A DNA stretch of 64,000 nucleotides from the NCBI GenBank assembly GCA_014377305.1, contig JACMPW010000015.1, positions 62,001 through 126,000 on the forward strand, in the 5' to 3' direction. Every line of letters begins with the position of its first letter. Position 1 is the stretch's first letter. A model generated the notes under the pieces. The model saw only the letters and a program-made list of their open reading frames with translations. It had not been told where the DNA came from and made no database searches. Shown piece after piece: positions 1 to 64,000 of this stretch. The position numbers were made by a program, and so were the translations under genes. Source of the stretch: Candidatus Altimarinota bacterium. GTDB taxonomy: Bacteria > Patescibacteriota > Gracilibacteria > BD1-5 > UBA2023.

Positions 1-1
1 A

Positions 2-157
2 TATAAGGCGTTTTCTATAGATGATGAGATCGATGATCATACACATCTCATAGACTGATTTGCTACAATATATGATTTTGTTCGTAACTGGAATCATTGG
101 TTCAGAACTTTTCTCTTACAATCGCCTTCTCGATTCGATCTCAAGTGACCAAATTAA
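2..157 (+). CDS. C-terminal end of an unrecognised gene (cut by window start)
   Basis: An open frame enters from base 2 and closes at TAA 155-157, giving 51 residues, two of them glycines coded by TGA. It ends in LKGPN. I do not recognise a family. The frame has no start inside the window, so the gene begins upstream. A terminator hairpin follows 16 nt later, which supports a real gene end here. Only the frame and its stop are seen; the function is unknown. Confidence 0.55.
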
Positions 158-172
158 TAAATAATGCTACTT

Positions 173-200
173 AATCTACTCAAATTTGAGTAGATTTTTA
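173..200 (+). terminator. Rho-independent terminator
   Basis: A 9-bp stem (AATCTACTC / GAGTAGATT) with loop AAATTT is followed by a T run. It separates the truncated upstream gene from the channel genes. Confidence 0.8.
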
Positions 201-201
201 G

Positions 202-229
202 TTGGATTTTATTTGGTTCTCTATATAAT
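202..229 (+). promoter_or_regulatory. Promoter of the K+ channel pair
   Basis: TTGGAT at 202-207, a 16-bp spacer and TATAAT at 224-229. Transcription should start near 236, leaving a leader of about 18 nt before the ATG at 254. It follows the same 16-bp-spacer layout as other promoters in the window. Confidence 0.65.
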
Positions 230-253
230 CATCTGGTATATATTATTCATGCT

Positions 254-661
254 ATGACTCTCCATCTCCATCATCGCAAGCTCATCACGGTTGCTATCAT
301 ATTTCTCCTATCTTGGCTTTTGGGTACATTTTTCATCCACCGATTCGAGGCAGGATTTCCGATTGGAGTGAGTTATTTCAATGCGTTTTATTTTACTGTG
401 ATCACAACTGCTACTATCGGATTCGGCGACCTCGTCCCGATGACGGTAGCAGGCAAGGTGCTCACTATGGGATATGCGATATTCTATGTTCCACTCTTTC
501 TCTACACGATGAATATATTGATTCAGTCTCGATTTGACCGGATCCGTATCGCTGATGAGTTGATCGAACGAGAGATCCATGATGTCGAGGCAGATGTGAG
601 TGCTATCATAGATAATACCAAAAGAGCACAAAAACCCCGTCGGCGAATCGCCAGCAAATAA
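254..661 (+). CDS. Two-helix potassium channel subunit
   Basis: 135-residue membrane protein with the plan TM1 (about residues 9-29), pore helix, selectivity filter and TM2 (about 67-90). The filter reads TATIGFGD, a variant of the TVGYGD signature of K+ channels (ion transport 2 family). The charged C-terminal tail of about 40 residues is too short for an RCK/TrkA-N regulatory domain. Four subunits would form one pore in the plasma membrane. The ATG at 254 follows a good promoter. It lies 15 nt before a second, related channel gene, so the two are probably co-transcribed and could form mixed tetramers. The family is clear from the filter; ion selectivity and gating are not visible. Confidence 0.88.
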   Translation: MTLHLHHRKLITVAIIFLLSWLLGTFFIHRFEAGFPIGVSYFNAFYFTVITTATIGFGDLVPMTVAGKVLTMGYAIFYVPLFLYTMNILIQSRFDRIRIADELIEREIHDVEADVSAIIDNTKRAQKPRRRIASK

Positions 662-676
662 TCAATACGAACTCTC

Positions 677-982
677 ATGGCCAAAAAATTCATCAAGAAG
701 TCTCTCGGACAAATCTACTCTGGACTCACTCTCGGACAAAAACTCGAAATCGAGATTGCCGTAGTCATTGCCATACTCATCATCGGGATGTTATTTTATC
801 ACTTCGCTGAGGGGTGGAGATATCTCGATGCTATATATTTCTCATCTACGACACTCGCTGCAGTCGGATATGGCGACTTCGCACCCAAGACAGATATTGG
901 CAAGATATTCACGATTTTTTATCAGTTCATTGGGATTCCATTCTTTGTCTATACGACGAGTCTCTTCATCGATCGTAAATAG
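677..982 (+). CDS. Second two-helix potassium channel subunit
   Basis: 101 residues with two membrane segments (about 27-47 and 78-97) around the filter TLAAVGYGDF, which holds the canonical GYGD. It ends only a few residues after TM2, so it is a bare pore module without a cytoplasmic regulatory domain. It is shorter than its upstream partner and differs in the filter (GYGD against GFGD). The 15-nt gap suggests one transcript. Tandem pore-only subunits suggest a heteromeric channel, which is inference; two independent homotetramers are equally possible. Confidence 0.87.
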   Translation: MAKKFIKKSLGQIYSGLTLGQKLEIEIAVVIAILIIGMLFYHFAEGWRYLDAIYFSSTTLAAVGYGDFAPKTDIGKIFTIFYQFIGIPFFVYTTSLFIDRK

Positions 983-1064
983 AATAAAAAACTCCGAAAA
1001 ACTCTTGCAATTCTCAAAAAAAAGATACTATATATAGTGTCATCAGTAACCAATAATATACCAT

Positions 1065-2120
1065 ATGTCGGATACAGCTCAAGAAAAAATAAACAAGAAT
1101 CCTATATTCAATCCTGCAGGCAACGATGATCTCTCAGCTCGTACGATCATCAAGTGATCCACTACAGGACTTTTCAATCTCAATGCCGTCAAATACCCAT
1201 GGGCAAAGTCTCTCTACCAGGTCATGGTAGGCAACTTTTGGCTCCCTGAAAAAGTCTCAGGACTCAAAGATGATCAGAGAGACTTCACGAGTGTACTCAA
1301 CGCCGATGAGCAGCGAGCCTACAAATGAATCCTCTCGTTCCTGATATTTCTCGACTCTATCCAGACAGTCAATCTCCCTAACTTCTCCAACTATATCACG
1401 AGTCCAGAGATCAATCTGCTGCTCTCTATACAGGCATACCAAGAAGCAATCCACTCGCAGTCATATGCGACAATCCTCGAGTCAGTGATTGCTCCCGAGG
1501 ATCGCGAGGGGATCCACTACTTCTGGCGAGACAATGCTATACTCCTCAAACGCAATCAACATATCGGGCAGATCTATCAGAACTTCGTAGACTCGCCTAC
1601 TGATGAGACATTTTTTCGTGGACTTGTTGCCAACTTCCTCCTGGAGGGACTCTACTTTTACAATTGATTCGCATTTTTCGATACACTCGTGGATCATATG
1701 AAGATGCCAGCCACTGGCCGTATGATCGCCTATATCCGTCGTGACGAGCTCACACATGTGACACTATTCTCCAATATCCTCCGTGAGATCAAGAGAGAAT
1801 TCCCAGCTATCTACTCAGAGACCATCATCGAAGAGATGACTCGTACAGCGGTCGATCAGGAGATCGAGTGGGCTCAGCATATCCTCGGGAATCGTATCCC
1901 TGGGATCAATGGTGAGAGTACGGCGGAGTATACTCGTTGGCTCGCCAACCAGAGACTCTCGATGCTCGGGATAGCTCCGATATATACCGATGCGATCAAA
2001 AATCCATACAAGCACCTCGACCGACTCCAAGATCCCAATGCGGATAAATGAAACTTTTTCGAGACAACGGTCATCAACTATACACAGAGCTCGAATATGG
2101 CAGGAAGCTGGGATTTCTAA
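1065..2120 (+). CDS. nrdB: Ribonucleoside-diphosphate reductase, beta (R2) subunit
   Basis: 351 residues with four TGA-coded glycines (31, 88, 201, 331). R2 holds the diiron-tyrosyl radical cofactor that starts reduction of ribonucleotides in the class I enzyme. The expected ligands can be placed: D97 in FLDSIQ, E127 and H130 in QEAIHSQSY, E194 in LLEGLYFY, E228 and H231 in DELTHVTLF. Y134, four residues after H130, matches the radical tyrosine, so this looks like a tyrosyl-radical enzyme and not a Tyr-less variant. The large subunit (nrdA) is not in this window. A terminator follows at 2214. The family is certain; the exact subclass (Ia or other) is not. Confidence 0.95.
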
Positions 2121-2213
2121 TCAAATAAAAATGCTCATATCAAATCGTCTCATCACTTGGTCGAGTTTCATCTCCTGTGCACTCGCATAACAGGCTGTTG
2201 TGATATTTTTCAT

Positions 2214-2237
2214 ACACCCGTTTTTCGGGTGTTTTTT
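2214..2237 (+). terminator. Rho-independent terminator after nrdB
   Basis: Stem ACACCCG / CGGGTGT with a T5 loop, followed by a T run. Confidence 0.85.
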
Positions 2238-2258
2238 TATTTTTTATTTTATCATACT

Positions 2259-2450
2259 ATGATCCATACTCCTGACCATTCAGACAATCCGCAATATCAA
2301 TCAGCCCTCCATACGAGGAACAGGCTCAGAGTACTACAAGCATCTCGGATAAATGACGCCCATCGCATCGATAAGACTATACTAGAGATCGTCCTCGGTG
2401 TCACTTGGCTCGTGACTGAGCGACTCTCTGGGGAGAGACTACTGAGATAA
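2259..2450 (+). CDS. Small protein of unknown function
   Basis: A 63-codon frame, ATG 2259 to TAA 2450, that is rich in Arg, His and Leu. No domain is recognised. CATACT lies directly before the ATG. It sits between the nrdB terminator and the folC remnant, 35 nt upstream of the latter and in a different frame, so it is not the missing N-terminus of folC. The middle (IDKTILEIVLGVTWLV) could form an amphipathic helix. It may be a real small gene or a chance frame; the call rests only on frame length and position. Confidence 0.45.
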   Translation: MIHTPDHSDNPQYQSALHTRNRLRVLQASRINDAHRIDKTILEIVLGVTWLVTERLSGERLLR

Positions 2451-2484
2451 AAATATAACCATATATACTATAAATCACACATAA

Positions 2485-3612
2485 ACGGATACTCTTGTTC
2501 GATTTTTTCACTCTGAGATCATCACCGACTACTCGCTCGACAATATTCGAAGAGCATGTGAGTATTTTGGCAATCCTCAGAATCAACTCAAGTGTATCCA
2601 TATCGCCTGAACCAATGGGAAAGGCAGTGTATCGAAGATGATATTCCAGATACTCAAACATCAGGAAAAAAAGTCTGAGTCTATACGAGTCCACACAATA
2701 TCGATATCAGAGAACGGTTCGAGATGGAGGATTGACTCATCTCTGAGTCTGATTTTGTCTCGTATGTCACGAGAATCATGGAATACGATGGGAATCTCTC
2801 ATACTATGAGCGGTGTACGCTGCTCGCTTTTCTCTACTTCCGCGACAGCGGCTGCGAATATGCAATCATGGAGGTGGGGATGTGAGGGCGACTCGATGCG
2901 ACCAATATCATCACTCCGATACCCTCTATCATAATAAGTATCTCATATGATCATATGGAGTTCCTTAGGAATACACTCGAAGAGATCGCGAGAGAAAAAT
3001 GAGGTATCATAAAGCCGTGAGTTCCAGTGATTCTCTACTGAGAGAATCCGACTCTAGAGTTTATCGCAAATGAGAAAAATGCGAAAGTCATATTCGCAAA
3101 AGAGAGACGAGTGATAACCAATCTCCTCTGAAATCATCAGCTATCCAATGCTCGTATTGCCTATGAGGCAGGGGTATTTGTATGAATTCCATCTCTGACA
3201 ATCAGAGAGGCACTGCTCGCAGTTGATCACCCGGGTAGACTCCAATATCTCAGGTCCAATCTCCTCGTCGATGGAGCTCACAATGAAGATGGAATGAATA
3301 AACTCATATAATATCTCAAATGAGAATTTAAAAAAATGGAAAGAGATCATATATTATTTTAACCTCAAATCTGAAAAAACCTGCCCATCTTATATTCGAT
3401 ATATTTTTAAAAATAGACTCATGGGGTACCATTAATTCTAGTAAATTTCGCCTATGTAATGCTTAGTTAATAGCAGATGGGATCAAAAAACTATAAAAAA
3501 ATGGTACGATACTGACTCCAAAAGAGATTTTTCAGAAGGCAAAAAACATCCCGATAATCTGTTTATTATATTCGGGAGCTTCTATATGACAAGGAGGGGG
3601 ATTTATGAGTAA
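2485..3612 (+). pseudogene. folC: Decayed folylpolyglutamate/dihydrofolate synthase
   Basis: The order of FolC motifs is preserved but spread over several frames. The P-loop GTNGKGS (G coded by TGA) sits near 2613. YTSPHN and ERFEMED follow in the next frame, then EVGMGGRLDATN, DHMEFL, GNHQLSNA and LVDGAHNEDGM. There is no start codon in the first frame after the stop at 2482. Frame changes by -1 in an A7 run at 2667-2672 that reads A AAA AAG. TAA at 3309-3311 ends the second frame just after the DGAHNEDG motif. C-terminal FolC-like text (WGTINSS.FRL, NLFIIFGSFYM) continues in other frames up to TAA 3610-3612. One shift could be an assembly error or programmed slippage; several stops and shifts together point to a dead gene. 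Confidence 0.8.
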
Positions 3613-3615
3613 CAA

Positions 3616-4221
3616 TTAGATATCTACTCGATCTATACAGAAATAATGTGATCCACATCATAATCAAGAACAACAAGCATACTGACCTCTTCATAGACAT
3701 TCATTATCCCTAATGGGTCGTACCTTATCCGGTTGCCAGATTATCCATCATCATGCTCATATAGTTTCGAATCAATTACAATGGATATCACCAGATGCTC
3801 GAGAAAATATATATCTATCTCCTACACCTCTCTGATCTAGAGGATCATTTGGTATTTTTGCAATATATAATTTCAATGAGTTATTGAAGTTAGTGTTTCA
3901 GTATACTCAACTGGCCCTTCATCGTGAAGCTGCTTCTGATGCGTTATATAGGTAGTCTTTCCAGCAGAGATCTCAACTTATCATACCAACACAAAACGCT
4001 TGTTCTGAACCAGACTGAGTATTTGGAGTATCACCATTATCTATATAATAGTTTTTTAATCCTAAATTAATATTTTTGATATCAGTTATTCTAGTAGTAT
4101 TTCGACCTCTCGCTAAATAACTCGATAGTTGTGGATAAAGGCTCGCTGCAAGTATTCCAATTATACCAATAACAATCATCAGCTCAACTAGTGTGAATCA
4201 TTTATGAAAATAAATAACCAT
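3616..4221 (-). CDS. Type IV pilin-like protein
   Basis: 201 residues with TGA-coded glycines. After seven N-terminal residues comes KGFTLVELMIVIGIIGILAA, the class III (prepilin) signal: cleavage after G8 would leave Phe1 and the conserved Glu5 of the hydrophobic pilin helix. The G8 itself is a TGA codon, so the motif is invisible in the standard code. The rest is a polar globular domain with Cys pairs, including CC near the C-terminus. No peptidase or assembly ATPase lies nearby. It runs convergent with folC, their stop codons 4 nt apart. The pilin fold is secure; whether it forms a major pilus, a minor pilin or a pseudopilin is open. Confidence 0.88.
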
Positions 4222-4281
4222 AAAATTCTTTATAAGAAAATACTTAGTTGAGTATATAAAAATTCTTTTTCCATGTCAAGT

Positions 4282-4317
4282 AAAAATTCTCTTACAATAT
4301 ATCGAGAGAATTTTTTT
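4282..4317 (-). terminator. Terminator after gyrB
   Basis: An 11-bp stem AAAAATTCTCT / AGAGAATTTTT lies directly downstream of the gyrB stop on the minus strand, with T tracts on both strands. Confidence 0.85.
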
Positions 4318-4323
4318 ATACGA

Positions 4324-6234
<1,911 letters not shown>

Positions 6235-6335
6235 ATGTTGATGGGATTATTTCGCGAGTCATAATATGAAAAAAGACCGAGAAGTAAAGCCATATTGCAG
6301 AGAATACACAAGTGGAAATTGACAAAAATATTAAT

Positions 6336-6737
6336 ATGACTATATATAAATATATTATCGATAAAATTTTATTAAAAGTGCTTGAATGAGCTATTCAAAA
6401 TAATCCTGTTTTATCTCCGAAAGGAAAATCTGTTCGTAGAGCTTATCTTAAAAAGCAGTTAGAGAAGATGCAGAAAACCGTTATTGGTGTATTAGTACGA
6501 GGAACTATGGATATACCATGACTGACTGATATACCAGAGATCACTCCTGCTATGAAAATTGATATGCTGAAACTGGATGAATGTGCCAAACTCGACATAC
6601 TAATACAAATAGAAGAGGAGCTTAATGCAAAAGAACATCAGCTCATTGAGCTAGCTTTTGCGGAAGATTTTGAAACAGTAGAATGAATGATAATTTTTTT
6701 TAAAGGTTATATTATTTCACAATTAGAGCAATTATAA
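6336..6737 (+). CDS. Hypothetical protein, 133 residues
   Basis: ATG 6336 to TAA 6737 with three TGA-coded glycines. It is mostly helical and charged, with a basic segment (SPKGKSVRRAYLKKQLEKMQK) and a Glu-rich second half (IQIEEELNAKEHQLIELAF). No membrane segment, signal peptide or known domain is seen. It runs opposite to gyrB and ends at a bidirectional terminator. The base composition is A/T richer than in gyrB. I do not recognise the family. Confidence 0.65.
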
Positions 6738-6740
6738 AAT

Positions 6741-6774
6741 AAAAATCCCTCTCGAGCATTCGAGAAGGATTTTT
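6741..6774. terminator. Bidirectional terminator
   Basis: A long stem AAAAATCC-TCTCGA / TCGAGA-GGATTTTT with one C/A mismatch and loop GCAT. It has A/T tracts on both sides and serves the convergent genes at 6336-6737 and 6780-7232. Confidence 0.88.
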
Positions 6775-6779
6775 ATTCT

Positions 6780-7232
6780 CTAGAGCTTCATCGCATGGAT
6801 AAGGGCATCGGCATTCGATATTGTATTATTGTGTTCTTCCTCCATCACACTCGCGAGATAGGCTCTCAGATCGGTCGAGGATATCTCAGGCGATAGAGGG
6901 ATATCGATTATAGGGGACAACCTGCGAACTGGATAGAGTCGGATAAATGCTGGAATATTATCTCGTGACACCATCGCGAACCGCGAGAACTGGCCATACT
7001 CGTAGAACGATCCACCTACCTGAAACCCTCGTTCTGTCACATTCACCTGGAGTACTGGAGTCGAGTTATTCTCCATGAGGAGATAGACTCCCGCGAAGAG
7101 GAACGATACCACCGACATGAGATAGAGTCACTCGACGATCCCATAGACGACGAGCATCAGGACGACTATGATCGCTACGAGATACCATGATGCAGAGTGA
7201 TACGGGCGGGATGCGAATGACCAGGAGAACAT
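6780..7232 (-). CDS. Membrane protein with two N-terminal helices, unknown function
   Basis: 150 residues. Two hydrophobic segments (about 16-34 and 40-56, with the TGA-coded Gly of VEGLYLM between them) are followed by a soluble domain of about 90 residues rich in short beta-strand patterns (VLQVNVTERGFQVGGSFYEY, FAMVSRDNIPAFIRLYP). The arrangement resembles small PH-like membrane proteins of CPR bacteria, but I cannot name the family. It lies 17 nt downstream of the pilin-like gene at 7250-7639 on the same strand, so the two probably share a transcript. Confidence 0.75.
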
Positions 7233-7249
7233 ATATTTTGTATAAAAAA

Positions 7250-7639
7250 TTAGCTAACAGCAGATAATAGATCGACTGCTCGTGTGACGAGGAACCACGC
7301 AGCAATCGCAATGACGAATCAGATGAGAGCTCATTGCATTCATTTTTTCGCTTTGTCGACTCCAGAGCTATCTCCCGTGATACCGGAGTTGAGTTGCATC
7401 TGGACAGCATTATAGATGAGCGAGAATATCGCTACCGTACCAGCGATAGCGAGGAGTGTCTGTATGACTGAGACAATAATCTGAGGTATAGTATTCATAT
7501 CTACATTACCAGAGCGGAGATCTGATTCAGTCAGACTATTATTGGTTCACAATATCCCAGCACTCTCATCAGCATATATCTCGACAGAGAGTGTCATCGT
7601 TACAAAAAATAATACAAGCAAAAGCAATAATTTTCTCAT
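7250..7639 (-). CDS. TrbC/VirB2-like pilin-type membrane protein
   Basis: 129 residues: a signal peptide (MRKLLLLLVLFFV, likely cleavage after EIYA), a polar stretch, then two hydrophobic helices (about 53-74 and 101-122) separated by a short basic loop (VDKAKKGMQG). This is the plan of the TrbC/VirB2 pilin family and of the pilin-like small proteins widespread in CPR genomes. Four glycines are TGA-coded. The proteins encoded at 62248-63150 and 63156-63638 share this topology, so the window holds several such proteins. No T4SS ATPase is in view; the family call rests on topology and size. Confidence 0.7.
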
Positions 7640-7710
7640 AATCAAACAATAATAAAATATATAAAAAGTATATCTAATAGTCACGAAAAATACAAACTTT
7701 TCGTCTTGTA

Positions 7711-7738
7711 TTGATTTATATCGTCATTTTCGTATACT
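7711..7738 (+). promoter_or_regulatory. Promoter of pheT
   Basis: TTGATT at 7711-7716, a 16-bp spacer, TATACT at 7733-7738. The expected start is near 7745, giving a leader of about 32 nt. It points away from the divergent pilin-like gene. Confidence 0.65.
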
Positions 7739-7776
7739 CGGTATCAGTTTTGGATCTATTTTCTCTCCCTATTCCT

Positions 7777-10242
7777 ATGAAAACCCCGCTCAACTGGATA
7801 TCCCTCTATACACCTCTCGCATCTCTCCTTGTGAAAAATAATACTACCGAACTCGCACACCAGTACTCGATCCACACAGCGGAGATCGACGGTATCGAGT
7901 CTCATTTTTTGGATAAAGTAGTAGTCGGCAAAGTGATATCCTGTGAGAAGCATCCTGATAGTACCAAATTATCTATTGTCCGTGTTGCTCTCGGAGAGTA
8001 CGGTGAAGAGACGATCCTCACAGGAGCCCCCAATATCGTAGACGCGACCTATGTGCCCGTGGCGATGGTGGGTGCAGTGCTCGGTGGAGACTTCACCATC
8101 GGAGAACGCAAGATGGCAGGGATGATGAGTCGTGGGATGATCTGTGGAGCAGATGAGATCGGTCTCGCACTCGAGTCAGATGGTGGGATCATGATCCTCG
8201 AGAATATATGGGATGCAAGACTCCTCGAGAATATGGTAGGCAAGTCACTATTCGATTTGACGCTCCCATTTCCAGGGATCAATTGAGGATCATATGAATA
8301 CACCCTCCAAGATACTACCTTCGAGATCGATAACAAGTTCATCACCAATCGTCCTGATCTCTTCGGTGTGTATGGCAATGCGAGAGAGTGGGGAGCAGTG
8401 TTTGATTTAGAGTTTATAGAGTACGCCACAGTAGCAAAAAAAGAAGTAAAAACTCTCCCACTCAATATTGAAACCGACAGATGTCTCGCCTACAACGCGA
8501 TCAAGATGGAAGATATTTCTGTTGCTCAGTCTCCTTTTGGGATATCACTGATGATGCAGCGAGCGGGTCTCGCACCCAAGATGGATCTCGTAGATATCAC
8601 CAATCTGATACTCACTGAGTTTGGTCAGCCGATGCATGTATTCGACGCTGACAAAGTAGTTGGCACTATCACTGTACGTATCGCGAAAGTTGGCGAAAAG
8701 ATCATGGCACTCAACGGGATCGAGTATGCTCTCACAACTGAGGATATGGTGATCGCCGATGACCACTGACCGATCGCACTCGCAGGAGTCATCGGTGGGA
8801 TGGACTCCGCAGTATCACTGGGGACGACCAATGTGATATGGGAATCAGCGACATTTGATGCTGTATCTGTCCGACTCTCCGCTCAGCGACATGGTATCCG
8901 TACGGATGCATCAACTCGATATGAGAAGTCACTCGACCCACTTTTGGCGAATTTTGCCACGACTCGTATCTATGACTATCTCGAGTTCCTCGGGAAAAAT
9001 GTTGAAGTAACAGCCGTAGGATCATATCTCAACGAGACAAAAGTGAACCATATAACAATCGATGTGACATATGAATTCATCGATAACAAAGCAGGGGCTT
9101 GTATCCCTCATGAAACAGTCAACAAGATTCTCACGAGTCTTGGATTCGCATTCAAAACTGATGATTTGAAACTCACGATCACCGTCCCATCATGGCGAGC
9201 ATCCAAAGATATCTCGATAAAAGAGGATATCGCCGAAGAAGTCATCCGAATCTACGGATATGACAATATCGCGGTCGCACCACTCGGAGCCAACTCAGGT
9301 ATCTCTACTCGCAATACGAATAGACAACTCAGCAATATCTCTCTCGACTACTGGAAGAGTCAAAACTGGAACGAAGTCTACAACTATAGCTTCACGAATA
9401 CAGCTCTCGATGCTACTATAGGGTATGATGATATGTCTGACTCTGTTGGTATACAGAATGCGTTCAATGTCGAATATACTCATATGCGGAGATCACTCTC
9501 TGTCAGATTATTTGATAATATCGCAAAAAATCGCAATATATCGAATACACTCAGATTCTATGAAATCGGGCGAGTATATGGCAAAAATCTCGCACATACA
9601 CGTGTCGTCTCAGATCTCCTATCAGATATCGATATCAAGCCATATGGAGAGCTCCCGATGATCGCAGGTGTCAGTACTGCTGATACTGTCGAGTCACTCC
9701 GCAGATCACTCGAGACATACCTCATCGAGACGATCTGATATCTCCCACCTCTCCACCAGTCAAATAGTCTCCCATATCTCCACCCAGGAGTATCTGGAGA
9801 ATATCGAGAATGAGAGAGTATATTCATCAGATTTGGCCAAGTACACCCAGCTACTGCCGAGGCATTTGATATACCACCAGAGACGCTCTACTGGGAGGCA
9901 GATATCTGACTTCTCTTGTCCCACTTTGAGGAGAGAGAAACTCGAGTAGCTCCAATCTCCAGATTCCAGTCGATACCTCGAGAACTCAGCTTCGTGATGG
10001 ATGAGCTCACTCATACAGGTCCGATAGCACTCACGATCGAGTCACACCATCCGTGGATATCAGGAGTGACGGTCGCCTCGATCTATCGTGATGAGGTGCG
10101 GCTCGGAAAAGATTGCAAGAGTGTCAACTTCGTATTCTCCCTCACGAGCCATGAACATACGATCTCTGATGATGAGGCTCTTGTGATACAGGTTGATATC
10201 ATAGAAAAAATGAAAACAATGGGCTGCGAAATACGATCATAA
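7777..10242 (+). CDS. pheT: Phenylalanyl-tRNA synthetase beta subunit
   Basis: 821 residues, normal length, with five TGA-coded glycines. Order: EMAP-type tRNA-binding domain (about 40-150, CEKHPDSTKLSIVRV and GAPNIV), B3/B4 editing region (FDITNRPD-like FITNRPDLFG, NLILTEFGQPMHVFDADK), the B5 domain (near DYLEFLG to SLGF), the catalytic-like core, and the C-terminal ferredoxin-fold anticodon-binding domain (ISRFQSIPRELSFVMDE). It pairs with PheS to charge tRNA-Phe. pheS is not adjacent, unlike the common pheST operon. MKTPLNW at 7777 is taken as start because it opens the usual N-terminal strand; an in-frame upstream extension would overlap the promoter. Confidence 0.96.
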
Positions 10243-10258
10243 TACCCTATCTACACAA

Positions 10259-12514
10259 TTGAATCCTACTACCCCTACATCTCTCGACTATAGCAGATCG
10301 GATAGGCTCACCAATGAGATCATCGATGCAATGGTGGGATATTTTGGTGAAGAGAAGAGGTCACTCATACAACAGACAATATGGGATACCTATATATTTG
10401 CTCGTGAGGCTCACGCCACACAGATACGCAAGAGTGGTGAGCCCTACATCGAACATCCTCTCGAGGCCGCGAAGTTGCTCCTCAGGCTCAAGCCGGATCT
10501 CGTCACCGTACAATCGTGTATCCTCCATGATGTGATCGAGGATACACCACAGACAGAGGCTGATATAGAGAGACTCTTTGGTCGGAGTGTCGCTGAGATA
10601 TGTCAGTGATTGTCCAAGCTCTCGACGATCAGATATCGATGAGAGGAGCGTACTATCGAGTCCCTCCGCAAGATGCTCCTCGCTATGGTGAGTGATCTCA
10701 GGGTCATCATGGTCAAGCTCGCGGACAGACTCCACAATATGCAGACGCTCGATCATCATCCAGATCCAGCCAAGCGTGAGCGTATAGCACTCGAGACACT
10801 CAATATCTATGCTCCGATCGCTGATCGTCTGGGTATATTCGAGTTCAAAGAAGCTCTCGAAACAGAGTGCTTCCGCATACTCCATCCAGCCGAATTCACC
10901 CGTATCACGACAGAGCTCGCGAGTTTGCGTGAGGAGCAGGATTTTTTCATCCACAAGGCCAAAGAAGTCATCAGAGGAGTCATCTCAGACGAGGTCCCTA
11001 TTATCGATATCTCCTATCGCATCAAGGCCCCGTTCTCTATCTATCGCAAGCTCTCTCGCAAGGACTACTCATATACTCATACGGGTGACCTCTATGACCT
11101 CTTTGCGATACGTATCATCACGGATGATATCAGACATTGCTACGAGATCCTTGGTGTTCTCCACAATATATTCGTCCCGATGCCCAAGCGGTTCAAGGAC
11201 TATATAGCACTCCCAAAAGAAAATGGATATCAGTCACTCCATACAACGGTTGTATGACTCTTTCCAGATCTCCGCTCTCAGCCGACAGAGATCCAGATAC
11301 GAACACGAGAGATGCACCTCCAGGCAGAGGTCGGAGTTGCTGCTCACTTTGAATACTCTGAAACAGGTCAGAGTAACAAATCCAAAGATAGCTATTGGGT
11401 ACAGACGATCAAAGGAATTGTCGATATCGATCAGGGTGGAGGCGAGTTTATGAACGATATGAAGATGAATGTGTTCGAGGATCAGATATTTGTATTCACA
11501 CCTCGTGGAGATATCATGACACTCCCAAAGTGATCGACTCCGATCGATTTTGCATACTCTATCCACTCCAATCTCGGCAATACCGTCACGATAGCCAAGG
11601 TCAATGGTCGCGTGGTACCTCTTGACTATATCCTCCACAATGGGGAGAGTATCGAGATCATCACAGACAAAGATCGCAAACCCAAACCAATTTGGCTCTC
11701 TTTTGTTGCGACAGCCAAGGCAAAGGAATATATCAGACAATTTATCAATCGTGAAGAGAGAACATTTTTTGTCGAAAAAGGACGCACTATACTCAACTCC
11801 TATCTCACCAAGAACTATGCTCATGGTCTCGATAAGGAGCTCACTATACTACGCAGTATAGATGGACACTCCCTCGATATGAAAGAGCGAGAAGACGTAC
11901 TCGTCCAACTCGGCAACCTCTCTCGCAAGCCGAGTAGTATACTCAGAGTGATCCACGATGAGATCATCGAAACAGAGCTCGGAGGTCGCAAGACAGATGA
12001 TAAGACTCTAGCAACCAAGAAAAAAGCTCAAGACGATAAAACCTCATCAGCTCCAGAGTGAATCTATGTCATCATAGGCAAATCTCGCGACATCCCATAC
12101 AAGATCGCCAAGTGTTGTGAGCCGACACCAGAGAACAAGCGGATCGTAGGAGCCATAGGGCAGGGGATCATCACGATACACCGGGTCGACTGTGAAAATG
12201 TGTCAAAAATCGAGCTCGAACGCCGTATGCTTGCGAAGTGGAGCAATGATAGTCAAGACTCTGGTATCATATTTGACATCGAGTGTACACTCAGGGACAA
12301 GCGAGGACTCCTCATGGAGCTCACGACACTCCTCTATCATATGGGTATCAGTATCAACTCAGTACGGACAGAGGATATAGGTGGGTGACAGGTACGTGAT
12401 ACGTTCACACTCGAGTATAGCGAAGACGACTACTATATCTATGATCGTCTGGAGGCGAGACTCCGGTTCGATATCGAGGAGCTCATCGATATGCGACTTA
12501 TCTCGATGAACTAG
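10259..12514 (+). CDS. Bifunctional (p)ppGpp synthetase/hydrolase
   Basis: 751 residues of the long RelA/SpoT/Rel type with six TGA-coded glycines. Domains: HD hydrolase (HATQIRKSGEPYIEHP, LHDVIEDT, KLADRLHNM, so the metal ligands are present); synthetase (YRIKAPFSIYRKL, YDLFAIRI, ENGYQSLHTTV and the catalytic Glu in TEIQIRT); TGS (STPIDFAYSIHSNLG); a helical region; C-terminal ACT (LRDKRGLLMELTTLLY). Both active sites look intact, so it should make and degrade (p)ppGpp and mediate the stringent response at the ribosome. The frame opens with TTG at 10259, 16 nt after pheT; no ATG precedes the HD domain closely, and ATG 10332 would lose 24 residues. Co-transcription with pheT is likely. Confidence 0.94.
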
Positions 12515-12740
12515 TTGACTCTATGATATTGCTCGTACCTCCGAACCCGTCAAACGCACCAAACGGATAGGCTGAGCCCATGCCGATGAGTATCATGCCT
12601 ACGAGGACGATAGCGTTCATCGTATTGCCGAGATAGGTATTGGCCCAGCCCCACTCTCAGGTGAACTCATATATAGCAAACCGGTAGTATATGATCGCCG
12701 CACCGATAGCGATCAGGATGAGTCAGGTGAGGAGTCGCAT
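12498..12740 (-). CDS. Small membrane protein, 80 residues
   Basis: ATG 12740 to TAA 12498. Two hydrophobic helices (about 2-18 and 42-58) are separated by a short aromatic loop (EFTGEWGWANTYLG), and the tail is Gly/Ser rich. Two glycines are TGA-coded. Its 3' end overlaps the convergent relA/spoT gene by 17 nt, so neither gene has its own terminator between them. No family is recognised. Confidence 0.7.
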
Positions 12741-12805
12741 ATTTGCTTTTAGATAAAAATTACCCTATAATAGTAGGGAATTATTTCGTTTTTGCAATAT
12801 CAATT

Positions 12806-13402
12806 ATGGCAACAGGTATGCCTGGACAACTCGAATTTGATTTCACTCCTCAGAGATGAGATATCAGAGTATGAGTGACTCCAGTCAGCAAGAGTATATC
12901 ACAAAAAACAGAACAAGTACTCTCAGGGTGAGTCCATCAGAAATCGAGATACATACGAGAAGAAACACTCCAAATATAACAATACTCATACTGAGTAACT
13001 CTCCTCAAAAATACAAAAACTCATACCTACCTCTATCAAGAAGCAAGTGAATGAAAAGGATTCACAGAGATAGCTCTCATGGTCGAAGACCGAGACAAAA
13101 AATACAAGTTCATCATAGGTATCCCTACGTACGATATTGCCGAACACTCAGACAAGCGGCTCTGAGAGTCAGACAATACGAGTATATCTATCAGAGATAT
13201 CCGTATATCCTATATTAGGAAATTTGGCACTGATGGACCGAGACTCATCTCAAAGGGACAACCGATCAACAACTTCAACTATTTCCAGTATCTCTTCGGC
13301 AGGCATGACATCCATACCCAGTTCGTATGAGTTATCAAGCGTATACTCATAGAGCTACATGGAGATCCGAGCCTCTCTAGCAAAAATAAATTTGCAAAAT
13401 AA
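12806..13402 (+). pseudogene. Unknown gene interrupted by one in-frame TAA
   Basis: A frame opens at ATG 12806 (MATGMPGQLEFDF), runs 57 codons to TAA 12977-12979, then stays open in the same frame for another 141 codons to TAA 13400-13402. Both halves carry TGA-coded glycines and have similar composition, and the second half looks like real protein (ALMVEDRDKKYKFIIGIPTYD, LFGRHDIHTQF). A single substitution in a 198-residue gene explains this best. Alternatives are a sequencing error or re-initiation at ATG 13079. I do not recognise the family. The gene sits at the left edge of the accessory island. Confidence 0.6.
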
Positions 13403-13436
13403 ATCCCTTTCGATACAATCCCTCTCGCAACAGTAT

Positions 13437-13485
13437 ATTGGGAATTCGCCAAGTGAGGTGGCTTGCCGTAGAGTTGAGTACATTC
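13437..13485 (+). repeat. Partial duplicate of the tRNA-Gln 5' end
   Basis: The first 17 bases of tRNA-Gln (TGGGAATTCGCCAAGTG) occur here at about 13438-13454, 48 bp upstream of the intact gene, followed by sequence that does not complete a tRNA. It is either a broken tRNA copy or a direct repeat left by integration or excision at the tRNA gene. Confidence 0.6.
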
Positions 13486-13559
13486 TGGGAATTCGCCAAG
13501 TGGTAAGGCAGGGGACTCTGAATCCCCCATCGGGGGTTCGAATCCCTCATTCCCAACCA
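13486..13559 (+). tRNA. tRNA-Gln (anticodon CTG)
   Basis: Acceptor TGGGAAT / ATTCCCA with encoded ACCA end, D arm GCC..GGC, anticodon stem GGGGA / TCCCC with loop CTCTGAA (anticodon CTG, codon CAG), T arm with TTCGAAT. All arms pair. A strong terminator follows at once. Confidence 0.93.
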
Positions 13560-13608
13560 TATATTTTCAAAAATCCCCCTCCTAAAAGAGGGGGATTTGA
13601 AAATATAT
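13560..13608 (+). terminator. Strong hairpin terminator after tRNA-Gln
   Basis: A stem of about 20 bp (ATATATTTTC..ATCCCCCTC / GAGGGGGAT..GAAAATATAT) with a 6-nt loop. Confidence 0.8.
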
Positions 13609-13611
13609 AGA

Positions 13612-13840
13612 TATGAGATCGACGGGATTCGAAACCGTAGTGACACCGACGAAGAATGAGTCGGGAAAGATATGCCTCGGATGGCATATTGCGTCACAAG
13701 GCGTTTTTCGGAGTGAAGCGGAGAAAAAAGAATCCCTCATTCGCATTTTCCCATCTCCTGGAAAAATCAAAAGATTTTGTAGAGGATGAGATAGAAAAGT
13801 TGGAGGAAAGAGGAGTTTGGATAGAATATAGTAAGTACTT
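13612..13840. other. Non-coding stretch with a tRNA T-arm-like fragment
   Basis: On the minus strand, sequence near 13617-13640 reads ACGGTTTCGAATCCCGT, the pattern of a tRNA T arm, but no matching acceptor, D or anticodon arm lies at tRNA spacing. An open frame across part of this stretch (from 13656) has no family features and I do not accept it. The stretch is probably debris from tRNA-associated recombination. Confidence 0.3.
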
Positions 13841-13854
13841 CCTAAACACTAATT

Positions 13855-15450
13855 ATGTATATTTCTCATGTAAAGGTTACAAATTTTCGATCCATAAAAT
13901 ATCTTGATATTGATTTTTCAGAATTCAATATCTTAGTTGGACAAAATAATCACGGAAAAACGAATTTCTTTGATTCTATTGATTGGTTTGATTGAGCTAA
14001 AAAAACTGATAATTTTGATAAAAATATAATCACGAATGAAATTGAAATAGAAATAACATATATGTGAGCCCAGCAATGACTCATTGATATGCAGAATGAT
14101 AAAAATAAAGAAAGTATTGTTAAGCTTATTTGAGACAATAATATTGTGACAATTAGAAAATCAAGTATTGATCATAAAAGGTATTTTATCATCAATGGAG
14201 AACAATTAAAAAATCCCACCTGATTTGACTCTGCATTAAATGATTTTTTACCAAAAATAGAGTATGTGAGAACCAAAGCAAAATTATCAGATGTAAATCA
14301 ATACAAAAGTACTACTCCTATGGGACAGATGCTATGAGGTGTGTTGACAGCGATTATCGAAAATGAGCCAAAGTATCAAACATTCAAGAAAACATTTGAT
14401 GAACTTTTTGAGGGCGAAACCTCTACAGCAAGGCAGCAGTTAGATCTTATTTGAAAAAGTGTAGAGTCATTTTTGGAAAAACAATTCCCTGATGGAACAA
14501 AAGTAAAGTTTAATATTGAATCACCAATAATTGATGATTTATTAAAGAACTTTGAAACAGAAATTGATGATTGAGTAAATACAAATGCCTCAATGAAAGG
14601 AGATTGAATGCAAAGAGCTCTTATGCTCGCCATCATTCAAGCATTTGCAAAATTTCGGCGAGAAAATGGAATTGGAAAATCTTTTACTTTTCTTTTAGAT
14701 GAAGCTGAACTTCATCTACATCCATCCGCACAAAGAGCTCTTAAGAATGCATTGAATGATATTGTTCAATGAGGGGATCAGGTTTTTGTGAATACGCATT
14801 CCTCTGTTTTAATTGTTGATGAATTACCAAAACAAACTATCTATAAAGTTGAAAAAGAGAGTAAAATAACAACGATAAAATCTGTTTCACAATCAGAAAA
14901 AGCATATGTTGTATTTGAGCTTTTATGATGAAGTCCATCAGATTTATTATTGCCTCGCAATTTTATAATAGTAGAAGGGGCAAGTGAATCAGCTTTTCTT
15001 CAAGCTATTATTCGAAAGTATTATCCAGAGTATATTGGTATCCATATAGTTTCTGCAAATGGTGATTTTATACAACAACGAAGAAGTATGAATTGAATAA
15101 ATCATCTTTATTGTCCTCTTGCTACTGGAAGTAATCCTATTTATAAATGAAAAGTAGTTATTTTGTGTGATAAAACTCATACAGAAAATGAGTGAGAATT
15201 TAACAAATTTCTTGCTTGATATAAATTAAAGGAGAATGAAGATATATTTATTCTTCCTGTCGGATCAATTGAGGAATATTATCCGTGAGAATGGAGGAAA
15301 ACCATTGAAGAAATAAAGATTTTAGATCAACAAAGAAAGAAAGTTCCTTTCGCAAAAAAGGTTGCTGAAAATATTTCCAAAGAAGATTTTGAGTCACAAA
15401 TGAATGTTATATTTACAGCACTCCAAACAACAAGTGCTCGCTCATTCTAG
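13855..15450 (+). CDS. OLD-family ATP-dependent nuclease (defence-type)
   Basis: 531 residues. N-terminal ABC-type ATPase: strand-helix MYISHVKVTNFRSIKY, Walker A GQNNHGKTN, a signature-like region NASMKGDGMQRALM, Walker B LLDEAELHLHPSAQ and an H-loop NTHSS. C-terminal TOPRIM nuclease: FIIVEGASESAF (metal Glu), VVILCDK, and SIEEYYP. This is the OLD architecture used by phage P2 Old and by Gabija GajA. No GajB-like helicase or second subunit is adjacent, so it is a solitary OLD protein. Seventeen of its 33 glycines are TGA and the gene is A/T rich, unlike its housekeeping neighbours, which suggests transfer from another code-25 genome. ATG 13855 gives the exact N-terminus expected for the family. 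Confidence 0.88.
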
Positions 15451-15462
15451 TTTATTTATTCA

Positions 15463-15486
15463 ATCCTCTCTTCCCGAGAGGATTTT
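15463..15486 (+). terminator. Terminator after the OLD gene
   Basis: Stem ATCCTCTC / GAGAGGAT with loop about TTCCC, then a T run. Confidence 0.82.
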
Positions 15487-15515
15487 TCTTGCCTTTCCTA
15501 CAGTTTCCCATATAG

Positions 15516-15659
15516 TACTTGGGCTAAAGTATCAGTCACATCTCATTCGCTTACCAGCAAGAAGGGACAATGAAAGTTGTCCACCCCTTTTTGTTCTTAA
15601 GCGAGCAAGATTGGTACTTTAGCGAGTCGGAACTTCATTGTCCCTTCTTGCTAAAGTAC
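15516..15659. repeat. Nested inverted-repeat cluster
   Basis: Three pairs of inverted repeats lie in 144 bp: TACTT / AAAGTA at 15516-15531; 22-bp arms at 15556-15578 and 15631-15652 (AGCAAGAAGGGACAATGAA and its complement, one extra A in the first); GTACTTTAGC at 15614-15623 against GCTAAAGTAC at 15650-15659. The motif CTAAAGTA recurs in all parts. No open frame covers it. It lies between the OLD gene and the methyltransferase gene, so an operator, a structured RNA or a recombination site are all possible. Confidence 0.7.
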
Positions 15660-15705
15660 AAACATCGATATTTTGGCGTTCTTATTCATTAAGTACGCCT
15701 TTTTT

Positions 15706-16791
15706 ATGTCCGAACCATTAATAGTCGAAAAGAAATCCTGAAATAAAAACCTAACAAAAGCGAAAAAGGCCAAGAATGACGAATTCTATACTCTATATCA
15801 TGATATAGAGAAAGAGGTAAATGCATATATCGAGTACAATCCTGATGTTTTCCGTGGGAAAACCATATTTCTTCCTTGTGATGATCCAGAGTGGAGCAAC
15901 TTTACTCGGTTCTTTGCTCAGAATTTTGAGAGATTTGGACTCAAGAAACTCATTAGCACAAGCTATGCAAAAGACAGTAAAGAGTACAAAGAAGCACTAC
16001 ACCTGAGTCTCCTAGAGGTCAATAGTCCAAAATACGATAAGACTAAAACCGACTCAAAAGGCAAAATATACACACTCACAAGAGATGGCTCAGGAGATGG
16101 AAAAGTAGATGTAGATGATCTCGATTGGGACTATCTCAATGGCGATGGTGATTTTCGTAGTGAAGAAGTAAAGAGACTTCGCAATGAGGCTGATATTATT
16201 ATCACCAATCCCCCATTTTCTCTCTTTCGAGAATTTCTTGCCTGGACCATTGATGAAGGCAAACAATTTTTAATTATAGGAAATCTAAATGCCGTTACTT
16301 ATAAAGAAGTATTTCCACTTATAAAAGAAAATAAAATATGGCTTGGACCAAGTATTGTAAGTGGAGATCGAGAATTTATTATTCCAAGAGAAGCTGTGGA
16401 TATAGTAAAATTTACTGGTGAAATCCGTAAGAATCACAAATGAGATGATATTTATTATCAGAGAGTTGTGGGTATTCGCTGGTTCACTAATTTAGACCAT
16501 GGGCGACGACATCAAATTATACCATTGATGACTGAGGATGATGTAATTAAATTCAGTACACAAAAACCTTTTGAAACATATGATAATTATCATGCTATTG
16601 AGGTGTCATTGGTAAAAAATATTCCAAAAAAATATAACGGAGTGATGGGTGTACCCATTTCCTTTCTTGATAAATATAATCCAAAACAATTTGAAATAAT
16701 AAAATTTCGACATGGTAATGATGACAAAGATTTGCGTTTAAGTAATTGAACCTGTCCATATTTTAGAATTCTAATAGCACACAAAAAATAA
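15706..16791 (+). CDS. EcoRI-type adenine-specific DNA methyltransferase
   Basis: 361 residues. The order of features fits the EcoRI methylase family: NDEFYTLYHDIEKEV near the start, the FLPCDDPEWSNF segment, and the catalytic motif IV NPPF (about residue 168, IIITNPPFSLF) that marks N6-adenine methylation. GNLNAVTYKEVFPLI and WFTNLDHGRRH follow as in family members. Three glycines are TGA-coded. Its stop is 4 nt before the ATG of the DUF262-HNH gene, so the two form one operon and probably one restriction-modification system, the methylase protecting sites that the nuclease attacks. The target sequence cannot be read from the protein. Confidence 0.9.
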
Positions 16792-16795
16792 TACT

Positions 16796-17959
16796 ATGAA
16801 AACAACTCTAAAAACCAACATCACTGTCCGTGATATCTGTGATGGATTCACTTACAACGAGCTTGAGGGAAAATGACTTTTTGGTCTCTCTGGTACACTC
16901 ACGATCCAGCCTGAGTATCAGAGGAGTTATATATATGCAGACGGCAAGCGTGATGTGGCAGTGATAGCATCAATCCTCAAGGGATATCCACTCGGATTGA
17001 TCTACTTCAATACTGTCAGTCCTGGACAATACGAGGTACTCGATGGACAGCAGCGTATCACGAGTATCGGACGCTATATGACGGGCAAGTTCGCAGTCAA
17101 GGATGAGAACGGGATGGAGCAATATTTCAGTGGTATCGCGAGTGATAAGCAAGCAAAAATCCTCGAAACGAATCTCCTCATATACGAATGCGAATGAACT
17201 GAAAGTGAGATAAAGGAATGGTTCAAAACGATCAATATCGCCTGAGTTCCACTCAATGAACAAGAGCTACTCAATGCAGTATTTTCAGGTCCTTTTGTCA
17301 CACTCGGCAAGTCAGAGTTCAGCAATACTCAGAACTCCAATATCCAGAAATGGGGTGCATATATATCGTGAAGTGCTCTCCGACAAGACTTCTTGGCATG
17401 TGCACTAGATTGGGTCAGTCACGGAAGCATCAGTGACTACATGGCACGCCATCGTACTGATACCAATATCACAGAATTGAAGACATATTTTAGCACTGTT
17501 ATCGATTGGGTTTCTGGAGTATTTGTCGATGTAGAGAAAGAAATGTGCTGACTGGAGTGGGGACGCCTCTATGATGAGTATCACAACACAGCATATAATC
17601 CAACCAAGGTATCGGCAGAAGTCCGCACGCTCTATGGTGATACCTATGTAAAGTATCGCAAAGGAATATTTGAGTATATCCTCGGTGGTTCGATCGATAC
17701 AAAACTTCTCGAAGTACGAGTATTCGATGATGCAACGAAGAAAGCTATATATACAACACAGAGTGAAACAGCCAAGGCAAAAAGCGAATCAAATTGTCCA
17801 CATTGTACCATGGGTCACGATGCAAACAAGAGTAAGATATGGGTACTCGCTGATATGGATGCTGATCATGTCTCAGCTTGGAGCAAGGGTGGTATCACAG
17901 ATATGAGCAATTGTCAGATGCTCTGCAAGACGCACAATCGAGCAAAAGGAAATCGATAG
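16796..17959 (+). CDS. DUF262 (ParB-like) plus HNH endonuclease, putative restriction enzyme
   Basis: 387 residues. The N-terminal DUF262 domain has [10 protein letters not shown] and the nucleotide-handling motif LDGQQRITS. The C-terminal HNH nuclease has [16 protein letters not shown] (first His), MSNCQMLC (Asn) and KTHNRAKGN (last His). DUF262-HNH fusions include GmrSD-type and other restriction nucleases. Direct coupling to an EcoRI-type methylase, 4 nt apart, argues that it is the cleaving partner. In contrast to the OLD gene, its codon use is close to that of housekeeping genes, so parts of the island differ in age or source. Confidence 0.88.
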
Positions 17960-18003
17960 TAATCATTTGATGAGTATCTACAGAAATTGCAAGAATGATA
18001 GGC

Positions 18004-18069
18004 ATGGAAGTAATTGCAATCGGACAAAATCAGGAAAATAAATAAAAACTCTCCCTCCAAGTACTCGGG
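18004..18069 (+). repeat. Direct repeat, copy 1 (degenerate terminator)
   Basis: About 65 bp match the segment at 18699-18763 at most positions, including a perfect run AAATAAATAAAAACTCTCCC. In this copy the second arm of the terminator hairpin is lost, so the hairpin is weak. Confidence 0.7.
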
Positions 18070-18136
18070 GTTGGGATTTTACTATTTGAAAAGAAGTATA
18101 ATCCAGATATACTAGCAACTCTCTAATATATACTCT

Positions 18137-18664
18137 ATGGATAAGAATGAACTCCTCGATATACTCAGATCCCGATTCGAGAAGAATATGCACCGTCATG
18201 CGAATCTCAGTTGGGATATGATACAAGCAAGGCTCGAAGCCAATTCAGCAAAACTCGCATCACTCTCCCAGATGGAGAATACTGGTGGCGAGCCTGATGT
18301 CGTGAGTTATGGTGATACATGTATATTTGTAGATTGTTCAGCTGAGAGTCCTATGGGTCGTCGGAGTCTCTGCTATGATCGTAGGGCACTCGACACTCGC
18401 AAGGAGAACAAGCCAAAAGGAAACATCATAGATATGGCAACAACTATGGGTATCGAGCTCATCACCGAGGAACAATACAGAGAACTCCAGAAACTCGGAG
18501 AATATGATCTGAAAACTTCAAGCTGGATCGCGACACCTGATGCAGTGAGAGCACTTGGTGGTGCACTATTCTGTGATCGACGGTATGATACGGTATTCAC
18601 CTACCACAATGGTGCAGACTCCTACTATGCGGCGAGAGGATGGCGAGGGACGGTGAGGGTGTAG
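18137..18664 (+). CDS. DUF4256 family protein
   Basis: 175 residues covering the whole DUF4256 family: RFEKNMHRH near the start, TGGEPDVV, FVDCSAESPMGRRSLCYDR, MGIELLTEEQYRELQ-like MGIELITEEQYRELQ, and the C-terminal GGALFCDRRYDTVFTYHNGA. It is a soluble protein of unknown biochemical role. No glycine is TGA-coded, which sets it apart from the OLD gene nearby. The gene is bracketed by two copies of a 65-bp repeat that carries its terminator. TATACT lies 2 nt before the ATG and again near 18107. Confidence 0.9.
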   Translation: MDKNELLDILRSRFEKNMHRHANLSWDMIQARLEANSAKLASLSQMENTGGEPDVVSYGDTCIFVDCSAESPMGRRSLCYDRRALDTRKENKPKGNIIDMATTMGIELITEEQYRELQKLGEYDLKTSSWIATPDAVRALGGALFCDRRYDTVFTYHNGADSYYAARGWRGTVRV

Positions 18665-18698
18665 TATATCAGAAATTTCCTATCACGGACGATTCGAT

Positions 18699-18763
18699 AT
18701 GGAAAGAACTATGCTCGGACGAAATCAGGGAAATAAATAAAAACTCTCCCTCCGAATACTCGG
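18699..18763 (+). repeat. Direct repeat, copy 2 (with intact terminator)
   Basis: Partner of 18004-18069. The shared part starts at ATGGAA(A)G and runs into the terminator stem. The pair flanks the DUF4256 gene. Confidence 0.7.
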
Positions 18764-18776
18764 AGGGAGAGTTTTT
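18739..18776. terminator. Bidirectional terminator after DUF4256 gene
   Basis: A perfect 16-bp stem AAAAACTCTCCCTCCG / CGGAGGGAGAGTTTTT with loop AATACT. It also serves the convergent small gene at 18794. Confidence 0.92.
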
Positions 18777-18793
18777 ATCGAAACAAGCGAGGA

Positions 18794-18940
18794 CTAGAAG
18801 TATGTAGAGATAGCTGCTGCGTTGACTGTATCCTGGAATACATTGAGCCATGCAGTGACCATGAGGGCCATCATGAGAAATGATACCATGTGACCACGCT
18901 GAGCGAGGTACTCACGAGAAGGAGCGAGGTGCTTTTCCAT
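18794..18940 (-). CDS. Small single-helix membrane protein, 48 residues
   Basis: ATG 18940 to TAG 18794. A basic, polar start (MEKHLAPSREYLAQRGH) is followed by one hydrophobic helix (MVSFLMMALMVTAWLNVF) and a short tail. The start at 18940 is preferred to the longer frame from 19033, whose extra part is A/T-rich, non-hydrophobic spacer. No family is recognised. Confidence 0.55.
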   Translation of the reverse strand: MEKHLAPSREYLAQRGHMVSFLMMALMVTAWLNVFQDTVNAAAISTYF

Positions 18941-19085
18941 ATTTGTATTGGTAAGAAAAATATAAGGTAAATATAGATTAGCATAATAATTCTCATAAAG
19001 CAAATTCTGGAGACTTCTTTTTGCCTTTTTCATCTTTTTGGGTATCTTCTACTCTAGAATACGAGTCCTAAAAACCAAAAATAAT

Positions 19086-20969
19086 ATGTCCAAGCCTACT
19101 TCTATCCGCAACTTTTGTATCATTGCTCATATCGATCACGGCAAGTCGACTCTTGCTGATCGACTCATGGAGATCACAGGGACACTACAAAAACGAGAGA
19201 TGCAGTCTCAGACGCTCGATCAGATGGATCTCGAGCGTGAGCGAGGTATCACGATCAAGCTCACTCCAGTGCGTATGGAGTGGAAGTGAGTCGAACTCAA
19301 TCTCATCGATACTCCTGGGCATGTCGACTTCCAGTATGAGGTCTCTCGCTCGCTCGCATCAGTCGAGTGAGCGATCCTCGTTGTCGACGCGACTCAGGGG
19401 ATCGAGGCACAGACCCTGTCGAATGTCTATCTCGCGATGGAGAACGATCTGACGATCATCCCAGTTCTCAACAAGATCGATCTCCCGTCATCTGATGTCG
19501 AGCGTGTGAGTGAAGAAGTGATGAATCTCCTCGGTTGTACCCGAGACGAGATCATCCCAGTATCTGCCAAAACAGGGGAAAATGTCGAAACCATCCTCGA
19601 TGCAGTATTGGAACGTATCCCAGAACCACGCAAGCTCTCTGTTGCATCCGAGCTTCTCCCATTTGAGTCAGATCAGAACCAAGTCTGAGTGACCAAGGCT
19701 CTCATATTCGACTCGCAATACGACCCATACAAGGGAGTTGTCGTATATCTGAAACTATTCTCAGGTGAGATCAAAAAATGAGACAAACTCGAATTCATCA
19801 ATACAGGAGCCAAGATCGAGTGTCTAGAGGTCGGATGCTTTCGTCCCAAGTATACACCACGAGAGGCTCTCTATGAGGGAGAGATCGGATATGTGGTGAC
19901 AGGGCTCAAGTCTATTGTCGAGGCTCGCGTCGGTGATACCGTATTCGCAGGTCCAACCGAGTCCAAGAACGCGATCAAAGGATTCAAAAAGATCACTCCC
20001 TACATCTACGCCGGTATATTCCCGGTCGAGACGGATGAATATCCGAAGATGAAAGACGCGATGGAAAAACTCATGCTCAACGACTCATCACTCGTAGCAG
20101 AACACGAGGCATCGCCCGCTCTCGGGTACTGATTCCGTTGCGGATTCCTCGGACTCCTCCATCTCGATATAGTCAAGGAACGACTCTGGCGAGAGTATGA
20201 TATGGACGTCATCATCACGAGTCCGCAGGTCACCTACAAGCTCCTCATCGGAGGGGACAAGGTCGCACTCTATCCACGAGCCCGTGGTGAACTCGTCGAG
20301 TTCGGTGGTCGTGAGTGTACATACCTCTATATATCCAATCCTGAGGATGTACCAAAACCTGGTACCTATATCCATATCGAGGAACCGATTGCCAAGGTCG
20401 AGATGATCACACCGAACGAGTATATCGGGAACCTGATGGGACTCGCACAGGAGAGACGATGAGTGTTCAAAAACCAAACTAATCTCGATGCCAATCGCGT
20501 TATTTTGCATTATGAAATTCCGATGAGTGAGCTCGTCGGAGACTATTATGACGATCTGAAGTCACTCTCTTCTGGATATGCGAGTCTCCACTATGAGCCG
20601 ATCCGGTTCAAGCAGGATGATATCGTCAAGATGGATATCCGTGTCGCAGGGGATATCGTCGAGGCGTTCTCCATGATGGCTCATCGCGGACGGACTCGCT
20701 ATCTCGGAGGCAAGATCTGTGAAAAACTCAAAGAAAATATCCCAAAGGCCCAATTCGCTATCGCAATCCAGGCGGTCGTCGGTGTCGATGTCGTCGCTCG
20801 TGAGGATCTCTCTGCTCTCCGCAAGGATGTCACAGCGAAACTGTATGGGGGTGATATCACTCGCAAACGCAAGCTCCTCGAGAAACAAAAAGAAGGAAAG
20901 AAAAAAATGAAACAATTCGGACGAGTGAGTATCCCGAGTGAAACATTTGTGAATATACTCAAAAAATAA
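19086..20969 (+). CDS. lepA: Elongation factor 4 (LepA)
   Basis: 627 residues. GTPase domain: G1 [10 protein letters not shown]2 ERERGITI, G3 DTPGHVDF, G4 NKID, G5 SAK. Domains II and III follow, then the LepA-specific C-terminal domain with [15 protein letters not shown] and the basic tail ([17 protein letters not shown]). LepA acts on stalled ribosomes by back-translocation. Several glycines are TGA-coded, including those before [10 protein letters not shown] and [20 protein letters not shown] at 19086 is taken as the start; an upstream ATG at 19038 would add 16 atypical residues. Confidence 0.97.
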
Positions 20970-20984
20970 ATACATCACTATTTC

Positions 20985-21866
20985 ATGCAATCACTCGAAA
21001 ATATTTTCTCTCTTATTGTGAGTTCTATCGCAAAACTCTGGGATAAGGACTCTCTCATTATCAGTGCTATCTTTGTAGTACTATGTGTAGAGATCATCGC
21101 TATATTCGTGAAGCGGTCGATGAAGCAGAGAATCTGGGCAATACGCAAAGATATCCCACTCGATATTGAGAATCCGGAATACTATCTCGAGTACTATCGC
21201 AAGGGACAACTGGTCGATATACTCCGCGTCGCCACTATATTTGTAGCGCTCGGTGTACTCCTCGTGACTCGTACGACTATTGGTGCCAATTTTTTCATCG
21301 TGACGGCAGCAGCGCTCGTTGTGACTTTTCGTGATTTTATCCTCTCTATTGTTGCTTTTTTTATCATACTGCGTCGCTACAAGATCGGGGATACCGTTGG
21401 TATAGGTGATACACAGGGACAGATCATCTCAATCCGTATATTCAACATTGGGATACTTGGTAAGGACAATGATGGGGATAACACCGGGCGACACTTCACG
21501 ATACCGAGCTACCGATTCCTCACGGAAACTATCCGACGAGAAGAACTCCAGATAGAGAGTATCCGCAAAGAGATAGTTCGTATCCCATACGACCATGAGA
21601 CCTATTCACTCTCATTCGCCGAATTCGTGACTGGACTGAGATGAGAGCTCGATACTATATGTTCCACCATGACCAAGAAAAATTGTGGCAACTTCCAGAC
21701 CTATATCGGGTACAAGTACAAGATGGATATCGACTATCTCGAGGACAAGTGTATCATCGTCACAGTCGGACTGGTAGGGAAGTGGCGACGCAATGTAGAA
21801 CGCAAGGAACTCATCATCGCCTGGGCAGAGCAACATAGAGTTCGCAAAATCCGATTCGAGAAGTAG
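20985..21866 (+). CDS. Small-conductance mechanosensitive channel (MscS family)
   Basis: 293 residues. Three predicted helices (about 22-44, 78-95 and 100-125), then the beta domain of MscS: FIILRRYKIGDTVGIGDTQGQIISIRIF matches the conserved YxIGD..G..G.V..I pattern. One TGA-coded Gly (220) joins the body to a C-terminal region (MDIDYLEDKCIIVTV). The channel would release osmolytes on hypo-osmotic shock. It begins 15 nt after lepA and may be co-transcribed. Confidence 0.85.
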
Positions 21867-21929
21867 AAAAACTTGCTTTTTTGCATATTTTCGTACTATA
21901 TACCCACTTTATTATTTTTCATTTTTCCT

Positions 21930-22370
21930 ATGGCAGAACGATCACTCCTCCTCCTCAAGCCTGATGTCATCCACCGTTCACTCGTCGGTACTATCATTGC
22001 TCGTATCGAGGCTCGCAACTTCAAGATTGTAGCACTCAAAATGTTCGATCTCACTCGTGAAACTCTCGATGAGCACTATGCTCATATCGTAGCGAAGCAT
22101 TTTTATCCTGAAATCGTATCATATATGACTATGGGACCCGTTGTCGGTATCATCGTCGAGGGTAAGGACGTAGTTGCTGGTATGCGACAACTCTGCGGTG
22201 CTACCAATCCTGCAGCAGCAGAGATGGGGACTCTCCGAGCTGACTACTCCAACAATATCGGATTCAACATCATCCATGGTTCTGATACTCCAGAGAACGC
22301 TGAGATAGAGATTCTCAGATTTTTTGATGCTGATGAGGTATGTTCATACGAGAGAAAAATAATTGCCTAA
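21930..22370 (+). CDS. ndk: Nucleoside diphosphate kinase
   Basis: 146 residues, normal length. SLLLLKPD opens the ATP site and NIIHGSD holds the catalytic His that carries the phosphate. GATNPAAAEMGTLRADY is the conserved nucleotide-binding segment. It balances NTP pools and works with the NrdB-containing reductase in dNTP supply. ATG 21930 gives the usual MAERSLLLLKPD start. It has no TGA codon, so it reads in full in the standard code. Confidence 0.97.
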   Translation: MAERSLLLLKPDVIHRSLVGTIIARIEARNFKIVALKMFDLTRETLDEHYAHIVAKHFYPEIVSYMTMGPVVGIIVEGKDVVAGMRQLCGATNPAAAEMGTLRADYSNNIGFNIIHGSDTPENAEIEILRFFDADEVCSYERKIIA

Positions 22371-22377
22371 TTCCAGC

Positions 22378-23352
22378 ATGCGTAGTTCCAATTCCTATTC
22401 CATCTCCACCTTTTGTGTCCTCGCGGATCCGAGAGAAACCAGAAGAGTCGACACCTACCTGTCGGCTCTTTTTCCAGAAAAGTCCAGGAGCTATCTCCAG
22501 AAGATGATCGAAGAAGGGAAGATCTCGTGCAATGGAGCGTCGTTTAATAAAAATAAAAAAATATATAGGGGAGATATCATCGAGATCAGCTGGCGAGTCG
22601 ATCAGATGGCACTCATGGCTGAGGATATGCCGCTCGAGATCATCTATGAGAATGACGACTTCGCGATCATATCAAAGGACGCAGGTATCAATACTCATCC
22701 AACGCCGGGAGAATGAGGGAGAATGGGCACGCTCGTGAATGCTCTCTTGTATCACTTCAAGAATCTCGGTATCCGCCATGAGGATCCAGAGTTCCATCCA
22801 TCCATCATCAATGGCGTAGAGCGACCCGGCATCGTCCATCGTCTCGACAAGGATACATCAGGACTCATCATCATCGCGAAGAATGACAAATCGATGCATG
22901 CTCTCCAACTCAAGATCGCCAAGCGAACGATCCACAAGACCTATCTCGCTCTCGTCGTCGGTATCGTGAAGGACAATGAGTGATATATCGAGTCGTTCAT
23001 CGGACGCGATCCCTATGATCGCAAAAAAATGACTACTATGGATCCGTCAAACCCGAAACTCGCTAAAACAAAATTTCTCAATAAGGGTGTTATCAGCGGT
23101 AAATACACACTCCTAGAGGTCGATCTCCTCACGGGACGCACTCATCAGATCCGAGTCCATCTCGCGTCTATCGGGTATCCGATCGTCGGAGATAAGGTCT
23201 ATGGCAATGAGCGGGTGAATGCTGAAGCCCTAGAAAAATATGGGCTCACCAGACAATGGCTCCATGCATTCAGACTCAATTTCAATCTCTTCGACCATGA
23301 GTATAGCTTCGAGGCTCCACTCAAGAGTGATCTGAACAAATTCTTGGATTAG
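22378..23352 (+). CDS. RluA/RluD-family rRNA pseudouridine synthase
   Basis: 324 residues. An N-terminal S4-like RNA-binding domain ([28 protein letters not shown]) is followed by the catalytic domain with the active Asp in [13 protein letters not shown] and the motif [10 protein letters not shown]. It isomerises uridines in structured RNA, probably rRNA. RluA, RluC and RluD cannot be told apart by eye; the S4 domain favours RluC/RluD. It starts 7 nt after ndk. At least two glycines are TGA-coded, one in [15 protein letters not shown]. Confidence 0.93.
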
Positions 23353-23429
23353 ATTTCCTTTTTCTCTATTTTTTCCTATACTAGGATCCAAAAATATAAG
23401 ATTCAAATACTCTAACAATCTCAGCAAAT

Positions 23430-23783
23430 ATGACTATCAAAAGTGATCGACTATCGGAATGTATCCGCACTCTCGCTATCGAGGAGATACTCGCGTTCTC
23501 ACGTGACTACGATCATACTCATGGTATCATCTCTGTACTCGAGATCGTGGTCTCCAGTGACAAGAGCTACGCTGATGTGATGATCCACGGGCAATGAGAT
23601 GACAAGGAGCTGACCGCGTTCCTCGCACCTATAGCGGGCAATATACATACTCGTATTTCTCGTGAGCTCGGACTGCGTCGGACTCCTCGGATCCGATTTC
23701 GCGTAGCGAAAAATATCGACAAAAAAGGCGATGTACTCTCACTCATCCAAGAACTCGACAAGCAATATGGACTTTCGAAATAA
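23430..23783 (+). CDS. rbfA: Ribosome-binding factor A
   Basis: 117 residues with the RbfA KH-like fold. RISRELGLRRTPRIRFRV is the family signature near the C-terminus, and SVLEIVVSSDKSYADVMI fits the central strand. One Gly (in HGQGDDKEL) is TGA-coded. It aids 30S maturation at the 5' end of 16S rRNA. Its last 17 nt overlap the next gene. Confidence 0.9.
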
Positions 23784-24840
23784 GCTAAAACACTACATCT
23801 CCAAACTCACCAAATGAGGTCAAAAAAAATGGAAAAAAGAGGTACAAAGTGAAAAAAAACAAAAGTACCTTTTTGGTGCTACAAATAGTGATAATAGATT
23901 CCAGAGTTCACGTAACTCAAGCAATGTACCTCATCACAAGTCATGATTTTGAGGTTTTTCTACATTTTTCCAAGAAAAAATTGTCACCGGGGATCTCATG
24001 AAAAACTATGGATATATGATGAGTATGGTTGGTATGATGTTGATATTGTTATCGGTATATATTGTCGTTTTTTCCCCATATTTCAAAATCAGCCCAAACC
24101 AAGTCATGGTAGAGGCAATGACTCCATGAGTTGATATCACCATTGCATATCGCTCACTCGAGAGTATCTATGGGCAGAGTATATTCCTCCTGGATGAGGC
24201 AGATATAGCTCATAGACTCAAGCTGAGTATGCATAATCTCGCCTGAGTGAGTATCGATAGATACTATCCAAACGGGGTCAAGGTACTCATTACAGGATAT
24301 CCGATACCATTTGATACCATTATCAGTGGCATAGCGAACAAGAAGTGGTGACTCTCGAGCAATGGTGTACTCATCCCTGAGAGAGACCTCGGAGATACAC
24401 CTACAAAATATCATCTCGACATCACAGCACCAGCATTGATCGGAGACTTATTTTTGAGCTACAAAATCGGAGTAGAAGAGTCTAATATGAATATCATATC
24501 ACAGATATTCCAGGTATTCTCTACGGAATGGGCAACATTGCCGCTCGCACGATCCAGATACTATGTAGATGAAAATGAACTCCATATTGTCCTAGAATCA
24601 CGGACTCATATCATATTCGCTCTCCAGGATGACAATGAGGTCAAAAATGGAATCATCCCAAAAAATATACTGAATCAACTCATCACTCTCCGTACGTATA
24701 TAGTCAATAATCCTGGAAAACTGACTGATTGATCACTTGTCTATATCGATGCCCGTATTCCTGGTAAGCTCTTCATCTGTGCTGATAGAGTAATATGTCA
24801 AAAAAATCTAGACATCATCTATGGGGAAACTACAAAATAA
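23767..24840 (+). CDS. FtsQ/DivIB-like division protein
   Basis: 357 residues. A cytoplasmic basic N-terminus of about 80 residues, one membrane helix (MMSMVGMMLILLSVYIVVF, near residue 90), then an extracellular part that starts like a POTRA domain (YFKISPNQVMVEAMTPGVD, YGQSIFLLDEADIA) and includes IPFDTIISGIANKKWGLSSNGVLIPE. The C-terminus (VYIDARIPGKLFIC) resembles the end of the FtsQ beta domain. The single-pass plan fits the scaffold that links early and late divisome proteins. The match is at the level of architecture and weak motifs, so confidence is moderate. ATG 23767 overlaps the end of rbfA and the stop is 3 nt before nth, so the three genes form an operon. Confidence 0.7.
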
Positions 24841-24843
24841 GCT

Positions 24844-25473
24844 ATGAAGAAAAAAAACTGGTGATCCATTCTCGAACCGATCATAACACAATATGGTGGC
24901 AATAAGATCGAACTCAACTATGAGACCCCCTTTCAGCTCCTCTCTGCTGTGATACTCTCTGCTCAGACGACAGATAAACAAGTAAATAAAATAACTCCTC
25001 CATTCTTTGCTCGGGTTCGAGAGGCAAGAGATGTGATGGATATAGAACTTGAAGATATCGAAGAACACCTCAAATATGTGAACTTTTTTCGCAATAAATC
25101 CAGATATATCAAAGAAACTGGCACGATACTCGCAAGAGAATATGATGGAATCATCCCGAACGATCTGAAGCTAATACAGACGTTCCCTGGAATAGGAATC
25201 AAGACAGCGAAGGTCGTCCTCGCAGTACTCTATGATATGCCATATGTCGGTGTCGATACACATATCCACCGTGTGATGAATCGACTGGGAATAGTAGATA
25301 CAGATACGCCAAATCAGACAGATAGAGAGATAGATAGGATTTTTGATACTCACACTAAGCAACTTCTCCATCATCCACTTGTACTATTCGGCAGATATCA
25401 TTGTCTCGCGAGAAAACCGAAGTGTGAGACGTGCAAACTCCAGAAAGACTGCAAATACTACCAGAAAAAGTAA
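24844..25473 (+). CDS. nth: Endonuclease III
   Basis: 209 residues. The helix-hairpin-helix TFPGIGIKTAKVV holds the catalytic Lys, VDTHIHR the catalytic Asp, and the C-terminus has a full 4Fe-4S ligand set with Cys spacing 6, 2 and 5 (CLARKPKCETCKLQKDC). It removes oxidised pyrimidines and cuts the abasic site. One Gly, in KNWGSIL, is TGA-coded. A 24-bp bidirectional terminator follows. Confidence 0.97.
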
Positions 25474-25566
25474 AAAGACGAAAAAATCTTTTCAAAAACA
25501 AGAAATTCCGAGATTATCCGTAAAAAGTATTTTTACTGATAAGATGGCATGCAAAGCTCGAGGAAG

Positions 25567-25620
25567 AAAAATTTTATCTCATTCATTTGCTCATATGCAA
25601 ATGAATGAGATAAAATTTTT
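25567..25620. terminator. 24-bp perfect bidirectional terminator
   Basis: A perfect inverted repeat of 24 bp (AAAAATTTTATCTCATTC...) with loop TCATAT and A5/T5 ends. It lies between nth (+) and the AMMECR1-like gene (-). Confidence 0.95.
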
Positions 25621-25655
25621 ATGACAAAGGAGTTCACTATTTTTCAAAAGTATTT

Positions 25656-26201
25656 TTATACCATATCAGTACTCTCTCTCGTCCGGAGTGCATAGAGCAC
25701 ATAGTCTGCATGAGTGAGTTTATTTGGATCGAGTTCTACTTTCTGACATGCCAGTGCAAAATATCTCTCAGGAGTTGGATCGAGGTGGACCATATGAGGC
25801 AGTACTACTGATATGACACCGAGATTCTGCGAGAGCAGTATGAGTCATTCATCTCGGGTGTTGAGCTCTGATGGACTCTGGATCATTCGACGATCTTCCG
25901 AGACAAATGTATCAACTCGGATATGAATTTTAGATAGGTTTTCGCTTGATTGGAGATTGGATGCAAAACGACTATCTTTGAGACAGAGCATCGTCGCATC
26001 TATGATCTCATAGAGAGTATTCTCCTTCTGACATTGGATACGACCAGATGACGCGATCACTCGCCCATCCATATAGAGTGTGACGAATATTGATTGTCGA
26101 GTCGACATCATCGGGAGCATATCTGCCGGGATATCAGATTGTGTGATGATGCGTTTCTCGCCCAAATAGGTTTCGAGAGTCTTTCGGACGAGTTGATACA
26201 T
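25656..26201 (-). CDS. AMMECR1-like domain protein
   Basis: 181 residues with one TGA-coded Gly (120). The segment SIFVTLYMDGRVIASSGRIQ, followed by TLYEIIDATMLCLKDSRF, resembles the AMMECR1 core (VTL..dG.LRGCIG), but the RGCIG motif itself is not conserved here. The remainder (ISEIHIRV-like LSKIHIRVDTFV, GVISVVLPHM) also fits that fold. Its biochemical role is unknown. It begins the 3' part of a minus-strand run that includes lspA and cutA. Family membership is tentative. Confidence 0.55.
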
Positions 26202-26213
26202 AGACTGAGTTGA

Positions 26214-26987
26214 TTATTTAGCAAAGAGTTGTTTTTCTACTTCTTTTTCGCTCAGCTTAGCGTCACGCTCCACCTGAGCAAATACATCACCAATAGGATC
26301 ATATCCAGAGGCAATGTAGCTACGATAGTAGCAGTATCTGATGAAAAATGTCACAAAAATAGCAACTATAAATGCGAGCATAGAGAGCCCAAGAAGGACA
26401 AATAGAGCATTACTCGAATCAGAGTGTGTCTGTATATATACGAGAAATAGTATACTCGCGGTCAGTATCAGACTGACTATACTCGAGTATATAGAGAGGA
26501 GAGAGTAGCGATAGTTGGAGAGGATACTCACGATAATCTCGAGACCGAATATGTTGAGGAGCACATGAGCAATATAGGCGATGAGTATCCCTGAGCCATC
26601 TATGACCATAGAGTTGACAATCAGATAGAGAGGAGCAATCGCAATATAGAGAATGATAGAGAACACGGATGCATGGAGATATGTCGTCCTACTCCCGGTA
26701 TAGATATGTGGAAATATTCCCTTGGCACTCCAGAGATAGAGCATATTGCTCATAGTCAGTGCGAAGAATGTGATCATCGCGAGGAGTATCGGGGAGATCC
26801 CACTCCCGAGTGAGAATGTACCGAGTGAGAGAAATGCAAATATCACTACCCCAATCGATGAGAGAAATCCGACTACAATAGCTACGAGGAGCATCATCCC
26901 GATACCGACGAGATCGACACGGGGTGGACCGAGGAGTTCCTCAGTCGAGATAGCTATATCTGAGAGTGTATTACTGTTTGCGGACAT
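26214..26987 (-). CDS. Multi-pass membrane protein, unknown function
   Basis: 257 residues from MSANSNTLSD. About six hydrophobic helices (near residues 28-52, 57-77, 104-124, 132-152, 163-185 and 197-220) are followed by a charged C-terminal tail (DVFAQVERDAKLSEKEVEKQLFAK). No known family motif is seen. The start at 26987 lies inside the end of lspA (17-nt overlap), which shows tight translational coupling. A longer frame from 27038 would overlap lspA further and is not favoured. Confidence 0.75.
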   Translation of the reverse strand: MSANSNTLSDIAISTEELLGPPRVDLVGIGMMLLVAIVVGFLSSIGVVIFAFLSLGTFSLGSGISPILLAMITFFALTMSNMLYLWSAKGIFPHIYTGSRTTYLHASVFSIILYIAIAPLYLIVNSMVIDGSGILIAYIAHVLLNIFGLEIIVSILSNYRYSLLSIYSSIVSLILTASILFLVYIQTHSDSSNALFVLLGLSMLAFIVAIFVTFFIRYCYYRSYIASGYDPIGDVFAQVERDAKLSEKEVEKQLFAK

Positions 26988-27540
26988 AGTATGCGATGAA
27001 AAGTAGACAGGCACCAATAGAGATAAATATATCCGCAAAGTTCAAAATAGCAAAGTATTCTACAGAGATGAAATCGACAACATATCATTTGAATATTCTC
27101 TCATATCCATGAGATAGAGCACCAGCAAATATGAGAGAATAACCAATATCGAGAAGTCTACTATTTTTCACATATTCTACTAGAATATAGTACAAAAATA
27201 TAGCAACGACAAGAAATATAGTGAGTACTTTGAGATAGATTCCCTCTATTGGGAGCGAGAATGCTATTCATTCATTGTGTGATAGCCTGAGTGTGACATA
27301 TTCTCAGATCAGTGATACTCTAGCTCTGTCTTGATACATCGTTAGTATCTGAGCATCTCCATAATTACTCGAGCAAAGGAGCTCTGCGGATAATCATCCC
27401 AATGATCTTTCATGAGAAAAATTTTTTCACTCTTCATACTCACAATAGTCTACCACGAAGTGATTATCAAAATAATATTTTGAACCAAGATCAAGAAAAA
27501 TACAGAAGATACAGATGAAAATCAGTGAAATATATCTCAT
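26971..27540 (-). CDS. lspA: Lipoprotein signal peptidase (LspA), altered active site
   Basis: 189 residues with at least five TGA-coded glycines. Four membrane helices are visible. Family motifs: FLDLGSKYYF near the start, NEGIAFSLP in the middle, then GALSHGYERIFKGYVVDFIS and ILNFADIFIS. The last holds one catalytic Asp (FNxAD). The first catalytic Asp normally lies in GNLIDR; here the aligned residues are SHGYER, so Asp is replaced by Glu and the Asn by His. The enzyme cleaves prolipoprotein signal peptides; the window encodes several lipoproteins (33996, 43236, 50643). Activity with Glu is an open question. The insert of about 40 residues after the first helix (CEYEEGKNF..) is also unusual. 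Confidence 0.85.
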
Positions 27541-27944
27541 TATACAAAATAACGATATATAGTATACATGACAGCCCCGATGATCACGGTGAGAACCATT
27601 CCCCAGATCGTATCGATCGCCACCATGTTCCAGCTCCATCACTTCATCACACTCATAGATGTGAGCTCATAGGTCATATACGCACCAAATCCGAAGAGAG
27701 CACTATTGATCAGAATTTTTTGAAGACCTACTCCTGCCTCAGCTCATGGGAGTATCACGAGCAATAGCAGCACGAGTATATAGAGGAGATAAAAAGCAAT
27801 CGCAGCAACAAAATTCATATCTGTATTCAGATATGTTGGGATGTACCGCTTGAAAGTAGGGAGTATCACAAACCAGATCATCACTCCATCGAGGACGAGG
27901 AGTGTGAGGATACCCGAGATGTAGGAGAGGGCGTATGCGAGCAT
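27540..27944 (-). CDS. DUF2177 membrane protein
   Basis: 134 residues with four helices. The DUF2177 pattern is clear: DGVMIWFVILPTFKRYIP near the start, AAIAFYLLYILVLLLLV, GALFG-like SALFGFGAYMTYELTSMSVMKWW, and IDTIWGMVLTVI at the C-terminus. One Gly (67) is TGA-coded. Its stop overlaps the lspA start by one base (TAATG). The role of the family is unknown. Confidence 0.85.
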
Positions 27945-27947
27945 ATT

Positions 27948-28313
27948 TTAGAAAAGTTTATTGAATTCGTCCTGCTGTGGAACAAGAGATACGATATTAG
28001 TAGTACTAGTCTGAGTCTGTATCCAGTTTTCATACGACTGATTCGCCTCGACCTCTTGCATCTTGATGATACATGGGACATCGTACTTGTGAGATGACTC
28101 TATAGCTGTCTTGAGAGATTCCCAGTTCTCGACCCGAGTCTTGTAGATCGTGACGATCTCCTCGGTACTACTGAGTCTCCCATCCCACCAGTACATGCTC
28201 TCGATCGGGAAAAAGTTGGCACAAGCGATGAGATGAGAGTTGAGGAGCTCAGCAGTTACTCTCAGAGCCTCGGGCTTGGATGGATGAGTAACATAGACAA
28301 GGAGGAATGACAT
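27948..28313 (-). CDS. cutA: CutA1 divalent-cation tolerance protein
   Basis: 121 residues. FLLVYVTHPSKPEALRVTAELL, ACANFFPIESMYWWDGRL and EEIVTIYKTR are the CutA1 signature; the fold forms a tight trimer. It is linked to copper/divalent metal tolerance in other bacteria, though the mechanism is unclear. MSFLLVYV at 28313 is the natural start. It lies 3 nt before the DUF2177 gene and 13 nt after tyrS. Confidence 0.93.
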   Translation of the reverse strand: MSFLLVYVTHPSKPEALRVTAELLNSHLIACANFFPIESMYWWDGRLSSTEEIVTIYKTRVENWESLKTAIESSHKYDVPCIIKMQEVEANQSYENWIQTQTSTTNIVSLVPQQDEFNKLF

Positions 28314-28326
28314 AGGAAAATGTGAA

Positions 28327-29583
28327 TTATAGAAATACTCGTTTCGCTTTCTTTTTGCCCATCTCGACGAGAGTTCCATCTACTGTGATAGTCACAAGAT
28401 ACTTCGGATCCTCGATCACCACGCCATCGATGCGGACGGATTTACCAGCAAGGGCATTGCGGACATCTCATGATGTAGTACAAAAAAGTATTTCCTTTAG
28501 TAAATCACTGAGGAAAATTGAATTTTCTGGTAATTTTCCAGTATCATCATAACTAGAATAGACTTTATCTGTACTTCAAAATATAACACTGCTCATCATT
28601 TGCTTTCTACCAAGAAAGTAGAGTGATAAGTATTGTTGTTCTATATTTCCAATATCACTCGCATCATACGGTTTCCCATGATACATTGTGATCACTCGTT
28701 GTGCGAGTTCGATCTTGAGTATATTCGGATGTTCACCTGATTCGAGTCTCTGCTGCACTACTACAACCTCTTCGAGAGTTGCGTCAGTCGCGAGTTCATA
28801 GTATTTCACGATGAGATCATCATGGATATTGATCAGCTTCTGATACATACTCTGCGGAGCCTCATCGATGGCTATCGTATTCGGACTGGTTTTACTCATC
28901 TTCTTGCCATCTGATCCAACGAGTAGGTCGAATGTCATGATATCCTGCTTCGGCAATCCATGGGCATCCATGAGAGTGCGTCCAGCAAGCAGGTTAAAAT
29001 ACTGATCTGTCCCACCGAGCTCGAGATCACAGGCACCATATTTGCGAGCGATCGCAACTGAGTCATATCCCTGCATGATCGGATAGAGGAACTCTTGGAG
29101 CGATATCCGTACTCCTGATTTGTATCGCTTCGAGAAATTATCACGATCGAGCATCTCCGCCACGGAGAAGTTCTTGGCAAGTTCACCCACTCAGGCAAAA
29201 TTCACTGCATCGAGTCACTCACTATTCCAGTAGATTTCTATTTTTGATAGATCAAGAACTTTATTGAATTTATCAATAAATAACTCAGCATTGTGACGAG
29301 TTTGTACTCTTGTGAGCATCGGACGCTCTGCATCCTTGTCACTCGCATCACCGACCTGAGCCGTCGCATCTCCGATGAGGAGGATAACCTTGTGTCCCAT
29401 CTCTTGGAATTGTTTCAGCTTCAGGATAGGCACCATATGCCCGAGATGGACAATAGTTCCTGATGGATCTATCCCGAACTTCACGACGAGCTTGTCTCAT
29501 GACTCGAGTCGCTTCGTGAGATTATCGGCATCGATGAGTTTGGAGACTCACTTGTTGAGGAGATTGTGGATTTGAGAGTTCAT
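28327..29583 (-). CDS. tyrS: Tyrosyl-tRNA synthetase
   Basis: 418 residues with six TGA-coded glycines, including the start of the loop before DKLVVKFGIDPSG and in NSEGLDAVNFAGVGELA. Class I motifs: HLGH (HIGH) after GIDPSGTIV and KKMSKTS (KMSKS). The Tyr-binding segment LELGGTDQYFNLLAGR places it in the TyrZ-like branch. The C-terminal S4 domain (SGDVRNALAGKSVRIDGVVI) binds the tRNA. ATG 29583 lies 3 nt after the clpP stop, so clpP and tyrS are co-transcribed. The linker before the S4 domain is A/T richer than the rest. Confidence 0.95.
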
Positions 29584-29586
29584 ATT

Positions 29587-30207
29587 TTATATTACCTTAT
29601 CGATGAGTCCGTACTTCACTGCTTGCTCAGCCGTCATGAAGTTGTCACGATCACAGTCACGACGGACGGTGTCGATATCCTGACCAGAGTGCTTCGCGAG
29701 GATCTTGTAGAGGACTTCACCCGTACGGATGATGTGCTCGGCTGCGATCTTGATATCGATCGCCTGACCCTCCATGCCTCCGAGAGGCTGATGGATCATG
29801 ATCTCCGCATGTGGGAGAGCGTAGCGCTTGCCCTTGGCTCCACCTGCGAGGATGATCGATCCCATAGAGGCAGCGAGACCGACTGCAACCGTGATGACAT
29901 CAGGCTTGATCGACTGCATCGTATCATAGATCGCGAGACCCGCCGTCACATGACCTCCTGGAGAGTTCACATAGAGGGTGATCGGAGCCTTGGGATCCTG
30001 CTTCTCGAGAAAGAGGAGCTGAGCAATCACGGTATTGGCTACCATAGAGTCGATCGCATCGCCGAGGAATATGACACGATCCTCGAGGAGTCGAGAGTAG
30101 ATATCGTAGGCTCGTTCCTGGCCACCGATCTTATCGATGATCGTCGGGATGAGGAAGTCGGATATTGGTTTTCTTTTAGATTTTGAGCTGACTGATTTCT
30201 TGGACAT
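29587..30207 (-). CDS. clpP: ATP-dependent Clp protease proteolytic subunit
   Basis: 206 residues. Catalytic Ser in GLAASMGS, His in MIHQPLGG, and Asp in the [10 protein letters not shown] region ([10 protein letters not shown]). [17 protein letters not shown] is the oxyanion-side strand. A basic N-terminus ([14 protein letters not shown]) precedes the usual LIPTIID, longer than most propeptides. ClpX or ClpA partners are not in the window. No TGA codon is present. The start at 30207 is preferred to a longer upstream frame that runs into the divergent promoter. Confidence 0.96.
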
Positions 30208-30255
30208 ATTTTTGAGTTTAGAGATACTGACTTTCGTTACTATATCTATTTTCCT

Positions 30256-30283
30256 TTGGAATTCAAACAAATATTGATATAAT
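30256..30283 (+). promoter_or_regulatory. Promoter of the glycosyltransferase gene (leaderless type)
   Basis: TTGGAA at 30256-30261, 16-bp spacer, TATAAT at 30278-30283 preceded by TGA (extended -10), then 6 nt to the ATG. The start of transcription should coincide with the start codon. Confidence 0.8.
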
Positions 30284-30289
30284 CCGCTT

Positions 30290-31429
30290 ATGTCCAAAAT
30301 ACTCGTTTTTCACGACACATACATGATGCGAGGCGGAGCAGAGCGTATGAATATCGAGATCGCGAAAGCACTCGACGCCGATATCGCAACAGCCATCTGG
30401 AGTCCTGATTGCTATGAGGCTCGTTCGATGTGATTCCAGTGAGAAATATTCGAGGTAGATCCAGGATGGAAGAGGGGAATGATTGGGTTTTTCCGAATGA
30501 AGTGGAGATTCTATCGATCTGCCCATATCACAGCCAACTATGATAGTATCCTCTTCTCGAACGAGGCGATCACAGGAATCTGGAATACAAAACCTAGCAC
30601 AAAAACCTATTATTATGCTCACTCGATCTCTCGTCATCTCTTCGATCAGAGATCTCAGTACCTCGCGAAAGTGCCACTTTTAGCTCGTCCATTTTTCCTC
30701 ATATTCTCAGTGTTCCTGAGATGGTTGTACAAAAAGGAACTGAGCAAGATCGATAACATATTCGTGAACTCTGAGGCAAATAAAAAGAGGATATCCGAGT
30801 GGTGTGGCCGAGATGATGCAGTAGTAATATACCCAAGTGTCGATGTAGAACAATTCGATATTTTTGATGAGGAATTAATATCACAAATACTCGCAATAGA
30901 GTGAATTTGATTTCAAAATAAGGATTACTATATTTCATTCTCACGACTCACCCACGCGAAACGGATCGATACGATCATCCGAGCATTCCAAAATATACCA
31001 GAGAAGAATATCATCATACTCTATGGGGAACTCGATAGCCAGAGAGATGAATTCATGAATCTTGGCAAATGATATCCCAACATCATATTCCACAAACTCT
31101 CAGATAACAATCATCTCCCCCAGATAATAGGTGGATCTATCGCAACTCTATCTATCAGTGCGAGCGAAGACTTCGGGATGGTGGCTATCGAGTCGATGGC
31201 ATGCGGAGTGCCAGTGATCGCAGTAGATGAATGAGGATACCGAGAGAGCATGATAGCTGGACAGACTGGATATCTGATTGATCCTGATGATCTCGAGGAG
31301 GATCTGATACAAATAGTGCAAAATACAAGTCCAGAGATACTCAGAAATATGGAGTGAGATTGTCGGAGTCGAGCCCTCGATTTCTCACTTGCAGTGATGA
31401 ATACAAAGATGAAACAATACATACAATAA
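30290..31429 (+). CDS. GT4-family glycosyltransferase
   Basis: 379 residues, GT-B fold. The N-terminal half opens with [19 protein letters not shown], the acceptor-side loop of GT4 enzymes. The C-terminal half holds the nucleotide-sugar motif [22 protein letters not shown], the E-x7-E pattern, and a Gly-rich DEGGYRES. At least seven glycines are TGA-coded. It transfers a sugar from a nucleotide donor to an envelope glycan or lipid; the substrate cannot be told. Its promoter predicts a leaderless mRNA. A polysaccharide deacetylase follows 38 nt later with its own promoter. Confidence 0.9.
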
Positions 31430-31433
31430 TCGA

Positions 31434-31461
31434 TTGACGCAGGCACTATTTTTGCTATACT
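31434..31461 (+). promoter_or_regulatory. Promoter of the polysaccharide deacetylase gene (leaderless type)
   Basis: TTGACG at 31434-31439, 16-bp spacer, TATACT at 31456-31461 preceded by TGC, then 6 nt to the ATG at 31468. Confidence 0.85.
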
Positions 31462-31467
31462 CGCCAT

Positions 31468-32523
31468 ATGACTCTTGCTACATATAGGATCTCTATAGCC
31501 CTCATCCTCACCACTCTTTCGGGGGTTGGTGTTTTTGTTTTGGCGAGTGAGACAGATACGAATATCATAGATGTCATCCGAGAGGCTATTGCTGCGAATA
31601 TATCATCGGGGAGTAGTACTCCTATTGCGTCAGCAACAGTACAATCTATCCACATCGAAATAGAAAAAATAATCTCCGAGCGTTACCTCGATACTCTGAA
31701 CCGAGTAGTGACAACAAAACTCACACAGTCGATATGAACTGGTGTACAACTCGATCCATCGTATGCAAACTATAGGAATATTACATTGGAGGGAAGTGAT
31801 TTCGTATTTCATTTTGGCAACAATGATCCGATCCATATAGCGACTTCGAGTTTCTTTTTTGACCACTATCATACTCGAGATCTCCCTACTATCTCTGGTG
31901 AGATCATCCCAATGAGCAAAAAAGTAATTGCCCTCACATTCGATGATGGCCCATCAGAGCTCTACACTAATACTCTCCTCGATATACTGCAAAAAGAAGG
32001 CGTACATGCGACATTCTATGTGCTCGGTCGCAATGCAGAGAGATATCCAGCTATCATCAAAAGGGAACACGATGAATGACATGAGATCGGTAATCACTCC
32101 TATTCACATACAGCATTCACAAAACTCGGATCTGGACAGATCCGAGATGAGCTCTATGCGACAGATCAGGCGATCTATCGGTCTATCTGAGAGTATCCAC
32201 GGACATTTCGTCCACCATATGGAGCAACAAATACTGGGATCCTCGCAGATATAGCTATGCCATTCGCTATGTGGTCGATCGATACTCGAGACTGGCAGAC
32301 ACATAGTGTAGTACACAATATATCGGGGGTATCTCACGCAAAAAATGGGGATATCCTCATCATGCATGATATCCACGAGACGAGTGTAGCAAGTATCCCA
32401 GATATCATTGCCAAGTTGCGGGCTCAGGGTTTCACTTTTGTCACTGTATCTGAGCTCCTCGAACTCTCTCCAGATAACCAGCAAATAGGCAAACGATGCT
32501 ATAAAAAATGAGACTGTAGATAG
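31468..32523 (+). CDS. Exported polysaccharide deacetylase (NodB domain)
   Basis: 351 residues. An N-terminal hydrophobic segment (about 7-25) acts as signal or anchor. A spacer domain of about 125 residues follows, then the NodB domain: LTFDDGPS (catalytic base and metal Asp), GNHSYSH (metal His pair), FRPPYGA (motif 3), WSIDTRDW (motif 4) and IMHDIHE (motif 5 His). All five motifs are present. It removes N- or O-acetyl groups from peptidoglycan or another surface glycan outside the membrane. Four glycines are TGA-coded, one in DEGHEIGNHS and one near the C-terminus (KKGDCR). Confidence 0.94.
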
Positions 32524-32535
32524 CTCGATTCTCAT

Positions 32536-32563
32536 TTGCAAGTCAGAGTTTTTTTGATATAAT
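32536..32563 (+). promoter_or_regulatory. Promoter of the small membrane protein gene (leaderless type)
   Basis: TTGCAA at 32536-32541, 16-bp spacer, TATAAT at 32558-32563 preceded by TGA, then 6 nt to ATG 32570. The -10 region and first codons (TGATATAATCCGCT.ATGTCCAA) nearly repeat those at 30275-30297. Confidence 0.85.
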
Positions 32564-32569
32564 CCGCTC

Positions 32570-32806
32570 ATGTCCAATTATATCCTCTTCGGCCTCTATC
32601 TCTTCTTACTCCTGGGAATCTTCGGATTTCTCGCGATTTTCATGATGCATATCCGCGACTACCGCCAGTACTCACGCTATATCACTACGATCACACGAGC
32701 ATATCTCCTACTCATGGTAGCTATAGCGATATTCGGAGGGTATCATATCCTCACTGGGAGTATATTCCCACAGACACTCAGGCCTATACAACGAGTAAAT
32801 CTCTAG
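32570..32806 (+). CDS. Small two-helix membrane protein, 78 residues
   Basis: Two hydrophobic helices (about 5-27 and 45-62) are linked by a basic loop (MHIRDYRQYSRYITTITRA). The strong leaderless promoter directly before ATG 32570 supports it as a real gene. No family is recognised. Confidence 0.78.
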   Translation: MSNYILFGLYLFLLLGIFGFLAIFMMHIRDYRQYSRYITTITRAYLLLMVAIAIFGGYHILTGSIFPQTLRPIQRVNL

Positions 32807-32884
32807 TATATCTCGTCATCCTGAGGTCTCATATAACTCAGGATCTCCTCTATTCAAAACTCTAAATCCTAAGTTCTAATAATT

Positions 32885-33973
32885 ATGCAAGTCGGTATCG
32901 TCGGTCTCCCAAATGTTGGTAAGTCCACTCTGTTCAATGCTCTCACGAAGTCGTATGCCGCTGAGGCTGCGAATTTCCCATTTTGTACTATAGAACCCAA
33001 CACTGGTATAGTCAATGTCAACGATGATCGTCTCGAGCAGATCCGAGCAGTAGTCAATGGAGCCAAGATCATCCCTGCAACCGTCGAGTTCGTCGATATC
33101 GCAGGCCTCGTCGAGTGAGCATCCAAAGGAGAATGACTCGGGAACAAATTCCTCTCTCATATCCGCTCTGTAGATGCAATCCTCCAAGTTGTTCGGGCTT
33201 TTGATGACTCCAATGTCCACCATGTCTCAGGATCTCTCGACCCAAAACGGGACATCGAGATCATCAATCTCGAGCTCATATTCGCAGATATCGACACGAT
33301 CGATCGGAGAATAGGGGACAATCAGAAGAAGCTACGATCAGGAGAAAAAGACGCAAAAGCCCGTGAAGAGATATATGCACGAGTCAAGCAACAACTCGAA
33401 GATGGTAAGATCGTCTCTCTCATGGAGATGACAGACGAGGAAAAACTCATGATCGCGGATCTCCACCTCCTCACGAACAAGCCATTTATCTATGCGGTCA
33501 ATGTCGCTGAAGACGCTATCAACGCTCCAGAGTCAGAGCTCCGAGCCATGACGGGTATCTCGGGTACTCAGATCCCAGTACTCCCAGTGAGTGCCAAGAT
33601 CGAGATGGATATGCTCGAGTTCTCAGACGAAGACAAGAAGATGTTCCTCGCAGATATAGGAGTCGAGTTCAATCCTATGGACGCTATCATCAAGAAGTGC
33701 TACGATCTCCTCGGTCTCCAATACTACTTCACAGCGGGTGAGATCGAGGTGAGGGCCTGGACGATCCATCGTGGCGATACTGCACCAGAGGCAGCAGGAG
33801 TCATCCATACTGATTTCCAGAAAAAATTCATCAAAGCAGAAACCGTCAACTACAAGGATATTATCGAGTTCGGAGGCTGGGTAGGAGCTCGTGAAAAAGG
33901 GAAGGTAAAAATGGAAGGAAAGGAGTACATCGTACAGGATGGAGATGTGATGTTATTCAAGTTTGGAGCGTAA
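32885..33973 (+). CDS. ychF: Redox-regulated ATPase YchF
   Basis: 362 residues of the Obg-related family. G1 [10 protein letters not shown]3-type DIAGLVEGASKGEGLGN (both underlying TGA glycines are in VEGASKGEG), the NxxE motif (NVAED) that gives ATP preference, and the C-terminal TGS domain ([23 protein letters not shown]). It binds ribosomes and affects stress tolerance in other bacteria. A leader of about 30 nt with the recurring CTAAATCCTAA motif precedes ATG 32885. Confidence 0.97.
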
Positions 33974-33995
33974 CCTATATTTTAACTTATTTTCT

Positions 33996-34622
33996 ATGAA
34001 AAAAATCATATTTCCAATAATTATTATTGGATTAACCAGCTGTACGATGAATTCTGATATTTCTCAAAAAGAAATAGAAGCAAATATATGAACACAAAAA
34101 ACTATTACAGGAAACTTAATCCCTTCACAATCCGAAGAAACAGTTACAAGATTGGATAGTAAAGATGAATGAAAAAATTATAAAGAATACAAAAATACAG
34201 CCCACAATATCTCGTTTCAGTATCCAATGACTATGACGGCGGAAACTCATAGTGGAATTGTAAGTTGGGATGAAAATATGAAAATAAATCAAATGGAGAA
34301 TTATGTATTACTAAAGGACGGTTCATGAAGTATTTCAGTTAAAATGCCATGAGATACTGTACATATCGGATGAGCTCCTCTTTTTTGAGTCAATGAAGAA
34401 GCGATATTGATTTGAGATAAAGAAGTAATTAAAAGAGTAGAATTCTGATCTCAAGATTCTACTGGTCCAAATCAAGAATGAACCTGGGTGCTAAAATATA
34501 CCTTTACTGTTAATGGAAAAACATTTATAGTCTCGTCTTTCGTAGAAAGTATTTTCTCAAAATACAATATCACTAAAGAGATAGACGATGCAATGGTGAA
34601 TATTGTTGCCACTTTCCGTTAA
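33996..34622 (+). CDS. Lipoprotein of unknown function, 208 residues
   Basis: MKKIIFPIIIIGLTSC is a lipoprotein signal with the lipobox LTSC (Cys16). The mature part has a polar linker and one domain with alternating strands (NISFQYPMTM, WVLKYTFTVNGKTFIVSSF). Ten or more glycines are TGA-coded and the gene is A/T rich, unlike ychF upstream. This suggests later arrival or relaxed codon use. The family is not recognised. Confidence 0.8.
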
Positions 34623-34647
34623 AATATAAAAAAAATCATTATTATTT

Positions 34648-34666
34648 GGCTATTAAAAGTGATTTT
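34648..34666 (+). repeat. 19-bp direct repeat, left copy
   Basis: GGCTATTAAAAGTGATTTT, matching 35169-35187 with one mismatch. The pair brackets the toxin-antitoxin genes. Confidence 0.65.
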
Positions 34667-34667
34667 C

Positions 34668-34694
34668 TTGATTTTCTCTGGAATTAGATATAAT
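34668..34694 (+). promoter_or_regulatory. Promoter of the toxin-antitoxin operon (leaderless type)
   Basis: TATAAT at 34689-34694 lies 6 nt before ATG 34701. A TTGATT at 34668-34673 sits 15 bp upstream. It partly overlaps the end of the left direct repeat. Confidence 0.65.
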
Positions 34695-34700
34695 ACTGAT

Positions 34701-34865
34701 ATGACTACATTTACTGTTGATACATCTATACAGTTTCCAAAGACGCATTTCACAACTATGGATGAGTTTGCCCTATATATGGCTCAGTGGAATTTTGAGC
34801 GTGAACTCGATGAGAGTATCTCGGCAGCCAAAAATATACCCACATCAAAACTGATAAATATCTAA
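34701..34865 (+). CDS. Putative antitoxin, 54 residues
   Basis: A short acidic protein (MTTFTVDTSIQFPKTHF.., ERELDESISAAKNI). The N-terminal strand plus helix fits short RHH or AbrB-type antitoxins, but no diagnostic motif is seen. It is identified by position: 3 nt before a RelE-type toxin gene, with a promoter 6 nt before the start codon. Antitoxins usually repress their own promoter; here the overlap of promoter and start would make that efficient. No TGA codon. Confidence 0.6.
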   Translation: MTTFTVDTSIQFPKTHFTTMDEFALYMAQWNFERELDESISAAKNIPTSKLINI

Positions 34866-34868
34866 TCT

Positions 34869-35138
34869 ATGATTCCCATTGACTCGATACGGGAGAAGAA
34901 CTTGGATATATACGAATACTTAGAGTCCCGGCAAATTCTTGCTCAATACAAGAAAGCCAAAACCATGATACTTTCAGGTTTAGTTCAAAAATATGATTTT
35001 AAGAAAAGAAAACCAAAAAATGAGTGAGTATATCAATTTAGGATTAATCAAAAATATCGAGCGTTCTGATATTTTCGGCACGAAGATGGGAACAATATTT
35101 TCATTGTAACTACAATATCAGATCATCAAAACTTTTAG
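34869..35138 (+). CDS. RelE/ParE-superfamily toxin
   Basis: 89 residues. The C-terminal half (GVYQFRINQKYRAFGYFRHEDGNNIFIVTTISDH) fits the core of RelE/HigB-type toxins: Y.. strand, RINxxYRxFxY, then the last strand and a terminal His. Two glycines (in NEGVY and AFGYF) are TGA-coded, so the fold is only visible in code 25. It follows the small antitoxin gene by 3 nt. Expected action is mRNA cleavage at the ribosome, or gyrase poisoning if ParE-like; sequence alone does not decide. Confidence 0.75.
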
Positions 35139-35141
35139 AGT

Positions 35142-35393
35142 TTATAAAAAATCCCCTCTCTCATAGTTGGCTGTTAAAAGTGATTTTGTAGCCGAGATTG
35201 GGGATTTTATGATGTCTTCTCTTCACTTTTGACATCATCTGCGATCTACTGCATTTTGGTCTGTTTGCGTGAGTATGACCAGCTCGTATATTTGTTGGGG
35301 TGTTCCATCTTTATGATGTGAACGATTTGTATAAGAAAATGTACAAAGAGTATGTATATTTGTTTGTTTGGTATGTGAAGTATACCGTCTCAT
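35142..35393 (-). CDS. Possible small protein, 83 residues (weak)
   Basis: A minus-strand code-25 frame from ATG 35393 to TAA 35142, convergent with the toxin gene. Two TGA glycines. The protein is polar and basic (MRRYTSHTKQTN..., DGTPQQIYELVIL) with no recognised family. The right copy of the 19-bp repeat lies inside it. It could be a gene remnant or chance; the interval otherwise holds only terminators. Confidence 0.3.
35169..35187 (+). repeat. 19-bp direct repeat, right copy
   Basis: GGCTGTTAAAAGTGATTTT; partner of 34648-34666. Confidence 0.65.
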
Positions 35394-35438
35394 GAAGTAG
35401 ATAAGAGAACTCTACCACGTACTTGTTTTTTTGTCAAA

Positions 35439-35465
35439 AATATCGCACTATTTCAGTGCGATATT
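35439..35465. terminator. Terminator hairpin
   Basis: A perfect 11-bp stem AATATCGCACT / AGTGCGATATT, loop ATTTC. It is positioned to end the minus-strand gene at 35480. Confidence 0.75.
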
Positions 35466-35479
35466 GTATATCATTGATA

Positions 35480-35998
35480 CTAGACTCGTATTTTTTTCAC
35501 GATCTCACCATATCGTTCATTTTTCATCGTGATATTCTTACTATTCAATAATACTCCCATGATAACGAGGATGAATCCATAGAATCCGAAAAAGTTGTCC
35601 GTAGAGAGAGTGAATGGTACTGAGATAGTTGGAATCGTCCCGATATCTGCGATGTTGATACTCCCAGTATTGCTAACTCTAGCTGGAGCAAGAGATATGA
35701 CTGCCTGATCCTCGATGACAAAGAGTGAGATCAGGATCATAGCGATACCGAGTCCGAATACTGTCCATTTCCAGATCTTTTTGCGGAAAATACCTGGATC
35801 GAGGATACCGCGAACAAGTCCGATAACAGGGAAGGCGAAGAGCCCATACATCACCCATATGGGGAGACCGAACTCGGTACGAGTCACGCTCCATCCGAGG
35901 AGGATAGTAGCGAGGACGATGAGAGCGAATACTATACGAGTGATGCGGATAGTTTTATCGGTTGGTTTCTGAGCGAGTTTGGAGACGAGATTCATCAT
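35480..35998 (-). CDS. Four-helix membrane protein, unknown function
   Basis: 172 residues from MMNLVSKLAQ. Helices near 20-40, 46-64, 77-95 and 138-156; a polar loop of about 40 residues (SLAPARVSNTGSINIADIG..) lies before the last helix, and the tail is basic (NERYGEIVKKIRV). No TGA codon. The longer frame upstream crosses the tRNA-Ser gene and is rejected. No family recognised. Confidence 0.75.
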   Translation of the reverse strand: MMNLVSKLAQKPTDKTIRITRIVFALIVLATILLGWSVTRTEFGLPIWVMYGLFAFPVIGLVRGILDPGIFRKKIWKWTVFGLGIAMILISLFVIEDQAVISLAPARVSNTGSINIADIGTIPTISVPFTLSTDNFFGFYGFILVIMGVLLNSKNITMKNERYGEIVKKIRV

Positions 35999-36025
35999 GA
36001 TGATAAAAGATTGAAAATATGAAAA

Positions 36026-36113
36026 TGGCGGAGAGAGGGAGATTCGAACTCCCGGTGAGTTACCCCACGCACCCTTTCCAAGGGTGTGCACTAGGCCACT
36101 ATGCGACCTCTCC
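36026..36113 (-). tRNA. tRNA-Ser (anticodon GGA)
   Basis: 88 nt with acceptor GGAGAGG / TCTCTCC, encoded GCCA end, anticodon stem CACCC / GGGTG with loop TTGGAAA (anticodon GGA), a long variable arm (GTGGGG..CTCAC), and T arm with TTCGAAT. Confidence 0.95.
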
Positions 36114-36214
36114 AGAATCAGACTCTGCAAACTCTATAGAAAACAGTGAAAAAAGCAAGGAAAAATGGATGCAATGGGACTCCACGCTCTCCGCCGCGTG
36201 CCCGCTCTCTCATT

Positions 36215-36242
36215 CAAAATACCAAGAGCATTTGGTATTTTG
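36215..36242. other. Perfect hairpin, no T tract
   Basis: An 11-bp stem CAAAATACCAA / TTGGTATTTTG with a 6-nt loop in the 334-bp gap between tRNA-Ser and the PLDc_N gene. Apart from this and the next terminator I see no gene in the gap. Confidence 0.6.
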
Positions 36243-36275
36243 ACTTCGATTCTCATCCCACAAGATCAGAAAATC

Positions 36276-36304
36276 AAAAACCCCCATTAGGATGGGAGTT
36301 TTTT
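36276..36304. terminator. Bidirectional terminator
   Basis: Stem AAAAACCCCCAT / ATGGGAGTTTTTT with one C/A mismatch, T tracts on both strands. Confidence 0.75.
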
Positions 36305-36447
36305 GGATTTTCTGGAGCCCCTTCGTTAGACGAATATCGAACTCCACTCATGAGGCTTATGATAGCTATAGAATCTCATTACGAGTCTATAGAGCGTCTG
36401 ATTTCTATCATGACCAGAGTATAATTATTTATCTCTTCTAGTGTTTC

Positions 36448-37080
36448 TTATTGAGACTTTTCTATCTTTGGATATTTTTTATGACCAGTAAAAAAATAAA
36501 TAATACTTCCAAATGGTATAAAAAATAGTAAGCAATACCAAAGCCATTTATTATCAATTTGTCTTTTGGAAAGATCAATTAACATCCAAAACCAGAAAAT
36601 TACTAAACCAAATATAAGAATCGGAAAAATCTTGAGAATTGGGCTATTGAAAATGCTATTCATAATGTCTGGCATAAACTGATAAAAATCAGTATCTACT
36701 ATAGATATTTTATCATTAACTATCTCGAGAATATAATAATTAGATAATCATGAAGCTTCCCAATTCAGTCACTTTGCACTATATCTTCAAGTTACTTTAT
36801 ACATACCACTTCCATACTCTTGGATTCAAGAGAACTCTTGAATAAATTGAATCTGTTTTCATTCCACTGCGTCTGTTATTTTCTGGGATAAGCCACTTCA
36901 AGCATGAGGTGAAAGCATTTTGGTAATATCATTCCCATTTCATTCATTCACGAGATTTTTAACAATCGTCATAAATTGCCTTGCATCATCCGAGTTAACT
37001 ACCTGACTTGCTGATACATGAGAAATAACTCAAAAAAGAATACAAAGAAAAGTCAGAAATCATAGAATATATTTATTCAT
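36448..37080 (-). CDS. Secreted-domain protein with C-terminal PLDc_N membrane module
   Basis: 210 residues with about nine TGA-coded glycines. A signal peptide (MNKYILGFLTFLCILFGVISHVSA), then about 110 residues of an extracellular domain with a DUF4864-like feel but no firm family, then a helix pair (ILKIFPILIFGLVIFWFWMLIDLS and WLWYCLLFFIPFGSIIYFFTGHKK). The last part is the PLDc_N module, with its conserved Asp, W and G positions, found at the N-terminus of cardiolipin synthases and as a stand-alone anchor. Here it follows a secreted domain, an uncommon order. A terminator separates it from tRNA-Gly upstream. Confidence 0.75.
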
Positions 37081-37162
37081 AGAATATAGATTAAAGGTAA
37101 TATTACTCAAATAGAGTAACACTTTCTCATGCACCCGTCAAATCTTAAAGATCTATTTTAAA

Positions 37163-37186
37163 AAATCTCCAAACAAAAGGAGATTT
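37163..37186. terminator. Terminator between tRNA-Gly and the PLDc_N gene
   Basis: Stem AAATCTCC / GGAGATTT with an 8-nt loop and A/T tracts on both sides, directly 3' of tRNA-Gly. Confidence 0.8.
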
Positions 37187-37197
37187 AAAAAAACAAC

Positions 37198-37274
37198 TGG
37201 AGCGAGCAATGGGACTCGAACCCACAACGGCCGCCATGGCAAGGCGGTACTCTAGCCAATTGAGCTATGCTCGC
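37198..37274 (-). tRNA. tRNA-Gly (anticodon GCC)
   Basis: Acceptor GCGAGCA / TGCTCGC, encoded TCCA end, anticodon stem CCGCC / GGCGG with loop TTGCCAT (anticodon GCC), T arm with TTCGAGT. It reads GGC/GGT. It is not the UCA-anticodon tRNA needed for UGA. Confidence 0.95.
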
Positions 37275-37403
37275 GTACGAGCTCCACTATATATATTTCT
37301 GAGAAAAAGCAAGGAATTATTAATTTAAAGTTTTGAATTTTTCAATGTACCATTCAATAAGAATTTTTCATCAATTTCAACTTCGTCATGGAAATTTACA
37401 GAG

Positions 37404-38255
37404 TTACAAAAGAATTTGTGGTATATCCAAAAATGGAATTCGCATATATGGAATAAATGTTGTGTAGCCCTTATTATATTTTCAATATACTACCTCTCTG
37501 CGTTCTGCATCAAAAAATGTAGAGTACGATTCTTGATGTCAGGCGTATATATTTATACCTAAATTTGTTGCATTCTTCTCAGGTTCCTCAAAATAACTCT
37601 GAACAAAACATAAATCATTATCTTTGGTTCATGAATCCGCAGCATTGCAATGCAATGTCCTCATTCACTCAAATGATGTAGATACATTTTCAAGTTCTTC
37701 TATGGATCAACCAACAAGATGATATCATAGAAGTAATGATCAAACCAATGGTATTGTTTCTTGATAGGATCGTATCGATTCAATAGGATAATCATTGATA
37801 TTTTCCCATTGTTTCGGAAATAATTCTCATTGACCTGGTAGTTCAACGCGAGTAAGAGAAACATCACCATGAATACTTTGGAATATTTCATAAAAGGATT
37901 TTACTCGTAAAATAATAGTAGAATCCCGGTCATTCTGCATAATATTCCATTCATTTATCAGTTCTCTCTCTAGAGATATTTCATCGTGGAGTCCTGAAGA
38001 AAAATAGAGATGAACGAGCTTATTATAATTACTATGTATGGACATTGAGATACTGGAAAGTTCCTCATTATCTAAATCAAGTAGCTTAAATGCTTTTTGT
38101 ATAAAAAGTGCTTTTTTAGACTCTAATTTTTTATTATCAAAATCCATCAAGATTTCTTGGATTTTATCAGATAATGGTGTTTTTGTTGATTTCTGACTAC
38201 TACTCTGTGTATTTTCAGAAAGTGGGGATGTTGGAATATAGACTATTTTTAACAT
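37404..38255 (-). CDS. Hypothetical protein, 283 residues, possible frameshift near its end
   Basis: ATG 38255 to TAA 37404 with at least nine TGA-coded glycines in the second half. The first half is helical and acidic (KIQEILMDFDNKKLESKKALFIQKAF). The second half has more strands and aromatic residues (GINIYAGHQESYSTFFDAERREVVYGKYNKGY). No family recognised. In the +1 frame, the codons after the last residues stay open and protein-like to TAA 37325 (NFHDEVEIDEKFLLNGTL). So one lost base near 37415 may have truncated about 25 residues; sequencing error is equally possible. The gene is A/T rich and divergent from ftsK. Confidence 0.65.
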
Positions 38256-38334
38256 ATGAGTTTAATTATATTAATCTAACGCTCTTGTCAATACTTTTTT
38301 GTATTTTATTGTGTTATATACTTTCATTTTCCTT

Positions 38335-38362
38335 TTGCCAGTATCGACTTTTTCCATATACT
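38335..38362 (+). promoter_or_regulatory. Promoter of ftsK
   Basis: TTGCCA at 38335-38340, 16-bp spacer, TATACT at 38357-38362, then 8 nt to ATG 38371. The mRNA leader would be only 1-2 nt. Confidence 0.75.
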
Positions 38363-38370
38363 ATGCCCAT

Positions 38371-40554
38371 ATGTCTCGTCGCAAATCCACTCCACATCAC
38401 GCACCGCTCCTCTCATACGAACTGACCAACATCATCGCAGGAGGTGTCCTCGTCACCCTCGCAGTACTCGCGTTCCTCTCGGCGAGCGAGTCATCCGTCA
38501 TCGGGATTTATATGTCTCGTGCTGGAGTTGCGTTCTTCGGATCGTACTACAAGTGGATATTCTCACCTATACTGATGCTCCTCGGCGTGATGATCCTCGT
38601 CAAGCGAGCAAGCTGGTCAGTCTCACGGCTCGTCGGTATCGTACTATTCTGGCTCGCGACCACATCGATACTCGGTTGGTATGCACACACAACGATCGGA
38701 TACTTCGACATATATGCACTCCTCGACCGACTCATGGGGGCCTCGAGTGCCCTGATCGCGATGATCGTCCTCTGGTTCGTCGCCCTCTATCTCACGCTCC
38801 GCATCTCGTATCGAGCCATACTGAGCAAAGTCAGAGAATCCGTACCGAGCATCCGCAATATGCGAGATATGGTCATCCCATCAGATGACGAGGATATAGT
38901 ACCAGTGAAGCGATGAAAAGGTGATGACGCCTACAAGAAGAAAGCTGAAGAACTCGAGAGGAAACTCGCAGCCATACACAACAAAAAAACTCCAGAGATC
39001 ATAGAAAAGCCAAAAACAGGGAAATCACTCCTCGCGAACGCACTCTCAGGACTGACCAAAAAAATCCCACTCGAAACCCCAGAAGGCAAAAAAATAGAGT
39101 CCAATCATCCAGCCAAAGCGGTCGACTTCGGTACTTGGGATTTCCCGAGTCTGCGTCTACTCAATGATATACAACATATCAATGTCGTCTCTCCAGAGGA
39201 GATCGAGGAGAAGTCATTGCTCATACAACGGACATTCCTCCAGTTCGGTATCGATGTCGAGATGGAGGATGAGTGTGTCGGTCCTACCGTCATCCAGTAT
39301 AGACTCCGACCATCAGAGTGAGTCAGATTAGCCAAGATCGAAGCCCTCAAAAAAGATCTCACGCTCGCACTCAAGGCAAAATCTATCCGTATCCAGGCAC
39401 CGATCCCAGGACTCGGGCTCGTCGGTATCGAGGTGCCAAATGAAAAACGAGACACTGTAGGAATCAAAGAAGTCCTCGAGGATACTGCATTCACTCGACA
39501 CAAGTCCAAACTCGCGATCGCCGTGGGCAAGGATATCAATGGAGACTTCATCGTCGGAGATCTTGCGAAAATGCCACATCTCCTCATCGCTGGACAGACT
39601 GGTAGTGGTAAATCTGTGGGGATGAACGGATTTATATTGTCACTCCTCTATAAGAATACTCCATCAGAACTCCGTATGATCATGGTAGATCCCAAGCAAG
39701 TTGAGCTCGGAGTCTATGATGGGATACCACATCTCCTGACTCCTGTTATCAACTCTCCAGATAAGGCACTCAATGCTCTGAAGTGGGGAGTCGCTGAGAT
39801 GGAGAGACGATACTCGACGCTCAAGCCACTCAATGCTCGTAACCTCGAAGAGTATAATGCGAAAGTCAGCAACAAGGAGCGTATGCCAGCGATAGTAATC
39901 ATCATCGATGAGCTCGCCGATCTCATGATGAGCGGGAATAAGAAAGAAGTCGAGCAAGCTATCACACGTATAGCACAAAAGGCTCGAGCCGTAGGACTCC
40001 ATATGATCCTCGCAACACAGCGACCATCTGTCGATGTCATCACGGGTCTCATCAAGGCCAATGTGCCATCTCGAGTCGCATTCACCGTTGCATCTGGCAT
40101 CGACTCTCGTACTATCCTCGATGCGTATGGAGCGGAGGATCTCCTCGGTCGTGGAGATATGCTCTATTTCCCAACAGGAGCCATGGCAACTACTCGTATC
40201 CAGTGAGTCCTCGTTGAGACGGATGAGGTCGAGCGAGTCGTGGGTCATATCAAGCGGACAATAGATCCAGCGATGCTCGCAGATATCTACGATACATCTA
40301 TCGTCGATGGAGATCGTACAACAAACTGGGAATGATCGAGTACCAACAATCCGAGTGATGCAGGAGCTGAGGATCAGGCCGTGATCGAGGCAGCCATAGA
40401 ACTCGTGAGATCAGCAGGCAAGTGCTCGACATCGATGCTCCAACGCCATATGAAGCTCGGATATGGGAGAGCGGCTCGTGTCGTCGATATACTCGAGTCT
40501 ATGGGTATAGTGGGTCCTGCAGATGGGTCGAAGCCGAGGGAGGTGATTGGATAG
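38371..40554 (+). CDS. ftsK: DNA translocase FtsK/SpoIIIE
   Basis: 727 residues. Four N-terminal helices (about 23-43, 60-85, 90-105, 125-150), a linker with a charged coiled region, the alpha/beta motor with Walker A GQTGSGKSVG (from residue 408) and Walker B IVIIIDELADLMM, the RA hexamer motif MILATQRPSVDVITG, and the C-terminal gamma winged helix (RSAGKCSTSMLQRHMKLGYGRAARVVDILE) that reads KOPS-like sites. At least four glycines are TGA-coded. It pumps the chromosome at the septum and promotes terminus resolution. The 77-residue region before the motor is shorter than in E. coli FtsK and is closer to SpoIIIE. Confidence 0.97.
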
Positions 40555-40555
40555 A

Positions 40556-40978
40556 TTAGTCACAGCGTAGGACAACTATATCATCTTTAACAACTCAGGA
40601 ATCTATGTTTCATTCTTTCAAGAGTCTCAAATATAGTTTAGAATATACTGGTTTTAAAGTAAGTAATGGCTTATTGATATTGATAGTAAAAGCATCTTTA
40701 TCTATTGATAGAATATAATCAATAAATTGTTTAAACATAATATAGAGTAGTCATGGTATTTTTTCTGGTAGCTTGACCACTCAATCGATTCATATTTCGT
40801 CGAGTTGATCTCAACCATTACTCGTTCAAAGCAATGATATTTTATACATATTGCCCATTTTTCATTTTTCTTCCCTAAACATCATTTTTCCGACACAGTT
40901 ACCAACTGTATCAATGATTTTGAATACACTATTATCATCTTTCTTTTCTACAGAAACTGTATATATTTTATTTTCCAT
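40556..40978 (-). CDS. Hypothetical protein, 140 residues
   Basis: ATG 40978 to TAA 40556, one base from the convergent ftsK stop. About nine glycines are TGA-coded, most of those present. It is mixed alpha/beta without membrane segments: YTVSVEKKDDNSVFKIIDTVGNC, KISLLGTSNGGDQLDEIGIDGVV, then a helix and a Val-rich end. The composition is A/T rich, unlike ftsK. No family recognised; with no TGA=Gly reading it would vanish. Confidence 0.62.
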
Positions 40979-41049
40979 ATAAAAAATTTAGTTGTCAATA
41001 TTTGCATTCTATCATTATTTTTCTATACTGCAAATAATTCTATCAAAAT

Positions 41050-41829
41050 ATGTCTAAAATCATCATCAAAACCCCAGAACAAATAGCATGAATCCGCAAG
41101 GCGGGCAATCTCACAGCTCGTACTCTCGATATGATCGGAGCCTATGTACGCTCATGAGTCTCGACACTCGAGCTCGATAACATCATGAATACATATATAT
41201 TATCGAATGGCTGAGTATCGGCCTGTATCGACTACAAAGGGAACAATACGTGGGGGAAGTGAGGATATCCTCGCTCTACCTGTATCTCTCTCAATGATGT
41301 CATCTGTCACGGTATCCCAAAGGCGGACGAGATCCTCAAGGAATGAGATATACTCAATATCGATGTCACGACGATCGTAGATGGATACTTCGGTGATGCG
41401 AGCCGTATGTATACGGTAGGGGAAGTAAGCGAGAAGGCAAAAGAGCTCATCGCAGTGACCAAAAAATCCTGGGAAATTGGGATTGCTGAGGTGCGGTCGG
41501 GCAACTTTTTCGGGAATATAGGATATGCGATATCACAGTACGCAGAGAGCAGAGGCTACTCGGTTGTCAGGGATTATACAGGACATGGGGTCGGTATAGA
41601 GTTCCATGAAGAGCCATATGTGTATCACAAGGCAGAAAAAAATACTGGTCCAAAAATGCAAGTAGGTATGGTATTCACCATCGAGCCAATGATCAATCTC
41701 GGCAAATACGCATCAAAACTCGATAAAGATAATTGGACAGCAAAAACCAAAGATGGATCACTCTCTGCCCAATTCGAACATACCATTGCTGTGACAGAAA
41801 AATGATATGAGATTCTCACGGTTGCATAA
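41050..41829 (+). CDS. map: Methionine aminopeptidase, type I
   Basis: 259 residues with about seven TGA-coded glycines, three of them in the first 50 residues. The five metal ligands can be placed: Asp in NIDVTTIVDGY, Asp in GDASRM, His in TGHGVG, Glu in FTIEPMI, Glu in SAQFEHT. The substrate-side His lies in NDVICHGIP. It removes the initiator Met from new proteins. A terminator follows. The family is secure; no extra zinc-finger N-terminus is present. Confidence 0.97.
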
Positions 41830-41833
41830 AAAT

Positions 41834-41857
41834 AATCCTCCCATACTTGGGAGGATT
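41834..41857. terminator. Bidirectional terminator between map and htpX
   Basis: Stem AATCCTCCCA / TGGGAGGATT with a 4-nt loop. Confidence 0.85.
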
Positions 41858-41867
41858 GTTGTGTGAG

Positions 41868-42773
41868 CTATACCAACTGGTAGTTTTCCTCGAGAGCTCG
41901 AATACGGTTATCGAGTGATGGATGTGTCGACCAGAACGAGTCTGGCTCTGTAATCATAAACGCTGTCAGATTGCCATCTGCATGTTGGGTTGGTTTCACA
42001 TTTTTCATCTGTTGGAGTCGTCGGAGTCCTGCAACCATACTCGATCGAGAAGTGAACTGTGCTCCACCGAGATCTGCACGATACTCACGAGTTCTAGAGA
42101 ACCACATGACCACGAGTGACGCGAGAGCTCCAAACACGAGTTGGAATCCTAGAGATATACCCATATAGGCGAGATTACCTATTGTTTCATTATCTTTTGC
42201 TATCGCTCCGGCTACTAGGCGAGCTGCGATATGTGAGAAGAATACAACGAATGTATTCATCACTCATTGGAGAAGAGTGAGTGTCACCATATCACCATTG
42301 AGAATATGTGCCATCTCATGTCAGACAACTCCTTCGACTTCGTTTCGCTCCATCTGAGCGAGGAGTCCAGTCGAAACAGCTACAAGTGAGCTATTGCGAG
42401 TGGCACCAGTTGCGAATGCATTGGGCTCTAGAGACTCATAGTATCCGACCTCTGGCATCGTGATCTGATTCATCTGAGCGATCCGCTCGACCGTAGACCA
42501 TACTGTCTGAAGACCGGGATCCCGACTCGCAGTATGAGCATCGAGGAGGACTATACTATATGCTCGCTTCGCACTCCAACGGGATATCAGGAGTGAGATG
42601 ATCGCACCACCGAAACCGATGACGAGAGCATAGATCAGGAGCTGTAGCATACCACCATTCGCAGAGAGGATACCTGGGAAAAAATAATTGACTACCATCA
42701 TCACAACAGAGAGGAGTGCGAGCACTGCCATATTTGTGAGGAGAAAAAAGAAAATACGCTTGAAAAATTGCAT
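41868..42773 (-). CDS. htpX: Membrane metalloprotease HtpX
   Basis: 301 residues of the M48 family. Two N-terminal helices, NAFATGATRNSSLVAVSTGLL, the zinc site HEMAH followed by ILNGDMVTLTLLQ, two more helices, and the third ligand region in TREYRADLGGA. The Gly just before HEMAH and the one after LLQ are TGA-coded. It degrades damaged membrane proteins, as a partner or substitute for FtsH. The ATG at 42773 gives the usual MQFFKRIFFFLLTN start. Confidence 0.96.
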
Positions 42774-42903
42774 AATTTAGGAAATTAGGATATTTCTATT
42801 ATAGACATATGAAAAGAAAATCAAGATATTATATAACAAACATTTGCACTCGAGAGAAAAGTCTATATAGTAGGTTTTGTATTACTTTTCTAACTTTTCT
42901 CCT

Positions 42904-43149
42904 ATGTTTGGATCCAAAAAAGATGTACCAGCAAAAGCAGTAGTCGGTGTCAAGATGCACGGATCTGTCACTGTCGGTACCAAGGGACAGATAGTCATCC
43001 CCAAGGATGTCCGTGATATGCTCGGTATCGTAGAGTGAGATACACTCATGTCTATGACCAAATATGGCAAATTCGTCTGATTCATCAAGGCTGAAGATAT
43101 GGGAGACTTTATCGATCTCCTCAAGGCTGAATGCAATATAGAAAAATAA
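42904..43149 (+). CDS. AbrB/MazE/SpoVT-type transcription regulator
   Basis: 81 residues. GSVTVGTKGQIVIPKDVRDMLGIVEGDTLMSMTKYGKFVGF is the swapped-hairpin DNA-binding fold, with the family signature GQIVIPKxVRxxLGIxxGD; the last Gly is TGA-coded. No toxin gene is adjacent, so it is more likely a stand-alone regulator than an antitoxin. It precedes the efflux operon by 87 nt and may control it, which is inference. Confidence 0.87.
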
Positions 43150-43235
43150 TAATAAAATCCAATCAAATCATATTATAATGATCCCTCTATAGAATATAGA
43201 GGTGTTCTCAATTCTAAATCTTAATATCCGCCACC

Positions 43236-45092
43236 ATGAAACCGCTCATCGCCATATTTCTCCTATCTACCCTATTGCTCTCTGCATGTGGATCTACTAT
43301 ATCTGGTGTTACCACTATTGATAAGACTCCATTTATCATAGATACCTATACAGTCGGACAGACTCAGACAGGCATCACCATCGAGAAAACTGGGCGTATC
43401 ACCGCGAGCTCATCACTCACACTCTCAGCACAATGAGCCGGAGAGATCAGCAAGATAACTGTAAAAGAATGACAAAATGTCAAAGCCGGAGCAGTGATCG
43501 CGACTCTCAAAGATACTCAGAACAACTACGATCTCAGATATTCTCAGGCGGTCAATACGCTCAAGGTACAAAACGCAAGTATAGAGACTACTCGTATCAA
43601 TCTATTGCAATCAGTCGATGCAGCTCGTATCAGCTATGAGCGAGCACGCCAAGCCTATGAAACTCTCACAGGGAAAAATGCACTCAGCTATGATACACTA
43701 GTAAATACCAATTCTAAAACACTCGACGCGTACAATGAGAGCTACAAAACCTACCTATCCGATGCTGAGCGTATCATGACATCCATGCTCTATGAGGCAG
43801 ACAAGATCCTCGGTATCACAACCAATTTCGAATATGCGAATGACGCCTGGGAGCCATACCTCGGGACTCGAGTCGGTGACTCACGAGCCCTCGCCAACAA
43901 CGAGTGGAACACGACATACGTCGTACGTGGTGATCTCAGGGCCAAGATAGAAAAATCCAAAAATATCAATCTCGCAGATCCTATTGTAGATTTTGATACT
44001 ATATCCAAGAGCTATGATCAGTCACGCAAACTCGCTGATGCGATGCTCTATATGCTACAAAATAGTGTCGTCGGGGGCGGACTCCCACAGGAGCTCCTCT
44101 CAGGATGGGTAGCAGCATGGAATGGTCAGAGATGAACTATTCAGGCATCTGAGTGAGGATACAATGGCTGGAGAGCTGGGACACTGACATTTTTTAAATG
44201 ATATAAAAATACTGAAATAGCCAACCGACTCGCACTCGCGAGCCTCTCTCGTGCTTTCACTCCTGAGGAGACAATCCTCGTGAGTTCCAACAACGATATC
44301 CGTATCACCTATGAGAATGCGAGGATCGATCTCAAAGACAAGGTCGAGAATGCTCGGCTCAATTTTGAACAAGCTCAGAAGTCATACGATACCGCTCAGG
44401 CACTCAAGTCAGCTACGCTCATACAACTCGATGCCAATAGAGAAAATGCGAAAATAGCACTGCAACAAGCAGAGAGAGATGCGAGCAAGCTCCGAGTCAC
44501 AGCACCAGTAGATGGTATCATATCACGAGTGATCGCAAGTGTAGGACAGACTGTCAATATCGGCTCTCAGATTGCAGAGTTCACAGGTCGACAACCACAG
44601 ATCATCATAGATGTTGCCCCATCACTCGTCGCATCTCTTGCCATAGGGGATAGCGTAGGAATACTCGTATCGGAACATACTCTGACAGGTATCATCACTG
44701 CTCTCTCGACCGTCGCCAATGCCAATCTCCTCTCCACTATACGTATTGCAATAAGTGATGCTGGACCATATATCGGCGAGAGTGCAACAGTATCATTTGT
44801 CCCACAAAACGAAACTGGAAACAATGGGAATCTGACGCTCCCTCTGGATTCAGTATCTATCATCGCTGAGTGAGAGTGAGAACTATATATCTATACTCAG
44901 ACAGGTATAGTCAGGCAATCTATCAAAATAGGGCAAACTCTCGGGGATACTATCGAAGTCATCTCACCACTGGCAAATGGAACCCAGGTGATCATCACAG
45001 ATATGAGCAACTATGATGCGAGCAAACAAATACTCGAGAAGAAAAAAATCGCAACACCATCCCCTCAAATAAAAACCGGAACAGGGGAATAA
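43236..45092 (+). CDS. RND efflux adaptor (HlyD/MFP family) lipoprotein
   Basis: 618 residues. Lipoprotein signal with LLLSAC (Cys18). A barrel-sandwich start (SAQGAGEISKITVKEGQNVKAGAVIATLKD), a very long helical hairpin of about 280 residues including TRINLLQSVDAARISYERARQAY and NARLNFEQAQKSYDTAQ, then the return strand [24 protein letters not shown] and the beta-barrel and membrane-proximal domains. Typical adaptors are 350-450 residues; the longer hairpin and an insert with DAWEPYLGTRV make this one large. At least eight glycines are TGA-coded. It pairs with the RND pump 28 nt downstream. In a bacterium likely to lack an outer membrane its partner on the outside is unclear. Confidence 0.88.
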
Positions 45093-45120
45093 AGAAATAA
45101 TTCATAATTCATTGTCATAT

Positions 45121-48100
45121 ATGTCTCGTCTGTCAGAACTCCAATCTCATATCGAATCAGGATTTCTCGGATTCTGGGTACGCAAGTATCGCATCTCATA
45201 TCTCATCGTCCTGCTCGTGATCATCATGGGACTCCTCGCCGCACTCGCCATACCTAAGGAGTCATCTCCATCGATCAATCTCGGTATCATCTCAGTAGTG
45301 ACCGTATATCCAGGTACTAATCCTGAGGATATAGACTCACTCATCACAGACAAGATATACAAGCAAATCAAAGATATCAAATGAGTTGACAAGATCACAA
45401 CGAGATCATCTCTCGGAGTCTCGAGTGTGACGATTAATGTAAAAACGAGTGCTACCGTCAAGAATGTACTCGATGATGTACGCAACAAAGTCGGAACAGT
45501 AGTGCTCCCAGCTGATGCAAAAACTCCTGTAATAACAGAGATCAAAACAGATACGGGTCGAGCTTTTTCGGTATTTGTATATGATCCAAGTGGCAAGGCA
45601 ACTCGCTCTATCCTCGTCTCGAGAGCCATCGATCTCCAGAACGTCGTCAAGCTCACACCTGGGATCGAGAGTGTCGATCTCTCAGCCAGTGCCAATACAG
45701 GTCCAGTCGGAGGTGGTGGAGGCAATGAGACATCATATGATGCACAGATCATCATCCCGAGTGACAAGCTCGCATCTCTCGGACTCACGCTCGCAGGGAT
45801 AGCAAACACGATCAGGTCAGCAAATCTGGATCAACCGATCGGGAACTACTCTCTCGGAGACAAGAAGTATGACTACCGTATCGAAGGCAAAAATAGAAAA
45901 TCGACAGACTTCCTCGATACGGCTATCGCACTACCAGGTGGATCACAGATCCGACTCGGAGACATAGCAAGCCTCGAACGCAAGTACAAGAGTACTACTG
46001 AGAATAAAGTCATCATAGGATCAGGCGGGACGAGTGCTCCATATATCGGACTCACTATCAACAAGAACGACTCAGCTAATATATTCACCGCGAGTGATGC
46101 AGCCAAAAAAGAGATAGAGCGAGTTTTTGCAACAAGTGAGTTCTCGTGACTCAAGTACCTCTATACGTCAGATCTAGCAGATAATATCCGAGATGACTAC
46201 GGCGAGTTAACCAAGGAGGCTATCACGACCCTGGTGCTCGTATTTATAGCGATGTATCTCTTTGTTGGATTTCGTGACTCACTCTTTGCGAGTCTGACAC
46301 TCCCACTCGCATTCCTCGCGACATTCATATTGCTCTATTATTTTGGCTTCACACTCAACTTCCTGACCAATTTTTCTCTCATCCTCTCGTTTGGTATAGC
46401 GGTCGATACGATCATTGTGATCGTCCAAGCAGCGAGTGCCAAGGTCAGGATCGGATACGAGCCTCGTACAGCTATCATGTTAGCACTACGAGAGTATAGT
46501 GTCCCGATAATCTCAGGAGTATCCGTGACGATCGTCGTATTCATCCCAATGATGTTCTTACCTGGGATTTTATGAAAATTCTTGGCCTATATCCCGATTA
46601 CTATATTCGGTGTACTCGCATCTGGGCTCGTACTCGCACTGACGATCAATAGTGCACTCTATCTCCTATTCGTGAAGCGATCAGATAGCTATGTCGAGAG
46701 CGATACGACACTCGAGTATGCGAGTCCTGATGAGCATGAGCTCCTCTCACTCGAGCGAGTCGGCAAGACCAAGCTCGCGAGTAGCGAGGCATCACTGCGT
46801 ACTCGTGTCATCCACAATTGTATCGAGTGGTACAAGCGTACACTCCGCAACTTTCTCGAACATACCTACCTGAGACGATCAGCGATCATACTTCCTTTTA
46901 TAGTATTTGTGCTATCGATATTTTTTTTGGCTCCTCGTGTCGGATTCGAGCTGTTCCCAGGAGACGACAATAATCTGACTACATTTGTCGTAGAGGGTCC
47001 AGTCGGTATCAGGACAGAGGTCATGAGTGAGCTCGTCTGAGATATGGGATGATATTTCCGTGGATATGGCGAGATTAAGTATGTATCGACACAGATATCT
47101 GGCAATCAGATGAATATCACGGTCGAGCTGACCAAAAAAGAAATCCGAAAAAAACTGGGGCAAAAAAGTGTATTTGACCTCGAAAATATCTGGCTCAAAA
47201 ATCTATCCATACTCGAATCCAAGTGACTCAAGGTCACGAGCAAAGTCATCGCAGGAGGACCACCATCATCCAAAGCAGTTGGACTCAAGATCATATCTGA
47301 TGATGCGAGCAAGCTCCCTATACTCATCAAGGTAGCCAAAGAATTTCGTGAGTATCTCAAGACGATACCAGGAACCAAAAATATCACTGTATCTTCTCAG
47401 GATACACCTGGGCAATTTGTCTTCACACTACGCAAAGATCTCCTCGCACTCTACTCAATACCATCATCTGTGATATATCAGGCGATCTCAACCAATATGA
47501 ATGGTGTAACTGTGGGGAGTATCGAGGACAACGGCGAAGATATGAACGTAGTACTCAAGTCAGATACCTTCCAGAACGAGTCTCGTATGGAGGATATCCT
47601 CTCGATACCATTCACTATGTGACCGACGACTTATACGGTAGGCAACTTCATAGATACCCGTATACAAAATGCGATCGCATCAGTCAACCGTGAGGCAGGC
47701 AAAGTACAGATAGCCGTCGAGTCTGATCTCGAGAAAAATTACAAAGATATACCTGAAGTGAAGGAATTACTAAAAAATAAAAAAGAACAAGCTATTGCCT
47801 ATAGTTACTGAATTTTTATGAAAAAAAAGAACTTTTCTAATTTAGAAGAATATATTAAGACTCTTTTCTATACACCTACAATACAGTGAGAATTTACACG
47901 ATATGCTACTTTTTATCAATTTCCAAATGGTATATCGTACAAGGCATGAGGTGAGAACGATGCCAACTCAGAACTCATCCTTGCCGTGGTATCAGCATTT
48001 TTCATCGCTGTGATGGTCATATTCGCTATCCTCACTCTCCAGTTCAACAGCTTTTCACAGCCAGCGATCATCCTCTACTCAGTCGTGATGTCACTCCCGT

Positions 48101-48528
48101 TCGTCATGATCGGTCTCCTTATCACTGGCAACCAGTTCTCTATGCCATTTGGTATCGGATTCATAGCATTCACAGGGATCGCCGTCAACCACGGCATCAT
48201 CCTCATCGATGCCATCAACCAGAATCTGCAGAAGGGGATGAACGGATTCACAGCACTTGTGGAGGCAGGATCATCTCGTCTCGAGCCGATGACACTCACG
48301 ACGGTCACAACTGTTCTCGGTATCCTCCCGATAGCACTACGGGATCGATTTTGGGCAGGGATGGGATTCACTATCATATTCGGTATTATCGCGGCCTCTG
48401 CTCTCACACTCTTCGTGGTCAAGGGTATCTACTATGAGATCTATGTGGCAGAACACGAGTGACTCATGAATAAGATCAGGCGAAAATGGAGAGAACGGAA
48501 AGGAAGACGAATCAAAAGAGAGCAATAA
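45121..48528 (+). CDS. RND-family efflux permease
   Basis: 1135 residues, HAE/AcrB-type with the usual repeated plan: TM1 (about 24-45), first porter loop, TM2-6 with the proton-relay helix carrying FGIAVDTIIVIVQAA (Asp), TM7 (SAIILPFIVFVLSIFF), second porter loop, and TM8-12 (SAFFIAVMVIFAILTLQF, FGIGFIAFTGIAVNHGIILIDA). At least eleven glycines are TGA-coded. The second large loop holds an insert near residues 895-945 (KKKNFSNLEEYIKTLFYT). It exports substrates using the proton gradient; the substrate is unknown. The long cytoplasmic segment after TM6 (ESDTTLEYASPDEHELL) is unusual. Confidence 0.92.
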
Positions 48529-48573
48529 TAAAACCAATTCCAGAATACCATATCTATAATCAATCATCATACT

Positions 48574-49719
48574 ATGTTCCTCATCCTCGCCACCGCATTT
48601 CTCGATATCCTCGGCATCGGTATACTCATCCCAGTCCTTCCAGATATCATCACTCATTTTGGCGTGAGTGAGGCATGGAATCCATATTCTCAGTGAATCT
48701 ACTCGATCGGTATGTTCCTCGGAGGACTCGTGTTCGGACGACTCTCAGACAAGTATGGTCGCAAGAATCTGCTCTCTGTGACGACCAGTTTCAACCTGCT
48801 TGGATATATCATCCTCTGGCTCTCACTGTCATCGGGGATCATCTCTGCCAACCTCGGTTTTCTTTTTGTCGTATTTTTGATTGCTCGGTTTGTATCAGGA
48901 CTCGGTGGTGCATGACTCTGAGTGGCTCAGGCATACATATCAGATGTATCCACGTCAGCCACCAAGACCAAGAATATGGGAATGATAGGGGCAGCATTTG
49001 GTCTCGCGTTTCTCATTGGGCCTGCGATCGGTGGACTCCTCTCACACTGGGGGATCGAGTATGTCATACTCGGATGTATCGTGGCGATCACAGCAAATCT
49101 GATACTCATACTCACTGTACTAAAGGAGCCAATCAAGCATGAGGTCGAGATGCATGCAGATCATGTGCCATTCTACTTCTCACGACCTATGATCATACTA
49201 TTCATACTCTCATTCGGTGGTACACTCGCGTTCTCAGCAGTCCAATCTGGATCGACACAATACTATACTGATGTCTTCGGATTCTCGGGTGATCAGAGAT
49301 GATATACTCTCTCACTCGTAGGACTCATCGCTATCATTTATCAGGGTGGATTGATCAGATTTGTCAGGAACGCATTCTCCGAAATACAGATGATCCAGAT
49401 TGCTATCGCTCTCATGTCTCTGAGTCTATACCTCTTCGCTGTGAATCGTATTACCTATCTCATATTCCCGATTATAGCACTATTTCCTATTGCGATGGGT
49501 ACATTCCAGCCAGCGATCAATGCACTCATAGCAGACAAAGCAGGGAAAGAAGTCGGCAAAGTCATGGGATACAATACATCCGTGATCTCTATTGCGAGTA
49601 TCATCGGGCCATTTTTCGTCGGGACGCTCTATACTATGAGTTATTCTCTCCCATTCTATATATCTGCTGGCATCGCGTTCATCCTCTTCATAGTCGCCAT
49701 GATAGGTTTGAAGAAGTAG
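48574..49719 (+). CDS. MFS transporter (TetA/Bcr-like)
   Basis: 381 residues with twelve predicted helices. FLDILGIGILIPVLPDII in helix 1, the loop 2-3 signature GRLSDKYGRKNLL, and the drug-exporter style motif C region GLAFLIGPAIGGLLSHWG. Four glycines are TGA-coded, two in GAGLGVAQAYISDV. The family points to export of drugs or metabolites. It lies 45 nt after the RND pump, so the efflux genes may share regulation. Confidence 0.92.
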
Positions 49720-49743
49720 ATAGTTTTTAGTCGGAAAAAAGAG

Positions 49744-49772
49744 AAAAGGCCTCGTATGATACGAAGCCTTTT
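49744..49772. terminator. Bidirectional terminator
   Basis: Stem AAAAGGC-TCGTAT / ATACGA-GCCTTTT with one mismatch. It ends the MFS gene on the plus strand and the structured RNA gene on the minus strand, where a TTTTCTCTTTTTT tract follows. Confidence 0.85.
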
Positions 49773-49782
49773 AATATTTGGT

Positions 49783-49964
49783 GGAAAATGATACTACCCG
49801 TCAGGGTCAGTATTTCAACGACGGCTCCATGGATACTTGCGTACCTTATCTTTGTTCGGACGTTGACACCCAAACAAATCATTCTTGATACGATACTAAT
49901 AATCTACTATCAAGCACTTCAAAGCCTCCTGCCTATCCTACACAAACTGAATAGATCATTTTCC
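49783..49964 (-). ncRNA. Stand-alone structured RNA with 23S rRNA L1-stalk core
   Basis: 182 nt on the minus strand. The ends pair over 10 bp (GGAAAATGAT with ATCATTTTCC, next to an encoded ACCA), and TCAGT pairs with ACTGA inside. Within lie four blocks conserved in bacterial 23S rRNA helices 76-78, the L1 stalk: TGTGTAGGATAGG, GGAGGCTTTGAAG, CATGGAGCCG, TTGAAATAC, in the right order. The part between the second and third block, short in E. coli, is enlarged to about 95 nt with hairpins CTTGATA/TATCAAG and TTGTTTGG/CCGAACAA. A TTGACA-N16-TATGAT promoter would start transcription at the first base of the closing helix, and a terminator follows, so this looks like a dedicated gene and not a random fragment. 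Function unknown; ribosomal protein L1 binding is a natural guess. Confidence 0.7.
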
Positions 49965-49970
49965 GGTTGA

Positions 49971-49998
49971 ATCATATGAGATATCTCTCTCTTGTCAA
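49971..49998 (-). promoter_or_regulatory. Promoter of the L1-stalk-like RNA
   Basis: On the minus strand: TTGACA (49998-49993), 16-bp spacer, TATGAT (49976-49971), then 6 nt to G49964, the first base of the closing helix. The -35 box begins 6 nt after the DedA stop. Confidence 0.8.
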
Positions 49999-50003
49999 AT
50001 AAA

Positions 50004-50570
50004 TTATAATCCAATCATACTCATCATCTCTCGTCCACCATATACGATGATGCCGACGATCAGTCACTCGCCCATCGTGAGTGCGAGGACAAATCTCCAG
50101 AAGTGATACCGCACCGTACCAGCGACATAGCAGATGAGATCCGTCGGAACTATAGGAGCAAATGACCAGAGCAATATTGCATAAAATCCGTATTTTTCGA
50201 TAACTTGTGTCACCTTTTTGCTATGAGTATGCTCGGCGAACATCTCATCGAATCCCATCACATCAGAGAATCGGTAGATGAGGATACCCGAGAACACGAT
50301 ACCGATCATAGAGATAGCAAATACAAGATGCGGATTATCCGGAAAAAATAATATCCCAACGAGTACCAGTGGCAAGCTCGGTAGGAGGATGAGCCCACGA
50401 ACAAATGATGCGAGGATATATACAATCAATTCGAGTGATCCAAATGACTGGAAAAAACCGAGTAAATTCTTTGGCTCCAAGAGTCACTGGTGCTGAGATA
50501 TATAGTAGGCAAGTGATATGACTATAGCAATCCAGATTCCGAGGAGGATTTTTTTGATTATTTGTATCAT
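50004..50570 (-). CDS. DedA/VTT-domain membrane protein
   Basis: 188 residues, two TGA-coded glycines (29 and 168). Hydrophobic segments near 8-25, 45-70, 76-98 and 130-155 plus a C-terminal segment. The re-entrant VTT motif is visible as LLWSFAPIVPTDLICYVAGTVRYHFWRF (F/G-xxP plus GxxR pattern). DedA/TVP38 proteins act as lipid scramblases or carriers of undecaprenyl phosphate in other bacteria. The ATG at 50570 gives a full first helix. Confidence 0.85.
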
Positions 50571-50642
50571 GAGATGAGTGTATGTGTGGGTTGCTTTTTG
50601 TCAAAAAGAGTTATACTGGATTGATACTGATCCTCATAATAT

Positions 50643-51176
50643 ATGCAATATTCTCTACTCATCCTCGCAACACTCATCATCTCAAGTTGTACATACAATA
50701 CTGGAATATCAGATCCTGAGCCTGTCATGATAGACTCAGGATCATCGACAATCCAGCAACACTATCCATATACGATCGGAACTGTGGATACAGCATTCAA
50801 ACTGATCTGACCAGATCACAAGATCGAGGTCGGAGGTGTACCAGATCCGAAGGTATCTGGAGTAACTTGTTTCTATAGTCGAGCAAGAACTGGTGGAATC
50901 AGTGGAGCGATATGACTCGCTGAGGATACGAGTGATGCGTCAGTCGCATGTCGACAGACAGGGAAGATCATATTCATAGAGCCTATTCGAACAAGTGAGG
51001 AGATCTGGAACGAGAGTACGAGTTTTTTCTTCAAAAAAATCCGTATCGTCAGGTTCTACGACAAGACCTCAAATAGCCTCATTTATCTCGTCTACTCAGA
51101 CAAGCTCATCGATGGATCACCCAAGAACTCTATATCTGCCGTCGCACTCGATAGTATCACTCCATCACTGAGATAG
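50643..51176 (+). CDS. CreA family lipoprotein
   Basis: 177 residues. Signal with a lipobox (IISSC, Cys16), then the CreA domain: IGTVDTAFKLIGPDHKIEV, DPKVSGVTCFYSRARTGGISG, LAEDTSDASVACRQTGKI, FFFKKIRIVRFYDKTSNSLIYLVYSDKLIDGSPKNSISAV. Every conserved block of the family is present. Two glycines (in KLIGPDH and GAIGLAEDT) are TGA-coded. CreA proteins are periplasmic and of unknown function; a lipid anchor here replaces free secretion. Confidence 0.92.
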
Positions 51177-51193
51177 TCTCAAATATAAAAAAT

Positions 51194-51736
51194 ATGCAAT
51201 TCGCTATCGGTACCACTAACAAGCCGAAATCAGCAGCCATAGAATATGTCCTCTCCACTTCACCGTATACGGGTGGAGCCACTTATTCTAATCACAAGGC
51301 CGATTCTGGAGTTCCTGATATGCCAACAACACTCCAGGAACTGAGAACATGAGCCAAGAATCGGGCAGTATACACAAGACGAGAAAATCCAGATGCAGAC
51401 TACTATGTTGGGATGGAGGGAGGAGTATATCAGGACTCCCAGTGAGAAGAATACTGGCTCATCGGAGTCGTCTATATCGAGAACTCGACTGGTCAGTGAT
51501 ACTATGGATACTCTTGTCATCTCAGAGTGCCTGATGCTGTCATAGATGGACTCTTCGATGGACAACAGAGAGATCTCGAACAAGTCGTACACGCACTCGG
51601 TGGAGAGGCAAATATCGGAGACAAACAAGGATCATATCATGCCTGGACAGATGGCATGCTCTCGAGACGGGAGCAATTTATCATGGCGACACAGTGTGCG
51701 ATTGCTCCATTTTTCAATATGTTTTATCAGAAATAG
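51194..51736 (+). CDS. Inosine/xanthosine triphosphatase (DUF84, YjjX-like)
   Basis: 180 residues. IGTTNKPKSAAIEYVL (substrate loop), DSGVPDMPTTLQELRTGAKNRAV, DYYVGMEGGV (catalytic Glu region) and GVVYIENSTGQGYYG follow the DUF84 order. Three glycines are TGA-coded, two in the active-site loops. The family hydrolyses non-canonical purine NTPs such as ITP and XTP and so cleans the nucleotide pool. It lies 17 nt after creA and 3 nt before the transporter gene. Confidence 0.9.
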
Positions 51737-51739
51737 CCT

Positions 51740-52588
51740 ATGTGGATCCTGTTCGCCCTCACATCAGCTACTATACTCGCCAGTCGCAAGATCCAAGAGA
51801 AAAAACTCGTCGGTAATATCGGACCAGCTCTCGGCTGGATGCTCAGACTCGTATCTGGGATCTGTGCACTCATCATATGGGTGATATTCTCTCGTGATAC
51901 GGTCGGGATGACTGATCCAGTAGTCATCAGTGTCATACTCGCTGTAGCTCTACTCTATCCACTTCAGACACACCTCTACTATCGGGCGATGTACGCGATG
52001 CCGATATCAGTATTTGGCATGATGGCTGGTATAGTTCCGCTCACTTCACTGATACTATCTCATATATTCCTAGGTTCTCCTGTATCATCATTTGGACTCA
52101 TAGCTATATGATTCACGATACTAGCTATCGCAATACTCTCATACAAGAGGGATCACGGTGATGTACATATATCTGCGATTCTCTATGCGATCGGTGCCTA
52201 TGTATTGTTCGGTATCGGGAGCGTACTCGATAGAACAGCTCTCTATCATATTGCTCCGATCCCATATACAGTACTCAACCAGATCGTTGGGGCGATATCT
52301 ATATTCGTCTATACTCACTCCCTCCTCGGCAATACTCAGGTACAAGCCGCCAGAGAAAATATACCAGTCATACTGATGATATGAGGTACTATAGCTATCT
52401 CATGGCTCCTCTCGAGTCAAGCCCTCCTCCTCGCACCCAATCCAGGATATGTATGAGCCCTACAAAATGTACATATGCTCATCACTGCTCTCTATGGGGT
52501 TTTCATCCTCAAAGAAGAGATCACAAAAAGAAAGATATTCGTCTTCATCTGTATGCTCATTGCACTTGTTTCATTTGCCTTTGCATAA
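51740..52588 (+). CDS. EamA/DMT-family transporter
   Basis: 282 residues, about ten helices in two repeats, the plan of drug/metabolite transporters. The repeats end in GIVPLTSLILSHIFLG and ITALYGVFILKEEITKRK, the typical EamA pattern with a charged loop after helix 9. Three glycines are TGA-coded. Substrate unknown. It shares an operon with the DUF84 NTPase (3-nt gap). The stop lies 3 nt before the -35 box of the T-box transcript. Confidence 0.85.
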
Positions 52589-52590
52589 AC

Positions 52591-52617
52591 TTGCAATTCT
52601 CATAAAATCTCTATACT
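52591..52617 (+). promoter_or_regulatory. Promoter of the T-box / ileS transcript
   Basis: TTGCAA at 52591-52596, 15-bp spacer (16 if CTTGCA is used), TATACT at 52612-52617. Expected start near 52624. Confidence 0.65.
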
Positions 52618-52623
52618 AGACTC

Positions 52624-52823
52624 ATATCACAAAAGCGATCGAGCGGCCATCACCCGCGAGCTAACAGCAGAAATGCCATAAGGCAAACTAGACCTGTTCG
52701 GAGTTGCAATACTCCGTCAAAAAATCTACAATCAAGTATCCGCTTTCGGTGGTACCTTCTTCCTTCACTCTTTGAGTTACAGAGGACCAAAAGCACACAT
52801 TTTATTTTGTGTGATTTTTTATT
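52624..52823 (+). promoter_or_regulatory. T-box leader with isoleucine (AUC) specifier
   Basis: A leader of about 200 nt ahead of the GIY-YIG gene and ileS. It has the T-box core GGTGGTACC (52748-52756), whose UGGU can pair with the ACCA end of uncharged tRNA. A short helix GCGG / CCGC (52643-52657) presents CCATCAC, with ATC (52649-52651), the Ile codon, as specifier. This resembles the ultrashort stem I of ileS T-boxes of Actinobacteria. AAAGCG near 52633 can pair with CGCTTT at 52741. A hairpin CACACA / TGTGTG (52794-52813) with a following T tract lies right before the next start codon, as expected for attenuation. Uncharged tRNA-Ile should raise ileS expression. Confidence 0.78.
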
Positions 52824-52825
52824 TT

Positions 52826-53734
52826 ATGCCATCAAGAACAATTCTTACACATCTTATCTCTTGAAATCCTGATTGAATCAGAATTGTAGAATTCACAACG
52901 CGACCCATTCAATGAGTTTCATTTCCTCGTAGCCTATTTAAAGAAGTAACTGAAAGAAGTGAACTCTCGAATGCTTGAGTTTATTTCTTATTCTGAGAAG
53001 ATGAAAATGAAAATATTCAGGTATATATAGGTCAAGCTTTGAATATAACGGAAAGATTAAAAAACCATCTAAGAAGTTTGGAAAAGAACTTTTGGACAAC
53101 AACGGTATGTTTTACGAAATGACAAACAAGGCTTAATAGTGCGCAAGTAAATTATCTAGAATCAAAATTAATAAAGAAAGTTAATGAAAGCTGAAGAGTT
53201 GATAAAGATAATATCTTAAATGGAAACGCATGAAATAGGGAGCCTCTTGATGAGTTTCAAATTGCTGATTTAGAAGAATTTTTAAGTGATTTAGAAATAC
53301 TTCTATGAACATTGGGACACTCTATCTTAAGTCCATATTTTCATAAAAATAATAGATGAGAAATTCTCAATAATGAAAATCAATCCGAAGTAATCTATTA
53401 TCTTAAGCGATGAAATTGTGAATGAAAAATGGTTTATATAAATGAGGGTTTTATTGTATTAAAAGATAGCATATGACAATCTATGCAAGCTTGCTGACTA
53501 AAAGATTGAATTTTGAAAAGACGAGAAAAACTTGAAAAAGACTGAGTGATAGAATTTCTTAATGATTGAAAGATTAAATTTCTAAAAGATCATCTTTTTA
53601 AAACCCCTTCATGATGATCAATTATACTTTCTGGTTCAGCCTCAAATTGATGGTGAGACTGGAAAGATTTAAATGAAAGATCCCTTTGAGAAAATGAAAA
53701 TTATTGGCAACAAACAATAAATTTAAATAACTAA
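52826..53734 (+). CDS. GIY-YIG nuclease with DUF4357-like C-terminus
   Basis: 302 residues. GIY-YIG core: GVYFLFGEDENENIQVYIGQALNITERLKNHL, so the two signature strands read GVY and YIG, and the catalytic Arg lies in ERLKNH. The last part (KTPSGGSIILSGSASNGWGDWKDLNE) matches DUF4357, a usual partner of such nucleases in GIY-YIG/DUF4357 proteins. Of 27 glycines 22 are TGA, against a small minority in ileS. The gene lies between the T-box leader and ileS, 10 nt before the ileS ATG. It probably arrived later and now uses the tRNA-responsive promoter. No methylase partner is adjacent, so defence or selfish mobility are both possible. Confidence 0.85.
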
Positions 53735-53744
53735 CTCTAATACC

Positions 53745-56700
53745 ATGTCTTTCCCACTCGTTTCCCCAAAACAATCATTCCCAGCTCTCGAATCCGAGGT
53801 TCTCGCCTACTGGAAAGCGAACAATACTTTTCAAAAGTCGATAGACTCTCGTCCAGATGATAATCCATATAGATTCTACGATGGTCCTCCTTTTATAACG
53901 GGGAAACCGCATTATGGATCACTTCTCTCATCGATTGTGAAAGATGTGGTAGGAAGATATTGGACGATGCGTGGTCGTCGGGTGGATCGTACCTGGGGAT
54001 GGGATTGTCATGGTCTCCCGATTGAGGAGAAGGTCCAGAAAAAGCTCTGACTCAAATCCAATAAGGCTATCGAAGAAAACGGAGTCAAGAAATTCATCGA
54101 TGAATGCTACAATTATACGAGTGAAGTCTCATCAGAGTGGAACTGGTATATCGACAAGATCGGTCGTTGGGTGGATATGGACAACGCATATCGCACGATG
54201 GATCAGGACTATATGGAGAGTGTGATATGGGTCTTCTCTGAGCTCTACAAGAAGTGACTCATCTACGAGGGCAAGCGAGTATCGCTCTACTCATGGAAAC
54301 TCGGAACTCCGATTTCCAACTTCGAGGTCGCGATGGATGACACCTATCAAGAGGTCAATGATCCTGCGATAACCGTGATGTTCGCACTTGAAGCAAATGA
54401 CAAATTCCCCGAATGAACAAGTATCCTTGCCTGGACAACTACTCCATGGACGATCCCTGCCAATATGGCACTCGCGGTGAGGAGTGATATCGACTATGCC
54501 CTCGTGGAGAATAGTGGAGAGCAATATATCATTGCTCGGAACAGACTCGAAACCGTATTCAAGGGAAAATGAGAATATAGCGTGATCCGAGAATTCAAAT
54601 GATCAGAGCTCGTCTGAATCGGCTATGTACCACCATTTCCAGAGTATTATTATCAGAAAAACGGAGACAAGAATCATCGGGTCTACCATGCAGACTTCAT
54701 CACTGATACTGATGGTACAGGTATCGGACATGAGGCTCCAGAATTCGGTGAGGTCGACTTCCAACTCGCGAAAAAAGAAGGCATCCACATCTCGAATGCT
54801 ATGGATGAAGCAGGCAGATATACGGCTGAGATCCACGATATGGAGTGAGTCCATTACCTGGATCTAGAGAATCCAGAAAATGGAGCGAACAAGATCAATA
54901 TCGAACGGATGCGAGCGAACAATACACTCTTTAAGCTAGAAGGAATTACGCATCGTGTTCCTTTTTGTCCACGATCTGGTACACCTCTGATGCAAAAGGC
55001 TCAGAAGTCATGGTTTATCGATATCCAGTCACAGAAAGACAAACTCATCAAAGCCAACGAACAGATCAACTGGTTCCCAGAATACCTCAAAGAGTGACGG
55101 TTCAAGAAAGGGATCGAGACTGCTCCAGACTGGTGCATCTCACGCACTCGCTACTGGGGAGCTCCGATGCCAGTATGGATAGGGGAGGATGGGGAGCAGC
55201 TGGTCGTATCTTCGCGAGAGGAGATATATGAAGCCAATAGGGCGTATGGGCAACTCGAGGCTCGAGATATAGATAGCAAGACGGTATACTACTTCAAATG
55301 AGGAGAATATGATGGAGTTGAGTTCAACCTCCACAAGCCATATATCGATGCGATCAAACTCAAGTCTCCAACTACAGGACAAGAGCTCACTCGTATTCCT
55401 GAGGTGCTCGATGTCTGGATGGACTCTGGTTCTATGCCATATGCTCAGATGCATTATCCGTTTGAAAACAAAGAAGCGATGCTCTCAAGCTTCCCAGCGG
55501 ACTTCATAGCTGAGTATGTCGGACAACTGCGGGCATGGTTCTATGTGATGCATGTACTCGGAGTACTCCTGAACCCGACCAATCAAGAGAAACCTACTCC
55601 AGCATTCACCAATGTGATCACTACAGGAGTCGTGAACGGGAACGATGGACGCAAGATGTCCAAGTCTTTTGGCAACTATCCTGATCCTCGTATGGCGATC
55701 GAGAAATACGGAGCAGATCCGATCAGGTTCTATATGTTGAATTCTCCACTACTCTCTGGTGGTGATATGGACTTCAAGGAGGAGGGGATCATGGAGACGA
55801 TCAAGGGCGTCATGCTCCCGATCTGGAATACATACAGCTTCTTCACGACCTATGCCAATATTGACAAGTGGGAACACGACGAGACGGAGGTATGGTTCTC
55901 TCGTCACGCAGAGAGCACCTCGAATGTAGCAAGCAAGATGAGCGACTGATCTGATGATCCACATATCACAGAAAAAGGGCGAGAACAAGGGAAGAATGCA
56001 GGGAAAGAACTCAAATCTCAAGGAAAGAATTTTGATGTGATCATCCATACAGACCGCATCCGTACCTATGATACAGCTCGTATCATAGCAGGGGAGATCG
56101 GATTCCAGGGTGAGTATATCATCGATGCTGGATTCGCTGAGCAGACAGCAGGGGAGTATGCGAACAAGACTCTTGCAGAGATCGCCGAGATGGGATGATT
56201 ACCAGCAGGTACATCTCATGTAGAGCTCCGCAAACTCTACAAAAATAACTCTAGCGAGAATATCGCACAATTCGAGGAGCGTATCCTCGCCACCTATGAG
56301 AATATCCTCACGAAATATGCAGGAAAACGAATCCTCATCATGGCTCACGCTGGGACATCTCGTCCGATCCTCCATAAATATATGGGAATGAGTCACGATC
56401 AGGCTCACTATGATACCAATATAGCAAACGCTCATCCATATCGTCTCATGACGACTCCACTCGTCAATCCTCTCGATCAGTGGATACTCTCGAAACTGCA
56501 GGTCCTCATCGCTCAGGTCCACGATGCGATGGAGGGATATGATGTCTCTCGTGGATGTCGTGCTATCGTCGACTATATGGACGAGCTCACGAACTGGTAT
56601 GTGCGTCTCTCTCGTCGCAGATTCTGGGAATCAGGGATGACCGATGACAAAAAATCAGCCTACGAAACTCTCTATACGGTACTCACGGAGGTATCGAAGC

Positions 56701-57506
56701 TCCTCGCTCCACTCATGCCGTTCCTCTCTGAGAATATATATCAGGGACTCACAGGTCGTGAATCAGTACATCTCGAATATATAACACTACCGAACAAGCA
56801 CCTAGTTGCGAATGATCTCAATAGAGATATGGATATCTGTGAGCACATTGTATCCCTCGGTCTCGCTCTGCGAAGTCGCAAAAATATCCGAGTCCGCCAA
56901 CCACTCGCATCCGTCACGATCACTCGTGAGCTCTCAGGATACTATCAACAGATCATCCGAGATGAGCTCAATGTGAAGGAAGTCAGATACGAGAATCCAG
57001 AGAATCTCGCGAAGAAAATCTGCAAACCAGATGCACGAAAGATCGGACCAAAATATGGAAAAGATGTACAAAAAGTCATCACTGAGGCAAAGAATGGGAG
57101 CTTCGTAGAAAAAGAAAATGGGATCATCGATGTTGGGGGATTCATCCTCGAACCTGGAGAATATGTCATGGAATATCTCCCACTCGAGGGGACTCTCGAT
57201 GTCGAGGGCGGATATGGTATGGTGGTCGCACTCGATACTACTATCACCGAAGATTTGAAATTCGAGGGATACGCTCGTGATATCATCCGCCTCATCCAGG
57301 ATATGCGAAAAGAGGCCGATTACCAAGTCACTGATCGAATATCGCTCTCGATCGCCTGAGAGGGAAGTGAGCAAATACTTTCACAATTCGGTGATATGAT
57401 CACCTCTGAGACTCTCTCGAATTTTTGAAATATTGAGACTCCTGATGTGGAGAAAAATGAAACCATCGATGAAAACATCGTCATCACACTATGAGTAGCG
57501 AGATAA
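53745..57506 (+). CDS. ileS: Isoleucyl-tRNA synthetase with inserted histidine-phosphatase domain
   Basis: 1253 residues, about 200 longer than usual, with 14 TGA-coded glycines. IleRS features: [19 protein letters not shown] (HIGH region reading HYGS), [10 protein letters not shown], the editing domain with [12 protein letters not shown] and [50 protein letters not shown], and the helical anticodon domain. Between the end of the catalytic core (YANIDKW) and the anticodon domain ([11 protein letters not shown]) lies an insert of about 170 residues: SRHAES (His721), [13 protein letters not shown], a Glu in FAEQTAGEY, and [11 protein letters not shown] (His868). These are the four active-site elements of the histidine phosphatase superfamily. 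The sequence is of the eukaryote-like IleS2 branch. Regulation by the upstream T-box is likely. Confidence 0.93.
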
Positions 57507-57521
57507 ATCCAGTATTTCATA

Positions 57522-57549
57522 TTGCGAGAAATATATTTTTGTCTATACT
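57522..57549 (+). promoter_or_regulatory. Promoter of the metallo-beta-lactamase-fold gene
   Basis: TTGCGA at 57522-57527, 16-bp spacer, TATACT at 57544-57549. Start near 57556, leader of about 46 nt. This decides for ATG 57602 over the in-frame ATG 57491, which lies upstream of the promoter. Confidence 0.7.
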
Positions 57550-57601
57550 CTCGTTATCATTTTTTGATGCTCAGTTCCAAATTCTAAGTTACAATCTATC
57601 T

Positions 57602-58699
57602 ATGTTTGAGAGTATCGTCTTATCTATTGTATCGAGTGGGTTTATATTCACTATTGCTGTCATCCTGATGGATCGTCATCATGGGAGTAAACGTCATAGA
57701 GGTGGTGTGAGTGATCATTTTGATGGCAAAAAATTCTACAACATCAGCTGGAACGCTGGAGAAACATTTCGCATGACAGAAACTGAGGAGGAATTCTTCG
57801 GTAAGAAACACAAAAATGGACTCCTCTCGTTCTGCAAGTGGATACTCAATCAGAAAATATCACTCTGGAAAAATCGAAAAATCACTCCAGTCAAACCAGC
57901 AATCAGACATGATGGGACAACTACTCGAGTGACCTACATCGGACATGCGACAGTGCTCATCCAGACTCATGGGATCAATCTCCTCACAGATCCCATATGG
58001 AGCAAGAGAGCGAGCCCAGTCCAGTGGGCATGACCTCGCAGGTACACCGAGCCAGGAGTCACACTCGAGGATCTCCCCCCGATCGATGCTGTCCTCCTCT
58101 CACACAATCACTACGATCATATGGATCTCATGGCACTCCGAGTGCTCTCCGCGAAACATCATATGCCGATATATACAGGACTCGGGAATCAGAACTATCT
58201 GAGCAATAGAGGTATAGAAAATGTGATCGAGATGGACTGGTGGGATACCGAGCTACTCGGTGATTGCAAGATTTCATTTGTACCAAGTCAGCACTTCTCG
58301 GCTCGTGGTATCACTGATCGCAATCGGACACTCTGGGGAGGATTCGCTTGGCAGATAGGAGACGCAACTGGATACTTTGCCTGAGATACTGGATATGGTC
58401 CATTTGTAGAAGCAATCGGGGAGAAATTTCCAGACGGATTCGATGTGGGACTCATCCCGATCGGTGCGTATAATCCGAGATGGTTCATGGCATCGATGCA
58501 CACAAGTCCATACGAGGGTATGCAGATGCAACGGGACCTCAGGATCAAGAAATCCGTCGGTATCCACTATGGTACATTCCCTCTTGCAGCTGATCTCCAG
58601 GATGAGCCACTCGAGGATCTCGAGATTGCTCGACTTGATCCTCTTTTTGTTGGACAGGATTTCCGAGTCGGAGAGAGTGGAACGAGCTGGGAACTTTAG
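57602..58699 (+). CDS. Metallo-beta-lactamase-fold hydrolase (NAPE-PLD/UlaG-like)
   Basis: 365 residues. One N-terminal membrane helix (ESIVLSIVSSGFIFTIAVIL) anchors the protein; a cytosolic or external linker follows. The metallo-hydrolase domain has YIGHATVLIQTHGINLLTDPIW, the zinc motif SHNHYDHMD, a second-site region (SQHFSARG), GDTGYG and IGAYNPRWFM. The segment WGGFAWQIG and the late GIHYGTFPLA match NAPE-PLD type enzymes that cleave phospholipid derivatives. At least three glycines are TGA-coded. Substrate not known; membrane anchoring favours a lipid. Confidence 0.9.
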
Positions 58700-58715
58700 G
58701 TTGCATTTTTATGAT

Positions 58716-58747
58716 AAAGGATACAATATCTGTATCCTTTCTTTTTT
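58716..58747 (+). terminator. Terminator
   Basis: A 10-bp perfect stem AAAGGATACA / TGTATCCTTT with loop ATATC, followed by CTTTTTT. Confidence 0.9.
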
Positions 58748-58750
58748 ATT

Positions 58751-59956
58751 ATGTCTATTACCACTCTCGATCTCGACGCTCTCGTAGCATCTCATATCAT
58801 CACTCAGGATCAGCGAGATCAGATACTCGTATGGAACAAGCGGAGTACTCATACAGAGTGAGCGTCGAGACTCATACAGATACTCGCAACATTCGGATCA
58901 GTAGTCACGGGACTCGGCGTCATCCTCCTCATCGCAGCAAACTGGGATACGATATCTGATATGACGAAGACACTTCTCATGATCGGAGCTACTGGTATCA
59001 CTTATTCAATCGGGTATTATTTTAGCTATGCAAATACGAACTATACCAAAACAGGACAGGCACTGATGCTCCTCGGATCTCTCCTCTATGGAGCATCGAT
59101 ACTCCTCCTCGGTCAGATCTACAATCTCGGAGGTACATTCGCGAATGCACTCATCGTATGGACTCTACCGGTATTATTACTGGCATATGCTAGTCGTTTT
59201 ATCACTCTATTTTTCCTGGGTATAGGACTTATATATGCGTATATTTTTGCGGAGCTCTCGACTGACTTTGCGTTCTCTGGATTTGTCATTGCCAATATAT
59301 TCATCGCAGTTGGATATCTCTCTCTCACACTCCTGAGATACCACAGATATACATACCAGAGTTTCGCAAGTGTCCTCTCATGGACAGGATGAGCGAGTAT
59401 TCTAGGTGGACTTTTTGCGTATACTTTTATAGATTTCTGGAGATATGGGAGTGATACCTGGTATACCAGTCATGACGCTCATACGACGATGTGGATACTC
59501 CTCGCGATCATAGTCGCTGGAGTCATGGCGATCGTGATCGATATAGTCAGATCGAATCGACTTGACAAAATCGCAGATACACCGCTCTTATTGTCCTTGG
59601 CTCCTATTGGACTCATTTTTCTCTATACGCTCTCGCAGATGCAAGTAGGGAATACGAGTGGATGGCTCGATAGATGAGGAGATATGACGATGCTCATACC
59701 CACCATAGGGATGAATATCCTCTACCTCGCTGTACTCGCACTGATGATCTATCTCGGAGTGAGACGCGACAATCGCTCGCTCATCAACATCGCAATGATC
59801 TATCTCGCTCTCTATCTCTTCGGCAAGTATCTGGCATTTGTATTTGATTCCAAGATAGATGGGGCCTATATATTTATCGGGGGAGGACTCGCATGTATCG
59901 CTATGACGGTACTCGTAGAGCGTATCAGGAAGAGGATACTCCTCTCGATGGAGTAG
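58751..59956 (+). CDS. DUF2157 membrane protein
   Basis: 401 residues. A soluble N-terminal helical region (LDALVASHIITQDQRDQIL) precedes the DUF2157 core, which starts LATFGSVVTGLGVILLIAANW. About ten to twelve helices follow. Three glycines are TGA-coded. DUF2157 proteins are often followed by a GDYXXLXY gene, as here (40-nt gap). Function unknown. The ATG lies right after the terminator of the previous gene. Confidence 0.88.
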
Positions 59957-59996
59957 TATCTCGATTCTCAGTTCTCAGCTCTAAACTCTACAATAT

Positions 59997-60710
59997 ATGT
60001 CTCGCAAAACCATCATCATACTAGTTATCATCATCCAGCTCGTTGTCCTCGCGAGCTTCTCAGGTAGATACGAGATACTCAAACGCACTGGTACTACCGT
60101 ATATATACAACTCAGAGGCTATGATCCTACAGATATACTGCGTGGTGACTACGTCAATCTCTCATATGAGCTCCCATACAGTGGGAGCACTGAGAGCTAT
60201 TCGAGTGAACAACAATACCTCATCCCTATCATCGATAGTACCACCATCACTGGTATCAAACAGATCACCACGACGCGACCAGAGTCTGGAATATATTTCC
60301 AGATCCGAAATGGATGGATGCAAAATACTACACAAAAATATACTATCAGGAATAAATCAGGAAAACAAGAGACTATAACAGGTGAACTCTGTCAGAAAGA
60401 ATGAAAAATAGGGGATGAGGTACTCTATATGAGTGGTCAAGTTCAGAGTATCCGAGAAATAACTCCAGAGGAACGTGATAATAGTACCTGACAATGATGG
60501 CTCGTTGGTACTCTCATATCTCAATCAACTTGTAGTGGGAACTACCGATTCCAGACAACGGCAACAGATAGATGGTTCGTGAAGGAATGAACGGGTCACG
60601 ATATAGAAAAACAGATCCGAGATGGTAATATGTATGGCGAGTGGAAAGTAGGAAACAATGGAGCGGTTATCATCACGGATATAGAACCCAAAGAAAAACT
60701 CCCAAAATAG
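59997..60710 (+). CDS. GDYXXLXY-motif protein
   Basis: 237 residues: N-terminal membrane helix (IIILVIIIQLVVLASF), then the motif LRGDYVNLSYELP, which defines the family. The rest is a strand-rich exported domain. Five glycines are TGA-coded; without them the protein would end after 135 residues. It belongs with the DUF2157 gene upstream. The stop TAG is embedded in the terminator stem. A leader motif (CTCTAAACTCTA) precedes the ATG. Confidence 0.85.
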
Positions 60711-60719
60711 GGAGTTTTT
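60694..60719. terminator. Bidirectional terminator overlapping the stop codon
   Basis: A perfect 10-bp stem AAAAACTCCC / GGGAGTTTTT with loop AAAATA. The TAG of the preceding gene is the last part of the loop plus first stem base. Confidence 0.9.
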
Positions 60720-60729
60720 CAAAAATACC

Positions 60730-61071
60730 CTATCCCACTATTGATGTAACGAGTCCCATGACAAACGCTATAATGAGAATAGGGAGATATCATACTATCT
60801 GAGTCCCTGTGATATGAGATCCATAGTTCACTGTGGTCCACACGACAAAGAGTGAGATAGCAAATCCAACCACACCCAGAGTGAGCCATCTGATAGGAAG
60901 TGTGATGAGCCTGAGTATACCTCATAATACGAGATTCACGAGTGAGAGTACTCCAGCAAATATGAGGAGAGAGAGGTTGCCAGATGCTAGGGTAACTCCT
61001 GAGAGGTATCCATAGTGAATGAGGATATATATAGCAAGGGCTGTCCCGATGAATCTGAGTATAAATCGCAT
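60730..61071 (-). CDS. Phage_holin_4_2 (superfamily IV) type membrane protein
   Basis: 113 residues with four helices: FILRFIGTALAIYILIHY, GNLSLLIFAGVLSLVNLVL, IRWLTLGVVGFAISLFVVW and YLPILIIAFVMGLVTSIVG. The motif GGILRLITLPIRWLTLGV between helices 2 and 3 is typical of the family. Two glycines are TGA-coded. These proteins are common in bacteria outside any prophage; the name does not imply a phage origin. Confidence 0.85.
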
Positions 61072-61239
61072 ACAATAAAAAGTAAAAAAATAACGAAGTG
61101 TATATACTCTGGAATATACATACTAGAATTAGTATAAGTGAAAGCGAGAAAAAGTACAAAATAAAACACTTGGATATTTTTGCAAAATAGTATCTTTTAT
61201 GCTATATTGTTTGAGTAATTATTCATTTTCTTTGTGTGT

Positions 61240-62187
61240 ATGGGACTTTTTGACAATATTATCGGAACAGCCAATGATGGTGAAGCAGCTACAGATATGG
61301 ATACTATCATCGAAAATATGGCACATCCAAAGGATATACCTAGTACAATAGATGAGTCGTCTAGTGGGTGAAATGGTACCTGAACTAGTACTGGTGATGG
61401 AGGATCTGGAGATGATACCAAGGATGATAAAAAGAAGAAAAAAGAAAAAAAGCATACAGATGATGAAGAAAAGAAAGAAGATATAGTAGCAGAAATAGAT
61501 ACTACGACTATGAATACAGATGCAGAAGTCGTGACTAAAATGGAGGCTGAAGGTGAAGCTAAAATTGAGGTTGAGTCTGAGATCGATATCGGATGAGATA
61601 TGAGTGCGATCGATCTCACCGTCACAGATGAGATAGTAGTATCGGGCAAGGAGACAGAGGGTAGTATCGAGATACTCTCAGAACAAGTAGTAGAGACACC
61701 AGCAATAGATACATGAGTGAGCACCGAGCCTCCTATCACTCCAGCTGTAATACAAGAGAGCAATGCCTCAGTGCCACCAGTAGATACCAATAATCATGAT
61801 ACTATGCCAACTGAGCCAGTCACATCTCTCCTCGATATCACAGAGTCAACCCAACCACAGGTATCTATACTCGATATTGGTGCTGATATCATAGCTCCTC
61901 AGTCCATATCTCCTATCACTCCAGCTGTAGACGTACCGACTCCAGCTATGCGAACTCCGATGTCAGGCTCTCTCGGAGAAAAAATCGGAGGATTCGCAGA
62001 TGAACTCAGGTGACTCAAGGCAGCTGATGAGATCCTGCTCCAGGAGAAACAAGATGCAAAAAAGAGACTCGAAGATGCAAAAAAAGCAATAGAAGACGCT
62101 GAAATAGCTATCGATACAGAGATCCAGCGGATTCGAGATGATGAGGCAGCTATAGATGATACGCTCGCATCGCTGAAAAAAAGATAA
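61240..62187 (+). CDS. Acidic low-complexity protein with C-terminal coiled coil
   Basis: 315 residues. After MGLFDNIIGTAND come a Gly/Ser/Asp linker, a Lys/Glu/Asp block (KDDKKKKKEKKHTDDEEKKED), an acidic Thr/Pro region with the phrase SPITPAV and PPITPAV repeated, and a C-terminal predicted coiled coil (LLQEKQDAKKRLEDAKKAIEDAEIAID). No globular domain. Six or so glycines are TGA-coded. It heads a group of envelope proteins with secretion-type topology and may be a scaffold for them, which is inference from position. Confidence 0.75.
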
Positions 62188-62247
62188 CAAAATATATAGA
62201 GCAACTCACTCATATCCCCAGATTCTCAGCCCTAAACTCCTCTATCT

Positions 62248-63150
62248 ATGTCGCGAATACTGACTATCATCCTCATACTCCTGACGTGATTCGTGAGTGC
62301 ATATGCACTCACGAGCTATGCGGCGGCTGTAGTACTACCATCCGGATCAGATATTGTTATACAATGATCATCTATAGGTATCGATCAGGGTTCATGAAAC
62401 TCTATTACTAATGCAAAGAATCTCGGGCTCCGTATGCTCGGCGTAATCCGCATGGTGATATCTGGATTTGCTCTGATATATCTCGTGATGATCGGAGTAT
62501 ATATCATCATAGGATCGGATAGCGAAGAGACGGTCAAGACTCAACGTAAACAGATCACCTATGCCCTGATCGGTTTTCTCTTTCTCAATATCCCCGGTTT
62601 TGTCTATACGATATTCGCACCGAGCAATGTCGGATCTATCGGAACTGTTGATAACTGGTCCAACACTACTGGATCGAGTGTGTTCTGGAATACAGCAGGA
62701 TTCGAGGGAATCATCGGGAATATGATAGCGTTTCTCAGGGTATTCGCGTTCGGAGTGGCAGTCACTATGTTCACATGGGGACTGTTCAATCTCCTGGTAT
62801 CAGGAGGTGACGATGAAAAAAGAAAACAAGCAAAAAATCGTATTATCTACGGGATTATCGGGCTCGTATTCCTCGGATTTGTCCAGCTCTGGGGCAATCT
62901 GGTGGCAGTCGGTGACTTCACGATATATATACCGAGTGTCGGTGGTACTCTATTTGCTCTCGTGATGTATATCGCAGCTCCAATCGCTATATTCATGCTG
63001 ATCTATGCAGCCTATCTCATGATCACATCGGCAGGGGATGAGGAGCGGATCAAAAAATGAAAATCCATACTCATCAATACGGGTATCGCCCTCATTATCC
63101 TCCTTGCAGGACTCAGCTTCATGACTGATATCGTCACATTCCAACTCTAA
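62248..63150 (+). CDS. Multi-helix pilin/TrbC-type membrane protein
   Basis: 300 residues. A signal peptide (ILTIILILLTGFVSAYA) is followed by two units of the same plan: hydrophobic helix, short charged loop and second helix (MVISGFALIYLVMIGVYIIIG..KTQRKQITYALIGFLFLNIPG, then AFLRVFAFGVAVTMFTWGLFNLLVSGGDDEKRKQAKNRIIYGIIGLVFL). A third pair closes the protein, again with AGDEERIKKGKSILINTGIAL. The loop motif (G)GDDE(K/R)xKxxK(x)xI.GI.G recurs and matches CPR pilin-like proteins. It looks like a triplication of the TrbC-like unit. Five TGA-coded glycines. Confidence 0.75.
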
Positions 63151-63155
63151 AACAT

Positions 63156-63638
63156 ATGCAAAAAATACTCGTACTCATACTCGCTCTATGTTCATCTGGA
63201 CTCGTATTCAATATGGGATATGCAGAAGATCAGAAAATATTCACGTCAGAGATGGTACCTGGTGCTAACTGTCAATGCGTAACCGCCCCTCTCACTCCAA
63301 ATGATGATAATCCTAAAAATAGTGATATTAAATGAGATGCCGGTGTAGCATGTACTGGTCCTGTAGCGAAACGCAAGTACGAGTGTACCGTCCCAACAGG
63401 TCTCGCTGGATTCCAACAAGTATTCGCAAAAATCATCAGATTTGTTATCAACATCGTCCTCCTCCTCGGTGTACTCGCTGTCGTCGGACTCGGTATCGCT
63501 TGGTCATTTGCCTGAGGTGATGATATCAAGGCCAAGAGTAGTCTGAAGAAGTGGGCGATCAATATCATCATCGGACTCGCTATACTATTTTTCTTCCGAT
63601 ATATCCTCCTCTTGCTCGCTCCATGGGTGTATCAATAA
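63156..63638 (+). CDS. TrbC/pilin-type membrane protein with Cys-rich ectodomain
   Basis: 160 residues. Signal peptide (KILVLILALCSSGLVFNMGYA), a Cys-containing polar part (GANCQCVTAP, VACTG, YECTVP), then two helices around the loop SFAGGDDIKAKSSLKKWAINIIIG. The same loop pattern occurs three times in the upstream protein. Two TGA glycines, one in the loop. It starts 5 nt after the stop of its neighbour, so the two are co-transcribed. Confidence 0.78.
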
Positions 63639-63680
63639 TCATATTGAAATCCTCCTCATTTCAGATATACTCCTGTCTAT

Positions 63681-64000
63681 ATGACAGGATTATTTTTTGC
63701 GGTAGATCCCATATGGTGGATCTGAACTCTACATCTCTCATCAGTATGGATAGCAATCAGTGTTGGGCTCATCATATGACTCTGACTCTGGTATAGAGAT
63801 CGCACGACATGAGTTGTTCAAGTACAAGAGAGAGAATCATATACATATCATCCTATGGATGTAAGTGTAGAGAACTATGCAGAGCTGACTCTCAGAGAAA
63901 TCAGGAGATATCTCACCTATAGGTATCAACCTCAACATAGCTGGGCACATATACCGAGTCAGATAGACAAATATGCAACAGACAAGAGCCTCACAGATAT
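63681..64000 (+). CDS. Membrane-anchored protein, cut by window end
   Basis: The frame stays open from ATG 63681 to the end of the window (106 residues). One long hydrophobic segment (about 18-37, SSVWIAISVGLIIGLGLWY) is followed by a polar, aromatic region (VENYAELTLREIRRYLTYRYQ). Four glycines are TGA-coded. TATACT lies 10 nt before the ATG. Family not recognised; it follows the TrbC-type genes and may belong to the same envelope system. Confidence 0.7.

Follow-up and report, generated by a model that had tools for sequence, protein, structure and literature searches.

A stand-alone RNA gene resembling the ribosomal L1-stalk head in a Candidatus Altimarinota genome and in uncultivated viral contigs

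The window, the 64,000-nucleotide stretch of a Candidatus Altimarinota contig analysed here, carries on its minus strand a predicted RNA gene whose core copies the head of the L1 stalk in 23S rRNA, the ribosomal arm that helps spent tRNAs leave. Its structure is conserved, it has homologues elsewhere, and its site is empty in relatives. We propose, with a probability of about 0.6, that it belongs to a previously undescribed class of stand-alone ribosomal L1 stalks found in several phage groups, some of them in tRNA arrays, and in a few ultra-small bacteria, which would act in trans on uL1 or tRNA and so reprogramme translation. The window RNA is best read as a dedicated small non-coding RNA displaying a free-standing L1-stalk head on its own closing helix, with roughly even chances that it captures free uL1.

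Results

The RNA and its match to 23S rRNA

Read along the minus strand from 49964 to 49783, the RNA contains the blocks GTGTAGGATAGG-CA-GGAGGCTTTGAAG, followed by CATGGAGCCG-TCG-TTGAAATAC. It is identical to E. coli 23S rRNA (rrlH) at 28 of 30 positions over 2109-2138 (E 4e-7) and at 20 of 22 over 2153-2174, with the blocks in the correct order. In E. coli numbering the core comprises both T-loop strands, H77 and the base of H78 (Table 1). The similarity to E. coli rRNA scores 44.1 bits, compared with at most 24.3 bits in 50 shuffles of the region, and is beyond chance because the shuffles score lower and a structured homologue occurs in a second genome. A sequence-only reading of this DNA had recognised four blocks conserved in H76-H78; their order and match hold for the T-loop strands and H77/H78, but the H76 sequence is not conserved.

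The place of H76 is taken by a private closing helix of 14 bp. Only its first 10 bp had been noticed before, and a 1-nt bulge and 4 more bp complete it. The variable tip, described earlier as enlarged with its own hairpins, is the H78 tip, which three hairpins (P1-P3) replace. The ACCA that had been read after the closing helix is also there; this ACCA, and the equivalent GCCA (L002) in the homologue described below, resemble a tRNA 3' end and could reflect chance or a processed CCA end.

Table 1. Features of the stand-alone L1-stalk RNA and its locus (window coordinates, in the order of transcription).
Feature	Position	Strand	Remark
-35 element TTGACA	49993..49998	-	11/12 consensus letters, counted jointly with the -10 element
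-10 element TATGAT	49971..49976	-	16-nt spacer; 6 nt before RNA 5' end
Whole stand-alone L1-stalk RNA	49783..49964	-	182 nt; 186 with ACCA
Closing helix, 5' strand (GGAAAATGAT CTAT)	49951..49964	-	At H76 position; covaries with G017
T-loop strand 1, GTGTAGGATA	49934..49943	-	E. coli 23S 2110-2119
H77, 5' strand GGCAG	49929..49933	-	H77 covaries over seven stand-alone stalks
H78 base, 5' side GAGGCTTTGAA	49918..49928	-	By comparison with E. coli 23S
Tip hairpin P1 (CTTGATA/TATCAAG)	49884..49914	-	One double change relative to G017, pairing kept
Tip hairpin P2, loop GGGTGTCAACGTCCG	49851..49878	-	
Tip hairpin P3 (GGTAC-GCAA-GTATC)	49832..49845	-	Three double changes relative to G017
H78 base, 3' side CATGGAGCC	49823..49831	-	E. 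coli 2153-2161
T-loop strand 2, TTGAAATAC	49810..49818	-	E. coli 2166-2174
H77, 3' strand CTGACC	49805..49810	-	One bulged A
Closing helix, 3' strand GTAG T ATCATTTTCC	49783..49797	-	Covaries with G017
ACCA	49779..49782	-	Directly 3' of closing helix; GCCA in G017
Intrinsic terminator hairpin, then T tract	49744..49772	-	13 pairs

Promoter, terminator and neighbouring genes

The promoter and the T-tracted terminator claimed by the sequence-only reading were both located. The promoter is near-consensus and ends just upstream of the first closing base, a G. The terminator is probably an older one common to the neighbouring MFS and VTT genes, and G007, a genome of the same genus, has a terminator-like hairpin in the same place. 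The RNA lies mid-contig between intact genes. It shares its strand with the VTT-domain gene and lies 40 nt downstream of it; the MFS gene beyond is convergent, and no gene follows the RNA on its strand before the MFS gene.

In G007 the MFS and VTT (DedA-like) genes are likewise convergent, 83 and 78% identical to those of the window and separated by about 50 bp that hold no RNA; in G006 the MFS and VTT matches are 87 bp apart, also with no RNA. These empty sites imply that the RNA was gained in the window lineage or lost in its relatives, and it was probably acquired horizontally.

About 3 kb from the RNA is a GIY-YIG/DUF4357 nuclease-like ORF (52772-53734, plus strand). The next ORF (53745-57506, plus strand) encodes an isoleucyl-type class I tRNA synthetase (1253 aa, code 25); between its catalytic and anticodon-binding domains lies a histidine-phosphatase domain that is complete (PF00300, residues 716-899, E 8e-27).

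A second bacterial copy and covariation

BLAST of 27 family genomes identified a stand-alone homologue on G017:C2, in another genus of the family, with 72% identity over 136 nt and no 23S flanks. It has other neighbours than the window RNA (ftsK is divergent) and a terminator hairpin of its own (-17.9 kcal/mol). Between the window genome (G000) and G017 every one of the 41 modelled pairs is preserved, with 12 double changes, 3 single-sided changes and none broken, the model having been derived from the very two sequences that were then compared; slid-partner controls gave 0-3 double changes. Because of this circularity RNAalifold was also run with no structure supplied, on an alignment from which a 26-nt 5' insertion of G017 had been trimmed. 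Its prediction again contains the closing helix, the H78 base and P1-P3, with 51 pairs, 14 of which have double changes. Covariation in the closing helix, which had been suggested as a check, is thus seen as compensatory changes between the two genomes, and the dedicated-gene reading survives the refuting condition set with it, a lack of such homologues in related genomes.

In the P2 loop of G017, 16 nt match E. coli 23S 951-966, the H39 loop, without a difference (32.2 bits, compared with at most 26.3 in 50 shuffles), and the window copy differs from this version by several letters. That P2 is a second rRNA-like piece is suggestive only.

Distribution in bacteria and family 23S rRNA

The RNA is carried by 2 of the 27 family genomes (G000 and G017), and it is therefore dispensable. 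A covariance model (R1) searched against 77 order, 353 class and 380 phylum genomes recovered G000 (217 bits) and G017 (180 bits) only, the next-best matches, at 55 bits or less, being ordinary 23S stalks. With a further model built from short stalks (R2), nothing beyond G000 and G017 was found among the matches inspected in class and phylum genomes, the others being ordinary 23S stalks. Enlarged stalks were also sought by a pattern scan of GTDB, where 13 of 14 matches were due to chance and one was a 23S contig carrying a repeat around a gap. The bacterial stand-alone stalks number only two, which limits inference from them.

The 23S rRNA of the family has C2113-G2170 and a different H39 loop, and the window RNA has U-A, so the RNA does not stem from the 23S that the family has today. 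A full-length 23S gene with a normal L1 stalk in cis occurs in seven other family genomes, and rplA is present in the window genome on another contig. Loss or replacement of L1, an explanation offered by the sequence-only reading, or loss of its stalk, is not supported, given the presence of rplA and the complete stalks of relatives, the strain's own 23S being absent from its assembly. A trans piece of a split 23S is rejected for the relatives, whose 23S has its own stalk, with the same reservation for the window strain.

Two other 23S observations were made in these genomes. G017 has two 23S copies about 87% identical (G017:C4 122781-124784 and G017:C5 307-3266), either divergent operons or contamination. 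A second 23S in G053 (L041, G053:C2 949-1058) has the U2113-A2170 stalk type and the genome's other 23S has C-G, so contamination is possible.

Stand-alone stalks in viral contigs

Pattern scans of IMG/VR detected four groups of uncultivated viral contigs in which an L1 stalk stands alone, with no 23S sequence flanking it. The stalks of L098/L101 (105-kb contigs) and L099/L100/L104 (119, 70 and 42 kb) lie in arrays of 8-14 tRNAs; L105 (295 kb) has one tRNA nearby and L106 (49 kb) has none. With the Rfam LSU model, the stalk region alone was matched in L098, L099 and L106. The L106 contig encodes a terminase, L104 and the contig of L099 a T4-type RNA ligase/tail-fibre attachment protein, the latter contig also a DNA ligase and thymidylate synthase, and the L101 contig a CCA-adding enzyme and an RNA ligase; L098/L101 and L105 are called viral mainly on their IMG/VR assignment. 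With the homologue in G017 and its many compensatory changes, these viral copies bear out the central claim of the sequence-only reading, that this is a dedicated RNA gene on the L1 stalk and not decayed rRNA.

H77 takes the forms GGUGG/CCACC, GUGCG/CGCAC, AGCCG/CGGCU and GGCAG/CUG-CC among the viral and two bacterial RNAs. When seven stand-alone stalks were aligned, with the tip left out and the bulged A of the window copy aligned away, 96.4% of cells were paired compared with 77.6% after shuffling; four of the five H77 pairs showed double changes, and the covariation score was reached by none of 500 shuffles. The T-loop strands are almost invariant, with a U at 2112 in L105. The stalk of L099 follows an ORF and runs directly into a T tract. 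L104 (4975-5105) and L099 (2491-2559) are on related contigs and share the closing helix and terminator, but the H78 tip is much larger in L104, which implies that the tip was enlarged more than once.

Three further loci were left out of the counts: L095 (23S at a contig end), L103 (ordinary 23S) and L102 (ambiguous, contig end). L102 (10-79, minus strand), a stalk that shares 94% identity with that of E. coli, occupies the extreme end of a viral contig with a terminase and with no 23S upstream; it may belong to the class or mark an assembly junction. In L106 the stalk is within several hundred bases (about 3330-2700, minus strand) resembling a larger structured RNA, where Rfam matched the stalk plus one weak sub-threshold hit and nothing else. 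A 16S decoding-site-like piece in L105 was not significant. Scanning viral contigs for the tip motif gave chance matches only, cultured phages gave only rRNA-bearing records and no stand-alone stalk, and plasmids gave no stand-alone stalk match.

Class assignment

The LSU model (RF02541) has no match in the window at gathering score, nor at E 10 around the locus. Assignment to a 23S gene or fragment was rejected, as contiguous flanking 23S is absent at the window locus and flanking motifs are absent in L027/L028. No known family in Rfam 15 fits the window RNA, the mmgR/suhB match being mostly on the terminator and below cut-off; neither T-box leader nor RNase P RNA is matched at E 10 around the locus. 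A uL1 mRNA operator was rejected too, because the locus is not 5' of rplK or rplA. The window RNA and the viral stalks alike have both T-loop strands, H77, the H78 base, their own closing helix and no 23S flanks, and H77 carries compensatory changes among them. In the open-access literature no description of stand-alone stalk RNAs was found, subscription journals and preprints being outside the scope, and on that basis we rate the class as new.

Discussion

In the ribosome, uL1 binds the stalk head, and G2112-A2169 of the head contacts the tRNA elbow (PMC5309774, PMC4810234, PMC10931766). A free copy of this head, of a kind also present in phage groups, may capture uL1 in trans, and from its sequence we give this function an even chance. 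Transcribed from its own promoter, the RNA, which retains the site sequence, would fold like the rRNA stalk head and bind free uL1. Holding uL1 in this way would lift repression of its own mRNA, keep it off nascent ribosomes, or both, and the variable tip hairpins may serve an extra partner or localisation. uL1 binds H76-H78 in a complex that is more stable with rRNA than with mRNA, and since the rRNA stalk binds uL1 tighter than does the mRNA operator, a free stalk could be a natural uL1 sponge (PMC10931766).

The main rival to uL1 capture, and a strong one, is that the G2112-A2169 platform stacks on the elbow of deacylated or phage tRNAs and holds, protects or sequesters them. We judge this possible but clearly the less probable of the two. 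Elbow stacking by the double T-loop motif is established for the ribosomal E site, the T-box and RNase P (PMC5309774, PMC4810234), and the occurrence of two viral groups in tRNA arrays, one of them with a contig that encodes a CCA-adding enzyme and RNA ligase (L101), is consistent with it. Both T-loop strands are nearly invariant and the stems vary. The operators of uL1 in mRNAs are reduced versions without T-loop strand 1; because strand 1 (2110-2119) is near-invariant in the stand-alone stalks, a tRNA-elbow surface fits this pattern as well as uL1 binding or better. On the other side, stacking alone, without a ribosome, is probably weak, L105 has its U at the 2112 position, and no tRNA array is near the window locus, both tRNAs of the window being at least 12 kb away. 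Capture of uL1 and contact with the tRNA elbow could both be true at once.

It is improbable that the RNA is a trans rRNA fragment directed at the ribosome, docking on or assembling into the large subunit as an assembly aid, hibernation factor or replacement stalk. The complete head and the H39-like tip loop of G017 would suit such a part, but neither the H76 sequence nor the three-way junction at the base of H76 is copied, and the 23S of relatives is complete. More doubtful still is a cis-acting role as a uL1-responsive 3' or leader element controlling termination of a neighbouring transcript. The position of the RNA just behind the VTT-domain gene and the arrangement in L099 are in keeping with this, but the RNA has its own near-consensus promoter, the neighbours differ in G017, and no same-strand gene precedes the convergent MFS gene. 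A functionless decayed rRNA fragment or assembly chimera, to which the sparse distribution and the missing 23S of the strain might point, is very improbable and is already contradicted by the compensatory changes in every tip stem and in the closing helix, as well as by the second genomic homologue, a sequence type unlike the family 23S (U2113-A2170 against C-G, different H39), and a mid-contig site with intact neighbours that is empty in G007.

No rRNA functional domain existing as a free gene was found in the open-access literature searched. A stalk cut out of its ribosome lets it be tested directly whether such an RNA titrates uL1, holds tRNA or acts on ribosomes. For annotation pipelines, a short LSU match may be neither contamination nor a pseudogene. 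Ribosomal proteins encoded by phages are already known, and viral genes for the RNA half of a stalk would add to that picture.

Comparison with known systems

The closest relative is the bacterial 23S L1 stalk (H76-H78, within RF02541), which the window RNA resembles in its T-loop strands, H77 geometry, H78 base and near-identical blocks. It differs in being a separate predicted gene with promoter and terminator, in the replaced H76 sequence, in an H78 tip of three hairpins and in having no surrounding 23S sequence. The uL1 operator in the rplK-rplA (L11 operon) mRNA also mimics the rRNA site of uL1 outside rRNA, but the window RNA comprises the entire stalk head, T-loop strand 1 included, and is terminated with no gene following. 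T-box stem I and RNase P share the double (interdigitated) T-loop motif, a known tRNA-elbow platform; the window RNA, in contrast, lacks specifier, antiterminator and catalytic core and carries 23S sequence. Phage-encoded ribosomal proteins, such as the uL1 of phage PhiMa05 (PMC13157829), show that viruses likewise carry translation parts, including the L1-stalk protein, whereas the stand-alone stalks encode the RNA half of the stalk and not the protein.
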